In this document: piece by piece, positions 1-64,000 of the stretch
How the letters are laid out: every line of letters begins with the position of its first letter
Numbering within the stretch: the first letter of the stretch is position 1
Source of the DNA: Paucilactobacillus suebicus DSM 5007 = KCTC 3549
Lineage (GTDB): Bacteria; Bacillota; Bacilli; Lactobacillales; Lactobacillaceae
Direction: 5' to 3'
Length of the DNA: 64,000 nt
NCBI RefSeq assembly: GCF_001434475.1
Contig: NZ_AZGF01000007.1
Coordinates: 1 to 64,000, forward strand
The notes under the pieces: model-generated
What the model was told of the DNA's origin: nothing
Databases searched by the model: none
The model's input: the letters and a program-made list of their open reading frames with translations, nothing else
Program-made: the position numbers and the translations under genes

Positions 1-53
1 CTATCAGTACCAAATATTGTAGAACCTTAAAATTCATGGCATTGCTTCTCATT

Positions 54-1181
54 TTATTCTCGTAAACGTTCATTTGTCGCATTTCTCAATAATCTGTAAA
101 GAGTGGCCACAATTGGTACACCCAAAAGCATCCCCAAAATACCACTAACACCGCTACCAATAGTAATTGCGGCAAGTACCCAAATACCTGGTAGTCCAAT
201 TGACGTACCGACAACGCGAGGATATATCAAATTGCCTTCAATTTGTTGTAAGACAAGAATAAATACAATAAATAAAATTGCCTTAATTGGGGAATCCACA
301 ACAATCAGTAAGAAACCAACTGTTGCACCGATCCACGCACCAAAGATTGGTATTAATGCCATCATTCCAACAAATGCACCAATTGAAACGGCGTATGGAA
401 ATCTAAATATGAGCATACCCACTATACACAACGTTCCCAACACAAAGGCTTCTGTAACTTGACCAATAATAAAGCTTGAGAAACATTGATTGGTGGTTTT
501 CAAAATATAATCAATTTTCTTAATGTGCTTTTCGTTCATAAACGCACGTTCAACTCGTTTAATATTACGTCCTAACTTCTCCTTAGAACTCATAATATAA
601 ATTGCAAAGGTAAACGCCAACACAAAGTTAACAACACCGCTTGTAACTTTAGTAAAGATTGTAACAGTTGAACCCAGCACCCCACCAACGCCAGTTGTAA
701 AGTATTTCATCACCTTTGATTGAATACTTGTCCAATCTATATTAGATGTACTTAACCGATGTTGAATCAATGGAAATTGGTCAGTATTTTGAACCCACGA
801 GATTACATTACTGACAACTTTAGGTACCGAAGTGAAAAACTCAGTCAATGCAGTCACGAACTGGGGCAATACTAGCCGTAATACGCCAGAAAGAACTAGT
901 AACACTATAATTAACGTTAAAAGTATTGAAACCGGACGTTTGGTTGCCAATACAATTTTTTTTGTTGATTTGGGAAAGTACCACTTTTCAATTCGAGAAC
1001 ACAATAAGTTAAGCACGTATGCGAGAGCTCCCCCAAATATTATCGGCAACACAATACTAATTACACTGGTACAAAAGTCTAACAACTGCTTTGGATATAT
1101 TAACAATGCGGCAATTGCCACAATCGCAATTGCATATTTAATTATTTGTTTTCTAGATATACTCAATTTCAGACCCCACAA
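54..1181 (-). CDS. AI-2E family transporter (putative permease)
   Basis: A 375-residue polytopic membrane protein of the AI-2E/YdiK permease family (PF01594 type). Several hydrophobic helices are visible: residues about 15-35, 38-58, 85-110, 160-195 and a block near 245-365. The C-terminal part has the family's Gly/Pro-rich helices, including a GAWIGA stretch and IYPRVVG. Family members export small molecules or ions, and the substrate here cannot be assigned. No ATG start is present: TTG at 1181 is used here, but a second in-frame TTG at 1166 sits 7 nt after GGGG and is equally plausible. It lies 30 bp downstream of the AbrB/DUF998-like gene, so the two may be cotranscribed. Confidence 0.85.
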   Translation of the reverse strand: MWGLKLSISRKQIIKYAIAIVAIAALLIYPKQLLDFCTSVISIVLPIIFGGALAYVLNLLCSRIEKWYFPKSTKKIVLATKRPVSILLTLIIVLLVLSGVLRLVLPQFVTALTEFFTSVPKVVSNVISWVQNTDQFPLIQHRLSTSNIDWTSIQSKVMKYFTTGVGGVLGSTVTIFTKVTSGVVNFVLAFTFAIYIMSSKEKLGRNIKRVERAFMNEKHIKKIDYILKTTNQCFSSFIIGQVTEAFVLGTLCIVGMLIFRFPYAVSIGAFVGMMALIPIFGAWIGATVGFLLIVVDSPIKAILFIVFILVLQQIEGNLIYPRVVGTSIGLPGIWVLAAITIGSGVSGILGMLLGVPIVATLYRLLRNATNERLRE

Positions 1182-1211
1182 TTCATCTACGCCTGCCTTA
1201 TGATATCAAAT

Positions 1212-2378
1212 TTAGTTCTTGGTTGATACATGGACAGTAAATTTTAGTCCCTCGGGCTGTGTAAGCGCCTGTAGCTGTTGAAATAGGATCAGTACCCAGC
1301 CAAATACACTAATAAACGCTAGAAGTTCATACCCGGTTAACGATAGATATCCAATTGGCTTAAAAGCAATTGAAACTGCCACAAGAATTCCACCAATTAT
1401 GTAAGAGAATCCTAAAAATTCCCTCGTAATCTTTGGTAACATCCACCTAATTCCAACAATCATCAGCAGAACCAAGTATGATAAAGTGGTTGCAATTTGA
1501 TCGTGAATGAAGTGAAACTGTTTATCATTTGTAAATACGCCTATTGCTCCAAGACAAACTGCCGTCATAGTTAGTAATACTCTCAACGTCATTAGCCGTT
1601 TCCCGCGAAAATAAGGCCTCAACGACACAAATAAATAATCAATGAGAACGATCATAATTAAAGCAGAAAAAATCAATGTCAGATTAAATTGCCAAGAATT
1701 TTTAGCTAAATTCGTTCCTAAAAAGCTCAAATTATGCTCCCACCAATGTCGATTACCATTAGATGCCATTGAGATAATGACACCAATCATAATCACACCA
1801 GCAAACACAGTTGTTAAACTAAGCGGAGATATTCTAGAAGCAGCCTCGATCATAATGTAATAAATGAAAAAACAAAATATCAGTACGATGCCGGTCGCCG
1901 TTACTAAATCAAATGAAATATCAGGGAATATGATTCCAAACACCCAAAAAATCCCTAATAAAACCAAAAGTAAAATCAGAGCAATCGAAACAATAATTGT
2001 TGGAAAGTTTCGCCAATAAATATTTTTTAACATTCTATTGGTGGAATGTTGTCGTGCTTGAACGAAAAAAATGCCAAAAAGAATCATGCCAACGATGACA
2101 CCCAAGATAATGATACTGCTGGCAATTGAATACCCACCGCCAAATTTAATCTGAGTCTGATTTCTTGTTCCAAAATATAGTAGAAACATTACGCTGCTAA
2201 AAAGCGCGGGTAGCAATGACCACAAAAACTTCATCAATGATGAAGGCTCATTACTATCGCTTTCTTGAATAATTAGACTATCATTTTTTAAAACGGCGTT
2301 CAACGTATCGCCATCATTTAATTTAAGTTGTTTAACCATTTCATCAGGCAGACTAATAGTTAAATCTTTGTTTGTCAT
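1212..2378 (-). CDS. Membrane protein with N-terminal SpoVT/AbrB-like domain and DUF998-like C-terminal part
   Basis: 388 residues. The first ~40 (TISLPDEMVKQLKLNDGDTL) have the swapped-hairpin AbrB/MazE pattern of a prokaryotic DNA-binding or dimerisation domain. The rest is about nine or ten hydrophobic segments, with HWWEHNLSFLG and a following FN segment as in DUF998 membrane proteins. I chose the ATG at 2378 because GGGGGA lies about 9 nt upstream; a longer frame to 2441 has no comparable site. No enzymatic motif is visible. The gene is divergent from the YfhO gene, so an envelope role is possible but only inferred. Whether the AbrB-like part binds DNA while tethered to the membrane is unknown. 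Confidence 0.75.
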   Translation of the reverse strand: MTNKDLTISLPDEMVKQLKLNDGDTLNAVLKNDSLIIQESDSNEPSSLMKFLWSLLPALFSSVMFLLYFGTRNQTQIKFGGGYSIASSIIILGVIVGMILFGIFFVQARQHSTNRMLKNIYWRNFPTIIVSIALILLLVLLGIFWVFGIIFPDISFDLVTATGIVLIFCFFIYYIMIEAASRISPLSLTTVFAGVIMIGVIISMASNGNRHWWEHNLSFLGTNLAKNSWQFNLTLIFSALIMIVLIDYLFVSLRPYFRGKRLMTLRVLLTMTAVCLGAIGVFTNDKQFHFIHDQIATTLSYLVLLMIVGIRWMLPKITREFLGFSYIIGGILVAVSIAFKPIGYLSLTGYELLAFISVFGWVLILFQQLQALTQPEGLKFTVHVSTKN

Positions 2379-2550
2379 TATTGAATTGTCCCCCAAGGAT
2401 TTAATAATCCTATTATATCCAAATTTAGCTACTGTGAGCAAAGTTTAATTATCGTTTATTTTTTGTTTGCAAGCTCAGCTGTCGCCTATCACATGTTACA
2501 ATAATCATTGATTGTTTCACAATTAATTCAACGTAAGGATTTAATAAGTC

Positions 2551-5364
2551 ATGGTTAACCTATGGGGAAAATTTAGATCAAATATCTACCTTCAATACAT
2601 ATGCTGTTTTTTAGTTTGTGCATGCATAATTTTTGCGGTCGTCCCGCTAACAGGATCAACATTAATTTGGAATTCTGATGGAATTACCCAGCATTATCCT
2701 GCATTAATTTATTGGCGTCGAATGTTACGAGGATTAATATTGCACCATCACATCTGGGCTCAGTGGGACTGGAATCTAGGCCTTGGTCAAGATACAATTC
2801 AAACATTTTCCTATTATGTGATGGGTGATATTTTTACGTATCCTTCAATTTTATTCCATGAATCACAAATGGCTGCCTATTACTCGATAATGATTGTTGT
2901 GAGGTTATTTTTAGCTGGACTATCGTTTATTTTTGCTGCTAAACATCTAATCCGTACGAATAAACAATGGACTATCCTAGTTGCCAGTTTCGTATACATG
3001 TATTCCGGCTACGCTTCATATGTAACTTTCGCACACCCATTCTTTCTAAATCCATTAATTATCATGCCGTTACTCATATATGGGCTTCACAGAGCAATGA
3101 TAAGTGATAAGTATGGCATGCTCAGTATAATGACTGCCTGGGCACTGTTTAATAACTTCTATCTTGGGGCAATAATGGGGCTTGGGGTTGCCATTTATTG
3201 GGTTATTTTTGTTTCTGTTGATCGAAATTTATTTAAATTAACAAAAATCATTAAAGTTATTATTAGTGTTGCTGCTGGTGCTCTAACCAGTGCAGTACTC
3301 TTTCTACCTTCCTTTTATCAGTTAACTGTATCAACCCGTTCCTCGTCAAAATTGGCTAATGGCATGACCTGGTATCCTCTGTCCTACTACTTTACACTAC
3401 CCGGTTTGTCCCTTAGCGATTATGCGAGACCGTACTGGGTGACTGGTGGATTTTTAGCGATTGGTTTAATTGGCATTACTTGGTCGATAAGACGCTTTAA
3501 AAAATACAAAATTATTAACATTACCCTTCTGACCGGATTCATCATTCTTCTGTCACCAATTTTGGCTGCTTTAATGAATGGCGGCTCTTCGCCATCAAAC
3601 CGATGGACATTTCTCCTAATGATGCCGATCGCTTTTACAGTCATCTTTATGTTAAATCACCTACGAGAGCTGACTAGCCATGATTTCATTTGGTGGACAG
3701 TGGTTGGTATCATCGTGACATTCAGTTTGTTTGCAGGAAATAAATTCAAATTTACGTATGATCTTGGCAGTGTCATGGTCATCTATTTTGCCACCTTATT
3801 AATCTTTGCAATTGTAAATTCAAATCAGAATCTCCGTTTTAAAACATCTATCCTCGCTACTTCATTGATTCTTGTTACTGGCCTAAATGCCGTTATTATG
3901 ATGCGTGACAGACACACAAACCAGATGTCATCGACAACATCAACATTAATTTCAAGCCAAACAGCCCACCAGTTAACAAATACTCAGAAGGCTTACAAAC
4001 AAATAAGTAAAAATGATACACACAGGACATTAGTTGATGGTCAGCTAAGAACCTACACAGGCAAATCGCCAGCAGACAACTTACCGATACTTGCCGAGAC
4101 CAAAAATATTAACAGTTATTGGTCGCTTCAAAATAGTAGCTTAAACGAATTAAATTCTTCATTGGAGAATAATACTAGTAATCCTAATGACACTACCAAT
4201 ACTGCTGACTTCAGGTCATTAATGCTTCGTTATCTTGGTGTAAGTCGACTGTTTCTGAATGATGATGAATCAGTTCCAAATGGTTATGAAGCAACTGGAC
4301 GCCAAATTAACAGCCAAACCGAATACGTTGCAAACTCAACGGTTCCATTAATTTATAAGGCTGCTGGAACTTTGAATACGGCACAGTTTAATTCTTTGTC
4401 GACATCACAAAAAGAAACCGCACTGCTTTCAAATTTGGTCACAAATAAAAAATCATCTAATCCAGATACTTCATTGTTAAGTAAAGTTGTTCAAATCAAA
4501 ACTAACTTATTACCGACTAACGCTGATAAATTAACCAAAACTCAGCACATTTCTGTATCAACACCAACAACGAAACTGACACCTACCACAATTACTTGGC
4601 CTACGAATAAGTCAATTAAAGGTTATGAGTTGCATGCACAACTGACAAATATCAGGTATTCAGCTGGATCATTTAGTGAGCGACATAAAAAAGCTCTTGA
4701 TTACTATATTGAAAATCATAATGAAGAAATTATGATGGCTGGTCAAGAAACAGACTTAAGGTATAATCCAACTTTGTATAACTTCAGCTGGTTGAGAAAA
4801 AATGTTATGAGTTATGCAGCGACTACCGGTGAGTTTGACATTGGTTTAAACTATGATGGTGTCTCGAATACGTTTAATCAAACTGGTATCAACGATTTAT
4901 CGTTCTACACACCACGTTCTTCAACTACTCTGAATCTTGGTACTATCACTTCAACAGATGAGGACAACAACTCAATCTCCTTGTCATTGCCGACTTCTGG
5001 CAAAACATCTTTCGACATCACACTATGGGCAGTTCCAACTGGTAAAAGTGTCGATAAAACGATTGCTAAGGATAAAGCCGCTAAGGATATTACGATGACT
5101 AAAAATGGTGTCACGGCTAAATACACATCAAGCAAATCTGACATTTTAGCAACAACTATCCCCTATTCAAAAGGCTGGCATCTTGCTGGAAGTAAGAGTG
5201 CATTACCAAAAGTTAACAAAGGTTTTATTGGCATCCCTGTTCATAAGGGCAAAAATAATATTAAGTTAATCTATCGAACCCCTCTCTTAACAATGGGAGT
5301 TTTTGCTTCAATCTTTGGCATAATTATCATCGGACTTATACTGATTGTTGAAAGGTTCCTGTAA
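2551..5364 (+). CDS. YfhO family membrane protein (putative envelope glycosylation)
   Basis: 937 residues. The N-terminal half (about 1-460) has a dozen or so membrane helices in the GT-C-like arrangement of YfhO proteins, with an early acidic motif (IWNSDGITQHYPAL) and the WNLGLGQD segment typical of the family. A Ser/Thr/Asn-rich extracytoplasmic region covers about 460-905 and a last helix lies near 912-935. YfhO homologues in Bacillus and Listeria attach sugars to lipoteichoic or wall teichoic acid, so this is probably an envelope glycosyltransferase, inferred from family. AAGGATT lies 11 nt before the ATG. It is monocistronic and ends in a strong hairpin terminator shared with the convergent VIT gene. 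Confidence 0.85.
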   Translation: MVNLWGKFRSNIYLQYICCFLVCACIIFAVVPLTGSTLIWNSDGITQHYPALIYWRRMLRGLILHHHIWAQWDWNLGLGQDTIQTFSYYVMGDIFTYPSILFHESQMAAYYSIMIVVRLFLAGLSFIFAAKHLIRTNKQWTILVASFVYMYSGYASYVTFAHPFFLNPLIIMPLLIYGLHRAMISDKYGMLSIMTAWALFNNFYLGAIMGLGVAIYWVIFVSVDRNLFKLTKIIKVIISVAAGALTSAVLFLPSFYQLTVSTRSSSKLANGMTWYPLSYYFTLPGLSLSDYARPYWVTGGFLAIGLIGITWSIRRFKKYKIINITLLTGFIILLSPILAALMNGGSSPSNRWTFLLMMPIAFTVIFMLNHLRELTSHDFIWWTVVGIIVTFSLFAGNKFKFTYDLGSVMVIYFATLLIFAIVNSNQNLRFKTSILATSLILVTGLNAVIMMRDRHTNQMSSTTSTLISSQTAHQLTNTQKAYKQISKNDTHRTLVDGQLRTYTGKSPADNLPILAETKNINSYWSLQNSSLNELNSSLENNTSNPNDTTNTADFRSLMLRYLGVSRLFLNDDESVPNGYEATGRQINSQTEYVANSTVPLIYKAAGTLNTAQFNSLSTSQKETALLSNLVTNKKSSNPDTSLLSKVVQIKTNLLPTNADKLTKTQHISVSTPTTKLTPTTITWPTNKSIKGYELHAQLTNIRYSAGSFSERHKKALDYYIENHNEEIMMAGQETDLRYNPTLYNFSWLRKNVMSYAATTGEFDIGLNYDGVSNTFNQTGINDLSFYTPRSSTTLNLGTITSTDEDNNSISLSLPTSGKTSFDITLWAVPTGKSVDKTIAKDKAAKDITMTKNGVTAKYTSSKSDILATTIPYSKGWHLAGSKSALPKVNKGFIGIPVHKGKNNIKLIYRTPLLTMGVFASIFGIIIIGLILIVERFL

Positions 5365-5366
5365 AC

Positions 5367-5421
5367 TAAAAAGTGGCATTCATTTAACGTCTAGATTCGT
5401 TAAGTGAAGACCACTTTTTTT
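5367..5421. terminator. Bidirectional terminator between yfhO-like and VIT genes
   Basis: An AAAAAGTGG arm (from 5367) pairs with the CCACTTTTTT arm ending at 5421. An inner TTAACG/CGTTAA pairing gives one long hairpin with A-tract and T-tract on opposite sides, as expected between convergent genes. Confidence 0.85.
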
Positions 5422-6139
5422 AGAGTTTGGTACCAACGTAATAGTGAATACACATTGTGATAATGCCGACAATCACATTCCTAATAATTGCGGTTTTAGT
5501 CAATCCATCGCCAAGTTTGGCACTTAAATATCCCGTCAATGCAACTGATAAAATAACTGCAATAATTGTCCCAGGCCACTGTATAGATACTGGAAGCATT
5601 GTCATCGCTACTAATGGAAAAATACCACCTGATGCAGCAGATATCAATGACGAAAACGCCGCATTCCATGGGCTCATATAATGTCCAAGTTCAAGATCAT
5701 ACTTGATTCTAACGATCGTTCCAAGTGCATCTTTTTTCATCAGTTCAGTAGCAATATCTTCTGCAGTTTTATGTGATACACCACGCTCAACATAATACTC
5801 TGCCACAATTTTTTGTTCAGCTTCAAAATTAGTTTTTAATAATTTTTCCTCAGTGGCAACGGCAGATTTTTCAGTATCTTTCTGAGAGCTCACGGATGCA
5901 TACTCTCCTGAAGCCATCGAAAATGCACATGCTAAAAGATCTGACAATCCAGCAATCATAATTGTAAATTGGTTCGTTGTTGCAACTGCCACAGAAAACA
6001 GGACACCAACAACCGTTAAAATTCCATCATTGGCGCCTAACACTCCTGCACGAAGAGTATTAGAACGCTCAGCCATTGTCATTTTGGTTTTGCGTGCCTT
6101 AAGCGATTGGCCAACTGGCCGTAATTTCTTTGATTCCAT
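5420..6139 (-). CDS. VIT/CCC1-family metal transporter, second gene of the pair
   Basis: 239 residues of the VIT1/CCC1 family, whose members move Fe2+ or Mn2+ across membranes. The diagnostic GANDGI motif follows the first basic segment (LGANDGILTVVGV). A MASGEYASVSSQ segment and a charged cytoplasmic region with EAEQKIVAEYYVERG precede three C-terminal helices. The ATG at 6139 is preferred over a TTG at 6148 because AAAGGGA then lies at a sensible distance. It follows the paralogous VIT gene after a 23 bp gap, so they form an operon and may act as a hetero-oligomer. The operon faces away from perR and carries a PerR-like operator. Confidence 0.9.
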   Translation of the reverse strand: MESKKLRPVGQSLKARKTKMTMAERSNTLRAGVLGANDGILTVVGVLFSVAVATTNQFTIMIAGLSDLLACAFSMASGEYASVSSQKDTEKSAVATEEKLLKTNFEAEQKIVAEYYVERGVSHKTAEDIATELMKKDALGTIVRIKYDLELGHYMSPWNAAFSSLISAASGGIFPLVAMTMLPVSIQWPGTIIAVILSVALTGYLSAKLGDGLTKTAIIRNVIVGIITMCIHYYVGTKL

Positions 6140-6162
6140 ATCTATCAATTCCCTTTAACTTT

Positions 6163-6849
6163 CTACGCAAACACAGACCCAATTAAATAAGTAATCAGCA
6201 TTGTTAATAGGCCGGATACTACGTTTCTTAGCATAGCTTTACCCTTATTGGCATTTCCTAAAACAGCAGCCGCACCACCAGTAATCAATAACGCAACCGT
6301 CACAGCCCCCACAGTTGCTATGATCCGATACGAAATATTAATTGAAGTAATTGCAATCAACGGCAGTAATGAACCAATGGGAAACGAGATCATCGATGCA
6401 ATTGCAGCAGCAATTGCACTTGTTTGTTCCTTTGGGTTAAATCCATACCTTTCACGAGTGGCAACACTTAAAGGATCCTTAGATAACATTTCTTGCGTCG
6501 CCTTATGCGCAAGTTCAGAAGATATCCCCGTTTTTTGGTATTTATTCTTAATAAAATTGAATTCGCCCGCATAATTTTCTTTCAAAGCTGCCTGTTCACG
6601 AATAACTGCTCTTTTTTCCGAATCTCTTTGTGTGCTGACTGAAACCCATTCACCCATCGCCATTGAAATAGTGCCAGCTAGCATCCCTGCAAATCCTGCT
6701 AAAAAAATTGCATAAGATGAAGCATGTGCTCCCGCGACCCCAATAACTATTCCGGCGACCGAAACGATACCATCGTTGGCTCCCATAACACTGGCACGAA
6801 TAACATTTATTCTAGCAGCCAGGCTCACATTACGCTTTGAATTCTTCAT
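6163..6849 (-). CDS. VIT/CCC1-family metal transporter, first gene of the pair
   Basis: 228 residues, a paralogue of the next gene. It has the same family marks: GANDGIVSVAGIV, a MAMGEWVSVSTQRDSEK segment, a cytoplasmic helical insert, and C-terminal helices ending near the last residue. AAGAAGGTGA lies 6-8 nt upstream of the ATG. The promoter (-35 TTTACT, 17 bp, -10 TATAAT) sits at 6893-6921 and a PerR-box-like palindrome covers 6863-6877, just downstream of the predicted transcription start. Likely role: iron or manganese efflux or detoxification linked to peroxide stress. Family membership is clear; metal choice and regulation are inferred. Confidence 0.9.
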   Translation of the reverse strand: MKNSKRNVSLAARINVIRASVMGANDGIVSVAGIVIGVAGAHASSYAIFLAGFAGMLAGTISMAMGEWVSVSTQRDSEKRAVIREQAALKENYAGEFNFIKNKYQKTGISSELAHKATQEMLSKDPLSVATRERYGFNPKEQTSAIAAAIASMISFPIGSLLPLIAITSINISYRIIATVGAVTVALLITGGAAAVLGNANKGKAMLRNVVSGLLTMLITYLIGSVFA

Positions 6850-6862
6850 TTTGTCACCTTCT

Positions 6863-6877
6863 TTAGAATTATTCTCA
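6863..6877. promoter_or_regulatory. PerR-box-like operator 1
   Basis: TTAGAATTATTCTCA matches the PerR box TTATAATNATTATAA at 11 of 14 defined positions. It lies about 10-25 nt downstream of the predicted VIT transcription start and immediately before the ribosome binding site, where a bound repressor would block transcription. Confidence 0.55.
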
Positions 6878-6892
6878 TCTAGAACAACTATG

Positions 6893-6921
6893 ATTATAAT
6901 TTGTTGTGATTAAAAAGTAAA
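6893..6921 (-). promoter_or_regulatory. Promoter of the VIT gene pair
   Basis: On the minus strand, -35 TTTACT (6916-6921), a 17 bp spacer and -10 TATAAT (6893-6898). The predicted start near 6886 leaves a leader of roughly 37 nt before the ATG. Confidence 0.6.
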
Positions 6922-6973
6922 GTATATACAACCATTTCTAATATCAATCTCATGTTCAACTAAAATCATTTAA

Positions 6974-6988
6974 TTAGAACAATTCTAA
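6974..6988. promoter_or_regulatory. PerR-box-like operator 2
   Basis: TTAGAACAATTCTAA is an inverted repeat (TTAGAA, 3 nt, TTCTAA) matching the PerR box consensus at 12 of 14 defined positions. It lies between the divergent VIT and perR promoters, upstream of both -35 elements. Confidence 0.55.
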
Positions 6989-7019
6989 ATCGCAAAGAAA
7001 GCCGAATAGTGGTAATGAT

Positions 7020-7047
7020 TTGAAAAATATGGTTTAATTGGTATAAT
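7020..7047 (+). promoter_or_regulatory. Promoter of perR
   Basis: -35 TTGAAA (7020-7025), 16 bp spacer, -10 TATAAT (7042-7047). The GTG start is about 27 nt further on. Confidence 0.6.
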
Positions 7048-7079
7048 AAATTAGTTACAAAACGAAAGGAAGATTGCTT

Positions 7080-7544
7080 GTGGCTTCAAATGATGTAATT
7101 GAACAAACTCGACAAGTGCTTAAAAAGAATCATTTAAGAATTACAGCACAGCGGCATATCATTTTGGCCTACTTAGCAAGCCATCATAATCATCCGTCTG
7201 TTGAAATGATTCGTGAGGGTCTGAATAAAGAATTACCAAATTTAGGACCAGCAACTATATACAATACTTTAAATACGTTCGTTGACCACGGAATAGTTAT
7301 TGAATTACAAAATGGTGACGGTAGCACTCACTATGATTACTTTGAGAATCATCACTATCATGCTATTTGCACTAACTGTGGCAAAATTACTGATATTGCG
7401 TATGAAGGTTTTCACGACATGGAAAAAGAGTTGGAATCAAAGGCTGCGGCACAATCTGGCTACATGATTTCTGGTAATCATGTTGAAGTCTATGGTTTGT
7501 GTCCCGAATGCCAATTAAAGTTAAGAATCAGACATCCTGAATAG
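7080..7544 (+). CDS. perR: Peroxide-responsive Fur-family repressor, PerR type
   Basis: 154 residues of the Fur family: an N-terminal winged helix (about 1-85, ITAQRHIIL and LGPATIYNTLNTF) and a C-terminal dimerisation domain. The regulatory-metal ligands of PerR are present: His in NHP, Asp in HYDYF, both His of HHYHAIC, and Asp in KITDIAY, where Fur proteins have Glu. The structural zinc site is two CxxC pairs (CTNC, CPEC). GTG at 7080 follows AAAGGAAG by 7 nt; an in-frame TTG at 7074 is too close to it. PerR uses Fe/Mn and His oxidation to sense peroxide. The divergent VIT genes and intergenic boxes are its likely local targets. Confidence 0.88.
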   Translation: MASNDVIEQTRQVLKKNHLRITAQRHIILAYLASHHNHPSVEMIREGLNKELPNLGPATIYNTLNTFVDHGIVIELQNGDGSTHYDYFENHHYHAICTNCGKITDIAYEGFHDMEKELESKAAAQSGYMISGNHVEVYGLCPECQLKLRIRHPE

Positions 7545-7545
7545 C

Positions 7546-7594
7546 AAAAAGATCCGCCACGATTGCTTTTAGCATTTGTGGCGGATCTTTTTTA
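7546..7594 (+). terminator. Terminator of perR
   Basis: AAAGATCCGCCAC pairs with GTGGCGGATCTTT across a 17 nt loop, followed by a T run. Confidence 0.9.
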
Positions 7595-7654
7595 TTTTAT
7601 TTCAATATTAGCTGACAAACACATTAGAATAATCATTCTATGCTTTCGCCATTA

Positions 7655-8140
7655 TTAATCAGCAAGTACCGTTGCTTTCAAGCTGCTTGCAACAGTGCCA
7701 ACATAATAATCATGATCTCTAAAGTATTGTGTCGTAGTCTTTTCTTTTTCTTTACCATCATATTTAGCAACGAGTGCCATCGCTTCTTTGCGTGAAACCT
7801 GCTCTGGACGTTTAGCCAAATCATCATCCCAGCTAAATCCAAGCAGTTCAACCGCATGTTCTTTATTATAGGCACGAACCACGTAGCTGTTACTGTTTAA
7901 ATCTGTTACAACATAGAAATAGTGTTTTTGAACCTGGTCGCTTGTACCATTTGCGGCATCATCATCCAAATCAAGCAGTTTACCTACCATATCGAACTGC
8001 TTCTTATCTTCAAGATATTCTTCACATGCCTCACAAGTGTCCCTGTGATCTCCGGGATTATGTGGGTCAACCGTTAAATTATCGTGCATCAAAACATTAT
8101 TAGATATCTTCGCTAATAAAATGCCTCGATACTTCTTCAA
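7655..8140 (-). CDS. Conserved-looking protein of unknown function
   Basis: 161 residues with no transmembrane segment and no family I recognise. It is acidic, contains a CEACEEYLEDKKQ stretch whose two cysteines could bind metal, and ends in a mixed hydrophobic tail (VASSLKATVLAD). The only start in the open frame is TTG at 8140, with no good ribosome binding site. The frame continues upstream without a start, encoding a basic stretch (RSRKNERRTKLKKYRG), while an AAGGAG sits just before it. A 13-codon ORF overlaps the TTG. The true start or an upstream frameshift is therefore unresolved. Confidence 0.6.
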   Translation of the reverse strand: MKKYRGILLAKISNNVLMHDNLTVDPHNPGDHRDTCEACEEYLEDKKQFDMVGKLLDLDDDAANGTSDQVQKHYFYVVTDLNSNSYVVRAYNKEHAVELLGFSWDDDLAKRPEQVSRKEAMALVAKYDGKEKEKTTTQYFRDHDYYVGTVASSLKATVLAD

Positions 8141-8178
8141 CTTTGTCCGACGTTCGTTTTTTCTACTCCTTGTAACAT
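8137..8178 (-). CDS. Possible 13-residue upstream ORF overlapping the unknown gene
   Basis: ATG at 8178 follows AGAGGGG by about 10 nt and runs 13 codons to a TGA. The TGA shares two bases with the TTG start of the downstream frame (TTGA). This could be a coupled leader peptide, or the 5' end of the downstream gene separated from it by a one-base shift. It may also be chance; no homologue is known to me. Confidence 0.3.
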   Translation of the reverse strand: MLQGVEKTNVGQS

Positions 8179-8462
8179 ATTAAAACATCCCCTCTTAGAT
8201 CCTTAGCGCGTAAAAGCCGTCCCCGTTTGTTAAATGATCTTTTTCTTATCCAGTGCTATGATTGAAATATAATGTACTTACGGGTTTATTTCCAATAAAT
8301 TTGAAAAATAATTCACTAAATCTCACTTTTTGTTACTTCAGTCCACAATATTCGAGATTTCTATAAAATTGTCATGTAAGCGGTACCTTTTTCCCAAAAA
8401 GTATTATACGATCAATCTGTACTTTCCAGATGGCCAAATCAACAAAACTTGGAGGAATTGTT
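8179..8462. other. Divergent intergenic region, no gene seen
   Basis: AT-rich DNA between the unknown gene and the EAL-like gene. It should hold the promoters of both, but I see no convincing -35/-10 pair, riboswitch or RNA gene. A weak minus-strand pair (TTGGAA, 17 bp, TTATAT) can be found near 8260-8292. Confidence 0.4.
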
Positions 8463-9089
8463 GTGTACCGTTTTTTTGATCAACCACAGTTAAATACTTC
8501 TAAAAATTCCCTAACAAGCAGTGAATTAATAGTCTTCAAGAATAAAGATAATCGTTGGAAGAAATGCAAAAATGTTAATCGAGAAATTTTATTAAATCTG
8601 GTACGCTCCATTGGACCAGATTTTAGAACCAAGTTACCATCAGTTTCTATTAATTGTTCACAAAATCAATTTATTGATCCATTAATTTCTGACGCATTGA
8701 TTAGCCTACAACATCAAATTTTTCCACTTTACCTTAGAGTCGAATTAACCACCAACAAATCTATCAACCGCCAAATTAATGCTCTTGTAGCACAGGCCGA
8801 AAACTACAGACAGCATGGTATTCAAATTAGCATCGACGGGGCAGATCAAATTACTAATTTGCACGTTTTAATGCCACTGCTTGAACAAACTCGTGAAATA
8901 AAATTTATGATTCACAAGGATACAAATCCTCAATTAATTAAATTCTGGCAAATAGTAACCAGAAAAAAGCACTTACGCTATATCGTTTATAACGTATCAA
9001 CTAGAGAAGAAAATAACATTTTATATAATTTTACAATTCCATTTAGGCAAGGAACATATTACGGCTTAGGCCATGAACTAAGTATGTGA
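8463..9089 (+). CDS. Degenerate EAL-domain protein
   Basis: 208 residues with the outline of an EAL (cyclic-di-GMP phosphodiesterase) domain but without its catalytic residues. QPQLN at the N-terminus matches the usual start of the fold. SELIVFK stands where the EAL motif should be. The later landmarks are SVSINCSQNQF, LYLRVELT, ISIDGADQ (instead of the DD pair) and FRQGTYYG near the end. It is therefore probably not an active hydrolase; a binding or scaffolding role is inference. GTG at 8463 is 7 nt after GGAGG and is preferred over the ATG at 8430. Stand-alone gene with its own terminator. Confidence 0.65.
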   Translation: MYRFFDQPQLNTSKNSLTSSELIVFKNKDNRWKKCKNVNREILLNLVRSIGPDFRTKLPSVSINCSQNQFIDPLISDALISLQHQIFPLYLRVELTTNKSINRQINALVAQAENYRQHGIQISIDGADQITNLHVLMPLLEQTREIKFMIHKDTNPQLIKFWQIVTRKKHLRYIVYNVSTREENNILYNFTIPFRQGTYYGLGHELSM

Positions 9090-9097
9090 GCCAGCTT

Positions 9098-9137
9098 AAA
9101 GAGGTCACGGATTAAATTAATCCGTGACCTCTTTTTT
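9098..9137. terminator. Bidirectional terminator between EAL-like gene and nox
   Basis: AAAGAGGTCACGGATTAA pairs almost perfectly with TTAATCCGTGACCTCTTT, with A and T tracts on the two sides, between convergent genes. Confidence 0.92.
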
Positions 9138-9149
9138 GAATCTACCTAT

Positions 9150-10487
9150 CTAATTCGACTTTGCAACTGCAGCTTGCGCTAAAATATTCAAATAATTGAA
9201 TGGGCGATCAAATTGTGGTTGGAATAGCATATCAACAAATGCTAAAAAGTCAATTGTGTTTTCATTTTGAATACATACAGAAATTGTATTAGCAGACTGA
9301 GAAACATCATAATCACTCATGAATTGTGCACCAAGAATCTTTCGAGTTGCCTTATCCCATACTAGTGTCATTAGAATTGGCGTTGTCGATGGCATAAATT
9401 CAGGCCGATAATTATCCTCTACCGTGACTGAATCGGCATCAAATCCCTCTGACTTTGCATGTTCAAGGGTCATTCCTGAGGAAACGAGCGTCTTACCATA
9501 CAACTTTAATCCTGAGGATGACTGAGTTCCCATGTATTTTATCGTTGGAGCAAAAATATTAATTCCTGCTAACGTTCCTTGCCGTACAGCGTTCGTTGCT
9601 AAAGGAATATAGGCATCTTTTTTAGTTGGATTATAGTGAACGGCAACTGAATCACCAGCACCATATATGTCAGGATTCGAAGTCTGCATATAATCATTTG
9701 TTTTAATTGAGCCGTCCTTGTTCATGTCAACAATACCTTCGAATAGTTTTGTATTTGGACGAAAACCAATACATAAAATTGCCATATCTGCATCGTATGA
9801 TCCACGATTTGTTTCAACAGTAACTCCGTTTCCTGTATCCTTAAACCCCGTGACCATCTGATCCAACTGGATATTCACTCCATTGTCTTCAAATGTTTTT
9901 GCCAACCGATTCGTATATTCTTCATCAAAATACTTACTTAACATTCTTGGTAGTCCGTCAACAAGCGTAACATCATGATGCTGTTTGTTGTATGCCTCAA
10001 CAAGTTCTACTCCGATATAGCCACCGCCGATAACAACAATTTTCTTCGATTTCTTTGCATTTTCGAAAAGTTTTTTTGCATGATCATAATTTTTGCAAAG
10101 ATATACGTGATCCCCATTGATACCTTCGATAGGTGGAATAACTGGCCACGATCCCGTTGTGACGATTAATTTATCATATGAATCCGTCTTTTTTTCACCA
10201 GTTACCAGATCCGTAACTTTAATTTCTTTATTCTCCGAATCAATCTCAGTTACATCATGTTGCATGTGAACTTCAGCACCTAGCTTAGCAAGTGTCTCCG
10301 GACTTGAATAAAATAATCCCTGAGGATCCTTTACTTCTCCGCCAAGATACAAGGCTATTCCACAAGAAAGAAACGATAAATTATCATTTCTCTCATAAAT
10401 GGTAACTTCTGTCTCTGGATGAGCAGCCAATATTTGATTAGCAGCTGCCGTTCCCGCATGTGTACATCCTACAATAATAACTTTCAT
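9150..10487 (-). CDS. nox: NADH oxidase (H2O-forming), pyridine nucleotide-disulfide oxidoreductase family
   Basis: 445 residues. An N-terminal FAD Rossmann motif starts at once (VIIVGCTHAGT), followed by the redox cysteine in SFLSCGIALYLGG, which forms the sulfenic acid used for four-electron O2 reduction. An NAD-binding motif lies mid-protein (VVIGGGYIGVELVEA), with the second FAD motif (DIYGAGDSVAV) and a dimerisation domain at the C-terminus. It regenerates NAD+ from NADH with O2 in the cytoplasm. CoA-disulfide reductase is a close alternative family. The ATG at 10487 has GGAAG about 10 nt upstream; a GTG at 10496 is too near. A consensus CRE lies 32 nt before the start, implying carbon-source control by CcpA. 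Confidence 0.9.
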   Translation of the reverse strand: MKVIIVGCTHAGTAAANQILAAHPETEVTIYERNDNLSFLSCGIALYLGGEVKDPQGLFYSSPETLAKLGAEVHMQHDVTEIDSENKEIKVTDLVTGEKKTDSYDKLIVTTGSWPVIPPIEGINGDHVYLCKNYDHAKKLFENAKKSKKIVVIGGGYIGVELVEAYNKQHHDVTLVDGLPRMLSKYFDEEYTNRLAKTFEDNGVNIQLDQMVTGFKDTGNGVTVETNRGSYDADMAILCIGFRPNTKLFEGIVDMNKDGSIKTNDYMQTSNPDIYGAGDSVAVHYNPTKKDAYIPLATNAVRQGTLAGINIFAPTIKYMGTQSSSGLKLYGKTLVSSGMTLEHAKSEGFDADSVTVEDNYRPEFMPSTTPILMTLVWDKATRKILGAQFMSDYDVSQSANTISVCIQNENTIDFLAFVDMLFQPQFDRPFNYLNILAQAAVAKSN

Positions 10488-10518
10488 TCTATTCACTCTT
10501 CCTTCACTAAAGTATTAT

Positions 10519-10532
10519 TGAAACCGATTACA
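10519..10532. promoter_or_regulatory. Catabolite-responsive element (CRE) upstream of nox
   Basis: TGAAACCGATTACA fits the CRE consensus TGWAANCGNTNWCA at every position. It lies 32-45 nt upstream of the nox ATG, in the expected promoter or early leader region, so CcpA binding is likely. Confidence 0.75.
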
Positions 10533-10744
10533 ATTTTATTTTACCGCATCTTATTTTAAATGAAAGAGGTTATCGACAATTAAAAGTATTTTTTTGATAT
10601 TAATTTCACATTAAATTATATTTGCGCTATATCACCGATGTTTAGCATATTCTACTATTATCATATGATAAATTAATAGCTTATTTCGTTTAAAAATGGC
10701 CACCGCGTGTTATCTAACTCCGCCATTTTGTATTATTTATCACA
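10533..10744. other. Intergenic region upstream of nox
   Basis: No gene. It must contain the nox promoter; TTTCAT/TAAAAT with a 16 bp spacer is one weak candidate. An inverted repeat AAAATGGC...GCCATTTT (10693-10729, 21 nt apart) is present and unexplained. Confidence 0.4.
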
Positions 10745-10778
10745 TAAAAAAAGAAGTTGAATTTTTATTTCAACTTCC
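10745..10778 (-). terminator. Terminator of the fumC-frdA unit
   Basis: On the minus strand GAAGTTGAA and TTCAACTTC form a 9 bp stem with a short A/T loop, followed by seven Ts. Confidence 0.9.
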
Positions 10779-10801
10779 ATTAAAAACCAAAATTTAATTA
10801 T

Positions 10802-12196
10802 CTACTTCAGTCCAGCAATATACTTGTACACTTGCTGTCCTGCTTGACGTCCAAACACAACTGTTTCAGCGATTGAGTTACCACCGATTCGATTATTGCC
10901 ATGAAGCCCTCCCGAAACTTCACCAGCGGCAAATAATCCACCAATGATTTTTTCATCATTATCTATCACTTCAGTCTCAGCTGTTACATTGATACCACCC
11001 ATTGTGTAGTGAATCGCCGGTGAAACATGAATTGCAAAGAAAGGCCCTTCTTCAATCGCACGCATGCCAGTTTGCCGTCCATACAAACTATCTGTATTAC
11101 GAGCAACATCTTGATTCCATTTCACTTGTGTTTGATTTAAATTATCCGATGAAACACCAATTTGATCTGCTAATTCGGTAATTGAAGCTGCAGACGTAAC
11201 TAAACCAACATGATCATAGAATTCGATTGCCTTAACACGATCTCTGATAGCCTGGTCAAAAATCAGATAAGCACCAGTGCCACCTAAATTATCAATGGCG
11301 GCAGTCACATTTTTTCGTGTGTCTAACTCGTCAACAAATCGTTGTCCCTGATTATTTACAAGTATGGCTCCTTCACCACGAACAGCTTCGCCAATCAAAT
11401 AAACATGGTCAGTGTCTTGCTGAACAGTTGGGTGTACCTGAACCTGATCCATGTCAACAAGTTTCGCTCCTGCCTCAGTTGCTAATGTTATTCCGTCACC
11501 AGTTGCACCAGGTTGATTAGTGGTATTGTAACCGGCTAAATCTGGTCGATATTTCGTAATCAAGTTGGAATTAGCACCAAATCCACCAGTCGCCAAAATG
11601 ACAGCATCACTATCAATATTAAACTGCTGATCTTGTTTGCTGGCTCTTACACCGGTAATTCTGTTAGCATCCTTAACCAAGTGATCTACTTTAATGCCAG
11701 TAAATAGCGGAATTGATGTTTTATCAATTTGTTTGAGCAGTTCATTAATTAAAAATGCACCAATTGGGGCCATTGAACTGGGACGATGGGTTCTTTTCGT
11801 TTTCATTCCCCCAGTGATCGTCAAATCATCTAAAATAATTCCGTGTTCTGCCAACCAGTCAATGGCTAATGCACCATGTTGGGTAAAGTAACGTAGCATA
11901 GCTGGATTATTTTGTTTGCCACCACCTTCAAATGTTTCGTCATAGAAATTATCCATGCTGTCGATAATGTGATGTTCAAGTTGCACACTTGTCTCAGCTG
12001 CATTCATGCCAGATGAAGCACGAGTCGAATTACCACCAATTCGATCCATTTTTTCTAACACTACGGGAGATAGTCCTAGCTCATAGGCCTGGAGCGCACT
12101 AGTCAATCCTGTAGCCCCTGAACCAATGATCACAACGTCATAATGATCTTCAAGTTGACTAATATCGTTTGGTTCAAATATAAATTTTTCTGCCAT
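10802..12196 (-). CDS. Fumarate reductase flavoprotein (flavocytochrome c family, soluble)
   Basis: 464 residues of the FAD-dependent fumarate reductase/succinate dehydrogenase flavoprotein family. Visible are the FAD motif YDVVIIGSGATGLTSAL, GGNSTRASSGMNAA, the QVHPT segment, the active-site GEAVRGEGAI and GQRFVDE blocks, HYTMGGI, and the C-terminal AAGEVSGGLHG/NRIGGNS signature. There is no signal peptide, heme motif or FMN-binding domain, so it is a single-domain cytoplasmic enzyme. It starts 4 bp after fumC with GGAGGA upstream, so malate to fumarate to succinate is encoded as one unit, a sink for reducing power. The physiological electron donor is not evident. Confidence 0.87.
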   Translation of the reverse strand: MAEKFIFEPNDISQLEDHYDVVIIGSGATGLTSALQAYELGLSPVVLEKMDRIGGNSTRASSGMNAAETSVQLEHHIIDSMDNFYDETFEGGGKQNNPAMLRYFTQHGALAIDWLAEHGIILDDLTITGGMKTKRTHRPSSMAPIGAFLINELLKQIDKTSIPLFTGIKVDHLVKDANRITGVRASKQDQQFNIDSDAVILATGGFGANSNLITKYRPDLAGYNTTNQPGATGDGITLATEAGAKLVDMDQVQVHPTVQQDTDHVYLIGEAVRGEGAILVNNQGQRFVDELDTRKNVTAAIDNLGGTGAYLIFDQAIRDRVKAIEFYDHVGLVTSAASITELADQIGVSSDNLNQTQVKWNQDVARNTDSLYGRQTGMRAIEEGPFFAIHVSPAIHYTMGGINVTAETEVIDNDEKIIGGLFAAGEVSGGLHGNNRIGGNSIAETVVFGRQAGQQVYKYIAGLK

Positions 12197-12199
12197 TAC

Positions 12200-13594
12200 C
12201 TATTCCTCCTCGGTACGATCAATATTCGTCATTTTAATTGGGTCAACCCACTCATCAAATTGATCACTAGTGACCAATCCAGACTTCATAGCCGCTTGTT
12301 TCAGTGACGTATTGTTCTTTTGAGCATCTTGCGCAATCTCCGCACTTTGGTGATATCCAATATGAGGAGATAGAGCCGTCACCGTCATCAATGAATGATT
12401 CACAAGTTCCTGCATTCGATCTCTGTTAACTGTTAAGCCGTCAATCATTCGGTCCGCAAAACCAATCATAGTTTCCGTCAGCAAATCAGTGGATTCCAAA
12501 AATGAACTAATAATTACCGGCTTATAAACGTTCATTTCAAAGTTTCCTTGGCTAGCCGCAATGCTGATTGTCACATCATTCCCCATTACTTTAGCGGCTG
12601 CCATCGTAATTGCCTCAGCCTGCGTTGGATTAACCTTGCCCGGCATAATTGAAGAACCGGGCTCATTTGCAGGAATATTTAATTCATTGTAACCAGCACG
12701 TGGGCCACTGCCTAAAAACCTAACATCGTTAGCGATTTTCATCAGATCACTAGCCAACGTCTTCAAGCCTCCATGGACAACGTTCAAGCCTGAATGGTTG
12801 GCAAGTCCCGTAAATTTATTATTATTGGCCGAAAATGGCATTTCATAAAGATCACTAATTTGCTTAGCAATGTTCTCTTTAAATTTTGGAACAGCATTTA
12901 ATCCTGTTCCGACCGCTGTTCCACCAATGGCAAGATCATAAAGAGTCGGTTTTAGTTGTTTTAGATACTCATAATCGTTGTTGAGTGCTCCCACCCATCC
13001 ACTAACTTCTTGACCAAATGTTAATGGCGTTGCATCTTGCAAATGAGTTCGGCCAATTTTAACAACTCTCCAATACTCATCTTGCTTTTGTTTAAGCTCG
13101 GCAATTAAATGTTTGAGCGCCTTTTGTAGTTTTGTAATTGCTAGAGCAGCGGTAATATTCATCGCCGTTGGAAAAATATCATTAGAACTTTGCCCTTTAT
13201 TAACGTGATCATTGGGTAAAATCTCTACGTTAGCATCAATATTATTAGCAACATGACTAATAACTTCATTCACATTCATGTTCGTTTGAGTTCCTGATCC
13301 GGTTTGATAAACGACCAATGGAAATTGTTGACGCATGACTTCATCACTTTCACTAAGTAACGAATCGACAGCCTTAATGATTAAATCTGCCTTATTACTT
13401 TCAATATTATTTAATTTTCGATTAGCAACTGCAGCAGCTCTTTTTAATTGAAGTAACGTTTTAATAAGAGACAACGGCATCGGTTCGCCAGCCCTAAAAT
13501 TTTGGTGACTACGTTGCGTTTGCGGTCCCCACAACGCATCCTTTGGTATTTTGACGGGCCCTAAAGTATCCTCTTCAACACGATAATCTTCCAT
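12200..13594 (-). CDS. fumC: Class II fumarate hydratase
   Basis: 464 residues, normal length for an iron-independent tetrameric fumarase. The superfamily signature GSSIMPGKVNPTQ is intact, along with the GSGTQTNMNVNEVI and TAVGTGLN active-site blocks and SNDIFPTA. It interconverts malate and fumarate in the cytoplasm. The start is the ATG at 13594 preceded by GGCGG; an upstream extension to 13642 lacks a site. The gene is followed immediately by the fumarate-reductase flavoprotein and preceded by the nucleoid protein gene after 65 bp. Aspartase is the nearest alternative, but the N-terminal sequence and context favour fumarase. Confidence 0.93.
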   Translation of the reverse strand: MEDYRVEEDTLGPVKIPKDALWGPQTQRSHQNFRAGEPMPLSLIKTLLQLKRAAAVANRKLNNIESNKADLIIKAVDSLLSESDEVMRQQFPLVVYQTGSGTQTNMNVNEVISHVANNIDANVEILPNDHVNKGQSSNDIFPTAMNITAALAITKLQKALKHLIAELKQKQDEYWRVVKIGRTHLQDATPLTFGQEVSGWVGALNNDYEYLKQLKPTLYDLAIGGTAVGTGLNAVPKFKENIAKQISDLYEMPFSANNNKFTGLANHSGLNVVHGGLKTLASDLMKIANDVRFLGSGPRAGYNELNIPANEPGSSIMPGKVNPTQAEAITMAAAKVMGNDVTISIAASQGNFEMNVYKPVIISSFLESTDLLTETMIGFADRMIDGLTVNRDRMQELVNHSLMTVTALSPHIGYHQSAEIAQDAQKNNTSLKQAAMKSGLVTSDQFDEWVDPIKMTNIDRTEEE

Positions 13595-13659
13595 TGTAAT
13601 CCGCCTTTCAGTTCTTTTCTCTAATCTTAGTTTAATGATCAATCACATTCAACATTATT

Positions 13660-14664
13660 TTATAAACGACTAATCACTTCCTCAACATTTTTAATGCTCA
13701 CAGAAATTGTACCATCTGGATTATTAATAAACTCGATAAGGTTGGGATCCTGATAAACTTCTAACGGAATCGACATTTCAATACCGTTTGAAAGCTTCAG
13801 TTTTTGTTTGCCATATTTTTTCTTAGCAATTGTTTGAATGTCATTAGACACCGGAATACGTGTAGCACTAACCTTTTCAACTATCTGATCATGGAACTCG
13901 GTTTGCGCGACGTGATTATCCTTAAAAACTGTGGCCGCCACAGCCTCTGTGTCTATTAATCCATCATTATCAATTGTTGTACTAATAGCATCCTTGACTT
14001 GATTAGTAACTTCAAATTTTGGTAGTTCATACTTCTTACCAACCTTTTCAGCCACTTTCTTTACAGTTTTAACACTGTCTTCTAATGATGCAATCGGCTC
14101 ACTATCAATCACTTTTGAAGATAGATAGTCGATTTTTTCACCAGAAAAATTGTATTTTTTTTCGATCAGCTCAAATGCAAGATTGTCCACATTAACACTA
14201 AAAGCCTCATCAGCCTTTTGTGTTTTTCCCGATAAAATTGACTGATGTATCATCAAGTCATTAAATACTTTACCATCTTCATCACCAACCATATGCGTAA
14301 ATTGTTGGTGATAATTTATTTTTAAAAATGCCATGTACAACTGAGCATCTTTTTCAAACGTCACAATAAATATGTCTGCGCTGGGAGCATCTTCGCTCTG
14401 AGAGTATACTTCATACCATTTTCTTACAATATCACTACTAGTATTTTCAAAATCAGTGTTTAATTGTTTAATCAAGCCTCCAATGACAGAATCTTCTCTA
14501 ATCACTCCCGTCTTTGTTTGAGCTGATGTAATCTTCTTAATTTTATTAGTTAGATATTCTCGCGTATTGATGTTTTCAAGATCCAACCTTACTTGAGAAT
14601 AGATCGGATCACCAAAACTACGGTCAATAACATGTAAAACTGCTTGTTTCAGATATATATCCAT
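13660..14664 (-). CDS. Nucleoid-associated protein (NdpA/YejK family)
   Basis: 334 residues matching the 37-kDa nucleoid-associated protein family (PF04245 type). It has the typical N-terminal VLHVIDRSFGDPIYS segment and a central ADIFIVTFEKDAQLYMAFLKINY block, with a C-terminal part ending in a nucleotide-like ISVSIKNVEEVI stretch. Family members bind DNA and associate with the nucleoid in proteobacteria; function in lactobacilli is not established. The ATG has TAGGAGAG upstream. It may be the first gene of an operon with fumC and the flavoprotein, or independent; no terminator separates it from fumC. Confidence 0.8.
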   Translation of the reverse strand: MDIYLKQAVLHVIDRSFGDPIYSQVRLDLENINTREYLTNKIKKITSAQTKTGVIREDSVIGGLIKQLNTDFENTSSDIVRKWYEVYSQSEDAPSADIFIVTFEKDAQLYMAFLKINYHQQFTHMVGDEDGKVFNDLMIHQSILSGKTQKADEAFSVNVDNLAFELIEKKYNFSGEKIDYLSSKVIDSEPIASLEDSVKTVKKVAEKVGKKYELPKFEVTNQVKDAISTTIDNDGLIDTEAVAATVFKDNHVAQTEFHDQIVEKVSATRIPVSNDIQTIAKKKYGKQKLKLSNGIEMSIPLEVYQDPNLIEFINNPDGTISVSIKNVEEVISRL

Positions 14665-14730
14665 TAATAACTCTCCTAATCTATTGCGTCACTGTGTATT
14701 ACAATAGCATAGTGAATTAATCAGCTCAAA

Positions 14731-14760
14731 TTGATTTTATTAATATTTCAATGGTATTAT
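14731..14760 (+). promoter_or_regulatory. Promoter of the CytX-like gene
   Basis: -35 TTGATT (14731-14736), 18 bp spacer, -10 TATTAT (14755-14760). The leader is short and shows no thiamine (TPP) riboswitch. Confidence 0.5.
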
Positions 14761-14798
14761 TGCTTAGTTAGTTAACTTTAATTCGGAGGAGTTTTTTC

Positions 14799-15977
14799 AT
14801 GGGAAATACTAAACTTAGTGGCCTGTTTCTGTTGTGGCTTGGTGCATCGATTTCAATTGCAGAAATTGTTACTGGTACGCTTGTAGCACCACTAGGCTGG
14901 ATATACGGTCCAATAGCCATTATTACCGGTCATTTAATAGGTTGTATATTATTCTTACTACCGGCTGGATATATTTCTGCACAACGACACCAAACGGCGA
15001 TTCAAGCCACTGAAATGTCTTTTGGCAAACTCGGTGTCGGTCTATTTTCAATTTTAAACGCTTTACAGTTATTGGGCTGGACAGCCGTGATGATCGTGAA
15101 CGCTCAGTTAGCAATGAATGCCATCAACCAACGCCTATTTAATTTCAAGTCTCCGATATTAATGAGTAGTATCGTTGCGATCTTAATTATTATTTGGCTG
15201 TTATTGAAACACGATTGGCTATTCAGAGTTAATAACTTCATAGTGATCTTACTAGCAATCGGCTCAATTATATTATTATTTACCGTCATCACGAGTGGCC
15301 AGATTGCACCTCACGCTAACCTTGTTGCGATTAGTTTCGGTGGCGCTGTTGAATTAAGCGTCACCATGGCATTATCATGGCTACCTTTGATTGGAGACTA
15401 TACTACAACTACTAGCAAGCCGTTTCTAACCAGTCTTGCCAGTGTTGCCGGATATTTCATCGGCAGCTGCGTCATGTTTCTAATAGGTATGGCAAGCGTA
15501 CTAATTACTAAGAGTACAGACTTTACCACAGTTTTGTCACATTCAAATTTAGGATTGATTGCACTCTTAATCATCGTTTTTTCAACAGTGACAACCACAT
15601 TTATGGACGCATATTCAGCTGCCACAAATATCAATAACCTAACTCATTTTGGTAAAGTAGGAATTTGGGGTAGTGCAATCACTGTCCTTGGACTGGTAAT
15701 TGCACTCACTGTTTCACTTTCGTATTATCAAAACTTTTTATATGCAATTGGGGCCGTCTTTACGCCATTGTTTACTATTGTTTTTGTAAGCTACTTTGTA
15801 TTAAAAGGAAGTCTCCCTGCCTGGATTAACTTTTGCTGGTGGATTATTGGAGTAATATCCTACCACTGGATGCAAACATTGAACCTTTGGAGTGGCCCAA
15901 CACTGGCACTCCTCCTTTGCTTAGGTGCGTGCGTTTCGTTAAACGGATTTTTAATGAAAAATAAATTGCGAAGATAA
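14799..15977 (+). CDS. CytX-like NCS1 transporter (putative hydroxymethylpyrimidine permease)
   Basis: 392 residues and about 12 membrane helices. The N-terminus (WLGASISIAEIVTGTLVAPL, then GHLIGCILFLLPAGYI) and the SFGKLGVGLFSILNALQLLGWTA block are characteristic of CytX-type members of the nucleobase/cation symporter-1 family. These proteins are thought to import the thiamine precursor HMP; purine or pyrimidine uptake is an alternative. GGAGGAG lies about 9 nt before the ATG. No thiamine genes are nearby and no TPP riboswitch is present, so thiamine-linked regulation is not supported here. The nearby ndt and apt genes would fit a nucleobase substrate equally well. Confidence 0.8.
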   Translation: MGNTKLSGLFLLWLGASISIAEIVTGTLVAPLGWIYGPIAIITGHLIGCILFLLPAGYISAQRHQTAIQATEMSFGKLGVGLFSILNALQLLGWTAVMIVNAQLAMNAINQRLFNFKSPILMSSIVAILIIIWLLLKHDWLFRVNNFIVILLAIGSIILLFTVITSGQIAPHANLVAISFGGAVELSVTMALSWLPLIGDYTTTTSKPFLTSLASVAGYFIGSCVMFLIGMASVLITKSTDFTTVLSHSNLGLIALLIIVFSTVTTTFMDAYSAATNINNLTHFGKVGIWGSAITVLGLVIALTVSLSYYQNFLYAIGAVFTPLFTIVFVSYFVLKGSLPAWINFCWWIIGVISYHWMQTLNLWSGPTLALLLCLGACVSLNGFLMKNKLRR

Positions 15978-16071
15978 AAAATTTAAACAAACGTTTCTAT
16001 TATTTATAAGCAACGTCAAAATTCCTAATTCAGTGATTTAATTTATCTAGTTAAAACGTCTACTCATTGAC

Positions 16072-16126
16072 ACATAGGGCCCCGTAAGACTAAAAATTCA
16101 GAATTTAGTCTTGCGGGGCCCTATGT
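16072..16126. repeat. Long GC-rich inverted repeat (23 bp arms)
   Basis: Arms 16072-16094 and 16104-16126 pair over 23 bp with a single G-T wobble and a 9 nt loop. The GGGCCCCG core is unusually GC-rich for this AT-rich sequence. It lies between two convergent genes but lacks a T tract, so it is not a standard intrinsic terminator. It may act as a 3' RNA stability element or be a mobile-element relic. Confidence 0.8.
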
Positions 16127-16184
16127 CATGGAAGCAAAATATCTTTATTACCATTTTTTATAGCAAATTAATATCATTTTATAT

Positions 16185-16814
16185 TTAATTGTTAACGATA
16201 TTGTAAGTTGTCTTACCATCCGAAGCAGTAAACATCGCTGTATTATCATTACCTGGCTCTTGAATACTGATTGAATATCCATCGCCAGCAACCTTTTGAA
16301 GTTGTGTTGAGGTTTTGGTAAGATTTTTAGTAAATGAACTCCAGCCAGCTTGATCTGCCTGATCCGGATTTTTAATAATATAATTCAAAGCTTTCACCGT
16401 ATTACTATCTGTCGGTAAAATTTTATATGTTTTACTGCCACTATCAAACGTGACACCACCAATACTGCTATAATTTTTTTTCAATTGACTTAAAAGATTC
16501 TGCTGTGTGGTTGACTCTGACTGCTGACTTGTTTGACCCGTTAATCCACCTTGATTAGGTGATGAAAAAGATGCTGAAGAGCTTGTACTTGAGACTTGCT
16601 GGCTCACTTGAGAAGATGAACTGGCAGAAGATGATGTACTACCGTTATTCCACATAGGTAATTTAAAAAACGCAAAAATCGCCACGGCTAAACTTACTAC
16701 AACCATAAAGGTCGGCCATGCCCAATTTCCATAACGTTGCCATGAATTCATCAGATAGAATACACTAAGAATTAAAAATAAAACTGCGATAATCAAAATA
16801 AATAAAAAAAGCAT
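16185..16814 (-). CDS. Membrane-anchored protein with Ser-rich linker, unknown function
   Basis: 209 residues. Two hydrophobic helices (about 1-21 and 33-50) are followed by a Ser/Gln-rich low-complexity linker (about 57-110). A folded C-terminal domain (about 110-209) contains YKILPTDSNTVKALNYI and GYSISIQEPGND. Layout suggests an extracytoplasmic domain tethered by a flexible linker. I do not recognise the domain. The ATG has GGAG upstream. The architecture resembles the protein at 62327-62845 (anchor, Ser linker, small domain), although the domains look different. Confidence 0.7.
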   Translation of the reverse strand: MLFLFILIIAVLFLILSVFYLMNSWQRYGNWAWPTFMVVVSLAVAIFAFFKLPMWNNGSTSSSASSSSQVSQQVSSTSSSASFSSPNQGGLTGQTSQQSESTTQQNLLSQLKKNYSSIGGVTFDSGSKTYKILPTDSNTVKALNYIIKNPDQADQAGWSSFTKNLTKTSTQLQKVAGDGYSISIQEPGNDNTAMFTASDGKTTYNIVNN

Positions 16815-16910
16815 GAGACAATAGCTCCTTTGCCGATTGGCATAATTTTAAATTGTTTATGGTCGAGACTTTCGGTACAATTAATTCATTAACTAATAAG
16901 AGGTGCGTAC

Positions 16911-17357
16911 ATGAAAAACATATATCTTGCTGGTCCATTCTTTAGTGATGAACAGATCTCTCGTATTGCCAAGGTTGAAAAAGCATTAGAAATAAACAAA
17001 ACTGCTGGACAGGTATTCAGTCCACGTCTATCAGACGAAAATGATAACAGCATAAACGAAGGATCTCCAGAATGGGCAAAAGCAATATTTACAAAAGATG
17101 TTACCGAAATTGACAAAGCAGACGTAATTGTCGCCATCGCTGACTTTGAAAATCAAAATATTGATAGCGGAACTGCTTTTGAAATTGGCTATGCATACCA
17201 TTCTAATAAGCCAATAATTCTATTGCAAGAGCTTGATGAACAATTAAATTTAATGATCAGTCAAGCTACAGATTACTACACTAAATCAGTAAAAGATATA
17301 GAATTATACGATTTCAATCTGTTGCCATCCAACGAATATACTGGTAAAGCGTTCTAA
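16911..17357 (+). CDS. ndt: Nucleoside 2-deoxyribosyltransferase
   Basis: 148 residues, close to the normal size of the lactobacillus enzymes. The N-terminal IYLAGPFFSDEQ motif and the DSGTAFEIGYAY block, which carries the catalytic glutamate, identify the family (PF05014). It transfers 2-deoxyribose between nucleobases for nucleotide salvage. AAGAGGTG precedes the ATG. The gene is single, ends in a strong hairpin, and faces the purine-salvage gene apt, which shares the terminator. Confidence 0.9.
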   Translation: MKNIYLAGPFFSDEQISRIAKVEKALEINKTAGQVFSPRLSDENDNSINEGSPEWAKAIFTKDVTEIDKADVIVAIADFENQNIDSGTAFEIGYAYHSNKPIILLQELDEQLNLMISQATDYYTKSVKDIELYDFNLLPSNEYTGKAF

Positions 17358-17396
17358 AAAAAATCCTAGCCAATTAAACAGGCTAGGATTTTTTTA
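17355..17396. terminator. Bidirectional terminator between ndt and apt
   Basis: AAATCCTAGCC pairs with GGCTAGGATTT around an 8 nt loop, with A and T tracts. The apt stop codon lies inside the T tract. Confidence 0.92.
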
Positions 17397-17912
17397 ATAC
17401 TTAACTAACGACAAAATGTCATAATTCGTCAATTTGTCTCGGCCCTTAAGGTCGGTCAATTCAATAATGAACGCAGTCCCTACAATAATTCCGCCTAGTT
17501 TTTCCACCATTTCAATCGTGGCGGATATGGTCCCACCTGTTGCGAGTAAATCATCCGTTACTAATACACGCTGCCCAGGTTTGATGGCTGCTTTTTGTAA
17601 CTGAAGTTCTGCAGTCCCATATTCCAAACTATACGATGCGCTAACTGTCTCGTTAGGTAGCTTTCCCTTCTTACGTGCTGGAGCAAATCCTACTCCAAGT
17701 TTATACGCAACTGGGCACCCAACAATAAATCCACGCGCCTCAGGGCCAACGATCATTTCAACATTGCGCTCAAGTGCGTAATCTACAATTCGGTTAGTAG
17801 CTTCTTCATAAGCCTGACCATCGGCCATTAATGGTGATATATCCCGAAACACTATCCCCTTTTCAGGATAGTCGGGTATACTTCCGATATAGTCTTTTAA
17901 GTTTAAAGTCAT
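17394..17912 (-). CDS. apt: Adenine phosphoribosyltransferase
   Basis: 172 residues, full length. The PRPP-binding motif [13 protein letters not shown] is intact and the N-terminal [18 protein letters not shown] plus [13 protein letters not shown] blocks are typical. It converts adenine and PRPP to AMP. AAAGGAGA precedes the ATG and the gap from recJ is only 15 bp, so it is the last gene of the rnz-SDR-recJ-apt unit. Confidence 0.96.
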
Positions 17913-17927
17913 ATATTAAGTTCTCCT

Positions 17928-20246
17928 TTAATCACTAGTAATACAATCAAGAACCCATTTTCTCAGATCTGTTGAATTACTATAAATTAATACTTTTTCT
18001 GATTCAATTAATTGTTGCCGATTATTAAATGCTGTAGATGTTTTCAAATCAACGTTTGATGGATTGTCCACCCCGTTTAAAACACCATCATCTATTTTAA
18101 CAAATCCAACCTCGAAAAACATCTGAATCATAAAAATCAGTTTATTTCGATTAATCTTTAAAAAGCTACTTAACGTGTCTAATTGAGTTCTTAAGTTGAC
18201 ATCATGGTGAGTATTAACAAACTTGTACAGTTTTCCTAATTCTTGACGCGTTGGCATACCATTCAGATATGCATCATCGTTTTGGTATAGCAACAACCGA
18301 ATATTTGATGGTTTACCACCTTGTTTAAACAAATCTCTAAATGCATCTAAATCAGGAGGACAATCAACCACTGTGACTTCAAGGTTATTTAATTGACCAG
18401 ACTGTATTTCTTTAGCATCGATCAACTGAATATTTAAATTCATTTGAGATAGTTGTTTAATCACTGTGTGATTAAAACAAACATACGTAGAATCACGTTC
18501 AAATAACTTAATTGATAAGTGATTAGTTCGCTCATCAATAACTGGAATTCCACTAATTTTTACATCTTTAACCATTAATTGAATGTTTGTGTTACCGTGC
18601 CATTCATTTTCGTCTAACGTGCCAGCAATTTTTACATTATCATTATCCACCAATAATGGAGCTAATTCGCCCTTATTAAAGGCGATGGCAGATAGTTTTG
18701 TTTCCGAGCCATCTAATGACAATTTCAGGTGCGAATTGTCTTTGCCAATTTGTTTAATATTGTCTAATTTAAATTTAGTAATCGAAAAAATGGGCCGTGC
18801 ATTACCGGTACCAAAAGGTGCTAATTTTTCAATTTCATTATATAAGTCAAGATTAGCTTCATCAGGAGTCAATTCTGATGTGATTTGCAATGATTGCTTT
18901 GGTAAATCGCTTAGTCTTTGGTCGGTTGCGGATTGATCAAGACAACCTCGCAGTTCATTAATCATATCGGTTTTAACCGTTAATCCTACAGCCATTTTAT
19001 GTCCGCCAAAGGCCTCTGTTAATTCTCGGTGACCATCTATTGCTTTGAAGAGATCAAATCCTTCAATACTTCGGCCTGATCCTTTAGCCAATCCGGTCTT
19101 CTCATCAATGCCAACAACAATCGTCGGCTTGCCAAGTTGCTCCACAATTCGACTAGCAACTATGCCCAGAACTCCAGTATGCCAACCATTACCTGCAATC
19201 AGTAACGCTTCTCTACTATTGTTTTCATCACTTTTTGCTTGCTCTAGTGCTTGAGAACTAATCTCTGCAACTAAATTTTGACGATCTTTATTTGTTGCGT
19301 CAATCTCAGTAGCTAATGAAACTGCTTCTTCATCATCTAAACAAGTTAGCAACTCAACGCCGGGTCTAGCACTACCCATTCTACCAATTGCATTTAAGCG
19401 TGGGGCAATGCCAAACCCAATATTAGTCTCATCCAGTGTTTGTTCATTTAACCCAGCAATCTTAACTAATTCATGAATTCCTGGTCGCATTCCCATTCTT
19501 AACTGTTGAATACCATAAGTAATCAGAACACGATTTTCATCAGTTACTGACACTAAATCAGCAATTTCACCAATTGCAACTAGGTCCAATAATTCGGTCG
19601 GAAACTCTTCTAATAACGCCCAGGCAACCTTAAAGGCAACTCCAACACCAGATAAGTCACCAAAGGGATAATCCGCACCAGGATATCTTGGATGAACTAT
19701 GGCATACGCATCTGGTAATTTTTCGGGTAATTCATGATGATCAGTCACAATCACGTCAACATTTTTTTTATCTGCAACATCAATCGCATCGTTTCCTGCA
19801 ACACCGTTATCAACCGTTACGATTAATTCTGTGCCATTATCTATTAATCGATTAAAAACATCTGTATTCGGTCCGTAACCGTCCTTAAAACGATCTGGAA
19901 TATAATAATCAACGTTTGCCCCAATTGTCAACAAGGTTTCGTACATCAAAGAAGTGCTGGTTAACCCATCAGCATCATAATCACCGTATACTGTTATCTG
20001 TTGTCCCTGCTCAATTGCAGACTGTATCCGTTCAACGGTTTTTTTCATGTCATGCATCAAAAAAGGATCATAACACTGATCCAATTTAGGGTGCAAAAAT
20101 TTGTCGACAGCATCATCCGTTTTATAACCCCGACCAACCAATATTTTGGCTGTCACAGGCGATACATTAAATTTAGATGCAACTTCATCAATTGTAGCTT
20201 CATCTTCACTATCAACATGATTCCACTCATAATTAGCATTCAGCAA
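17928..20246 (-). CDS. recJ: Single-stranded-DNA-specific exonuclease RecJ
   Basis: 772 residues. The DHH phosphoesterase motifs are visible: DYDADGLTSTS, VTVDNG and VTDHHELPE in the N-terminal third. The DHHA1 domain follows with GRSIEGFDLFKAI and GGHKMAVGLTV near residues 375-400. An OB-like region and a long C-terminal extension (about 570-772), as found in Bacillota RecJ, complete it. It degrades 5' single strands in repair and recombination. The start is TTG, supported by GGTGGGA 8 nt upstream; no in-frame ATG fits. Confidence 0.95.
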   Translation of the reverse strand: MLNANYEWNHVDSEDEATIDEVASKFNVSPVTAKILVGRGYKTDDAVDKFLHPKLDQCYDPFLMHDMKKTVERIQSAIEQGQQITVYGDYDADGLTSTSLMYETLLTIGANVDYYIPDRFKDGYGPNTDVFNRLIDNGTELIVTVDNGVAGNDAIDVADKKNVDVIVTDHHELPEKLPDAYAIVHPRYPGADYPFGDLSGVGVAFKVAWALLEEFPTELLDLVAIGEIADLVSVTDENRVLITYGIQQLRMGMRPGIHELVKIAGLNEQTLDETNIGFGIAPRLNAIGRMGSARPGVELLTCLDDEEAVSLATEIDATNKDRQNLVAEISSQALEQAKSDENNSREALLIAGNGWHTGVLGIVASRIVEQLGKPTIVVGIDEKTGLAKGSGRSIEGFDLFKAIDGHRELTEAFGGHKMAVGLTVKTDMINELRGCLDQSATDQRLSDLPKQSLQITSELTPDEANLDLYNEIEKLAPFGTGNARPIFSITKFKLDNIKQIGKDNSHLKLSLDGSETKLSAIAFNKGELAPLLVDNDNVKIAGTLDENEWHGNTNIQLMVKDVKISGIPVIDERTNHLSIKLFERDSTYVCFNHTVIKQLSQMNLNIQLIDAKEIQSGQLNNLEVTVVDCPPDLDAFRDLFKQGGKPSNIRLLLYQNDDAYLNGMPTRQELGKLYKFVNTHHDVNLRTQLDTLSSFLKINRNKLIFMIQMFFEVGFVKIDDGVLNGVDNPSNVDLKTSTAFNNRQQLIESEKVLIYSNSTDLRKWVLDCITSD

Positions 20247-20306
20247 TTACAGTCCCACCGTTCTTTGAAATATGTAGTCAGAGAATCCAATCGATCCTCT
20301 TTAAAG

Positions 20307-21125
20307 TCATTTTTTAAAGGCAAAAAAGTTTTTGATGACCCAATCGCCAATGCCAGGAAACAATTGATATCCAATCGCTACAGCTGAAAAATATCTTGGA
20401 ATATTTATTTCACGAGTATTATACCCAATATGATTCCAAATTCGTTGAGCAATGACAGCCGGATGAAGCATGAATACACTAGGTAAATGTGATAAGTACG
20501 TCCCCTTAGGATCTGCCTTATCAAAGAAATTGGTCTCAACTGGTCCCGGGTTAACAGTTAAAACTTGAATCCCATAGTCAGCTAATTCCATTCTCAAAAC
20601 ATTGCTAAAATTGATGACTGCAGCCTTGGTAGCTGAATAAACACTACTATTGGGAGTTGGAATTTTCCCGGCGACCGAGCCTAAGTTAACAATTGCACCG
20701 TAACCTTGATTGATCATTTGCTTTGCAACAGACCTGCTAAGATACATTAATGCTAAAATATTAACCTTAACCATCTGTTCCATCGTTTGTTCAGATTCAT
20801 TAACGACGGCCTGCATGTCTCCAAATCCAGCCGAATTAACCAATACATCAATGCTACCAACTTCATGGCTGACAGTTCTTAATACATTATCAATTTGGTC
20901 TGGATCAGATACGTCAAGCTTATAAGCGAAAGCTGGACGACCGGATAAAATCAAACAATGCTTTGCAACCACATTTAATTTATCAATATTTCGAGCACAC
21001 AAAATTAAAATTGCACCACGTTTAGCGGCTTCATAAGCTGTAGCTTCGCCTATCCCACTTGACGCACCGGTTACCAACACGATTTTATTTTTAAGTGATC
21101 TTAATGTCCTTAACCTTTTTTCCAT
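20307..21125 (-). CDS. Short-chain dehydrogenase/reductase
   Basis: 272 residues of the classical SDR family: NAD(P)-binding TGASSGIGEA near residue 15, NSAG, catalytic Ser in NLGSVAGKI and the YSATK pair. The position between rnz and recJ is shared with lactobacillus and Bacillus YqjQ-like SDRs. Substrate unknown. The ATG at 21125 has TAGGAGTG upstream; a longer frame to 21164 overlaps rnz and lacks a site. Confidence 0.9.
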   Translation of the reverse strand: MEKRLRTLRSLKNKIVLVTGASSGIGEATAYEAAKRGAILILCARNIDKLNVVAKHCLILSGRPAFAYKLDVSDPDQIDNVLRTVSHEVGSIDVLVNSAGFGDMQAVVNESEQTMEQMVKVNILALMYLSRSVAKQMINQGYGAIVNLGSVAGKIPTPNSSVYSATKAAVINFSNVLRMELADYGIQVLTVNPGPVETNFFDKADPKGTYLSHLPSVFMLHPAVIAQRIWNHIGYNTREINIPRYFSAVAIGYQLFPGIGDWVIKNFFAFKK

Positions 21126-21135
21126 GTTTTCACTC

Positions 21136-22065
21136 CTAGCCCTTAAATGGTACATCAATGACATCTAAATCATTAACAACCCGAGTATTTGCAAAAATAT
21201 CTTTAACTTGATAAGCGAGTTCATAGGCTGCTTTACCAGTATAACGTGCCGATATATGAGTCAATAATAGTTTTTTGGCCCCCGCTTTTTGTGCGACCTG
21301 TGCCGCTTGGACGCTGGTTGAGTGATAGTAATTCCTAGCCATTCGGCCCTCGCCCTTAGCAAAGGTACTTTCGTGCACCAAAACGTCTGCATTTTCAGCA
21401 AGCTTCACACTAGCATTAGACTTGCGTGTATCGCCTAATATAGTAACCACTCTTCCCTGCTGAGGCTTGCCGATATAATCTTTTCCATCAATTGACGTGC
21501 CATCTTCTAAATTGACAGTTTTACCCGCCTTCAGCTGACCGTAAATTGGACCCGAGGGAATATTCAGTGCTTTCAATTTATCAACTTGAAGCTCACCTGG
21601 ATGATCATGTTCAACAATTCTGTATCCAAAACACTCGATTTTGTGGTCTAACTTCTCACAGCTTACAGTAAAGGTCTTATCGTTGAAAATAACACCACCA
21701 TCTGTTAACTCAACAAATTTTAGTGGGTAACCTAATTTTGTTTCGCTAACCTTTAGGCTGATTTTGACAAAATCCTCAATACCTTTAGGTCCATATATTG
21801 TCAGTGGCCCATTACCACCCTGGTGTGACCTAGAGCTTAGTAACCCAGGTAAGCCAAATATATGATCTCCGTGAAGATGAGTAATAAAGATTTTTTCAAT
21901 TTTCCGAGGTCTAATAGTTGTTTTAAGAACTTGATGCTGTGTGGCCTCGCCAACATCAAACATCCATATTGCATTGCGCTCCTCTAATAGCTTTAGTGCA
22001 GTACTTGTCACATTACGCTGTTTACTTGGAGAACCTGCCCCTGTACCTAAAAATTCAATTTGCAT
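21136..22065 (-). CDS. rnz: Ribonuclease Z (tRNA 3' endonuclease)
   Basis: 309 residues of the metallo-beta-lactamase fold. The zinc motif [13 protein letters not shown] sits near residue 63, and further ligands are in LGDTRKS, VHESTF and [10 protein letters not shown]. It cleaves the 3' trailer of pre-tRNAs that lack an encoded CCA. AAGGAAC lies upstream of the ATG. First gene of the rnz-SDR-recJ-apt unit, with a 10 bp gap to the SDR. Confidence 0.96.
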
Positions 22066-22152
22066 AATATCAATGTTCCTTACTTACAATGAATTGTATC
22101 ATTTGCTTAATCAGCATATACTATTTTTATTAATCAAAACGGAGAATTAAAG

Positions 22153-22425
22153 ATGCAGTTAAATGACTTCCTTTTATCAACTTGCAATTTAGATGACGAT
22201 CTAACCATGTTTGTATCTATCGACAAGAAAATCAAACCAATAACAGAATTAAAGTACCAACAGCAACACTTAATACTGATGAGCACAAATAAACCCACAC
22301 TTAAATTAAATCAATTTAGAGCTCGCGTAAGTCAATTAAATCTTACCGATGCCATTTACTTTGCTTCGACAAGCTATCCACTGTTTGGATACAGGCTCCA
22401 ATCTAATCAAATAATTCTAAGTTAA
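22153..22425 (+). CDS. Small protein of unknown function
   Basis: 90 residues, soluble, no recognised family. GGAG lies about 10 nt before the ATG and the codon use looks like the neighbours, so it is probably real. It is divergent from rnz and its stop abuts the stop of convergent obgE with no intergenic base, so no terminator separates them. Position beside rnz and obgE is the only functional hint. Confidence 0.6.
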   Translation: MQLNDFLLSTCNLDDDLTMFVSIDKKIKPITELKYQQQHLILMSTNKPTLKLNQFRARVSQLNLTDAIYFASTSYPLFGYRLQSNQIILS

Positions 22426-23724
22426 TTATTCAACAAATTCAAAAGTAAATTTTTGAATCTGGACAGTATCACCATTCTTAGCACCAGCCGCTCTCAATGC
22501 TTCGTCAACACCCATTGTGCGCATTTGGCGGGCAAATCTCATTAAACTTTCATCATGCTGAAGATCAGTCATTTCAAACAACCGTTCCAGCTTTTCACCA
22601 GTGAGGACCCAGAGGCCTTCTTCATCGTGTGAAATTTCAAATGGTGCCTTCTCGTATTCATCGAACTTGTAACTAGTTTCCAAATCTTCAGGACGTTCAC
22701 TTTCAAATGATGGTGTCTCATCAAGTAAGTTTGCTGCCTTCTGCATTAAATCGTCCACACCCTGATGAGTGATTGCAGAAATTGGAAAAATCTCAGGTGT
22801 TTCATCTAAAGTATCATCATTTTCTAGTTGTTTTTTAAAGACACTCATATTATCACTTGAGCTGGGCAAATCCATTTTAGTTGCGACAACGATTTGTGGC
22901 CGTTTTAAAAGCTCAGGATCATATCTTTCAAGTTCATGATTAATGGCCTTATACCTATCAATGGCTTGGTTTTCATCTTCACTGCTCATGTCAACTAGGT
23001 GCAATAAAACCCTAGTACGTTCAATATGCCGTAAAAACTGTAACCCAAGTCCGACACCGTTTGAGGCACCTTCGATTAACCCAGGCATATCAGCCATGGC
23101 AAAATCTCGCCCATCATCTAGACGAACCATACCCAAATTAGGAACCAATGTTGTAAATTCATATGCTGCAATCTTGGGCTTTGCCCCTGTGACAACTGAC
23201 AATAAGGTTGACTTACCAACTGACGGAAAACCAACAAGGCCAACATCTGCTAGCATTTTTAATTCTAACTGAAGGTCTCGATCCTCTCCAGGCTCGCCAT
23301 TTTCTGCAATTTCAGGTGCTGGATTTTTTGGACTAGCAAACCGAATGTTGCCACGGCCGCCTCGGCCACCTGCTGCAACTACTAACTCGTCTCCCTGGTT
23401 AATCAAATCACCCATAATCTCACCAGTATGCAAATCCTTAACGGTGGTTCCTTGGGGAACTTTAACAACCGTGTCTTCGGCTCCTCGTCCGGTCATTTGC
23501 TTAATCATACCTTTGCCACCGTTTGCGGCCTTAAAAATTCGATGGTACCTAAAATCCATTAAGGTTCTCAAACCCTCATCAACTTTAAGAATGATGCTGC
23601 CTCCACGACCGCCATCACCTCCAGCAGGTCCGCCGTTTGGAACAAACTTTTCACGACGAAAAGCTACCATCCCATCGCCGCCTTTGCCAGCGTGTACTTG
23701 AATTTTAATTTGATCTACAAACAT
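22426..23724 (-). CDS. obgE: GTPase ObgE/CgtA
   Basis: 432 residues. The Gly-rich Obg fold occupies about 1-158 ([19 protein letters not shown]). The G domain follows with [19 protein letters not shown] and a TKMD-type base motif. The C-terminal OCT domain covers about 350-432. It acts in ribosome assembly and stress. GGAGAAATAAA precedes the ATG. It lies downstream of uvrC with only a weak hairpin in between. Confidence 0.97.
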
Positions 23725-23788
23725 TTTATTTCTCCGTTTTCTGTGTCATAAAGGTTAATTATAGATTATTTTAACCTATCCGTCAAAA

Positions 23789-25597
23789 TTAATCGTGACT
23801 GCTGCCCTTTGCTACATCAGCATTTTTTTGTAATGATACTTTTATCAATTGTGCAGTTGGACGAGAAATTCCCAGGTCGTGGATATCATCAATTGAAGCT
23901 TGTGAGATCTTTGTAATTGAACCAAATTCACGCAACAATTTATTTCTTGTCTTAGGACCAACACCCGAAATTTCATCCAATCTTGAACTAAGCGAATGTT
24001 TAGTGTGCACTTGTCGATGAAATGTTATTGCAAATCGGTGCACCTCATCTTGGATCCTCTGAACGAGGTAAAATCCTTGGCTTTTTGGATCCAAATTAAT
24101 ATGTTCGTCGTCATCGCCAAACAATAAATCAGCAGTTTTGTGATGTTCATTCTTAACCATGCCAACCACAGGAATATTTAAAGATAACTCATCCTCTAAT
24201 ATTTCTTTAACTGCATTCATTTGAATCTGTCCACCATCCATAAAAATCATATCAGGCATTGGCTTATGTTCTTTTAATAATCGTGAATAGCGTCTTCTGA
24301 TTACTTCTTTAGTACTAGCCGTTTCATCAGCATGGTCAACCGTTGTCAATTTGTACTTGCGGTACAACTTTTTATTTGGCTGACCATCAGTAAACACTAC
24401 CATCGCAGATACTAAATCCGCACCCTGTATATGAGAATGGTCAAATGCTTCTATTTTGTGCCCCTCTGGGAGCCCAAGGGCATCAGTAAGTTCCTTCATT
24501 GCCCCCGTTGTCTTTTGTTCATCCATTTCAAGAAGTCTAAATTTTTCTTCCAAAACAAGGCGAGCATTCTTTTCAGCTAACGTCATTAATTCCCTTTTTT
24601 CGCCACGCTTAGGAGTTCTAACGGGGATTCCTAAAATTTCGCTGATTTCTTTAGCCGGCAATCCAGATGGCACCAGAACTTCCTTTGGTAAAACATTATT
24701 TTTGCGATTGTAGAACTGCATAATAAAACTTGTCATTTCCTCAGTTGCATCTTCCACAACTGGAAACAATCTCTTTTCTCGTTTCATCAGCCTTGCTTGT
24801 CGAATAAAAAAGACTTGAATTGAAAGCCAGCCCTTATCCATATAAAAATTGAATAGATCTCTCGGGGTCTTATCATTAAAAATAATTTTCTGTTTTTCCA
24901 CAGTAACTTCGATATAGTGCAATTGATCCCGAAGCTCGGCCGCTCTTTCATACTGCATATCTCTGGCAGCATCCTGCATTTCTGATGTTAGTTTTTTCTT
25001 AATTGCAGCTGTATTTCCATTCAAAAAGGATTTAATTCTGTGAATTTGCTGAGCATATTCTTCCTTAGGCACTTCTTTAAAACATGCTCCTAAACATTGA
25101 CCCATATGATAATATAGGCAAGGTCTCCCCTGGTATCCATTGCACCGCCTTAACGGAAACACTTTTTGAATAAAGTGCATTGTTTCTTCGGCAGCGTACA
25201 CGTTCGGATATGGGCCAAAATAATCGGCACCATCTTTTTTTATGTCTCCAGTGATTACAATCTGTGGATCTCGTTCGTTAGTAATTTTAATATATGGGTA
25301 TCCGGTTCCCTTTTTGAGTCTAATATTAAAATACGGTTGATGCTTTTGAATTAACGTAATTTCCAGCAAAAAAGACTCTTTATTTGTCGAAGTAACAATC
25401 GTCTCAAAATCAGCGATTTCGCTGACTAATTTTGCTGTTTTACCTTCGTGACTGCTTTTAAAATAAGATCTAACTCGATTTCTGAGGTTCTTAGCCTTGC
25501 CAACATATATAATTTGACTGTTAATATTTTTCATCAAATAACAGCCAGGCAATGGCGGCAGTAACGACAATTTATGTTCCAAGTACTCGCTTGCCAA
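23789..25597 (-). CDS. uvrC: UvrABC system protein C
   Basis: 602 residues. A GIY-YIG nuclease domain is at the N-terminus (PGCYLMKN, IIYVGKAKNLRNRV), with a UVR helical hairpin near 200-235, the RNase H-like UvrC endonuclease domain (EAFDHSHIQG, FMDGGQIQ) and C-terminal helix-hairpin-helix repeats (ISGVGPKTRNKLL). It makes both incisions in nucleotide excision repair. The start is TTG, set by GGAGGG 7 nt upstream. Confidence 0.97.
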   Translation of the reverse strand: MASEYLEHKLSLLPPLPGCYLMKNINSQIIYVGKAKNLRNRVRSYFKSSHEGKTAKLVSEIADFETIVTSTNKESFLLEITLIQKHQPYFNIRLKKGTGYPYIKITNERDPQIVITGDIKKDGADYFGPYPNVYAAEETMHFIQKVFPLRRCNGYQGRPCLYYHMGQCLGACFKEVPKEEYAQQIHRIKSFLNGNTAAIKKKLTSEMQDAARDMQYERAAELRDQLHYIEVTVEKQKIIFNDKTPRDLFNFYMDKGWLSIQVFFIRQARLMKREKRLFPVVEDATEEMTSFIMQFYNRKNNVLPKEVLVPSGLPAKEISEILGIPVRTPKRGEKRELMTLAEKNARLVLEEKFRLLEMDEQKTTGAMKELTDALGLPEGHKIEAFDHSHIQGADLVSAMVVFTDGQPNKKLYRKYKLTTVDHADETASTKEVIRRRYSRLLKEHKPMPDMIFMDGGQIQMNAVKEILEDELSLNIPVVGMVKNEHHKTADLLFGDDDEHINLDPKSQGFYLVQRIQDEVHRFAITFHRQVHTKHSLSSRLDEISGVGPKTRNKLLREFGSITKISQASIDDIHDLGISRPTAQLIKVSLQKNADVAKGSSHD

Positions 25598-25656
25598 TTG
25601 CTAACCCTCCGTTCATTTTGCTGAATACAATTATATGGCATCATGTATTTGAAAGC

Positions 25657-25688
25657 AAAAAAGCGGCCCACCAATTATCTGGTGGACC
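25657..25688 (-). terminator. Terminator of the ABC ATPase gene
   Basis: On the minus strand GGTCCACCA pairs with TGGTGGGCC (one mismatch) around a 6 nt loop, followed by GC and six Ts. Confidence 0.88.
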
Positions 25689-25699
25689 AATATAAATTA

Positions 25700-26446
25700 T
25701 TATGCCTGTAATATTTTTTCTAGAAAATCCTTAGCACGATCAGTCTTTGGATGACTAAAGAATGTATCCGGATCAGCAGATTCTTGAATGTAACCATCCG
25801 CCATAAACCAAATTTTGTTTGCAACACTTTTAGCAAACCCCATTTCATGAGTCACAACAACCATTGTCATGCCCTCTTCTGCTAAATCTTGCATTACTTT
25901 CAAGACTTCTCCAACCATCTCTGGATCAAGCGCACTGGTTGGTTCATCAAATAGCATTACTTCAGGACTCATAGCTAAGGCACGGGCAATTGCCACACGT
26001 TGTTGTTGGCCACCAGACAGGCTAGTTGGATAGACATCAGCTTTTTCAAGAAGTCCAACCCGTTCTAGCAGATGCTTAGCCGTCTTAGTAGCCTCCTCGT
26101 CTGACATGTTTTTAACTTTTTTGGGTGCTAATTTGAGGTTTTCTAGCACAGTCATGTTAGGAAATAGATTAAAACTTTGAAATACCATCCCCATCTTTTC
26201 GCGTAATCCATTAATGTGTTTTTCATCTAGGGTTGTCAGGTCTGTCCCTTCAAACAAAACCTTACCACTCGTAGGCTGTTCCAAAAGGTTCAGGCAACGC
26301 AAAAATGTTGATTTACCGGCACCAGACGGTCCAACGACACAAATGACCTCTCCTGATTTAACTTCTTCTGTAATATCCTTCAAGACAATTGTATCATCAT
26401 ATTTTTTTTGAAGCTTTTTGATTTCAATCACTGCTGAATCTGACAT
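25700..26446 (-). CDS. Polar amino acid ABC transporter ATP-binding protein (orphan)
   Basis: 248 residues of the GlnQ-type ATPases. Walker A (GPSGAGKST), the Q-loop, the LSGGQQQR signature, Walker B ([12 protein letters not shown]) and the switch His (VVVTHEMGF) are all intact. It should energise uptake of a polar amino acid such as glutamine, but no permease or binding protein gene is next to it. The gene has its own terminator, and the upstream neighbour is divergent. It must pair with components encoded elsewhere. AAGGAGGAA precedes the ATG. Confidence 0.92.
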
Positions 26447-26655
26447 TTATGTTCCTCCTTGTTTCTCCGATCGTTATCTAATACTGCCCATTATACTAAG
26501 GTTTGTTTGTTTATGCAAGAGATTTTACTTTTTTACCCAATTTATACATAATTATTGATAAATTAGCACTTTAAAATGAATAGTTTTACAAAAAAAGCAA
26601 ATCATGCTAGCATGGTATCAATTAAAATATTCGATGTCGAAAGGAATGATTATTC

Positions 26656-26808
26656 ATGGGTCTTATTGTTCGCCGTAACGAAAACTTGGAGCGTATGTTT
26701 GATGCCTTTGCTGTTGATCCAAAAAAGAAAGCACCTAAACAACCTGATAATGATAAAAAAAATGAGAATTCTGATAAAAAGAAATCTGATAAACAGGAAA
26801 AGAAATGA
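26656..26808 (+). CDS. Small SPJ_0845-like protein
   Basis: 50 residues: MGLIVRRNENLERMFDAF followed by a very Lys/Asp-rich tail. The N-terminus resembles the short SPJ_0845-type proteins of lactobacilli and streptococci, whose function is unknown. AAAGGA lies 10 nt upstream. A possible promoter (TTTACA, 17 bp, TAGCAT) is at 26585-26613, and a strong terminator follows within 10 bp. The overlapping longer frames on both strands are shadows. Confidence 0.65.
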   Translation: MGLIVRRNENLERMFDAFAVDPKKKAPKQPDNDKKNENSDKKKSDKQEKK

Positions 26809-26810
26809 AA

Positions 26811-26857
26811 ATACAGGGTACTGGCAAGCCATTATTGTCAGTTCCCTGTATTTTTTT
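26811..26857 (+). terminator. Terminator of the SPJ_0845-like gene
   Basis: ATACAGGG pairs with CCCTGTAT with further internal pairing, then a run of Ts; also usable by the convergent MazG-like gene. Confidence 0.85.
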
Positions 26858-26876
26858 ATTAAATAACTAAATTAGA

Positions 26877-27170
26877 TTAGCTTTTATATCCATGCGGATA
26901 ACGCTTATTTAGAACTTCAATATTGTTTTTAGCAATTTCATCAAATGGAATATCTGCCCATTCAGCAACTTGAGACAAATACCATAAAACATCACCCATT
27001 TCGTGAATCAACTGGTCTTTGCTTAATTTTTGACCTCGAAACGTATAATTTTTAACAATATCAACAACTTGCCCAGATTCTGAAGCTAAACCCAAGGCAC
27101 AGTTAGTTAAGACTTGTTCGTTACCGTACAGTGTTCTTTTCGCTGCTGCCTGATATTCGTTGAATTCCAT
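26877..27170 (-). CDS. MazG-like nucleotide pyrophosphohydrolase
   Basis: 97 residues, all-alpha. NCALGLASESGQVVDIVKN and HEMGDVLWYLSQVAEW contain the ExxE...ExxD metal-binding pattern of MazG/dUTPase-like pyrophosphatases, here with E in SESG and in HEMGD. It probably hydrolyses a (d)NTP to the monophosphate for pool cleaning; substrate unknown. It starts one base after the engB stop, with GGAAC upstream, so it is cotranscribed with engB. Confidence 0.85.
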   Translation of the reverse strand: MEFNEYQAAAKRTLYGNEQVLTNCALGLASESGQVVDIVKNYTFRGQKLSKDQLIHEMGDVLWYLSQVAEWADIPFDEIAKNNIEVLNKRYPHGYKS

Positions 27171-27171
27171 T

Positions 27172-27765
27172 TTAATTTGTTCCTCCGATCTTTTTTTCTA
27201 TCCATTGCCAAACTTCGTCTTTACCAAGTTTAGTTTGTGCTGAGAACAATAGTAATTCATCGTCTGCATTCATATTAAGAGTTTTCCTAATCAAGCTGGT
27301 TTCTCGATTACGTACTGCAGGTTTAATTTTATCGATCTTTGTCGCAACAATCAATGTTGGAATATGATAATATCGAAGCCACTGATACATAGATACATCA
27401 TCATCTGTCGGTGCGTGACGTCCATCTACAAGTTGAATTACACCACGAAGTTGGTCTCTTTGAGTCAAATATTCTTCAATCATCACACCAAATTTTTCGC
27501 GTTCTTTCTTGGAAACTTTAGCATAACCATATCCTGGCACATCAACAAAATACAATTGTTTCTCAACCTCATAAAAGTTCAGCGTTCTTGTCTTGCCTGG
27601 TTGACTTGATGTTCTCGCATAACTCTTTCGGTTGATTAATACATTAGTTAATGAAGACTTGCCAACATTTGAACGACCAACCAAGCCAATTTCTGGATAC
27701 CCCGTTGTTGGATATTGGCTTGCAGCCACTGCACTCATCACCAGTTCGACTTCCTGTACTTCCAT
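27172..27765 (-). CDS. engB: Ribosome biogenesis GTPase EngB/YsxC
   Basis: 197 residues. TRAFAC GTPase motifs: GRSNVGKSSL, PGKTRTLNFY, DVPGYGYAKV and ATKIDK. It assists late 50S assembly. The ATG at 27765 lies 5 nt after GGAGG; the in-frame ATG four codons upstream lacks a site. It follows clpX, whose terminator lies between. Confidence 0.95.
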   Translation of the reverse strand: MEVQEVELVMSAVAASQYPTTGYPEIGLVGRSNVGKSSLTNVLINRKSYARTSSQPGKTRTLNFYEVEKQLYFVDVPGYGYAKVSKKEREKFGVMIEEYLTQRDQLRGVIQLVDGRHAPTDDDVSMYQWLRYYHIPTLIVATKIDKIKPAVRNRETSLIRKTLNMNADDELLLFSAQTKLGKDEVWQWIEKKIGGTN

Positions 27766-27796
27766 AAAATCCTCCATCGTTCCATAAGCTTATTAA

Positions 27797-27833
27797 TAAA
27801 AGAGGCCCATTTGCACAGCAACAGGCCTCTTTA
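27797..27833 (-). terminator. Terminator of clpX
   Basis: AAAGAGGCC pairs with GGCCTCTTT on either side of a 19 nt loop, ending in TTTTATT on the minus strand. Confidence 0.85.
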
Positions 27834-27842
27834 ATTCGTTTA

Positions 27843-29093
27843 TTACGAAGCTTTTTGATCCTTCAAAACATATTCGGGCTCAGTATGCTTAGTAACGTTG
27901 TTCTTATTGATAACAACTTTTGCAACATCTTTACGATTTGGCAAATCATACATAACATCACGCATCACGTCTTCTATAATAGAACGCAATCCACGAGCAC
28001 CTGTATTTCTCTTAATAGCCAATTGTGCCATTGCAATCAATGCACCATGGGTAAATTCAAGTTCTGAATCATCCAAACTGATCAGCTTTTGATACTGCTT
28101 AACCAAAGCATTTTTTGGCTCGGTTAATATACGAACTAAATCGTGTTCATCTAACTTTTGTAATGCTGTAAGAATAGGTAGACGACCAATAAATTCAGGG
28201 ATTAAGCCGAATGAGAGCAGATCCTCTGGCACCACATGCTGAAGGACGTTCTTCTCAGTTACTTGATCAATCTCACGTGAATTTGTACCAAATCCGATGG
28301 TCTTGTCACCAAGACGATCCTTTACAATCGTCTCAATTCCATCAAAAGCTCCACCAACAATGAATAGAATATTCTTCGTATTAATTTGAATAAATTCTTG
28401 TTGAGGATGCTTGCGACCACCCTGAGGTGGAACGTTTGCAATTGTACCTTCTAGAATTTTAAGTAACGCTTGTTGGACACCCTCACCTGAAACATCCCTA
28501 GTAATTGAAACGTTTTCGCTCTTTTTGGCAATTTTATCAATTTCGTCAATGTAGATTATACCCTTCTCGGCACGCTCTACATCATAATCAGCCGACTGCA
28601 ATAGTTTAAGGATGATATTTTCAACATCCTCACCAACATAACCTGCTTCAGTCAATGTTGTTGCGTCAGCGATAGCAAACGGAACATTTAAAATTTTAGC
28701 CAACGATTGCGCTAAATAGGTTTTTCCTGAACCGGTAGGTCCAATTAAGCTAATGTTACTCTTCTGAAGTTCAGTATCATCATCGCTACTGTTTGTCATA
28801 GCATTAACGCGCTTGTAGTGGTTATATACAGCGACTGACAAGGTTTTCTTGGCATCCTCTTGGCCGATAACATAATCATCTAATTTAGTAACAATTTCTG
28901 CAGGTGTTGGCACGTCAAGTAATGACTGAGCCGCATCTTCTGCGATTTCTTCATCAATGATCTCTTTACAAAGATCAATACATTCATTACAAATGTATAC
29001 CCCAGGGCCAGCCACTATTTTTTTTACCTGATCCTGAGACTTGCCACAAAAGGAGCAATTAACCGAATCCATACCATTGGTATCTTCAAACAT
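27843..29093 (-). CDS. clpX: ATP-dependent Clp protease ATP-binding subunit ClpX
   Basis: 416 residues. An N-terminal C4 zinc finger (CSFCGK...CNEC) recognises adaptors. The AAA+ module has GPTGSGKT, the GYVGEDVEN pore region, [10 protein letters not shown] Walker B and [10 protein letters not shown] sensor 2. It unfolds substrates for ClpP. AGGAGGTCA lies before the ATG. It lies between tig and engB, the usual order, but is a separate unit with its own terminator. Confidence 0.97.
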
Positions 29094-29183
29094 CTACTGT
29101 GACCTCCTAAATAGTTATGTCGCCATCATAACAGAATGTCTTAATAATTACGAATAATTAACTTTCATTTTACTTTAACGGTT

Positions 29184-29215
29184 TAAAAAAATGTTCAATC
29201 ACCAGGATTGAACAT
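29184..29215 (-). terminator. Terminator of tig
   Basis: TGTTCAATC pairs perfectly with GATTGAACA (5 nt loop), followed by seven Ts on the minus strand. Confidence 0.92.
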
Positions 29216-29240
29216 TTCAAAAACTCAGTCAAACTCGATA

Positions 29241-30566
29241 TTATTCGGCGTCATCCTTTGCTTTGCTCTTCTTAGCAGTTTTCTCTTGCTTTGCAGAATC
29301 ACGGACAAGGTCAACAGCCTTACGAATTGCAATATCATGTGACAACATGTCAGGTGACAATGCCTTAGAGACTTCCTCTTCTTTCATGCTATACTGTGAA
29401 GCTAAATCTTTAATTTCAGCATCGATATCTTCCTTAGCTGGCTTGATATCTTCTGCTTCAACAATAGCTTCAAGAACAAGGTTAGTCTTCACACGGTTTT
29501 CTGCATCAGCAGCAAATTGCTTCTGAAGATCTTCTTGCTTTGTACCTGTGATTTGGAAATACATCTCAGGACTAATTCCTTGTTGTTGCATGTTAGCCAA
29601 GTACTGTTGCATTTGACGATTAGTATCATCATCCAACATTGCTTGAGGAATTTCCTTGATTTCTGCATTATCGACAGCCTCTGAAATCGCAGCTTCTTCG
29701 ATGGCTTCCTTTGCATCGTGCTCTTTACGTTCTTTTAATTGTTCTTTTGTCTTAGCCTTTAATTCTTCAAGTGAGTCAACATCTTCGTCAACATCCTTGG
29801 CAAATTCATCATCTAGGGCTGGCAATTCTTTTGCTTTTACTTCATGAAGCTTAACTGCAAAGACAGCTTCTTTACCAGCAAGTTCCTTAGCTTGATAATC
29901 TTCTGGGAAAGTGACCTTAACGTCAACATCCTCACCGGCCTTGTGTCCAACCAATTGTTCTTCAAAACCAGGAATAAATGAGTTTGATCCCAATTCAAGT
30001 GAATGGTTATCTGCGCTACCGCCATCAAACTTTTCACCGTCAACAGTACCCACATAATCAATAACCACTGTGTCGCCATTTTCAGCAGCTTTATCCTCTT
30101 TCAAGACAAGTTCTGCTTGTTGTTGACGCTTGTTTTCAAGTTCAGCATCGATATCTTTAACAAGAACACGAGTACTTTGCTTTGGAACAGTTAAGCCCCT
30201 ATATTCGCCTAACTTAACGTCTGGCTTAACAGTAACTACGGCTTTTAATACCCATGGTTGTTCTTTTTCCATACTGTCAACATCTAATTGAGGTTGATCA
30301 ACTGGTTCAATCCCTGCTTCTTTAATTGCTGCCTCATAAGCTTCGGGTAAAACAATATTTAGAGCATCTTGGTACAAAGCTTCTTCACCATACATACGGT
30401 TGAAGATTTGCCGTGGAATATGGCCCTTACGGAAGCCCGGAACAGTCAGTGTCTTTTTGGCTTTGTCAAAAGCCTGATCAATTCCTTTTTTAATAGTGTC
30501 GACATCAATATCAAATGTCAAGGTTCCTTTGTTGGTATCGCCATCGCGTTCCCATTTTGCTGACAT
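29241..30566 (-). CDS. tig: Trigger factor (ribosome-associated chaperone)
   Basis: 441 residues. The ribosome-binding N-domain (about 1-145) has the PGFRKGHIP signature. An FKBP-type PPIase domain (about 150-245) has [20 protein letters not shown], and a long helical C-domain with a charged tail completes it. It binds nascent chains at the exit tunnel. GGAGGAAATGAA precedes the ATG. It lies between tuf and clpX, separated by terminators on both sides. Confidence 0.97.
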
Positions 30567-30677
30567 TTCATTTCCTCCATAACAATTACATTTTAAAATA
30601 GTGCCTTATGCATACTTAACCAGTTTAACGTAAGCAAGCCTAATTGTAAACATTTTGAATAAAGTAATTTAGATAAT

Positions 30678-30714
30678 AAAAAAGCCTGACAGACAGCGTC
30701 CATCAAGCTTTTAA
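30678..30714 (-). terminator. Terminator of tuf
   Basis: AAAAGCTTGA pairs with TCAGGCTTTT across a 14 nt loop, running into Ts on the minus strand. Confidence 0.85.
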
Positions 30715-30731
30715 TTAAAACTAATTAGAAA

Positions 30732-31922
30732 TTAGTCGTCGATTTCTGAAACCACACCGGCACCAACCGTGTGACCACCTTCACGAACAGTAAACTTAAG
30801 ACCCTTTTCAATGGCAACAGGGTTGATCAGTTCAACTGTAAATGTAACGTTGTCACCTGGCATAACCATTTCAACGCCTTCTGGTAATTCAATAACACCA
30901 GTAACGTCAGTGGTATGGAAGTAGAATTGTGGGCGATAGTTTGAGAAGAATGGGGTATGACGTCCACCTTCCTCTTTTGTAAGGATATAAACTTCACCCT
31001 TGAACTTCTTGTGAGTGTGAATTGAACCTGGGGCAGCCAAAACTTGGCCACGTTCAACTTGGTCACGACTGATACCACGTAGTAAGGCACCAACGTTGTC
31101 ACCAGCTTCACCAAGATCAAGAGTCTTACGGAACATTTCAAGACCAGTAATAGTAGTCTTCAAAACTTCATCCTTAAGACCAACGATTTCAACTTCGTCA
31201 CCAACTTTAATTTGGCCACGATCGATACGACCTGATGCAACAGTACCACGACCAGTGATCGTAAATACGTCTTCAACAGGCATCAAGAAAGGCTTGTCTG
31301 TATCACGTTGTGGTGTTGGGATATATTCATCAACAACATCCATTAAGTGTAAGATAACCTTTTCTTGTTCTGGATCGCCTTCCAAAGCTTTAAGAGCTGA
31401 ACCACGAATAACTGGAATATCATCACCAGGAAAATCGTATTCAGAAAGCAATTCACGAACTTCCATTTCAACAAGATCAACCAATTCGTCATCATCAACT
31501 AAATCAGTCTTGTTTAAGAAGACAACGATATAGTCAACACCAACTTGGCGAGCAAGCAAAATGTGTTCACGAGTTTGTGGCATAGGACCATCAGTTGCGG
31601 CAACAACCAAGATAGCACCATCCATTTGTGCGGCACCAGTGATCATGTTCTTAACGTAGTCAGCATGTCCTGGGGCATCAATATGTGCATAGTGACGCTT
31701 TTCCGTTTCATATTCAACGTGGGCAGTGTTGATGGTGATACCACGTTCCTTTTCTTCGGGCGCAGCATCGATATCAGCATAATCTTCAGCCTTTGCCAAA
31801 CCTTTAGCTGCTAATACCTTTGTGATAGCAGCAGTTAAAGTAGTCTTCCCATGGTCAACGTGGCCAATAGTACCAATGTTTACATGGGGCTTTGTACGTT
31901 CATAATGTTCTTTTTCTGCCAT
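30732..31922 (-). CDS. tuf: Elongation factor Tu
   Basis: 396 residues, full length. [10 protein letters not shown], the RGITI effector, DAPGHADYV and NKTD motifs form the G domain (about 1-205). Domains 2 and 3 follow, with [12 protein letters not shown] and a C-terminal [12 protein letters not shown]. It delivers aminoacyl-tRNA to the ribosome. AGGAGGG precedes the ATG. Two consensus-like promoters lie upstream, as expected for a highly expressed gene. Confidence 0.98.
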
Positions 31923-31996
31923 TGAATGAAACCCTCCTGTTATTTTGCAAGAATAATGTCAGCCCTCAGGCAGATGACTGACACACCTTTGAAATT

Positions 31997-32024
31997 ATTA
32001 TACTACTTCCTCTTGATAAATCAA
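31997..32024 (-). promoter_or_regulatory. tuf promoter P2 (proximal)
   Basis: -35 TTGATT (32019-32024), 16 bp spacer, -10 TATAAT (31997-32002). The transcript would begin about 70 nt before the ATG and include a TGTCAG/CTGACA hairpin near 31955-31985. Confidence 0.7.
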
Positions 32025-32061
32025 AGCCTACCAAAAGGCGCTTCAAGAAGAATCCTAAACT

Positions 32062-32090
32062 ATTATATATACTGACCCCTTATTTGTAAA
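32062..32090 (-). promoter_or_regulatory. tuf promoter P1 (distal)
   Basis: -35 TTTACA (32085-32090), 17 bp spacer, -10 TATAAT (32062-32067). In tandem with P2. Confidence 0.65.
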
Positions 32091-32153
32091 CAATTATTTA
32101 TCAAGAATATATATTTTAATCTAGATTATGGTTTTTACTCTATTTATTATCAA

Positions 32154-33074
32154 TTATGACACTAAATTCTCAATAATTTCGTTAATCTTTTTCTGCCATT
32201 CTTCAACTGAGTGATACTTACTATCAATCACATCTCCATGATACTTTTGAATCATCACGTCAATCCAATCATGATAATTTGGCATAATAGATTGGCTTAA
32301 CGGGTAACTGATCATCATTCCCAGTTTAAATTCCGAACTAATCATTGAAAAAGCAAGTGGATCAGAATTGCCAACTTTTTCATCAAGATAATTCATTACT
32401 TTTTTATAAAAGTTTTGATCCTCTAGTCGATCTAAAACTGATAAATTCACTGTATGCTCCTTATTGTCTATCCAATAAAATTTAATTGGACCCGTTTCAT
32501 TCAACTCTAATAGTGACTGCAACAGGCTTGATCTAATTAATGGATGTGTGAAAGGATCCCTCAATAAAAATTTTACACCGGTTAAATATTGTGGCAATGG
32601 TAATTGCTCGGCCATTTCAACTCTTCTTTTTTGTTCAATAAAAACTTCATCGCCCAAATGATAAAATTGACGAAAAATTTCTTGGTTTGTTTTAGATAGG
32701 TTTTCAGAAATATCATTTTCATACTTTTCTATAACGGTGTTAGCAGATTTTCGCCATTCTATCTGATCAGTCATTAAAGAAAATTGGTGAGCTTTGATAA
32801 CGTGCCGACTTTCAAGACACACGTTAACCATTAATTTATAAAGCTTTAGTGAGTTTAAATACTGCGTCATGTTATCAATAGCGTAGTCGTAAGCTGACTT
32901 ATATTGATGATCCATGTACAAAGATTCAACCAATAAAAAATTTATGTCATCTTGCATACATTCTTCATACAAAGATTCTAGTAAAGACGATGCATTATTC
33001 CATTTTTGCTTTTCGATCAATACTTTTGCTTCACTCAATTTTTTAACTTGCTCTTGTGTAAGTTGTTCAGACAT
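32154..33074 (-). CDS. Helical repeat protein of unknown function (TPR-like)
   Basis: 306 residues, soluble, almost entirely alpha-helical. The first ~110 residues (KKLSEAKVLIEKQKWNNASSLL, then LVESLYMDHQYKSAYDYA) have the spacing of tetratricopeptide-like repeats. Homologues sit beside rnjB in other lactobacilli as far as I recall, but no function is established. AGAGGTG before the ATG at 33074 sets the start; the frame to 33107 adds residues without a site. It follows rnjB after 73 bp that hold an imperfect hairpin. Confidence 0.75.
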   Translation of the reverse strand: MSEQLTQEQVKKLSEAKVLIEKQKWNNASSLLESLYEECMQDDINFLLVESLYMDHQYKSAYDYAIDNMTQYLNSLKLYKLMVNVCLESRHVIKAHQFSLMTDQIEWRKSANTVIEKYENDISENLSKTNQEIFRQFYHLGDEVFIEQKRRVEMAEQLPLPQYLTGVKFLLRDPFTHPLIRSSLLQSLLELNETGPIKFYWIDNKEHTVNLSVLDRLEDQNFYKKVMNYLDEKVGNSDPLAFSMISSEFKLGMMISYPLSQSIMPNYHDWIDVMIQKYHGDVIDSKYHSVEEWQKKINEIIENLVS

Positions 33075-33095
33075 TTTATCACCTCTTAGATGTAA

Positions 33096-33142
33096 CGAAG
33101 AGTGCAATGACGTATTTTAATTATCCATCATTACACTCTTTG
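33096..33142 (-). terminator. Hairpin downstream of rnjB
   Basis: CAAAGAGTGTAATGA pairs with TCATTGCACTCTTCG (two G-T pairs) over a loop of about 17 nt. There is no real T tract, so termination is probably partial; it may only attenuate read-through into the TPR-like gene. Confidence 0.45.
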
Positions 33143-33147
33143 TTTGC

Positions 33148-34878
33148 TTATTCATTGCTATCTTTTTCTTTGCTATCTTTAGAAACTTTTTTCTTCTTGT
33201 TACTCTTTCGAGCATGCTGATTAACTTCCATGATAACAGGTAAAATAACTGGGTGTCGTTTAGTTTGTTCAAACAAGAATCTATTAAGTTTATCTCTAAC
33301 GTCTTGTTTTAAATGTCCCCAGTCAAATTCCTTATTATCTAAATTATCCTGAACTGTTTCTTCAACCAGCTTAGCGCTCTGATTCATTAATTCACGATTT
33401 GTCTTAACAAACACAAATCCTCTAGAAGTTATCTTAGGATGTGCAACAATCTTTTTTTTGCGTCTATCAATTGTCACAACAACAACAAAAATACCATCTT
33501 CGGCGAGTACCCTGCGGTCTCTTAGTACAATATTACCGATATCCCCAACACCGATACCGTCAATCATTGTATCACCAACATCAACTTTATCACCAATTCT
33601 CATTTGTTCGCCATCAAAAGCAACGATATCACCTTTGGCTGTAATAAAAGTATGATCCTTTGGAACACCAACTTCTTGAGCCAATTGTGCATGCCTATTT
33701 AAAAGACGATATTCTCCTTGAACAGGAATAAAGTATTCTGGTTTCATGAAATTCAACATTAACTGTAAATCATTTTGACTTGCGTGCCCTGATGATTGAA
33801 GATCATCAGAAATTGCCTTAACTTCGGCCCCCGAGCGATAAATCATGTCACGAGTCTTCTGCACTTCAGTTTCCATGGCGTGCGATGGTGTTGTCGTAAT
33901 GAATACTAAATCAGACTCATTAAGCTTAATGTTTTTATCTTCACCATTTGCCATTCGTTGTAGCGATTTAATTGGCTCACCCATTTTACCGGTTTCTAAA
34001 ATCACAACTTGACTCGGATCCATTTTTTTAGCATCTGACATACTAATCAACAAGTCTTCATCAGGCAGTGTAAGTTTACCAAGTGCCAAGGCCGTTTTAA
34101 CGATTTTTTCTAAATCGTGCCCGGATAAAACCACTTTTCGTTCCACTGCAGCTGCAGCATTAAAAATCTGTTGAACACGCATAATGTTAGATGCAACACT
34201 GGCAACAATGATTCGTTGGTCAGTGTATTTAAAGGTTTCTAATATATATGCAGCAATGTTCTTTTCTTTTTCACTTTGACCGGCATTCTCAGCGCCTGCA
34301 GAATCACTAAGCAGTGCCAACACACCCTGAGATCCAATTTCTGCCAACCTAGCTAAGTCGGTCTGATATCCTTTTGCGGCCGTTTGATCGAACTTGAAAT
34401 CACCTGTGTATACGATATTTCCAGATTTAGTTGCCAGTACCACACCCATTGACTCCGGAATGGAATGCGTCGTCTTAAAGAATGATACTGTCACATCGTC
34501 AAAGTCAATTTCAGTATCAGCGTCAACAATGTGAAAATCATCATACTTTTTGCTCTCGCTATTGGCATTTACAGACAATTTTGCCAACGCAATCGTCATT
34601 TCAGACCCGAACACCGGCACCTTAAACTCGTCAACAAAATAAGGCAGTGCCCCAATTGCATCAGCATGGCCGTGCGTTAGAAATACTCCAACAATTCTGT
34701 CGGCATTTTCTCGTAAATAGTCCCAGTCTGGAATCACAACATCGATTCCCAGAAGTTCATTTTCAGGATACTTCAATCCACAATCTAAAATGAAAATTTG
34801 ATTATCGACTTCGACGGCATACATATTTTTCCCGTTTTCTCTAACTCCACCAAACGGAATAATATTAATATTACTCAT
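33148..34878 (-). CDS. rnjB: Ribonuclease J2 (catalytically degenerate RNase J)
   Basis: 576 residues of the beta-CASP metallo-beta-lactamase RNases. The zinc motif reads HGHADAIG: the last His of HxHxDH is Ala, as RNase J2 proteins deviate here while J1 keeps it. TGDFKFDQTA, SDSAGAEN and SGHASQNDLQLM remain. J2 normally assembles with J1 and modulates mRNA decay and rRNA maturation. Its place directly downstream of dapA (28 bp) matches Bacillus rnjB. The C-terminus is very Lys-rich. AAGGGTGA precedes the ATG. Confidence 0.85.
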   Translation of the reverse strand: MSNINIIPFGGVRENGKNMYAVEVDNQIFILDCGLKYPENELLGIDVVIPDWDYLRENADRIVGVFLTHGHADAIGALPYFVDEFKVPVFGSEMTIALAKLSVNANSESKKYDDFHIVDADTEIDFDDVTVSFFKTTHSIPESMGVVLATKSGNIVYTGDFKFDQTAAKGYQTDLARLAEIGSQGVLALLSDSAGAENAGQSEKEKNIAAYILETFKYTDQRIIVASVASNIMRVQQIFNAAAAVERKVVLSGHDLEKIVKTALALGKLTLPDEDLLISMSDAKKMDPSQVVILETGKMGEPIKSLQRMANGEDKNIKLNESDLVFITTTPSHAMETEVQKTRDMIYRSGAEVKAISDDLQSSGHASQNDLQLMLNFMKPEYFIPVQGEYRLLNRHAQLAQEVGVPKDHTFITAKGDIVAFDGEQMRIGDKVDVGDTMIDGIGVGDIGNIVLRDRRVLAEDGIFVVVVTIDRRKKKIVAHPKITSRGFVFVKTNRELMNQSAKLVEETVQDNLDNKEFDWGHLKQDVRDKLNRFLFEQTKRHPVILPVIMEVNQHARKSNKKKKVSKDSKEKDSNE

Positions 34879-34906
34879 TATGTCACCCTTGAATCTTTCT
34901 ATATTT

Positions 34907-35779
34907 TTAAATGTCTAAAATCTTAAATAATTTTGCTTGTTCATCTGTATCGAGGGGTAAGATTGGTAAACGACAACCACCGACTTCATAACCAACATGG
35001 TTTAAGGCTGCCTTAACTGGTGATGGAGAAGGGTACATAAACAAAGCATTCATTTTGGGTGTCAGTACACGTTGGATCGCAGCAGCACCCTTCCAGTCTC
35101 CCTTATCAACATCAGCATACATTTCGCTAATTTCAGAGCCAAAAATATGACTGGCAACTGAGATTACTCCGGCTCCACCAATTTCTTTAGTGGCCAAGGC
35201 TAAGTTATCTTCTCCGGAATAAACCAAAAATCCATTAGCACAATTTTCAACTAGTGCAGCCAAATCATCAACGTTTGTACATTGCTTAACGGCAAATATA
35301 TTGTCGTGATGGCTTAATTCTATTACAGTATCTACGGACATAGTAACACCTGTACGACCTGGAATATTGTACATGATAATCGGCAATGGACTTGCATCTG
35401 CTACGGCCTTAAAGTGCGCTAGCATACCCTTTTGATTTGGCTTGTTATAGTATGGTACAACCACCAATGCAGCATCGATTCCATCAATAGCACTGACTTC
35501 TTTTGTAAAATCAATTGTTTCTTTTGTGTTGTTGGAACCCGTACCAACAATCATTGGCACCCGGCTGTTAATAATTTCAGCACTGCGCGTATACAGCTCA
35601 ATTTTTTCATCGTGCGTCAACGTGGGTGTTTCACCAGTTGTGCCACCAACGACAAATCCTTTTGATCCAGTATCAATAAGATGATCAATTAATTTTTCAA
35701 GACGTCCAAAATCGACCTGCTCCTCATCATTAAATGGTGTTACAATTGCCGTCATTAAATCTGCATTTTCGAATGTCAT
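34907..35779 (-). CDS. dapA: 4-hydroxy-tetrahydrodipicolinate synthase
   Basis: 290 residues, a TIM barrel. [11 protein letters not shown], the catalytic Tyr in MYNIPGRTG and the Schiff-base Lys in IFAVKQC are in place, so it condenses aspartate semialdehyde with pyruvate for diaminopimelate and lysine. AAAGGGG precedes the ATG. It is upstream of rnjB and likely cotranscribed. No lysine riboswitch is visible in the short upstream gap. Confidence 0.93.
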
Positions 35780-35901
35780 TCATCTTACCCCTTTAATTCA
35801 TTCAATTAATATTTAAACCGATTAGACATTGTCATTATCTTACTACAAATGCTTTACATTGTGAATTAAGATAACCGCCTTTGTATCAATATCACTTATG
35901 T

Positions 35902-35936
35902 AAAAAAATAGAATCGCAACAATTGTTGCGACTCTA
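35902..35936 (-). terminator. Terminator of rpsO
   Basis: AGTCGCAACAATTGTTGCGATT forms a perfect GTCGCAACAA-type stem, followed by a T-rich run on the minus strand. Confidence 0.85.
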
Positions 35937-35945
35937 AAATTAAGA

Positions 35946-36215
35946 TTAACGACGTAATCCTAACTTTTGGATCAATTCACGGTAACTTTGAACATCATTC
36001 TTACGTAAGTAAGCTAATAAGTTACGACGATGACCAATCTTCTTCATCAGTCCACGTTGTGAATGAAAATCCTTCTTGTGAACACGCAAATGTTCGTTAA
36101 GTTCGTTAATGTCAGCTGTTAAAACAGCAACTTGAACTTCTGTTGAACCTGTATCGCCATCATGACGAGCGTATTCCTTAATAATTTCGTTCTTGCGTTC
36201 TTTTGAAATTGCCAT
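35946..36215 (-). CDS. rpsO: 30S ribosomal protein S15
   Basis: 89 residues, standard length. [20 protein letters not shown] and [10 protein letters not shown] are the conserved 16S rRNA contact segments. The ATG at 36215 follows AAAGGTGGG; the longer frame to 36281 is leader RNA. The leader of about 100 nt may carry S15 feedback control, but I could not identify a specific structure. Confidence 0.98.
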
Positions 36216-36325
36216 AAGTAATTTCCCACCTTTCAAATTTTTGCACCTAGTTCTAAGTAAGACGTCGGTGAGGATCGTCAAACTGAGAAGAGGTCAATCA
36301 ATCAGCATACTGATCAATCCATAAT

Positions 36326-36354
36326 AATATACTAGACATTCAATCAAAAAGCAA
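36326..36354 (-). promoter_or_regulatory. Promoter of rpsO
   Basis: -35 TTGCTT (36349-36354), 17 bp spacer, -10 TATATT (36326-36331), about 100 nt before the start codon. Confidence 0.6.
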
Positions 36355-36401
36355 GGTAATACGGATAACACAATTTTTTTTGGAAGTTATTCCTGATAAA
36401 G

Positions 36402-36431
36402 TTGCATTATAGCCAATTCATATTGTATAAT
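36402..36431 (+). promoter_or_regulatory. Promoter of rpsT
   Basis: -35 TTGCAT (36402-36407), 18 bp spacer, -10 TATAAT (36426-36431), divergent from the rpsO promoter. Confidence 0.65.
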
Positions 36432-36487
36432 GGCTGATGTTGAAAATTTCAGGTCAGATATGATCATTAATTCGCGGAGGTGAAATC

Positions 36488-36742
36488 ATGCCAATCATCA
36501 AATCAGCTATCGAACGTGTTCGCGTTAACGAAAAAGCACAAGCACGTAACGCTTCACAACTAAGCACAATGCGTACAGCTGTTAAGAATTTTGAAAAAGG
36601 AAAGACTGCCGGTGCAGACAACCTTGAAGAATTATTTAACAACGCTTTATCTGCTATTGATCGCGCACATTCAAAGGGCTTGATCAAAGCTAACAAGGCT
36701 GCTCGTGACAAGTCACGTTTAGCCGCACGTTACGCTAAATAA
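36488..36742 (+). CDS. rpsT: 30S ribosomal protein S20
   Basis: 84 residues, basic, alpha-helical. The family's [12 protein letters not shown] start and [20 protein letters not shown] end are present. GGAGGTG precedes the ATG. Monocistronic, with a terminator shared with convergent holA. Confidence 0.97.
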
Positions 36743-36757
36743 ACGTATTTTAATATG

Positions 36758-36794
36758 TAAAAAAAGGATCGTGATAATTCACGATCCTTTTTTT
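36758..36794. terminator. Bidirectional terminator between rpsT and holA
   Basis: AAAAAAGGATCGTGA pairs with TCACGATCCTTTTTT around a 4-5 nt loop. The holA stop codon touches its T tract. Confidence 0.93.
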
Positions 36795-37836
36795 AACGCA
36801 CTTTTTTCACTTGATTTATTGATTGTACATATTGCAACATAAATAATTCAAATAACAGTTGCGGGTCTCTTTGACTTGTCTTAAGACCTTTTTCGATGTT
36901 AATTAAGCCCAAATAAGCTTGTTCCAAGTTTGAAAGCTTAAATTCTCGCACAGTTTTTAACGCCAATTTGACCCGGTAGGGATGAACTTTTAAAGTTGAA
37001 GCCAATGTACCTTGACTCAGTCCACGCGAACTTAATATCTTAACCTGTATCAACAACCTAAACTGGCTTACAAGAACAGAATTAATTCTAAGCGGCTGCT
37101 CTTCACTCTCTATCAAATCACGATATCTAGATAATGATAACTGATATTTTCCTTTTAAAACAGCATTCACAAGATCAAAAACATTTTGATCTAACGACTG
37201 ATTAACCAGTCCCATAACGGCTTCTTTGCTAATTAGCTTGGTCTGATATCCATATAGTTCTAATTTTTGCAACGATTCAGCCATTAATGAGTAATCAGAA
37301 TTGGTCCGAGCTACTAGTTCATCAAGTGCACTAGAATCAATTTGGTATCCATCACCTTGTGATTGTCGAGTGATGGCTGCCCTGGCGTCTCGTTCATTTA
37401 ATGGTGCAGCACTAACTTCGACGCCAACTTTTTTTAATTTCTTGACAACTTTCTTACGATTATCTAGTTTTTCGTAAGGAGCGCTGAATACCAATACGGT
37501 ACTTTCCTCTGGATGGTCAAGATAGTCAGATAATCCATCCACATCGTGTTCAATTTTTTTATTGCCTGTCTCACCGGTCAAAAAGAAAGGTTTATTAATT
37601 ATTACTAGCCTTCTCTCACCAAAAAATGGTGCTGACATAGCATCATCTAACGCGGCAGCTACAGGTGTCACTTCCATATCATAGCTACCCACATTCATTA
37701 CACGTTGATCATCTGGAATCAATCCATTAAATGAATCTAACGCCCTTTGCTGCAATATCGATTGTTGCCCCAGAATAACATAAACATTGGATATTTTATT
37801 TTTACTTAGCTGTTGCTGTAAGGTGGCAACATCCAT
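36793..37836 (-). CDS. holA: DNA polymerase III subunit delta
   Basis: 347 residues. The N-terminal AAA-like domain lacks Walker motifs, as usual for delta (NVYVILGQQSILQQRALDSF). The DNA_pol3_delta segments YSLMAESLQKLELYG and QNVFDLVNAVLKGKYQLSL are present. It opens the beta clamp in the clamp loader. Its 5' end overlaps comEC by 31 bp, with AAGGGAAATGA upstream, so translation is coupled to the competence operon. Confidence 0.93.
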   Translation of the reverse strand: MDVATLQQQLSKNKISNVYVILGQQSILQQRALDSFNGLIPDDQRVMNVGSYDMEVTPVAAALDDAMSAPFFGERRLVIINKPFFLTGETGNKKIEHDVDGLSDYLDHPEESTVLVFSAPYEKLDNRKKVVKKLKKVGVEVSAAPLNERDARAAITRQSQGDGYQIDSSALDELVARTNSDYSLMAESLQKLELYGYQTKLISKEAVMGLVNQSLDQNVFDLVNAVLKGKYQLSLSRYRDLIESEEQPLRINSVLVSQFRLLIQVKILSSRGLSQGTLASTLKVHPYRVKLALKTVREFKLSNLEQAYLGLINIEKGLKTSQRDPQLLFELFMLQYVQSINQVKKVR

Positions 37837-40076
37837 TTCAATTCATTTCCCTTCAGTGTAGTTTGCCAACCTGTGTGGCCAAAAACATCGTATCGATAAG
37901 TAATCATACCATATTGTTGCGTTGAGATAGATGGTATTTCATATTTCTTAAGTGTCTTCATCGTTTCTTGGTTTGGATGCCCATACCGATTCATTCGACC
38001 AGCTGAAATAATTGCCAAAGATGGACAGACTTTTTTTATGAATTTTGGATCTGAAGCGGTCTTACTGCCATGATGGCCAAGTTTTAAAACATCTGTCGTT
38101 AATCCAGGCATCTTTTGCAATATCTTTCTTTCGCCTTGACGATCTAAGTCCCCCATGAACATAAACCGTAAGTGCGCAACTGATCCTGCCAGAACCATTG
38201 AGTCTTCATTACCGCCTTCACCGGTATGGTATGGATGAATAATTTCTAAAGGTAAGTTATCAATCTTTTGGCCTGCTCTCACTGGGATTAACTTTGTCTT
38301 TTGTCGAGAGGCTACTGGTAAAACTTTATTCGTAAAATTAGTCTGTTTTTCCATTCCATCGGGAAATAAAATCTGATCAACCTTCATATTAGCTAACACA
38401 TCGCTGGTGTACCCAACATGATCTGCGTCTTTATGGCTGAGACAAATATTGTTGATACGGTTAATACCCCGACTTTTTAAATAATTAATACTAGTTCGCA
38501 CAGCACGACTTGTAGGTGCTGTGCCTTGTGCCCATCTAGGCTTCATAAAGCTTAGTTGCCCACCTGTATCAATTAAAGTTACACTAGAATTAAAAGGTTC
38601 TCTAATTAGAAAACAGTCCCCTTGACCAATATCAAAGAAAGTAACTTCCCCGGTTAACGGATAATGAATGAAAATAAAAAAAATACCATAAATCATGGTT
38701 AACCCAAACCAAACACGTTTATCGATCGGATAGATTATCAGCATAATTGTCACAAAAAACAATATGAAACTCATGATAATACTGGGTTTACCAAAATGCA
38801 CCATCCCCGGCAGTGAACCGATTCTATCAATCAAGGTTTGAAACAGTACCAGAAATTGATTGCTGTACTCGGCGATAATTGGTAAAAACCAAAAGGTCAT
38901 GAAACTAAGTATTATTAATGGAAAAATGACTGCAGAAAAAAATGGAATCATTAAGTAACTGGCTAACAAGCTTAGGCAATGCCATTCATATATATAATAT
39001 AAAATTGATGGTAATCCAACTAAATTCATCAAAACTGCCGACAATAATGGCCGGTTCGAGGGCAAAAAGTGCAATATAAAAGACAGTAAATAGCTTAATT
39101 GACCACCTAAGGTTAACAAAACTAGAGGTTGGTACAGTAGACCGGCTGCTAAACTAAGACTCCAAACATCGGCTCTCGATAATTGCATGGCAGATTTACG
39201 ACACAGAAGTGAAATTTCCGCCATCAATACTGCTCTTACCAGTCCAGACGAACCACCGCCTATAATCAAATATGCTGGTAATATAAATATAAGTATCCAG
39301 TCGATGTGTTCCCGCTTAAGCCATGCATATATCAGCACTTTTCGAACAAGCGATACGAATAAAAACACATGCATTCCAGAAATACTAAACAAATGAATCA
39401 ATCCAAGTTGTTTAATACCAGACATTACCGTTGAAAATTCACTAAGGTTATTACCAATTAGTAGACTATTACAATAGATTCTAACCATTAGGGGCATAGA
39501 GGCAAAGTAATTCGCCAATCCGTACCTTATCTCATGACATGAATCAAGAAAATTTTGAAGTATCGTCACAGGTGCAAAAGATGATCCCTGAATTTGTTGC
39601 ACCGTCAATTGATTATAGATATGGTGAAATTCCATATATTTCTGCATATCAAACTGGTTCTCATTAGTTGGAATCGCTACTGGCTCAATAGTGCCCTTTA
39701 TATGCCAATTTACACATTTATTAATGTTTTTAATACGGTGCTGTTCCGCGGGTGTCTTTATTCGACCATAGACTTGGATAACTTCATTCGTATCCTTTTT
39801 TTTACCAACTAGCTGATATTGATCCCCGTTAACCTTTATTTGATCAGGATATACACGAACAACAACAGAAACTTTTTCGTGTTGATTCACTCTTAACTTA
39901 TTGACCCTTTGCTGATGTAAACAACAAAAACTAGAAAAGGCAATTGTTATTATTAATGTAACAATGATCACCTGTTTTTGACCTAAAACGAACAGTCTAA
40001 CCGCTAACCATCCAATTCCAAGAATCAAAATAAAATGATGACCTAAAATAATTCCGGACAGCAGGGCCATTCCCAC
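37806..40076 (-). CDS. comEC: Competence protein ComEC/Rec2 (DNA uptake channel)
   Basis: 756 residues, full length. N-terminal hydrophobic and DUF4131-like region (1-170), the Competence-domain helices (about 180-465, with GIKQLGLIHLFSISGMHV), and a C-terminal metallo-beta-lactamase domain (about 485-740). The last has LSHKDADHVGYTSD, MGDLDRQGE and KLGHHGSKTA with metal ligands intact. It transports single-stranded DNA through the membrane. The start is uncertain: GTG at 40076 or ATG at 40070, neither with a clear ribosome binding site. Third gene of comEA-comEB-comEC-holA. Confidence 0.93.
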   Translation of the reverse strand: MGMALLSGIILGHHFILILGIGWLAVRLFVLGQKQVIIVTLIITIAFSSFCCLHQQRVNKLRVNQHEKVSVVVRVYPDQIKVNGDQYQLVGKKKDTNEVIQVYGRIKTPAEQHRIKNINKCVNWHIKGTIEPVAIPTNENQFDMQKYMEFHHIYNQLTVQQIQGSSFAPVTILQNFLDSCHEIRYGLANYFASMPLMVRIYCNSLLIGNNLSEFSTVMSGIKQLGLIHLFSISGMHVFLFVSLVRKVLIYAWLKREHIDWILIFILPAYLIIGGGSSGLVRAVLMAEISLLCRKSAMQLSRADVWSLSLAAGLLYQPLVLLTLGGQLSYLLSFILHFLPSNRPLLSAVLMNLVGLPSILYYIYEWHCLSLLASYLMIPFFSAVIFPLIILSFMTFWFLPIIAEYSNQFLVLFQTLIDRIGSLPGMVHFGKPSIIMSFILFFVTIMLIIYPIDKRVWFGLTMIYGIFFIFIHYPLTGEVTFFDIGQGDCFLIREPFNSSVTLIDTGGQLSFMKPRWAQGTAPTSRAVRTSINYLKSRGINRINNICLSHKDADHVGYTSDVLANMKVDQILFPDGMEKQTNFTNKVLPVASRQKTKLIPVRAGQKIDNLPLEIIHPYHTGEGGNEDSMVLAGSVAHLRFMFMGDLDRQGERKILQKMPGLTTDVLKLGHHGSKTASDPKFIKKVCPSLAIISAGRMNRYGHPNQETMKTLKKYEIPSISTQQYGMITYRYDVFGHTGWQTTLKGNELKWMLPPYSNS

Positions 40077-40107
40077 AACCGGGAAAAAGTAAAATCGGTA
40101 AATAAGA

Positions 40108-40584
40108 TTAGACTAGATACTGATCTAGTCTTGTCTCCTTCAATACGTCTTGGTTCAAATCAATTTGCTTTAATTTAATATTTTTGAGTTTGATTAATTT
40201 CATTGCATATTCATCGTTATGGTAGTTACGCATGTAATTTATCTGCTTTATTCCAGCTTGTAACAGCATTTTTGTGCATTGCAAACATGGGAAATCAGTT
40301 ACATAGATACTAGCACCATCGGTAGACACTCCAAATTTCGCACATTGTAAAATAGCATTCATTTCAGCATGAATTGTTCTAACACAATGTCCATCAACGA
40401 GATAACAATCTGAATCAATACAATGATCGTCTCCAGAAACAGAGCCATTGTATCCACCCGCAATAATACGCTTATCACGGACAATTGTTGCTCCGACCGA
40501 CAGTCTCTTACAAGTACTTCTTGAAGCTAGCAATGCAGCCTGAATCATAAAATAGTGATCCCAATCAATTCTTTTTTCTGTCAA
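40108..40584 (-). CDS. comEB: ComE operon protein 2, dCMP/cytidine deaminase family
   Basis: 158 residues. The deaminase zinc motifs are complete: HAEMNAILQCAKFG and PCLQCTKMLLQAG. A further CIDSDC/HCVRTIHAE region matches dCMP deaminases. Presumed to make dUMP from dCMP, although ComEB is dispensable for uptake in Bacillus. The TTG at 40584 is chosen because GGAGG is 9 nt upstream; a GTG three codons earlier is too close to it. It lies between comEA and comEC. Confidence 0.92.
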   Translation of the reverse strand: MTEKRIDWDHYFMIQAALLASRSTCKRLSVGATIVRDKRIIAGGYNGSVSGDDHCIDSDCYLVDGHCVRTIHAEMNAILQCAKFGVSTDGASIYVTDFPCLQCTKMLLQAGIKQINYMRNYHNDEYAMKLIKLKNIKLKQIDLNQDVLKETRLDQYLV

Positions 40585-40637
40585 AATTAACACCCTCCTA
40601 CCATTTTGTACTCTAGTATAACAAACTCAAATTAAAT

Positions 40638-41282
40638 CTAAACAGCGATTTGATCCTTTATCTTTGAAACTGACTTATCACCAAATCCATTAATATTTTT
40701 TAGGTCATCAACAGACTTAAACTCACCATGTTCCTGTCGATATTGCAAAATCAAATCAGCTTTTTTATCCCCAATTCCTGTAATTTGAGTTAGTTGTTCT
40801 TTAGTGGCGGTATTAATGTTAATCACCGGGCCAGAAGATGTAGAAGATTCTGCATTCGTAGTTTCACTCATATTCGTATCTGTATTTTGGCCAATCGGTG
40901 TGTTAACTTCTCCCAGGGCTGGAACGTAAACAACTTGTTGATCACTAACTTGCTTGGCCATATTCACATGATTTACGTCCGCATTATTGGTAGCACCGCC
41001 TGCACTCGTAAGTGCGTCTTGCACTCGTAGGCCATGCCGCAATTTGTATACTCCTGGGTGATTTACAGATCCTTTAACATCAACGTAGATAGAATTATTA
41101 TTCCTTCCAGAAGATTTGTTGCTGTGCGTTGATTCGCCGCTTTTCATAAAATTAGCAGAAGTATCTGTTTTTTTACTCTGCAGTCCTTGAAAATAATACC
41201 CACCAATTATAAAGACAATAATACCAATACCGATAACACAGTATTTTTTGTGGTCCTCCCATAATTCCAGTAATCGTTCCAT
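40638..41282 (-). CDS. comEA: ComEA family DNA-binding competence protein
   Basis: 214 residues. One N-terminal membrane helix (about 17-32), a polar linker, a SLBB-like domain (about 60-120, SIYVDVKGSVNHPGVYKL), a Ser/Thr linker, and a C-terminal helix-hairpin-helix pair (about 152-214, ININTATKEQLTQITGIGDKKA). It binds incoming DNA at the outer membrane face and hands it to ComEC. GAGGAGGG precedes the ATG. First gene of the late competence operon. I see no obvious ComX- or ComK-type box upstream. Confidence 0.93.
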   Translation of the reverse strand: MERLLELWEDHKKYCVIGIGIIVFIIGGYYFQGLQSKKTDTSANFMKSGESTHSNKSSGRNNNSIYVDVKGSVNHPGVYKLRHGLRVQDALTSAGGATNNADVNHVNMAKQVSDQQVVYVPALGEVNTPIGQNTDTNMSETTNAESSTSSGPVININTATKEQLTQITGIGDKKADLILQYRQEHGEFKSVDDLKNINGFGDKSVSKIKDQIAV

Positions 41283-41312
41283 TCAATTTTCCCTCCTCAA
41301 ATTATAACTACG

Positions 41313-41350
41313 AAAAAAAACAGTGATTTCGACTTGAAATCACTGCTTTT
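41313..41350 (-). terminator. Terminator of the ylbG-rsmD-coaD-sepM operon
   Basis: CAGTGATTTC pairs with GAAATCACTG (5 nt loop), then eight Ts on the minus strand. Confidence 0.92.
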
Positions 41351-41358
41351 GCAGATAA

Positions 41359-42408
41359 TTATTTATGAGTTTGAAGGTATTTAACAGCATCGTTAAATGT
41401 TTTGACTGGGACTACCTTCATATTAGGTGCATATTTTTTAGCCGTTTCTTTTGCTAACTGATAATTAGTCTTGTGCTGTTCCTCATATTTCAAGATGGTC
41501 TTTGTTGGCTTAATATATGGTGCAAAGAAAACTGTTGCACCAGCCTTCTTAGCCGCAATTACCTTCTTATCGATACCACCAATTTCACCAACACTACCAT
41601 CCGGATTGATAGTCCCTGTACCGGCAATTTTACGACCGTGACGTAAGTTTTGACCAGTCAGTTGTTGATAAATTTGTAAGCTAAACATCAAGCCACCAGA
41701 AGGACCACCAATTTCACCAGGATTTACCTTAACCGGAATTTTTGTTGTCACTTTAACATTATCAGTCAGGACAATGCCAATTCCAGCACGTTTAGTTGTT
41801 AGCTTAACTAAGTCGTGTGTGCTGACGTGTTTCTTACCATTATGCAAATATGTGACCTTAACAGGAGTACCTACTTTACGTTTTGCAAGATACTTTTGAT
41901 ACCCGCTAGCAGTATTAAAGTGGTGACCGTTAACTTCCGTCACAGTGTCTCCAACTTTAATAGTCCCCTTAAACTTAGAGTCACTTTGAACCTGTAGCAC
42001 ATAAATCCCCAAGTATTTCTTGGTATATTGCTGTCCCGCCGCCTTATATGCTGTAGCAATTGCTTCATTGATAGCACTTTGCATATAAAAATCCTGAACC
42101 TTATTATAGGTAGCATCGCTTTCACCACCTGTAACCTCATCAGCACTTTCAATCGTGGCATGTGGATTAGCTAATGCCCAAAGATACGTAATTGGCCTCG
42201 CCCGTTGAAGATAAATAGAAGTTATCATGTAACTCCCCTTTTGCTTGTCGGGGTGATCTTTAACCGTAACATATGACTTTAAACTATCTGCTTCACCAGG
42301 ACTCTCAATGTATGAGTTCAGTGGCCAGAAAATTAACCAAAGTAAAAGTATAGCGATTACTGCAATGAGAGAAATTATGCCTACTTTTTTTCGACTATTT
42401 TTTTTCAA
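41359..42408 (-). CDS. SepM/YlbL-family PDZ-Lon membrane protease
   Basis: 349 residues. An N-terminal membrane anchor (about 9-30), a PDZ domain (about 125-200, VGDTVTEVNGHHF) and a C-terminal Lon-type Ser-Lys protease domain. The catalytic Ser is in GGPSGGLMFSL near residue 236 and Lys in IDKKVIAAKKAGA near 284. In streptococci SepM trims competence pheromone, and YlbL in Bacillus degrades a division inhibitor; substrate here unknown. The TTG start follows GAGGA by 7 nt and sits two bases after coaD. Confidence 0.9.
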   Translation of the reverse strand: MKKNSRKKVGIISLIAVIAILLLWLIFWPLNSYIESPGEADSLKSYVTVKDHPDKQKGSYMITSIYLQRARPITYLWALANPHATIESADEVTGGESDATYNKVQDFYMQSAINEAIATAYKAAGQQYTKKYLGIYVLQVQSDSKFKGTIKVGDTVTEVNGHHFNTASGYQKYLAKRKVGTPVKVTYLHNGKKHVSTHDLVKLTTKRAGIGIVLTDNVKVTTKIPVKVNPGEIGGPSGGLMFSLQIYQQLTGQNLRHGRKIAGTGTINPDGSVGEIGGIDKKVIAAKKAGATVFFAPYIKPTKTILKYEEQHKTNYQLAKETAKKYAPNMKVVPVKTFNDAVKYLQTHK

Positions 42409-42409
42409 C

Positions 42410-42892
42410 CTAATTTCCTCTTAACTTTTCCGCCAATTGATCATTGATGTTTCCAGGTAAGTAATCTGAAATGTTTCCGCCAAATCGGGCTACTTCCTTT
42501 AAAAGGCTACTGGATAAATGCTGATAATTTGGATTTGCCATCATAAAAATTGTTTCAATTTCTCCATCCAGATGTTGATTCATTGCAGCAATATCTCTTT
42601 CGTATTGAAAATCATTAAAGTTTCTTAATCCGCGAAGAAGATAATCAGCGCCGATTTTATTCATCAGGTTAACGGTTAATTCATCAGCTGTAATAACTGA
42701 GACATTCCCCATATCTTTAACTGCATCTTTAATTTGCGACACTCTCTCATCAACGGTAAAGATTGGTTCCTTACTCGTATTGATCATCACAGCAACTGCG
42801 AGTCGATCAAACAATAAGCTTCCACGTTTAATTAAATCAAGATGTCCAAGTGTTAATGGGTCAAAACTACCAGGAAAAACTGCTACTTTCAT
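42410..42892 (-). CDS. coaD: Phosphopantetheine adenylyltransferase
   Basis: 160 residues. The nucleotidyltransferase HxGH-type motif PGSFDPLTLGHLDLI and the LSSSLLKEVA segment are complete. It makes dephospho-CoA from 4'-phosphopantetheine. ATG at 42892 is preferred over the ATG at 42901 because AAAGGAA then has workable spacing. It directly follows rsmD. Confidence 0.95.
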   Translation of the reverse strand: MKVAVFPGSFDPLTLGHLDLIKRGSLLFDRLAVAVMINTSKEPIFTVDERVSQIKDAVKDMGNVSVITADELTVNLMNKIGADYLLRGLRNFNDFQYERDIAAMNQHLDGEIETIFMMANPNYQHLSSSLLKEVARFGGNISDYLPGNINDQLAEKLRGN

Positions 42893-42893
42893 T

Positions 42894-43457
42894 CTAGTCA
42901 TTTCCTTTCAAAAATTGATAGATTGTTAAAACTGTGATGCCATAGTCCTGTTGACGGATCATTTTGAATGAATTTATTTCATCCGTTAAGTCTGCGTCTT
43001 GATTAGTTTCTGCAACAATAACAGCCTTATCATTCAATAAGTCTAACTCAACCATTTTGTTCATATTATCAAAAATTTTCTGTTGTGCATACGGCGGATC
43101 TAAAAAAACTAAATCAAACTTAATATTTCGCTGACTCAGAAGTAGTAATGCTTTATCTGCTTCCTGTTTATAAATATTAAATTTTGATTCATTTTTGGTG
43201 ACGGAAACATTTGCCTTAATTGTTTTAATGGCCTGGTAGTGATGATCTATTAAGAAAGCTGAATCAATCCCCCTTGAAACAGCCTCAATACTTAACCCGC
43301 CGCTACCAGCAAACAAATCCAAACTATTGCCACCATCAAAATACGGCCCAATAATATTAAATAATGCCTCTTTAACTTTATCGGTTGTCGGCCTTGTTCC
43401 ACTTCCTGGAACCGCTTTTAATTTACGACCACGATAATCTCCTGCCACTACGCGCAT
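42894..43457 (-). CDS. rsmD: 16S rRNA (guanine-966-N2)-methyltransferase
   Basis: 187 residues. The SAM-binding DLFAGSGGLSIEA and the N6/N2-methyltransferase DPPYA motif near residue 120 are clear. It methylates G966 of 16S rRNA. Sits between ylbG and coaD in a tight operon. Confidence 0.95.
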   Translation of the reverse strand: MRVVAGDYRGRKLKAVPGSGTRPTTDKVKEALFNIIGPYFDGGNSLDLFAGSGGLSIEAVSRGIDSAFLIDHHYQAIKTIKANVSVTKNESKFNIYKQEADKALLLLSQRNIKFDLVFLDPPYAQQKIFDNMNKMVELDLLNDKAVIVAETNQDADLTDEINSFKMIRQQDYGITVLTIYQFLKGND

Positions 43458-43460
43458 GTT

Positions 43461-43745
43461 TTATTCATCCTCTTCAGTTTCATGTTTGTAAATTCCCGCA
43501 GCTTTCAAATCAGACATATCGGGATCAATGTCAGGCCAGTGTGAATATATCACCTTTTTGACAAATTTCAAACCTTTTAATTTTTGGTATACATCTTCAA
43601 TATTTTCACGATCCATATAAATAACCGCATACCTCATTTTTTTTGATACATACTCAATTCGACCATAATGCCTTAAATTACGAATTGTTCTTAAATTATT
43701 AACATAAACAATTAGGGATTGTCTTTGTTTAATCGCAAAGGCCAT
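43461..43745 (-). CDS. YlbG family protein (DUF2129)
   Basis: 94 residues. RQSLIVYVNNLRTIRNLRHYG and MRYAVIYMDRENIEDVYQKL identify the YlbG family, an unstudied ferredoxin-like small protein that often precedes rsmD and coaD. The ribosome binding site is weak (GAGATG). First gene of the ylbG-rsmD-coaD-sepM operon. Confidence 0.88.
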   Translation of the reverse strand: MAFAIKQRQSLIVYVNNLRTIRNLRHYGRIEYVSKKMRYAVIYMDRENIEDVYQKLKGLKFVKKVIYSHWPDIDPDMSDLKAAGIYKHETEEDE

Positions 43746-43791
43746 ACTATCATCTCACTAACATATAGGATCTTAGACAATTGTACCAAAT

Positions 43792-43835
43792 TTTGAAAGG
43801 GGCCGCACCACTTTACGCGGTACAACCCCTTCAAA
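43792..43835 (-). terminator. Probable terminator of pyc
   Basis: GAAGGGG and CCCCTTTC close a hairpin with an inner CCGC/GCGG pairing. The T run after it is short, so confidence is moderate. Confidence 0.5.
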
Positions 43836-43837
43836 TC

Positions 43838-46800
43838 TTACAAAGTATCAATTTCAATCAGTAGATCATTGGAATCAATTACATCGCCCGCCTCAACAAA
43901 AATACTGTTAACAGTACCATCGACAGGTGCTTGAATTGTAGTTTCCATTTTCATTGCTTCTGTCACAATAATTGGGGTTCCCTTTTTTATCTTGTCACCC
44001 TTATTAACTAGCACCTTAAGGACGGAGCCACTCATTGTTGCACCAATTTCACCTGGTTTAGTAGGTTCTGCCTTACGCTTCTTAACGACAGTATTATGAA
44101 CACTGGCATCAGCAACTTTAACCTCACGTGCGTGACCATTAATGTTGAAGTAAAGTGTCCGCTCACCCTCATCATTTGGTGCGCCAATTTCGTTCAAAGC
44201 AACAATTTCCGTTTTTCCAGGTGCAAGTTCAATATCAACACGTTCGCCTAAACGCATCCCCTGGAAAAATGTTGGTGTATCGAGAACCGTCACAGCACCA
44301 TATTGTTCTTGACGATCTATATAATCCATAAATACTTTAGGATAAAGTACATAACTGATCACTTCTTCGAATGTAACCTTATGACCCACTTTTTCTGTTA
44401 GTTCCTTGGTAACCGCATCAAAATCAATTGGCTTTGCCAAGCTACCAGGTCGAACAGTTAAAGGCTTTTGTCCCTTTAAAACAATTTGTTGCAGTTTCTT
44501 TGGAAATCCGCCTACTGGTTGGCCTAAATCACCTTTGAAAAAGTCAACAACAGAATCCGGAAAATCAAGTGTTTCACCATGTTGTTCCACATCTTCTGGT
44601 GTTAAATCATGCTGCACCATGAATAGCGCCATGTCTCCAACAACTTTAGATGACGGAGTAACCTTAATAATATCGCCAAACATTATGTTAACTTTGCGAT
44701 ACATCTTTTTAACTTCTTCAAATCGATCGCCCAACCGAAGTGCGTTAGCCTGTTGCTGTAAATTAGAGTACTGACCACCTGGCATTTCTGTCTGGTATAT
44801 ATCCGTTTGTGGTCCTACCATCTTGTTTGAAAACTGTTGGTAATAAGGCCGAACAGATTTCCAATAACGATCCACAGCCTCAACATTGCTAATTGAAACA
44901 TCTGGCTGACGCTCAGTTCCCTGTAAAGCGTAAAAGAGACTGCCCATACTTGGTTGTGACGTTGTTCCAGATAACGAGCTAGAAGCAACATCAACAATAT
45001 CGACCCCTGCTTTTGCTGCCTGAGAATAAGTATAAATACCATTACCCGTTGTATCATGAGTATGCAAATGAATTGGCACATCCACAGTATCCTTTAATGT
45101 TGCAATTAATCGATAAGCCGCTTCTGGTTTTAGCAAACCAGCCATATCTTTAATCGCAATAATATGAGCTCCAGCTGCCTGCAATTCCTTTGCTAAATCA
45201 ACGTAATATTTTAAATTATACTTAGATTTATCAGTATCCAGTATGTCCCCCGTATAACACATTGTTGCTTCGGCAACTTTATTGTTATCGCGAACATATT
45301 CAATGCTCTTTTCCATTTGTTCAATCCAATTCAGACTGTCAAAAATTCTGAATACGTCCATACCGTCTTTAGCAGATTGATCAATAAACGCCTTCAATGC
45401 GTTATCAGGGTAGTTTTGATATCCAACTGCGTTTGAACCACGGAAAAGCATTTGAGTCAAAGTCCTTGGAATTAACTTCCGTAACTTCTTTAAACGATCC
45501 CATGGATTCTCTCCTAAGAAGCGATAGGCAACATCAAATGTTGCGCCACCCCACATTTCATATGAGAACAGTTGTGGAAGAGCTTTCTGAAGCTCTGGTG
45601 CAATATTAACCATATCTTTAGTGCGCATTCTGGTCGCAAATAGGCTTTGATGTGCGTCACGCATGGTTGTATCCGTCAGCAATACTGCTTTTTGTTGCTT
45701 GATCCACTCAACCATTGCATCCGGACCCTTGTCATCTAAAACGTCCTTTGCAGTCACAATTTGATCATTAATATCGCTAAATTTTTCATCATACTTAAAT
45801 TCCGGATAATATTTCTTTTCTCGGCTCACACCAGGGAACCCATTAACCGTCGTATTCGCAATATAGTGAAGCAACTGGTTGGGCTGATCTGTTTCATGCG
45901 TGAAATTAAATAATTCTGGTGTATCATCAATAAATGTTGTTGTCGCTTTACCAGATGCAAAGACTGGATGTGAAATAACATTTTTCATAAATTCAATATT
46001 GGTATGCACACCACGAATCGTAAATTCATTCAATACACGCAACATTTTATCGCAAGCTTCTTTGTACGTGTCAGCTGAAACGATCGCCTTAACAAGCAGG
46101 GAATCAAAATATGGTGTAATCACCGATCCAGTGAAGGCATTCCCACCATCAAGGCGGACACCATTCCCACCTGGCGAAATGTAAGTAGAAATTTTACCAG
46201 TATCAGGCATAAAATTATTGGTTGCATCTTCAGTAGTAACTCGAGCTTGAATCGCCGCTCCATGGTAAGTAAGCTCATCTTGTTGTGGTAGATCAATTTC
46301 TTTGTGTAAGTCATAGCCTTGTGCAATTAAAATTTGAGCCTGCACAATATCAAAGCCGGTAATCATTTCAGTAATTGTATGTTCAACTTGAACACGAGGA
46401 TTAACTTCGATGAAGTAAAAATGGTCACCCTCAACTAAGAATTCAACAGTAGCTGCATTCAAATAATGAACGTGTTTCATAAATTTCACTGCAGCATCAC
46501 ATATTCTTTGACGTAATTCTACAGGTAGTGCGACTGCGGGTGCAATTTCGATCACTTTTTGGTTACGTCGCTGAACTGAACAATCTCGTTCAAACAAGTG
46601 CATCACATTTCCATGTTTGTCAGCCAGTATTTGAACTTCAATATGTTTAGGACTTGCAAGATATTTTTCAAGATATATTTCGCTATCACCAAAAGATTGA
46701 CTTGCTTCACTTTGAGCCGTGTTATAAGCATCAACAAGTTCTTCCTCGTGATGCACAATTCTCATACCACGGCCACCACCACCCATTGCGGCCTTAACGA

Positions 46801-47266
46801 AAATCGGATACCCAATTTGTTCAGCATACTTTTTGGCATCTTCAACGGTTTCAACTGGTTCTTTTGTTCCCGGAATCGTCGGTACTCCAGCCTCATCCGC
46901 AGCCCGCTTGGCAGCAATTTTATCACCAAACATCTCAAGATGTTCGACCTTGGGTCCAATAAACGTGATTCCTTCTTCACCACAACGTTTAGCGAATTCG
47001 GCATTCTCTGACAAAAATCCATACCCTGGATGGATTGCATCAACATTATGGTCTTTGGCGATTTGAATGATACCTTCTATATCTAGATAGGCAGCAATTG
47101 GCTTCTTACCTTCACCAACCAAATAAGCCTCATCCGCCTTGAAACGATGTTCCGAATATTCGTCCTCTTTTGCGTAAATCGCAACTGCTGTCATCTTTAA
47201 TTCATGAATTGCTCGAAAAATACGCGTGGCGATTTCACCACGGTTTGCGACCATCACTCTTTGCAT
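43838..47266 (-). CDS. pyc: Pyruvate carboxylase
   Basis: 1142 residues, normal length. The biotin carboxylase part (about 1-450) has GGGGRGMRIV and EVNPRVQVEHT. The carboxyltransferase barrel (about 525-990) has TDTTMRDAHQSL and the HDTTGNG metal region. The C-terminal biotinyl domain has VTEAMKMET with the biotin Lys near 1108. It makes oxaloacetate from pyruvate, bicarbonate and ATP, feeding aspartate and the malate-fumarate branch. I use the ATG at 47266, about 10 nt after GGAGG; a TTG at 47284 has no site. It follows ftsW closely. Confidence 0.97.
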   Translation of the reverse strand: MQRVMVANRGEIATRIFRAIHELKMTAVAIYAKEDEYSEHRFKADEAYLVGEGKKPIAAYLDIEGIIQIAKDHNVDAIHPGYGFLSENAEFAKRCGEEGITFIGPKVEHLEMFGDKIAAKRAADEAGVPTIPGTKEPVETVEDAKKYAEQIGYPIFVKAAMGGGGRGMRIVHHEEELVDAYNTAQSEASQSFGDSEIYLEKYLASPKHIEVQILADKHGNVMHLFERDCSVQRRNQKVIEIAPAVALPVELRQRICDAAVKFMKHVHYLNAATVEFLVEGDHFYFIEVNPRVQVEHTITEMITGFDIVQAQILIAQGYDLHKEIDLPQQDELTYHGAAIQARVTTEDATNNFMPDTGKISTYISPGGNGVRLDGGNAFTGSVITPYFDSLLVKAIVSADTYKEACDKMLRVLNEFTIRGVHTNIEFMKNVISHPVFASGKATTTFIDDTPELFNFTHETDQPNQLLHYIANTTVNGFPGVSREKKYYPEFKYDEKFSDINDQIVTAKDVLDDKGPDAMVEWIKQQKAVLLTDTTMRDAHQSLFATRMRTKDMVNIAPELQKALPQLFSYEMWGGATFDVAYRFLGENPWDRLKKLRKLIPRTLTQMLFRGSNAVGYQNYPDNALKAFIDQSAKDGMDVFRIFDSLNWIEQMEKSIEYVRDNNKVAEATMCYTGDILDTDKSKYNLKYYVDLAKELQAAGAHIIAIKDMAGLLKPEAAYRLIATLKDTVDVPIHLHTHDTTGNGIYTYSQAAKAGVDIVDVASSSLSGTTSQPSMGSLFYALQGTERQPDVSISNVEAVDRYWKSVRPYYQQFSNKMVGPQTDIYQTEMPGGQYSNLQQQANALRLGDRFEEVKKMYRKVNIMFGDIIKVTPSSKVVGDMALFMVQHDLTPEDVEQHGETLDFPDSVVDFFKGDLGQPVGGFPKKLQQIVLKGQKPLTVRPGSLAKPIDFDAVTKELTEKVGHKVTFEEVISYVLYPKVFMDYIDRQEQYGAVTVLDTPTFFQGMRLGERVDIELAPGKTEIVALNEIGAPNDEGERTLYFNINGHAREVKVADASVHNTVVKKRKAEPTKPGEIGATMSGSVLKVLVNKGDKIKKGTPIIVTEAMKMETTIQAPVDGTVNSIFVEAGDVIDSNDLLIEIDTL

Positions 47267-47293
47267 TCCCTCATGCGCCTCCAATTGAATTAA

Positions 47294-48469
47294 TTACTTT
47301 TCCAACACTCTTGATCTTGTATGGATTGCACTAATGTTAAGCACACAGCCCAACGCCATACATAATACCAACATACTAGAACCACCATAACTAATAAATG
47401 GGAAAGTTACCCCTGTAATTGGCAACAAACCTGTAACACCACCAACATTAAATAATGTTTCAATTGTTATAAACGCTGCAACACCGTAACAAACAAGTGC
47501 TGAATAGGCATCATTAACACGAACGCCAATCCAAATTGTTCTAGCGACAATCAACCCCAATAATAGAAGTATTACAACTACCCCTACTAAACCGAGCTCT
47601 TCCCCGATCACCGCCATAATGAAATCAGTATTGGGTTCCGGTAGGTATCCCATTTTTTGAATACTGTTTCCTAATCCAACGCCAAAAATTCCACCGTTAC
47701 TTAGAGCATAGTATGAATTAACCAGCTGACTACCAGCGCCCCTTGCAGTACCAAATGGATTAACAAACGCAACAAATCTTTGAATCTGATATCCATGTGA
47801 TGAGCTGCTTTCAGCAACCTTTGTTAAAACCGGCAAACCGATTGCAGCAAACGAGAAGAAACATCCTAAAATTATGGTTACTCCCTTTTTCCAAGAGATC
47901 CCACTCGCAAATATCATCACTGCAATTATCGCACTGTTAATTGCCGCTCCACCTAAGTCAGGCTGAATGATGATTAGCCCAACTAAAATCAACGACAAAA
48001 CTATTGGACTACCCATTGCTCCAACGTAATCTCCAAAACTACTAGTAACTTCATTTTCTTTACGTGAAAACATCCTTGCAAGGTACAATATGAGCACAAT
48101 CTTGCAAACTTCAGCCGGTTGAATATTCATAAAACCAAGGTTAATCCAACCCTGAGCCCCGTTAACTGCCTGACCAAACACCTTAACGTAAACTAGAGCA
48201 AGCAATGTCACCATGGTCATTGCAAACATGACCTTACCATTTTGAAACAGTTTAAGATTAACCGCAGTCATAAACCACACTACACAAAGTCCTAAAACTA
48301 CATAAATTATTTGTTTGACCAAATATGCACTAGGTGATCCTCCATTTTGAATTGCAATATCTGCACTTGAAGAATACACCATCACGATTCCGATCAAACA
48401 CAATAAAATATAGGGCACAAATATGTAATAGTCTAAATAACGAAACTTCCTACTTATTTTTCTTAACAT
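47294..48469 (-). CDS. ftsW: Peptidoglycan glycosyltransferase FtsW (SEDS family)
   Basis: 391 residues and ten membrane helices. SEDS hallmarks: IQPAEVCKIVLILYLAR, LVGLIIIQPDLGGAA, AVIGEELGLVG and PFISYGGSSML near the end. It polymerises lipid II at the division septum; RodA is the alternative, but placement before pyc matches ftsW in lactobacilli. The ATG has AAGGAT only 3-4 nt upstream. Confidence 0.92.
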   Translation of the reverse strand: MLRKISRKFRYLDYYIFVPYILLCLIGIVMVYSSSADIAIQNGGSPSAYLVKQIIYVVLGLCVVWFMTAVNLKLFQNGKVMFAMTMVTLLALVYVKVFGQAVNGAQGWINLGFMNIQPAEVCKIVLILYLARMFSRKENEVTSSFGDYVGAMGSPIVLSLILVGLIIIQPDLGGAAINSAIIAVMIFASGISWKKGVTIILGCFFSFAAIGLPVLTKVAESSSSHGYQIQRFVAFVNPFGTARGAGSQLVNSYYALSNGGIFGVGLGNSIQKMGYLPEPNTDFIMAVIGEELGLVGVVVILLLLGLIVARTIWIGVRVNDAYSALVCYGVAAFITIETLFNVGGVTGLLPITGVTFPFISYGGSSMLVLCMALGCVLNISAIHTRSRVLEK

Positions 48470-48595
48470 TATCCTTGATCACCCAACACACTCTTTTCAT
48501 AATTTGATGAAGAATCTAAATAGATTGAAGTAATTATATCATACAAAAATCGGTGGTCTATCCCTTTTGAAAAAAAATAAACAAGTAATGGCACA

Positions 48596-48638
48596 CAAAA
48601 AGAGCTTGAGACAGGCATTCGTCTCAAGCTCTTAAATT
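48596..48638 (-). terminator. Terminator of the aquaglyceroporin gene
   Basis: AGAGCTTGAGAC and GTCTCAAGCTCT form a perfect 12 bp stem with an 8 nt loop, followed by Ts on the minus strand. Confidence 0.93.
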
Positions 48639-48639
48639 T

Positions 48640-49371
48640 TTATAAGAAAAGTAATTTATACAGATAAGTCGCAACTATTCCGCCCAAAATCGGTGCAACC
48701 ACTGGGACCCAAGAATAATCCCAATGAGAATCACCCTTTGTTTTCAATGGATACAACGCATGCACTATTCGTGGTCCAAGATCTCTAGCTGGATTTAATG
48801 CGGGACCAGTTGCTCCACCCATTGATATAACAAGTGTCATCACTAATAGTCCAATGGTAAAGTTGGCTAACCCAATGTTTGAACGATACGCCATATTATG
48901 GGTCATCCCCAGAGCACCAAATATCAAAATGAACGTGCCAACAAATTCATTTACGAATTCATCGCGATATGAATGCGCAGCATCAATTGTTGAAAAAGTT
49001 CCTAAAATTGAATCGGCATTCGTAGACAGATCGTAATATGGTCTGTAGCTCCACACAACTATTAACTGTCCAATAATCGCACCAACCATTTGTGCGGCTA
49101 GGTAAGGTACAACTTCTGACCAAGGAAATAGGCCATTAACCGCCAAAGCAATCGTTAATGCCGGATTAATATGATTACCTGAAATATTTGCGAACATCAT
49201 CGCCGGAATCATAACTCCGCAACCATATCCCAAACCAATCAAAATCCAGCCACCGTGAAATCCCTTTGTTCCCTTTAATTCCACGTTTGCAACGGCGCCA
49301 TTACCTAACACAACAAGAAATGCCGTTCCTATTAGTTCGGCCATCACTCGTGTGAATAAACTGTAAGTCAT
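48640..49371 (-). CDS. Aquaporin family glycerol facilitator
   Basis: 243 residues, six helices plus two half-helices. Both NPA boxes are present: HINPALTIA near residue 69 and ALNPARDLGPR near 195. Asp after the second NPAR is the mark of glycerol-conducting channels rather than water-only pores. It lets glycerol and possibly lactic acid, dihydroxyacetone or H2O2 cross. No glpK or glpD is adjacent, so a general solute role is possible. AGGGAGAG precedes the ATG. Confidence 0.92.
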   Translation of the reverse strand: MTYSLFTRVMAELIGTAFLVVLGNGAVANVELKGTKGFHGGWILIGLGYGCGVMIPAMMFANISGNHINPALTIALAVNGLFPWSEVVPYLAAQMVGAIIGQLIVVWSYRPYYDLSTNADSILGTFSTIDAAHSYRDEFVNEFVGTFILIFGALGMTHNMAYRSNIGLANFTIGLLVMTLVISMGGATGPALNPARDLGPRIVHALYPLKTKGDSHWDYSWVPVVAPILGGIVATYLYKLLFL

Positions 49372-49466
49372 CTCTTACTCTCCCTGTAAGGTATTATTCA
49401 ATTGTCAATCTGGAATTCTAATCAACCATAAGTTAACTTCCCGAAGAATTCCTAGTACTATTCAAA

Positions 49467-51311
49467 TTACTTGCGTGAAGCAATCTTACGCTTCTTAGCT
49501 TCTTTTTCACGCATGTTACTATCTAATATTTGCTTACGTAAGCGCACGTTTTCTGGCGTTACTTCACAGTATTCGTCCTCATTTAAGAATTCAAGTGATT
49601 CTTCAAGTGAAAGATGTGTTGGTGTTTTAATACGAGCCATGTCATCAGAACCTGCAGCACGAACGTTAGTCAAGTTCTTACCCTTGGTAATGTTAACAGT
49701 AATGTCATTTTCACGACTATTTTCACCAACGATCATTCCCTCATAGACATCTGTACCTGGATCAATCAGTAACGTACCACGGCTTTCAACACCCATCATG
49801 GCATAAGTGGTTGCTTTACCAGCATTCATTGAAACTAAGGTTCCCTTTTGACGGCCAGGGTTCCAGTTCTTGATTACCGGAGCATACTTTTCAAATGTAT
49901 GGTTCATAATACCGTAGCCACGAGTCATTGACATGAATTCAGTTGAATAACCAATTAATCCACGAGATGGTGCTAAGAAAGTCAAACGTGTTTGACCATT
50001 ATCAGTTGATTCCATATTCTGCATTTCACCCTTACGTTGTGACAGGGTATCAATAACACCACCAGTATATTCATCAGGTGTATCAATTTGAACCTCTTCA
50101 AATGGTTCACTCATCACACCATCAATATCACGATAAATAACTTCTGGACGAGATACGGAAAGTTCAAATCCTTCACGACGTAGTGTTTCAATTAAAATTG
50201 ACAAATGTAGTTCACCACGGCCAGAAACCATCCATGCACCAGGTTCATCTGTATCATCAACACGTAATGAAACATCCGTATGCAATTCTGACTTCAATCG
50301 ATCTTCCAACTGACGTGCGGTAACAAACTTACCTTCACGACCAGCAAATGGTGAATCATTAGTTCTGAACGTCATTTGTAAAGTTGGTTCATCAATCCGC
50401 AATAATGGTAATGCATCTGGATGTGCAGGATCAGCAACCGTTTCACCAACGTTGATGTCTTCCATACCTGAAATGGCACACAAATCTCCAGCCTTTGCTT
50501 CATCAATTTCAAGACGCTTCAGGCCAAAAAAACCAAATAATTTCGTGACACGGAATTTTTGCTTTGAACCATCAAGCTTAAGAACAGTAACGTTGTCCCC
50601 AACCTTGATCTTGCCACGGAATACACGGCCAATACCAACACGACCCACAAAGTCGTTGTAATCCAACATAGCAACCTGGAATTGAAGAGGTTCATCAGAG
50701 TTATCCTCTGGAGCTGGAATTTTTTCAACAATGGTATCAAAAATTGGCTTCATAGTGTGTTCCTGGGTGTCAATGTCTGGATCGTAACTTGAAGTACCAT
50801 TCATAGCAGATGCATATACAACTGGGAAGTCCAATTGTTCCTCATCTGCACCTAATTCAATGAACAAGTCCAAAACTTCATCAACAACTTCTTCAGGACG
50901 TGCACCAGGACGGTCAACTTTGTTAATAACAACGATAGGTACTAAATGTTGTTCAAGTGCTTTTTTCAACACAAACCGTGTTTGTGGCATTGTGCCTTCA
51001 AAAGCATCAACAACTAACAAAACACCATCAACTAAGCGCATGATTCGTTCAACTTCACCACCGAAATCGGCATGTCCTGGGGTATCCAAGATGTTAATCT
51101 GCTTGTCACCGTAACGAACGGCGGTGTTTTTTGACAAGATAGTGATACCACGCTCACGTTCAATAGCATTTGAGTCAAGAGCACGGTCCTCAATTTGAGT
51201 ATGTTCATCTAAAGTATCTGATTGCTTTAACATTTCGTTAACTAATGTCGTCTTACCATGGTCAACATGGGCAATAATAGCAATGTTACGAATATCGTCA
51301 CGTAATTTCAA
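49467..51311 (-). CDS. typA: Translational GTPase TypA/BipA
   Basis: 614 residues. G domain: [38 protein letters not shown]. Domain II, an EF-G-like domain III/V ([19 protein letters not shown]) and the BipA-specific C-terminal domain ([25 protein letters not shown]) follow. It aids ribosome assembly and stress adaptation. The start is TTG with AAGGGAAG about 11 nt upstream. Confidence 0.97.
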
Positions 51312-51377
51312 GATTTTTTCTTCCCTTCAGTTAGTTCATAATTCAGTACACACTTGGCAGGAGCAGACTGTTTGCAT

Positions 51378-51405
51378 AAAAAAACTGTGACAAGCGGTCA
51401 CAGTC
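51378..51405 (-). terminator. Terminator of the inositol-phosphatase-family gene
   Basis: ACTGTGAC pairs with GTCACAGT around a 4-5 nt loop, followed by a run of Ts on the minus strand. Confidence 0.9.
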
Positions 51406-51418
51406 AACCTCAACCAAA

Positions 51419-52204
51419 CTAATTTGCAAGCTTTATCACTTCTTCACTTGCTTGTTCTGTCGCTACTAATACAACATTGGATGATAGCATATCAAGCGGG
51501 GCACCGTCAATAGTTTTCACTGCCAACCCCAATTCATTTGCTAAAACATTTCCTGCGGCAAAATCCCATGGTTTAAGATATGATACATAACCTGACAGCT
51601 CACCTTTGATCACACTTGCGAATTCTAATCCGGCACTGCCATACATTCTCGGCCCTCGACTGGTCTGGGCTATTTTTTTCATATTATAGTCATCGTTAAT
51701 CAGAAGTGGGCCGCTAATACCGATGAGTGAATTATCTAGACTGACATTATCAGGCCTTTTAATTCGCCGATCAACCATGCCCGCACTTCTCGCGTACACG
51801 CCCATTTCTGGCCCGCCATGATAAAGGATATTTTGCATCACATCTAAAATATATCCTAACTGTGGTTTACCATCTACGTACAACGCAATCATAATTGCAA
51901 ATCGATTTTTTTGCATAACAAAATTCATCGTTCCATCAATTGGGTCGACAAACCACACATGACCGTGCATATCATCAATTTGATCACCAAAGCCTTCTTC
52001 ACCAAGAATCCTAGCTTCAGGATCAAGTTGACGAATCACAGATACCAACATTTTTTCGTTGCTCTTGTCAATTGCAGTCACAAGATCCTTACGACCACTT
52101 TTTTCTTCCACAGTAAAGTCATTCTTCATTTCGTCCAATGTTGACAATCGTGTCACATTTAGTATTCTTTGGATTTCGTGATCAATTTTATTTAATTCCA
52201 TCAT
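51419..52204 (-). CDS. Inositol monophosphatase family protein
   Basis: 261 residues. The metal-binding motifs are GEEG (ILGEEGFGDQ), WFVDPIDGTMNFV, and the C-terminal LKPWDFAAGNVLANELG. It is a Mg2+-dependent sugar-phosphate or PAP phosphatase; substrate undetermined. AGAGGAAA precedes the ATG. It follows the UPF0223 gene after 3 bp and ends in its own terminator. Confidence 0.9.
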   Translation of the reverse strand: MMELNKIDHEIQRILNVTRLSTLDEMKNDFTVEEKSGRKDLVTAIDKSNEKMLVSVIRQLDPEARILGEEGFGDQIDDMHGHVWFVDPIDGTMNFVMQKNRFAIMIALYVDGKPQLGYILDVMQNILYHGGPEMGVYARSAGMVDRRIKRPDNVSLDNSLIGISGPLLINDDYNMKKIAQTSRGPRMYGSAGLEFASVIKGELSGYVSYLKPWDFAAGNVLANELGLAVKTIDGAPLDMLSSNVVLVATEQASEEVIKLAN

Positions 52205-52207
52205 GAA

Positions 52208-52492
52208 CTAATTTCCTCTAATTAATAATTTTTTGGATTCAGTCTCACGAGCTTGCTTGATAACTTCATACAACACATAACCTGAATCTTTTTCGAATTG
52301 TTTTCCAAGTTGCTTTTCCTGTGATTTTGATTGCACAACCCGTTTAAATTTTTGATACTGATCCAGAACTTCTTGCCGACTAACTCCTGTTTCATATGCG
52401 TCTTCAACTAATTGAAACATCTTAGTCACGTCGATAATTTCGTCCGTTGACCAGCTAGAATCAAGTGGATAGCTGTAATTTTGGTTATTCAA
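52208..52492 (-). CDS. UPF0223 family protein
   Basis: 94 residues. The N-terminus, NNQNYSYPLDSSWSTDEII, followed by FQLVEDAYETGVSRQEVL, is typical of UPF0223 (YktA-like) proteins, whose function is unknown. TTG at 52492 is the start because AGGAG lies 7 nt upstream. A longer frame to 52618 would read through the pdhD terminator and is rejected. Coupled to the inositol-phosphatase-family gene. Confidence 0.9.
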   Translation of the reverse strand: MNNQNYSYPLDSSWSTDEIIDVTKMFQLVEDAYETGVSRQEVLDQYQKFKRVVQSKSQEKQLGKQFEKDSGYVLYEVIKQARETESKKLLIRGN

Positions 52493-52537
52493 GATATCAC
52501 TCCTATCTTTTAGTCTATCATTAGAATTATAACACGC

Positions 52538-52578
52538 AAAAAAGCCTGACTGCGCATTTTTTGCGCACCAGGCTTTCA
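52538..52578 (-). terminator. Terminator of the pdh operon
   Basis: AAAGCCTG-TGCGCA pairs with TGCGCA-CAGGCTTT, with six Ts following on the minus strand. Confidence 0.93.
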
Positions 52579-52589
52579 AAACATAAACG

Positions 52590-54011
52590 TTAAATATGAG
52601 TTGGGAATCCAAGTGCAACGTCGGCTGCCTCTTGAATTGGTTCGCTCAAAGTTGGATGAGGGTGAATCGTTAATGCAATATCTTCAACATTCATGCCACC
52701 ATTTACCGCAAGTGAAAGTTCGGCGATTAAGTCACTAGCCTCTGGACCAGCCACTTGGGCACCAACCAAGTTGCCCTCATCTTTGGTATAAACCAAACGA
52801 ACAAATCCATCGGGTTCATCTAAAGATACAGCTCGAGCATTACCTGCAAATGGGAACTTAGCGGTACTTACTTCTAAGCCCTTATCCTTGGCATCTGCTT
52901 GGGTCATCCCCACAGTTGCTAATTCTGGATCCGCAAAGCAAACCGCAGGGACGCCAACCCAATCATTAGCCGTATTTTTTCCTGCAATTGCACCAGCTGC
53001 GGTTTTGGCCTCAAAAAACGCCTTATGTGCCAAAGCTGGTCCCGGTACAATATCACCAATTGCAAAAATGTTGTTAACACTTGTTCTGCCCTGTTGATCG
53101 ACTTGAACCAGGCCATGATCATCGGTCTTTACACTAGTCATTTCAAGTCCAAAACCGTCCGTATTGGCACGACGACCAACTGAAACTAAACAGTAGTCAG
53201 CTTTGATACTAGTTTCCTTACCATCGGCCTCATAGGTCACGGTAACACTGCTATCATCTTGTTCAGACTTCTTGGCCATTGCGCTAGTAATTACGTCAAC
53301 GCCTTTTTTCTTGAGTCCTTTAAGTGCAATTGAAACCATGTCTTTTTCAAAGTTAGGCAAAATTGATGGTGTGCCTTCTAGAATTGTGACATGTGACCCG
53401 AGGTTGGCGTAAGCACCAGCTAATTCGGTGCCAATGTAGCCACCGCCAATCACAACTAATTCCTTTGGAATTTCCTTTAAATCCAAAGCACCGGTGGAGT
53501 CAATTACGCGTCCATCAAATTTAAAATTAGGAATTTCTACTGGTCTACTTCCGGTTGCCAAAATTAAGTTCTTAAACTTAATTGTCTGGCCGCCACCGTT
53601 ATCCATAAACTGTTTTGGCCCGACTGACATTACTCTAAGTTGTGAATCGTTATCAAGGAAGGCCTCACCTTCAATAATTTCGACCTTGTGCTTTTTAAGC
53701 AACATCTGGACGCCACCAGTCATTCGATCCACAATCTTGGTTTGCTTCCATTCCTGTGTTTTTTCAAAATCAATCGTTGCCGGTTGTGTAGTGATACCAA
53801 ACACTGAGGCATCGTTTGCATCCCGTAATCGGTGTCCGGCATTGATCAATGCTTTAGATGGTACACAGCCAACATTCAAACAAACACCGCCTAAAGTACC
53901 TTTTTCAATTAGGGTAACTTTTTGGCCTAATTCGGATGCTCGAATTGCGGCAACGTATCCGCCTGGGCCTCCGCCAACAATTACTGTATCTTTTTCTTCA
54001 ACATCTGCCAT
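52590..54011 (-). CDS. pdhD: Dihydrolipoyl dehydrogenase (E3 of pyruvate dehydrogenase)
   Basis: 473 residues. FAD motif GGGPGGYVAA, redox disulfide in GGVCLNVGC (residues about 44-49), NAD motif GGGYIGTELAGAY and the C-terminal catalytic HPHPTLSE. It reoxidises dihydrolipoamide with NAD+. AAGGATGATC precedes the ATG. Last gene of pdhABCD; no lipoyl domain is fused to it. Confidence 0.96.
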   Translation of the reverse strand: MADVEEKDTVIVGGGPGGYVAAIRASELGQKVTLIEKGTLGGVCLNVGCVPSKALINAGHRLRDANDASVFGITTQPATIDFEKTQEWKQTKIVDRMTGGVQMLLKKHKVEIIEGEAFLDNDSQLRVMSVGPKQFMDNGGGQTIKFKNLILATGSRPVEIPNFKFDGRVIDSTGALDLKEIPKELVVIGGGYIGTELAGAYANLGSHVTILEGTPSILPNFEKDMVSIALKGLKKKGVDVITSAMAKKSEQDDSSVTVTYEADGKETSIKADYCLVSVGRRANTDGFGLEMTSVKTDDHGLVQVDQQGRTSVNNIFAIGDIVPGPALAHKAFFEAKTAAGAIAGKNTANDWVGVPAVCFADPELATVGMTQADAKDKGLEVSTAKFPFAGNARAVSLDEPDGFVRLVYTKDEGNLVGAQVAGPEASDLIAELSLAVNGGMNVEDIALTIHPHPTLSEPIQEAADVALGFPTHI

Positions 54012-54018
54012 ACGACGA

Positions 54019-55317
54019 TCATCCTTCCATTAATAATAATTCTGGATCATGTAACAATTCGTTCATATAGTTCAGAGCATTTTGTGCTAGTGCTCCATCA
54101 ATCAAACGATGATCATAACTCAGCGATAATTTAAGCATCTTGCCAACAACAATATCACCATTTTCATCAACGATCGGTTCTTTTGCAATTTTACCTACAC
54201 CTAGAATAGCAACTTCCGGTTGGTTAATTACTGGAGTGAACCATCCCCCACCAATTGAACCCACGTTACTGATTGTGATAGATCCACCCTTCATCGATTG
54301 TGGGCTTAATTTATTGTCGTAAGCAGCTTGCGTATTTTCGGTGATTTCCTTAGCAATCTCGAACATGCCTTTAGAATCAGCATTCTTGATATTTGGAACA
54401 TACAGTCCATGATCAGTATTGGTTGCAATTCCAATGTTGTAATAATGCTTATAAACAATTTCTTGTGTTGTATCATCAATTGATGCATTGAATTCTGGGA
54501 ACTTCTTCAAAGTTGCTACCAAAGCTTTAACGATGTATGGCAAGAAAGTCAAATGAATTTCTTGATCTGCAGCCTTTTGCTTGTACTTCTTACGATTATC
54601 CATCAGTGCACTGACTTCAACATCATCAAATGACGTAACATGCGGTGCAATATCTTTTGAGGTTCTCATTGACTTAGCAATGATCTTTCTCATTGGTGAC
54701 ATTGGTTCACGTGTTTCAAGGTCTGGTTGATCAGACTTGTATGGTTTAACAGCCTGTCCTGAAGACTTAGTAGCTGGCTGTTCTGCACTTACCGGTGCTG
54801 CAACCGTTGCTTGTGCTGGCTCGCCATTAAAGCTGTCAATATCAGCCTTCAAAATTTGACCGTGATTTCCAGATGGGGCAACCCTGCTGATATCAATGCC
54901 CTTATCGCGAGCATACTGCCGAACTGATGGCATTGCCAAAATTAGCTTATTTGGTTCTGCAAGTGCCGGAACTCCTCCTGAAGCACCTTCTGAAGCAGGT
55001 GCAGGAGTCTCATCTGATGTACCTGTGTCTTCCTTGGCTGGTGCTGCTGGTGTTGCATCATCATCGGCTGTATCGGCTGAACCATCATCAATTTCAACCA
55101 GCGTATCGCCGATTTCAACAGTATCGCCTTCCTGTGCGACGATTTTCTTTACCGTGCCGGCAACTGGAGAAGGTAATTCAGAAACAGACTTATCATTTTG
55201 AATTTCGACTAATGAATCGTCTTCATTAACTTTGTCTCCCTCTTTAACTAACCAGTTTGCAACCTCACCTTCAGCCATTCCTTCACCCAGTTCAGGGAGC
55301 TTAAACTTAAATGCCAT
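54019..55317 (-). CDS. pdhC: Dihydrolipoamide acetyltransferase (E2 of pyruvate dehydrogenase)
   Basis: 432 residues. A single N-terminal lipoyl domain (about 1-78, lipoyl Lys in IQNDKSVSEL), an acidic Ala/Pro-rich linker, a peripheral-subunit-binding domain (about 125-165, MPSVRQYARDKGID), a second linker and the catalytic domain with SYDHRLIDGA near the end. It forms the complex core and makes acetyl-CoA. Many relatives have two lipoyl domains; this one shows one. Confidence 0.95.
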   Translation of the reverse strand: MAFKFKLPELGEGMAEGEVANWLVKEGDKVNEDDSLVEIQNDKSVSELPSPVAGTVKKIVAQEGDTVEIGDTLVEIDDGSADTADDDATPAAPAKEDTGTSDETPAPASEGASGGVPALAEPNKLILAMPSVRQYARDKGIDISRVAPSGNHGQILKADIDSFNGEPAQATVAAPVSAEQPATKSSGQAVKPYKSDQPDLETREPMSPMRKIIAKSMRTSKDIAPHVTSFDDVEVSALMDNRKKYKQKAADQEIHLTFLPYIVKALVATLKKFPEFNASIDDTTQEIVYKHYYNIGIATNTDHGLYVPNIKNADSKGMFEIAKEITENTQAAYDNKLSPQSMKGGSITISNVGSIGGGWFTPVINQPEVAILGVGKIAKEPIVDENGDIVVGKMLKLSLSYDHRLIDGALAQNALNYMNELLHDPELLLMEG

Positions 55318-55364
55318 AAAGCAGACTTCCTTTCATATCCAATTATTTTTTTAAGTAGTAATTA

Positions 55365-56342
55365 CTAATAATCTAAGATTTCACGAGCCTTAGCTTCAAT
55401 TTCATCCGCCCCTGGAATCCAAACATTTTCTGCCTGAGCAAATGGATAAACTGAATTTGGAGCGGCAACACGGCCTATTGGCGCATCCAATGACATAATT
55501 GCATTCTCAGCAATTGCAGACGCAACCGTTGCTCCGACACCCGCCATTTTCTGTGCTTCTTGCACAACTACTACTTTATGTGTTTTTTTAATTGACTCAA
55601 AAATAGTATCCGTATCAATTGGTGATAGAGAACGTAAATCGACAACTTCTACAGAAATGTCTTCTTTGGCTAGCTTGTCGGCGACTTTCAATGACTCATT
55701 CACCTCAGCACTGTATGCAACTAACGTGATATCAGTGCCTTCCCGGACTACTTTAGCCGTATCCAACGGTACTGTGTACTTATCATCTGGAATATCATCT
55801 TTCATGGAACGATATAACTTTAAGTTTTCCATAAACAGCACTGGATCATTATTTTCAATAGCTGAAATAACCATTCCCTTGGCATCATATGGGTTGCTTG
55901 GTGTCACAACACGCAGCCCGGGAATACCGGTAAAGAAGTTTTCAAGATTATCAGCGTGCATTTCAGCAGTGTGAGTTCCGCCCCCAAAGGGTGTCCGAAT
56001 TGTAATTGGTAAATTCTTATCGTTGCCAAACCGGAACCTTGTCCGTGCCATCTGACCGGCAACCGAATCAATAGCTTCAAACGTAAAACCCATAAATTGG
56101 ATTTCAGGGATTGGTCTCCATCCCGTCAAGCCTAACCCGATCGATAAGCCTAAAATTCCTGACTCAGCTAATGGTGTATCAAACACACGATCTTCACCAT
56201 ATTTATCTTGAAGCCCTTGTGTAGTTCTGAAAACGCCACCATTTTTTCCGACGTCTTCACCAAAGATTAGAGTCTTTGGATCTTCACCCAACGCAATATC
56301 AAGACCATCAGTGATCGCTTGAATATAAGATTTTTTAGTCAT
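55365..56342 (-). CDS. pdhB: Pyruvate dehydrogenase E1 component subunit beta
   Basis: 325 residues. IFGEDVGKNGGVFRTT, FDTPLAESGI, EIQFMGF and TIRTPFGGG are the transketolase-fold segments of E1 beta. It forms the thiamine diphosphate active site with E1 alpha. AAAGGAG upstream; it starts 2 bp after pdhA. Branched-chain oxoacid dehydrogenase is excluded mainly by context. Confidence 0.95.
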   Translation of the reverse strand: MTKKSYIQAITDGLDIALGEDPKTLIFGEDVGKNGGVFRTTQGLQDKYGEDRVFDTPLAESGILGLSIGLGLTGWRPIPEIQFMGFTFEAIDSVAGQMARTRFRFGNDKNLPITIRTPFGGGTHTAEMHADNLENFFTGIPGLRVVTPSNPYDAKGMVISAIENNDPVLFMENLKLYRSMKDDIPDDKYTVPLDTAKVVREGTDITLVAYSAEVNESLKVADKLAKEDISVEVVDLRSLSPIDTDTIFESIKKTHKVVVVQEAQKMAGVGATVASAIAENAIMSLDAPIGRVAAPNSVYPFAQAENVWIPGADEIEAKAREILDY

Positions 56343-56344
56343 GA

Positions 56345-57451
56345 TTACTTCGACTCCTTTTCTTCAAATTCGGCAATTTGCTTAGCAATGTCAGGTGTTG
56401 GAACTTCAAAGGTCCTCTTCAACATGTCAGAGACCTTTTCGGGTTCAACTGCATCAGCTTCTTTGATGGCATCCTTAAACGATGTTTTGCATTCATCAAC
56501 ATACTTGTCTTCTTCTTCTTGACTCCACAAGCCTTTGTCGGTGAGATACTTGCGCATCCGAATTAATGGATCATGTTCAAACCAAGGCTTTTCTTCTTCC
56601 TTCGTACGGTAACGACTAGGATCATCACCAGCACTACTATGAGCACCAAAGCGATACGTGATGGTTTCAATCATAACTGGTCCATTGCCAGCGACAGCAA
56701 ATGCACGAGCTTCTTTTGCAACTTGATAACAAGCTAAAATATCCATTCCATCAACTTGAACACTAGGAATACCAGCAGCGACCGCTTTTTGTGCTAAAGT
56801 CGTTGCCGCTGTTTGCCTATTACGCGGAACGGAAATTGCAAAACCGTTATTTTGAATAATGAATACTGCGGGAGCCTGAAATGCGCCAGCAAAGTTCATT
56901 CCTTCATACGTATCACCTTGTGATGTACCACCATCGCCAGTATATGAAAATGCAACTGCGTCTTCTCCATTTTTCTTTAATCCTAAAGCAACCCCTGCAG
57001 TTTCCACCATCTGCGCTCCGATAATGATTTGTGGCATTAATGCACGAGCCTTAAATTGGTTACCCAGTACATGACCTCTGGACCATAAATACCCCTCTGT
57101 AACAGTTGCTCCGTGCTGGATCAATTGAGGCAAGTCACGATAAGCTGGTAGCAAGAAATCATTTTCGTTAAAAGCGGAAACAGTTCCCATCTCACTTGCT
57201 TCCTCACCGTACGTTGGAGCATAAAAGCCTAAACGTCCCTGCCGAGAAAAATTCATGGTTTGTTCGTGAAGAGCCCTTTCCCAAACCAGCTTTTTCATAA
57301 AATCCACCAGTTCTTCATCGGAAAAGTTTGCCATTAAATCCTTATCAACCACGTTCCCGTCGTTGTCTAGAATCTGAACTGGTTTAAAATTACTGCCCAA
57401 ATCTGCCTTAATGGCAGCAAAATCAACCGCGCTCTTACTTTCATTGGCCAT
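56345..57451 (-). CDS. pdhA: Pyruvate dehydrogenase E1 component subunit alpha
   Basis: 368 residues. The thiamine-diphosphate motif GDGGTSQGDTYEGMNFAG ... NN is complete, as are RGHVLG and the phosphorylation-loop-like RFGAHSSAGDDPSRY. First gene of the operon. The ATG at 57451 has AAAGGA about 11 nt upstream; a GTG three codons earlier is too close. A promoter and a CRE lie directly upstream, implying induction outside glucose repression. Confidence 0.95.
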   Translation of the reverse strand: MANESKSAVDFAAIKADLGSNFKPVQILDNDGNVVDKDLMANFSDEELVDFMKKLVWERALHEQTMNFSRQGRLGFYAPTYGEEASEMGTVSAFNENDFLLPAYRDLPQLIQHGATVTEGYLWSRGHVLGNQFKARALMPQIIIGAQMVETAGVALGLKKNGEDAVAFSYTGDGGTSQGDTYEGMNFAGAFQAPAVFIIQNNGFAISVPRNRQTAATTLAQKAVAAGIPSVQVDGMDILACYQVAKEARAFAVAGNGPVMIETITYRFGAHSSAGDDPSRYRTKEEEKPWFEHDPLIRMRKYLTDKGLWSQEEEDKYVDECKTSFKDAIKEADAVEPEKVSDMLKRTFEVPTPDIAKQIAEFEEKESK

Positions 57452-57486
57452 AATACACACATTCCTTTCTATTGTTCAGCGCTTAA

Positions 57487-57500
57487 TGTAAGCGCTTTAT
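57487..57500. promoter_or_regulatory. CRE upstream of pdhA, inside a longer palindrome
   Basis: On the minus strand ATAAAGCGCTTACA matches the CRE consensus at 12 of 14 positions. It overlaps a perfect palindrome AGCGCTTAATGTAAGCGCT (57478-57496). Both lie just downstream of the predicted transcription start, a road-block position for CcpA. Confidence 0.65.
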
Positions 57501-57516
57501 TTGCCTTTCAATACAA

Positions 57517-57544
57517 AGTATACACTCCCAACAACTAAATGCAA
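57517..57544 (-). promoter_or_regulatory. Promoter of the pdh operon
   Basis: -35 TTGCAT (57539-57544), 16 bp spacer, -10 TATACT (57517-57522). The predicted start near 57510 gives a leader of roughly 60 nt. Confidence 0.65.
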
Positions 57545-57706
57545 GCAGTTTCATGCTCATATTTATGTATTTCGTATTAGAAGTTATTGCTAATAAACAG
57601 TAAGTTATTTCACAAACTACTCAATTTCTCATTATTCTCAACTCGCTAATTTTATGCTAGACTTAAACAAGTTGTTTTATGGAAATTATTGATGGAGATG
57701 AACGCG

Positions 57707-58273
57707 TTGATTTTAATGAAAGATATCGTCCGGGATGGCGACCCTGTTTTAAGAAAACAAGCTGCCAAGGTTACTTTTCCGCTAAGTGAAGAGGATAAAA
57801 AATTGGCTGCCGATATGATGGAATACTTAGTAGTCAGTCAAACCCCCGAACTTTGCGAAAAGTACAAATTACGTGCCGGTGTTGGACTGGCAGCCCCCCA
57901 AGTTGGCGTGTCCGAGCAAATGGCAGCTGTTTTAGTTCCATCTGAAGATGACGAAGATGACTCAAAACCGGTATTTAAAGACGTCATTATTAACCCTGTG
58001 ATTGTTAGCGAATCTGTTCAACCCGGCGCATTAACGGAAGGTGAAGGCTGTTTATCAGTTGACGAAGACGTGGCAGGATATGTCCCTCGACATGACCGAA
58101 TTACATTGACGTATCAGGACGTCGATGGCCAAGATCATAAAATTCGCTTAAAGCATTACCCTGCTATTGTCTGCCAACACGAAATTGATCACCTACATGG
58201 AACATTGTTTTACGATCACATCAATAAGGACAACCCATTTAAAGCGCCTGAAGATACTGTAATGCTAAGCTAA
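57707..58273 (+). CDS. def: Peptide deformylase
   Basis: 188 residues. The three deformylase motifs are intact: [16 protein letters not shown] (metal Cys) and QHEIDHLHG (two metal His and catalytic Glu). It removes formyl groups from new proteins. It is the longer Gram-positive (type 2) form. I use TTG at 57707, 9 nt after GGAG, giving an [10 protein letters not shown] start; ATGs at 57692, 57698 and 57716 are alternatives. Confidence 0.95.
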
Positions 58274-58320
58274 TAAAAAAGGATCAAAATATTCTTTGCA
58301 GAATATTTGATCTTTTTTTT
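58274..58320 (+). terminator. Terminator of def
   Basis: GATCAAAATATTC pairs with GAATATTTGATC around a 6 nt loop, with eight Ts after it; also suitable for the convergent gene. Confidence 0.92.
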
Positions 58321-58359
58321 ACAGTTATTTATGTGAATTAAATAACAATTTGAAAATTT

Positions 58360-58848
58360 CTAACCCAATTTCTTCAAATCATAAATATATTGATATGTGG
58401 CTTCGTTAATGATATAAGCGACATCCAAGTGTAGTTTGTCACTGTAAATCCAGGCGTCAGTGACTAAAAACGCCTGATTTGCATCTTTATAACACTTTAT
58501 TTCTTGTTTATCACCGTATTCTTTTAATTTTCCATTCAGTAATTGTCTAATTTGATTAAGAAGAATGCCATTACTGTTTTTACTAATATCAAATTGATAT
58601 TCAAATGCCATCACACCTTTTCCCCACACGTCAGCCACAGTTTCAGACTGTTTAAATTTCATTTCGGGTCCCGTCAATATCTGGCTCTCCACAAGCACAG
58701 GAAGACACGCTACCATTGCCTTATCAGTCATCTGCTCAGCATCATTTCTAACAATTATTGTGGCATGTTTAGCGATTTCTCGTCTAATAATTTGATAAAC
58801 TAAAATCGCAACGATTACGGCTAGAATAACGATAATTGTAAATAGCAT
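58360..58848 (-). CDS. Membrane-anchored protein of unknown function
   Basis: 162 residues. One N-terminal helix (about 1-21) followed by a basic region and a globular domain without recognised motifs (DAEQMTDKAMVACLPVL, VMAFEYQFDI). Presumably anchored with the domain cytoplasmic, by the positive-inside rule. The ATG at 58848 has GAGGTG 6 nt upstream; GTG at 58857 is less likely. Confidence 0.65.
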   Translation of the reverse strand: MLFTIIVILAVIVAILVYQIIRREIAKHATIIVRNDAEQMTDKAMVACLPVLVESQILTGPEMKFKQSETVADVWGKGVMAFEYQFDISKNSNGILLNQIRQLLNGKLKEYGDKQEIKCYKDANQAFLVTDAWIYSDKLHLDVAYIINEATYQYIYDLKKLG

Positions 58849-58926
58849 CCTCAACACCTCGCCTTTTTAAATAAGCATACCATTGTCATCTTTTGAATGA
58901 AAATAAAATGTGAATGATAGATATAA

Positions 58927-58955
58927 TTTCATAGATCGGCCTGATGTGATAGAAT
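58927..58955 (+). promoter_or_regulatory. Promoter of rpoY
   Basis: -35 TTTCAT (58927-58932), 17 bp spacer, -10 TAGAAT (58950-58955). Confidence 0.5.
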
Positions 58956-59000
58956 TAAGGTTATCAACTAAACAACTACTAGTAAGGAGTCGTTAATCTT

Positions 59001-59213
59001 ATGATTTATAAAGTCTACTATCAAGATACAAAAGTACGTAACCCAAAGAGAGAAAACACTCATTCACTTTTTTTGGATGAACAAACTCTTTCTGCTGCGA
59101 GAGAGACTGCTGAAAAAAATACAGACATCAATGTTGAGTACATTGAAGAGTTATCTGAAGAAGCGCTAAACTATGAGAAGCAAAATCCAGATTTCAAGAT
59201 ATCAAAATTTTAG
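59001..59213 (+). CDS. rpoY: RNA polymerase epsilon subunit (DUF1447)
   Basis: 70 residues. The start MIYKVYYQD, the NPKRENTHSLFL stretch and the end YEKQNPDFKI are typical of RpoY, a small auxiliary RNA polymerase subunit of Bacillota. AAGGAG precedes the ATG. In many relatives rpoY is followed by rnjA; here a strong terminator and a lipid kinase gene follow instead. Confidence 0.93.
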   Translation: MIYKVYYQDTKVRNPKRENTHSLFLDEQTLSAARETAEKNTDINVEYIEELSEEALNYEKQNPDFKISKF

Positions 59214-59221
59214 TTTTTAAT

Positions 59222-59264
59222 TGAAAAGCCAGACAGTTTAAGTTTAAACTGTCTGGCTTTTTTT
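59222..59264 (+). terminator. Terminator of rpoY
   Basis: AAAAGCCAGACAGTTTAA pairs with TTTAAACTGTCTGGCTTTT, a near-perfect 17 bp stem, with a T tract. Confidence 0.95.
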
Positions 59265-59295
59265 AACATCAATGTTTTAGATTATATCGATATCA

Positions 59296-59325
59296 TTGGG
59301 AAATCTTTAAAGATTCCTGTATAAT
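59296..59325 (+). promoter_or_regulatory. Promoter of the lipid kinase gene
   Basis: -35 TTGGGA (59296-59301), 18 bp spacer, -10 TATAAT (59320-59325). Confidence 0.5.
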
Positions 59326-59360
59326 ATAATCATCTGTTTTTTGTGGAGGAAATACTGTCC

Positions 59361-60320
59361 ATGCATTTTGCAATTATATTAAATGAATTCGCTGGAAGCG
59401 GCAATGCTCAAAACGTCTGGGAGAAACAAATCAAACCGGAACTTGAGAAAGGGCAAGTTGACTACCAAGTTAAATCAACACAGCACCCTGGCCATGCTGA
59501 ATACTTAGCAGAACAATACATCAAATATTCTACTGATCATGAGCACATAGTCATCCTTGTTATTGGTGGCGATGGAACACTCCATCAGGCACTTAATGGA
59601 TCAATGAAGGCTACTGAAGGCACCAACGAAAAAATACCGTTGGCTTATATACCTGCTGGGTCTGGCAACGATTTCGCGCGTGGTATCAAAATGTCAGCCA
59701 AGCCTTTAATCGCACTAAGACAGGTACTCGATTGTCAAAAACCAAATACCATAGACATTGGTAATTTCTCCGAAAATATCAAAAATGAAACTGGATATTT
59801 CATCAATAATATTGGTATCGGTTTTGACGCAGCAATTGTCAGTCGAACTAATGCATCAGCGCATAAAAAAAGTTTTAATAAGTTTCACGTTGGTTCGTTA
59901 TCCTATATGGCATCGATTATCAGCGTGCTTTACAATCAGGAACCTTTTCAACTCATGGTAAGGATCGGTCAACACAGAGATTTATATCAGAATGCGTTCT
60001 TGGTTACAACATCCAATCATCCTTACTTCGGTGGTGGCGTCAGAATCTTACCTAATGCGAATGTTCATAGTGGTGAGTTGGAGCTCATAGTAATCGAAAG
60101 AAAAAATTGGCTCATTCTTCTTTGGCTAGGAATCCTTTTACTTTTTAAAAGACATCTTAGGTCTCACTGGGTTCATTATTACAAGGCTAAAGAAATTCAG
60201 GTGACCACCACATCTTTAGAATTTGGTCAAATTGATGGAGAAGAGCTTGGTAATCGTTTCTATGATCTTCAGATGAAAATATCTAAGTATCCTTTTTGGA
60301 TTGATACTTCCATAAAATAA
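59361..60320 (+). CDS. Diacylglycerol kinase family lipid kinase
   Basis: 319 residues of the YegS/BmrU/DgkB group. The catalytic-domain motif VIGGDGTLHQALNG and AYIPAGSGNDFARG are complete, and a C-terminal beta-rich domain ends in FGQIDGEELG. It phosphorylates diacylglycerol or a related lipid using ATP, in lipoteichoic acid lipid recycling or phospholipid turnover. ATG at 59361 follows GGAGGA by 10 nt; a GTG at 59343 precedes the site. Confidence 0.9.
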   Translation: MHFAIILNEFAGSGNAQNVWEKQIKPELEKGQVDYQVKSTQHPGHAEYLAEQYIKYSTDHEHIVILVIGGDGTLHQALNGSMKATEGTNEKIPLAYIPAGSGNDFARGIKMSAKPLIALRQVLDCQKPNTIDIGNFSENIKNETGYFINNIGIGFDAAIVSRTNASAHKKSFNKFHVGSLSYMASIISVLYNQEPFQLMVRIGQHRDLYQNAFLVTTSNHPYFGGGVRILPNANVHSGELELIVIERKNWLILLWLGILLLFKRHLRSHWVHYYKAKEIQVTTTSLEFGQIDGEELGNRFYDLQMKISKYPFWIDTSIK

Positions 60321-60363
60321 AAAACAGCCTCAGTCAGTGTATTCCGACAAAGGTTGTTTTTTT
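60317..60363. terminator. Bidirectional terminator after the lipid kinase
   Basis: AAAACAGCCT pairs with AGGTTGTTTT (including G-T pairs), with inner GTC/GAC pairing and A/T tracts on both sides of convergent genes. Confidence 0.8.
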
Positions 60364-60574
60364 AATCTTCTGACGCCTCCATGGCGTCCAGAATCATCCG
60401 CAGTTGGCTACACTTCTCACGTAAATCGTTCATTGCTTTGCCATACCGCGGTTTTATTGTAATGGTTGCAGTAATTTTCTGCCCATCAGCCTTCTTAGCT
60501 TCTTTGTGACAAAGCCGAGTTAGTTCATTTTGAGCATCAGCTAATTCTTGCTGAATCTCAAATTTGTTACTCAC
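60362..60574 (-). CDS. Small protein of unknown function
   Basis: 70 residues, charged, predicted mostly helical (FEIQQELADAQNELTRLCH, then a short beta-like TITIKP and another helix). No family recognised. GTG at 60574 is the start, 8 nt after GGGGAG; the longer frame to 60619 adds hydrophobic residues without a site. Confidence 0.6.
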   Translation of the reverse strand: MSNKFEIQQELADAQNELTRLCHKEAKKADGQKITATITIKPRYGKAMNDLREKCSQLRMILDAMEASED

Positions 60575-60688
60575 CTCGAACACTCCCCTTAACAAGTAAA
60601 GTATTAAAAGCAAATTCAAATTTGCAATATCGAATATAACACCATTTACGAATAAAGTTAACTAATTAGGCGTTACAAATATATTACA

Positions 60689-60741
60689 CAAAAAAAAGAG
60701 CCACAAACCACTGATATATCAGTAACTTGGTTGACTCTTCT
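60689..60741 (-). terminator. Terminator of the NlpC/P60 gene
   Basis: AGAGTCAACCAA...ACTGATATATCAGT...TTTGTGGCTCT forms a long hairpin with an inner perfect ACTGATATATCAGT stem, ending in a run of eight Ts on the minus strand. Confidence 0.9.
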
Positions 60742-60751
60742 AATCAAATTT

Positions 60752-62092
60752 TTATTTAACAGTACCAGCAAATGATGGTTCAAAATACTTGCTAATTGTT
60801 TGGATTTGAACGTTTTCACCAGTTTTTGGTGCCGCAACATACTGATTATTACCAATATAAATTGCATCATGGTAAGTAGCACCTGAAGAACCCCAGAATA
60901 AAATATCACCTGGTTGGGCACTTGCAACAGAATGCTTAGTAACGTATGCTTCCTGAGCGACAGTGTTGTGTGGCAAACTAATACCATCAGCGTGCAAATA
61001 CACATACTGAACCAAACCTGAACAGTCCATGCCGCTTAACGAACTGCCACCCCACACATATGGAATGCCAGCACTAGCAAGTTTAACAGCTAAACTTACA
61101 ACTGATCCAGATTGTAGATTTGAAGACGTGCTTGCACTTGAGCTACTTTGACTGGTTGCAGTTGCAGAACTAGCGTTAGATGCAGTGGAAGTGCTAGTTG
61201 CCGTTGAAGATGCAGTACTTGAGGCTGCTACAGAACTAGCAGAACTTGTGGAAGCAGCCGCAGCTGTACTACTTTGTGTACTTGTGGAAGCGGTACGGTA
61301 AGTAGCATCTACTCGCGTAATCGTTTGTGCTGAAGTTGATGCGGTGTTTGAAACTGCATTACTGCTTGCGGAAGAAACCGTAGCCGTAGATGTTGAGCTA
61401 CTTGCAGCCACTGTGGATACAGCAGTCGAACTACTACTTGCAGCCACCGTGGATGTTGCCGCACTCGAAACATCACTAGTAGAGGAAACTGAAGAACTAA
61501 CAGCCGAACTAGCAACTTGACTTGTAGATTCAACGTTCGCAGATACCGCACTCGCGGTGCTATCACTAGCAGTAGTCGAAGTTGGTGCAGTAGAAGTTGG
61601 TGCAACGCTAGCTGCAGAAGCAGCATTACCGGTCAACTTCAATTGCTGGCCGACTACCAGTAAATTACTGTTCTTGATGCCGTTAATTGAAACAAGCTTA
61701 TCAACAGAAATGCCAAAACGACTAGCAATTGCTGAAAGTGTATCACCACTTTTAACTGTATAACTGCTAGGTACAGCTGTTGAACTTGACGCAGCAGATG
61801 AGGCCGCACTTGAAGTACCAGGCAAGTTCAATGTTTGACCAGCATAAATTAAATCAACAGTTGAACTGATCTTCTTAACGTTTTGATTGCTAGTTTCTAA
61901 ATCATTAACCGTCACACCATATTTCTGAGAAAGTCCCCAAATGGTATCACCATTCTTAACTTTTACAGTGTCCGCGTGGGCCGTTTGTGCACTAACCGCA
62001 AATAGGCCAAGTGCCCCCACAGTTCCTAATAATGCTCCCTTAACATAATGGTTCGTTTTTTTATTTGAATTACCCAAATGAGAGTCTGACAT
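60752..62092 (-). CDS. Secreted LysM and NlpC/P60 cell-wall hydrolase
   Basis: 446 residues. A signal peptide (about 15-41, ending AQTAHA) precedes two LysM domains (about 43-92, [15 protein letters not shown], and about 111-155, [15 protein letters not shown]). A 170-residue Ala/Ser/Thr linker joins a C-terminal NlpC/P60 domain (about 335-446). Its catalytic Cys is in [11 protein letters not shown], His in YHDAIYIG and the third polar residue in QYVAAP. It cuts stem peptides (probably D-Glu-diamino acid) and binds glycan by LysM. ATG at 62092 follows AAGGAG. The linker is compositionally biased, so shadow frames there are spurious. Confidence 0.93.
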
Positions 62093-62172
62093 GCAATTCC
62101 ACTCCTTAAAAAGTCGTTTGTAAAATAAAATTTTAAGCAATAATAATAATCTTAATAATAAAGCAAGGATAA

Positions 62173-62190
62173 CATGATATTTGTATCATG
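62173..62190. repeat. Inverted repeat in the upstream region of the P60 gene
   Basis: CATGATATTTGTATCATG: two perfect 7 bp arms with a 4 nt spacer, 81-98 nt before the ATG. A possible regulator site; no matching family named. Confidence 0.45.
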
Positions 62191-62239
62191 AAAACACTTA
62201 ACCACGTAATACAAGTGAATGTACAAAAACTAAAAAATA

Positions 62240-62258
62240 AAATTGTATAATACAATTT
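62240..62258. repeat. Perfect 19 bp palindrome upstream of the P60 gene
   Basis: AAATTGTATAATACAATTT reads the same on both strands except for the centre base. It lies about 150 nt before the P60 start and 70 nt past the end of the gene at 62327. It may be an operator or a weak hairpin; the 62093-62326 gap otherwise shows no gene. Confidence 0.45.
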
Positions 62259-62326
62259 GCTACCAATGCTATAATTTTAAGTGCATTATAATTTTTGATT
62301 GATTTTTATTACAAGTTTGTTACATA

Positions 62327-62845
62327 TCAATTTTGTGTCATAGTTATGTGTTCTTCATCGTGGACAATTGCAATTGAATTCCTTTTAAGAGTTAAAATAC
62401 TGTGTTGTTGGTTACCAAATTGTTTATAAAATTGATCTTTCGAAACAGTATCTGTTGCACTCGCTTCACCCTTTTTCATTGCGTCCTTTGATGAATAAGT
62501 ACTTGCAATTACCTGTTCTGGAATGCACGTTATTTTGTTGCCATCCCTGGTATACCCACCTGTATATGTTCTTGTCCAGCACTGACTAACTGTGTTTTCT
62601 TCTATTAATTTATATTGATGGTTTGCTTTAAATTGAAATTTTACCGTCACACTTTGATTATTTGGATATTTTTTAACTCCCGACCACTTGCCTTTGGGAT
62701 GAACAACCGTTATTTTGCTTGATTCTTCACTACTACTACTTGATGAATCAAAACGTGAATTCCCATGATTAAATAAGATAACGCTGGCCCCTGCAATAAC
62801 AATTGCAATCACTACGACAATTAAAATGATCCTTTTCTTTTTCAA
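62327..62845 (-). CDS. Membrane-anchored protein with Ser-rich linker, unknown function
   Basis: 172 residues. One N-terminal helix (about 5-24), a Ser/Glu linker (about 33-43), and an extracytoplasmic domain of about 125 residues (VKFQFKANHQYKLIEEN, YTGGYTRDGNKITCIP). The small beta-rich domain resembles lipocalin-like or DUF domains on secreted lactobacillus proteins, without a firm match. TTG at 62845 follows AGGAG by 8-9 nt. Likely at the cell surface, upstream of the P60 hydrolase. Confidence 0.65.
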   Translation of the reverse strand: MKKKRIILIVVVIAIVIAGASVILFNHGNSRFDSSSSSSEESSKITVVHPKGKWSGVKKYPNNQSVTVKFQFKANHQYKLIEENTVSQCWTRTYTGGYTRDGNKITCIPEQVIASTYSSKDAMKKGEASATDTVSKDQFYKQFGNQQHSILTLKRNSIAIVHDEEHITMTQN

Positions 62846-63049
62846 TTAAAAATCTCCTAACAATTATTACTAATATTCATTCTACAGCAAAATTATTCTA
62901 CCGATAAAAAATTTAGCTCTTAAATTAATAATATTTTAGATCCTACTCGTAAATTTATTATCGCTGTCGTATCAACAAATTGATGTATACAAATGAATTA
63001 ATTGCACGTATCAATTAAATGCAATTATAAATATATCTGCTTTTGATAG
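62846..63049. other. AT-rich intergenic DNA, nothing recognised
   Basis: No gene, riboswitch or repeat seen. It holds the promoter of the unknown gene on the minus strand. Confidence 0.4.
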
Positions 63050-63078
63050 TTGACTTTACCTGCAATAGTCCTTAAAGT
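63050..63078 (+). promoter_or_regulatory. Promoter of the T-box-controlled hydratase gene
   Basis: -35 TTGACT (63050-63055), 17 bp spacer, -10 TAAAGT (63073-63078), about 20-25 nt before the first T-box stem. Confidence 0.65.
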
Positions 63079-63099
63079 AAAAGCATATTAAAATTAAAT

Positions 63100-63360
63100 G
63101 AGAAATACGTTGATTAGGTTAGTAGCCTAACGGATTACGCAAAGAGAGCCTTCATTTGAGTGAAAGAAGGACGAGTTCGTTAGTTGAAGATCTCCTATGA
63201 GTGCATCTCTTCATTAAATTGATAAGATGCTGGCCACCCCATTACAGGTGATTGATATTATATATAGATAAAATCAATCTGAGACGTCATCAGAGATGAT
63301 GATGTGAATCAAGGTGGTAACACGTTCAAGACGTCCTTCATAAGGCGTCTTTTTTTGTTT
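63100..63360 (+). promoter_or_regulatory. T-box leader RNA with terminator
   Basis: A complete-looking T-box. Stem I (about 63115-63200) has paired TAGG/CCTA and CTAACG/CGTTAG segments around an AGTA S-turn motif (63121-63124), plus an AGAGAGCC apical arm. The specifier loop reads TTGAAGATCTCC: the standard TTGAA-codon spacing gives GAT (Asp); one base later reads ATC (Ile). The conserved T-box element AAGGTGGTAACACG is at 63311-63324, and the terminator AGACG..CGTCT with T tract at 63328-63357. An uncharged tRNA would stop the terminator forming. The UGGU end pairs best with discriminator A. Confidence 0.85.
63328..63357 (+). terminator. Intrinsic terminator of the T-box leader
   Basis: AGACGTCCTT and AAGGCGTCT pair with a single bulged base, followed by seven Ts; mutually exclusive with the T-box antiterminator. 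Confidence 0.85.
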
Positions 63361-63453
63361 CCATTTAATAATCCCATAAAAAGGAGGATAGATACAAATT
63401 TAGTACATAAGGTCTACATACATAGAAAATCATTTATTGGAGGAATACATATT

Positions 63454-64000
63454 ATGACAAATACCTTAGGAAACTTAACAGAAAAAGAAAACAGATTCGC
63501 TCAAACACTTTTTGACGCACTTCAAAGTCAGCATAAACTCACAGAAAGTAATTACGCTAACAATGTCACGGATGATGATTCGGCTTATCGTGTACAATAC
63601 AAACTCACTCAACTAAAAAACGAAAATGTTGGTGGATATAAAGTCAGCCTTACTAGTAAACAAACACAAGACATGTTTGACGCGGATTCACCTTTATATG
63701 GTGCTGAAGTTGATCACCAATGGTTGAAATCTCCAGCACAATTTCACTTGTCAGATTTAATGGAACCTCTCGTAGAAGTGGAATTGGTATTTACCGCTAC
63801 CGTTGATTTGTCACCAAACGATTCAACCAATGATCTGCTACGCAAGACAACAGTTGCTCCGGCCTTAGAAGTACCGGATGCTCGATTTTTGAATTGGTTT
63901 CCATCACTTTCAAAGCATATGGTAATGGCTGATAATGCGGTAGCTGGCCGTGTTGTATATGGTGAACAAAAAGATACGTCAAATATGAGTGTTGATAGTC
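63454..64000 (+). CDS. 2-keto-4-pentenoate hydratase/FAH-superfamily enzyme, truncated at the window edge
   Basis: The frame is open from ATG 63454 to the end of the window (182 codons visible, C-terminus missing). GGYKVSLTSKQTQDMF, EPLVEVELVF, ALEVPDARFLNWFP and MADNAVAGRVVYG match the MhpD/2-keto-4-pentenoate hydratase fold, with the ExE metal ligands in VEVEL. Relatives hydrate 2-oxo-dienoates or decarboxylate oxo-acids; the physiological substrate in lactobacilli is unclear. GGAGGA lies 9-10 nt before the ATG. A T-box leader controls it, so its expression should follow the charging of one tRNA. Confidence 0.8.
   Translation, partial: MTNTLGNLTEKENRFAQTLFDALQSQHKLTESNYANNVTDDDSAYRVQYKLTQLKNENVGGYKVSLTSKQTQDMFDADSPLYGAEVDHQWLKSPAQFHLSDLMEPLVEVELVFTATVDLSPNDSTNDLLRKTTVAPALEVPDARFLNWFPSLSKHMVMADNAVAGRVVYGEQKDTSNMSVDS

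Follow-up and report, generated by a model that had tools for sequence, protein, structure and literature searches.

The DNA analysed here, referred to below as the window, comprises positions 1 to 64,000 (forward strand) of contig NZ_AZGF01000007.1 from Paucilactobacillus suebicus DSM 5007 = KCTC 3549 (GCF_001434475.1), a draft assembly of 81 contigs. Towards its right end lies a T-box leader, followed by the beginning of a gene for a hydratase of the MhpD/HpcG family (Table 1). The presence of a full T-box leader, originally predicted from the letters of the sequence, was confirmed by a match to the full covariance model RF00230 (model positions 1–219; 91.7 bits, E 9.7e-21; cmscan of positions 62900–63500), and the same place was recovered in a scan of the whole genome (G000), which yielded 34 T-box matches. 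Since the Rfam gathering score for RF00230 is 93 bits and the window match is 1.3 bits short of it, a default gathering scan remains silent on this leader. An additional SNORD97 match in the scan of the leader was below cut-off and taken as chance.

Table 1. Features at the T-box/hydratase locus (positions of the window)
Feature	Position	Strand	Basis or remark
Promoter-like match TTGACT-17-TAAAGT	63050..63078	+	Motif match, chance-level number
T-box leader RF00230, stem I to antiterminator	63101..63341	+	Covariance-model match
Specifier triplet ATC (isoleucine)	63190..63192	+	Read in sequence, context GAA-G-AUC-U-CC
T-box/antiterminator, UGGU 63315-63318	63311..63338	+	Model alignment and folding
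Intrinsic terminator competing with antiterminator	63328..63357	+	Hairpin 63328-63351, then T's
Hydratase gene, MhpD/HpcG family	63454..64000, past window edge	+	Frame closes at contig position 64056

Reading of stem I revealed an AGUA / GAA loop-E motif with the specifier codon AUC, the T-box core containing the UGGU bulge reads AAGGTGGTAACACG, and the stem of the competing terminator hairpin was calculated at -9.6 kcal/mol. Full-model match, specifier-bearing stem I, UGGN bulge and competing terminator are all present, as in the transcription-terminating class of T-box leaders (RF00230), in which a stem I specifier, a UGGN bulge and an antiterminator/terminator pair precede an amino-acid-related gene. 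The T-box is ordinary in kind; the enzyme that it controls is not, an MhpD/HpcG-type hydratase being what sets this leader apart from others. Isoleucyl-tRNA synthetase (ileS, above the TIGR00392 cut-off) of the same genome is served by a separate T-box, at a distance of 16 kb from that of the hydratase. The leader had also been credited with a promoter of its own, but promoter-like matches occur in the stretch at chance level (5 found versus 5.3 expected), and the promoter is therefore not demonstrated. The only terminator-like site found by the scan of positions 62850 to 64000 is that of the T-box itself.

The hydratase gene is preceded by a Shine-Dalgarno sequence (GGAGG, 63439–63443). Its first 200 residues lack isoleucine, and its frame is broken approximately three quarters along, with the remaining family match located in another frame. 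Confined to the window copy, and compatible with the explanation favoured below, is the reading that an intact T-box was left over in front of a hydratase pseudogene in this strain. The frame break speaks for it, as do in-frame stops in three relatives (L049, L107, L117), whereas 77 of the 80 named relatives (the best 80 of 318 from a collection scan, a list which favours intact copies) are not shortened by such a stop and a one-base error is possible in an 81-contig draft; we give this reading somewhat less than even odds. Since broken copies (L049, L107, L117 and the window copy) occur in several species, the gene may be undergoing loss here and there. Extension to the right, where further operon genes might have followed, yielded a Spx-like gene (64425–64853) followed by convergent genes. 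No operon is therefore suggested at the window locus, and a pathway continuing past the window edge was rejected.

The open reading frame in the window matched HpaH/DmpE hydratase models (E 6e-16) and did not reach the equivalog cut-offs for MhpD, HpaH, DmpE and DmpH (best score, for the broken gene in two pieces, 58.7 versus 351.5 bits). A structure model was built from an intact relative (L034) in place of the window copy (alignment of 14 rows, pLDDT 94.2); it is closest to the HpcG and MhpD folds (TMq 0.83–0.88) at an identity of just 24–27 %. Four residues (K65, E110, E112 and E141) are invariant in the 14-row family alignment and represent the K, E-x-E and E positions of MhpD and HpcG (HpaH) of the FAH superfamily, to which a catalytic role is ascribed. 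By profile and fold the window gene belongs to the MhpD/HpcG hydratase family, in agreement with the original prediction of such a gene behind the T-box, and it may act as a hydratase. From MhpD and HpcG (HpaH) proper it is set apart by low identity, scores below the equivalog cut-offs, freedom from isoleucine and a T-box for tRNA-Ile. A hydratase for the breakdown of plant aromatics, similar to those of the MhpD/HpcG pathways, with a T-box in front of it by chance, would agree with the HpaH/DmpE model and HpcG/MhpD fold matches and with an MFS carrier in a G060 operon (see below) that is most like aromatic-acid symporters, albeit below cut-off; given scores so far below the equivalog cut-offs, and isoleucine control and isoleucine-freeness conserved over many genera, it is very unlikely.

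Of the 397 genomes from the host's family, 175 contain a match to the protein family, representing 25 of 40 genera. In a first sample, 12 of the 15 homologue loci scanned possess a T-box directly upstream; the remaining three are L045, a copy both divergent and broken, and the proteins L046 and L047 from another family within the order. Among the best 80 of 318 relatives, the T-box core motif was found by plain pattern in 72, and 78 gave an upstream, correctly oriented match to the stem-I model (weakest E 0.15). The specifier columns read ATC in all 78 stem-I rows of this set; as AUC leaders of the relatives went into the stem-I model, its scores lean towards such leaders, while the specifier triplets themselves are plain sequence. 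The two relatives lacking a stem-I match are L109, where Rfam identifies a T-box (69.4 bits), and L118, where the core motif is present within only 298 bases of upstream sequence. The most frequent neighbour family occurs at 24 of these best 80 loci. The two commonest ones (24/80 each; ABC-transporter-like and aminotransferase-like by eye) were rejected as partners and regarded as large families, because their distances and strands are scattered. In several Limosilactobacillus leaders the T-box core deviates from AGGTGGTACC, reading GGATGGTACCGCG/GTG in L100, L105, L113, L123 and L125 and GGCGGTACCGCGG in L066. In G060 (L135:1104-1342, minus strand; L180), the T-box hydratase is immediately followed by a further T-box with an apparent AUG specifier, located ahead of an aminotransferase gene. 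In Lactobacillus sp. Sy-1, too, a T-box whose specifier appears to be AUG is found a short way 3' of the hydratase (L084:6314-6423).

Isoleucine is absent from 75 of the best 80 (of 318) hydratases, including L049, L107 and L117 which are shortened by in-frame stops; three contain one isoleucine, one contains two and one three. The relatives' hydratases have an isoleucine share of 0.04 %, compared to 6.86 % in 464 flanking ORFs (at least 150 residues, overlaps kept), and for a single protein of 268 residues the chance of containing none at the background rate is 5e-9. The idea that base composition or the fold accounts for the absence is refuted by the counts and carries practically no weight: ATH triplets amount to 8 of 20,800 in the hydratase frame versus 1,136 and 1,175 of 20,720 each in the other two (5.5–5.7 %), and two homologues from another family in the order contain 15 and 22 isoleucines. 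The richness of the other frames in ATH triplets argues for selection at the level of the protein. That a protein of some 267 residues has stayed free of isoleucine throughout many genera marks selection by amino-acid starvation with unusual clarity, and this composition ties an uncharacterised enzyme to isoleucine through sequence alone.

A further sample comprised 30 loci from 26 genomes that were picked for low scores or two copies. Ten of these loci combine an upstream T-box (eight by Rfam, L136 and L137 by core motif) with an unbroken frame, and their proteins contain no isoleucine in eight cases, one in L162 and two in L139. Another 14 loci, a count which excludes six broken or cut copies (L148, L155, L158, L159, L160, L164), have no T-box (no Rfam match). 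Ten of the 14 (L145–L147, L149–L153, L157, L163) instead contain a leader peptide with a run of isoleucines, e.g., MNKQMTSQVNNTIINAIIII in L149 and MKNTSYKNSRIIISIIIIE in L145, and the hydratases behind these leaders contain 0, 0, 0, 0, 0, 0, 1, 4, 2 and 1 isoleucines (the four in L153). The four loci with neither T-box nor leader peptide (L143, L144, L154, L156) code for proteins with 5, 4, 5 and 9. In a tree of 51 proteins, in which long branches make some placements unsure, eight leader-peptide rows and L156 form one group of nine, the ninth leader-peptide row being a G060 paralogue. A Thr_leader Rfam match among the homologue loci was below cut-off and taken as chance. Leader-peptide attenuation operates in ilv, leu and his operons, and an attenuator peptide has reportedly been described in S. 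aureus. The ten loci resemble such systems in that a short ORF containing consecutive cognate codons precedes the gene; they differ from classical attenuation in that the peptide replaces a T-box in front of the same isoleucine-poor enzyme.

Several other genes behind AUC T-boxes code for proteins with few isoleucines. In G060 these are an amidohydrolase (4/395) followed by an OppA-like protein (10/546), an S9 peptidase (8/657) and a BrnQ-type carrier (17/465), in G035 a branched-chain aminotransferase (BCAT, 13/350), a BrnQ-type carrier (23/472) and a PanE-like protein (9/326), and in G008 a BrnQ-type carrier (15/462). Five Secundilactobacillus loci have a peptidase (PepI-like by eye; 312 residues, 221 in one cut copy) with 5–7 isoleucines behind an AUC T-box. 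A paralogue 57 % identical to the amidohydrolase (227/396 columns) has 13/393 isoleucines versus 4/395 in the T-box copy, and the upstream DNA examined contains no T-box core. BrnQ-type proteins under GUA (valine) T-boxes contain 62/481 and 59/458 isoleucines (family tested), and a candidate in G000 64/447, i.e., 13–14 % versus 3–5 % under isoleucine T-boxes; valine accounts for just 1–4 % of these Val-T-box paralogues. No sparing is apparent in the PanE-like protein L246 with an apparent AUU specifier (21/321 isoleucines), and the ileS proteins are not isoleucine-poor.

For the non-synthetase T-box genes of four genomes (synthetases set apart), with specifiers assigned by eye and isoleucine counts in view, the share of the cognate residue was 2.15 versus 7.08 % for Ile (11 genes), 3.25 versus 6.86 % for Val (4 genes), 0.84 versus 2.70 % for Met (29 genes), 0.87 versus 3.79 % for Tyr (5 genes), 0.46 versus 2.27 % for His (3 genes) and 0 versus 1.40 % for Trp (3 genes). 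The Val-class gene L015 shows no depletion (7.6 %). The test drew on 30 of 34 T-box matches of G000 and 30 of 37 of G060. Omitted for want of a clear specifier or gene were L003, L005, L029, L168, L176, L186, L192, L209, L217, L224 and L232, as well as L273, L281 and L297 (G038); L021 is the same gene as L024. None of 5000 label shuffles was equally low, with L246, outside the first class test, placed in the Ile class; the same held without the hydratases. In a genome from another family (G038), the specifiers of which were called by eye and blind to composition, Met was at 1.14 versus 2.88 % (13 genes) and His and Trp were both at 0 (one gene each), the depletion being weak for Val (5.76 versus 6.86 %) and Leu (7.14 versus 9.36 %; one gene each). 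The T-box regulons looked at thus seem depleted in the residue that their own T-box senses, with the isoleucine-free hydratase as the extreme case. If the rule holds widely, composition can serve to check specifier calls and help to assign unknown T-box targets. Low cognate bias, i.e., the avoidance of their own residue by the last enzymes of amino-acid biosynthesis, is described in PMC4209129, and the present case is similar in that proteins required under starvation shun the amino acid in short supply. Table 2 of that article gives no such bias in the last pathway enzymes for Ile, Val, Met, His and Tyr, whereas the T-box targets of these five amino acids are depleted, the hydratase to zero.

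Partners of the hydratase are encoded in other genomes. A paralogue preceded by an Ile-run leader is the first of five same-strand genes in G060 and G094, which code for the hydratase itself, an MFS carrier, an MDR reductase (quinone/crotonyl-CoA reductase-like, below cut-offs), a PanE-like protein (above the TIGR00745 cut-off) and a BCAT (above the TIGR01122 cut-off). All ten proteins are low in isoleucine (0.4–4.5 %; 208 of 308 residues counted for the G060 aminotransferase), and the operon was seen in a single genus (2 genomes). BCAT and PanE-like genes also lie under isoleucine T-boxes in G035. In two further genera the hydratase is located directly behind ilvE without a T-box of its own (L156 in G012; L154 in G184, where ilvE was identified through its similarity to the G012 gene); the starts of both copies, with 9 and 5 isoleucines, look damaged. 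An ilvD match is missing in 340 of the 397 genomes and in 121 of the 175 hydratase-bearing ones, and the enzyme therefore cannot simply be counted among those of the standard pathway. A function in place of the ilv pathway is unsupported, as the hydratase is found in 54 of 57 genomes with ilvD versus 121 of 340 without (Fisher 2e-18).

Taken together, we estimate at roughly 80 % the probability that a T-box for tRNA-Ile switches on an isoleucine-free enzyme when isoleucine is short, an enzyme most likely serving isoleucine supply. Judged from the anatomy of the leader and the mechanism of the T-box class, uncharged tRNA-Ile, paired to AUC in the specifier and to UGGU in the bulge, would hold the antiterminator, and the terminator would form in the presence of charged tRNA-Ile. 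The composition suggests that selection stripped the enzyme of isoleucine so that it could be translated at scarce isoleucyl-tRNA. Regulon and operon company point to a supply step, the hydratase family most likely feeding a branched 2-oxo acid to BCAT at times of isoleucine shortage. The amino-acid-linked function of the original prediction would thus stand, with isoleucine as the amino acid. Isoleucine-freeness and isoleucine control would suit any protein needed at low isoleucyl-tRNA, and no neighbour family exceeds 24 of the best 80 (of 318) loci, which would also fit an enzyme made during isoleucine starvation for another purpose, such as removal of a harmful 2-oxo acid or of an IleRS inhibitor, or some other starvation role. 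However, the other genes under isoleucine T-boxes are those for uptake, a peptidase and BCAT, one paralogue shares an operon with BCAT and two other copies follow ilvE, rendering a role apart from supply improbable.

For the favoured supply role, an undescribed route to isoleucine may tentatively be sketched, at rather less than an even chance: the hydratase would dehydrate or isomerise a beta-methyl 2-oxo acid, an MDR-type ene-reductase would form 3-methyl-2-oxopentanoate, and BCAT would convert the latter to isoleucine, the whole set being isoleucine-sparing as part of a general avoidance of the sensed residue in T-box regulons. A candidate substrate would be 4-hydroxy-3-methyl-2-oxopentanoate, which has one methyl group more than the known product of MhpD. 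If this is true, sparing would allow the entire set to be built when isoleucine is gone. The enzyme also gives grounds for testing whether these bacteria, many of which lack ilvD, have a new route to isoleucine. In a limited literature collection, T-box, leader peptide, isoleucine and Lactobacillus together led to work concerning S. aureus as well as deprivation of branched-chain amino acids. No paper was found there on T-box together with 2-keto-4-pentenoate hydratase, nor on T-box, isoleucine, Lactobacillus and hydratase combined, and none among the matches listed treats cognate bias and T-box together. None of the terms looked for occurs in the TBDB paper (PMC7778990), and L. acidophilus LBA1071 is listed as 'Ile related hypothetical' in PMC2494555.

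In 59 of the best 80 (of 318) relatives, a short ORF (uORF) with a strong ribosome-binding site is located between the T-box terminator and the gene, as called by a mechanical rule which set a wrong start in L067 and L069. The first 30 residues of the uORFs contain 13.7 % isoleucine, encoded by ATT in 203 of 237 codons, with MESVISSSNENPGQIQI and MKDSDISDISDI as typical starts. By the same rule, no such uORF exists in the leader of the window or in the named congeners L048–L051. In 28 of 54 loci, pairing between the ribosome-binding site of the uORF and a downstream element exceeds that of shuffles (p<0.05), with sequences on both sides differing between genera; the simple pairing test found nothing in Secundilactobacillus. 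According to folding of 53 loci, accessibility of the enzyme start is 0.34 for the free RNA, 0.45 with a ribosome stalled at the first isoleucine codon and 0.40 for the control (stalled versus control, p 0.004). Among the 8 Companilactobacillus loci tested, accessibility increases strongly in 7 and not at all in L098; in other genera the rise is mostly small. Both tests were run without L067, L069, L096, L116 and L126, and one more locus was dropped from the accessibility test by a length rule. Compared to leader-peptide attenuation, the isoleucine codons of the uORF are spaced and not in a run, and its ribosome-binding site appears to pair; compared to plain T-box leaders, an isoleucine-codon uORF follows the T-box in many relatives. 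Such a uORF with its sequestrable ribosome-binding site probably adds a second isoleucine-dependent lock in many genera.

A second AUC T-box of the G000 genome (G000:C56:83981-84224 onward; L128:1982-2610) is followed by a uORF beginning with MVAMKSDISDISQIRNLNQWAK, by CACATA repeats and by a terminator, so that only a leader peptide and no enzyme gene lies behind it. G-poor stretches rich in CACATAG / CACATATT repeats, which possibly represent Rho or RNA-binding sites, were observed between uORF and gene in leaders of Lenti- and Secundilactobacillus (L058, L059, L067, L071, L074–L076, L114, L117). In Companilactobacillus mishanensis (L062), a tandem unit of about 45 bases (beginning with cacttatgcagatgccaaaggcatctacgttccattgtagagg) is located between T-box and uORF, approximately 150–550 bases 5' of the gene.
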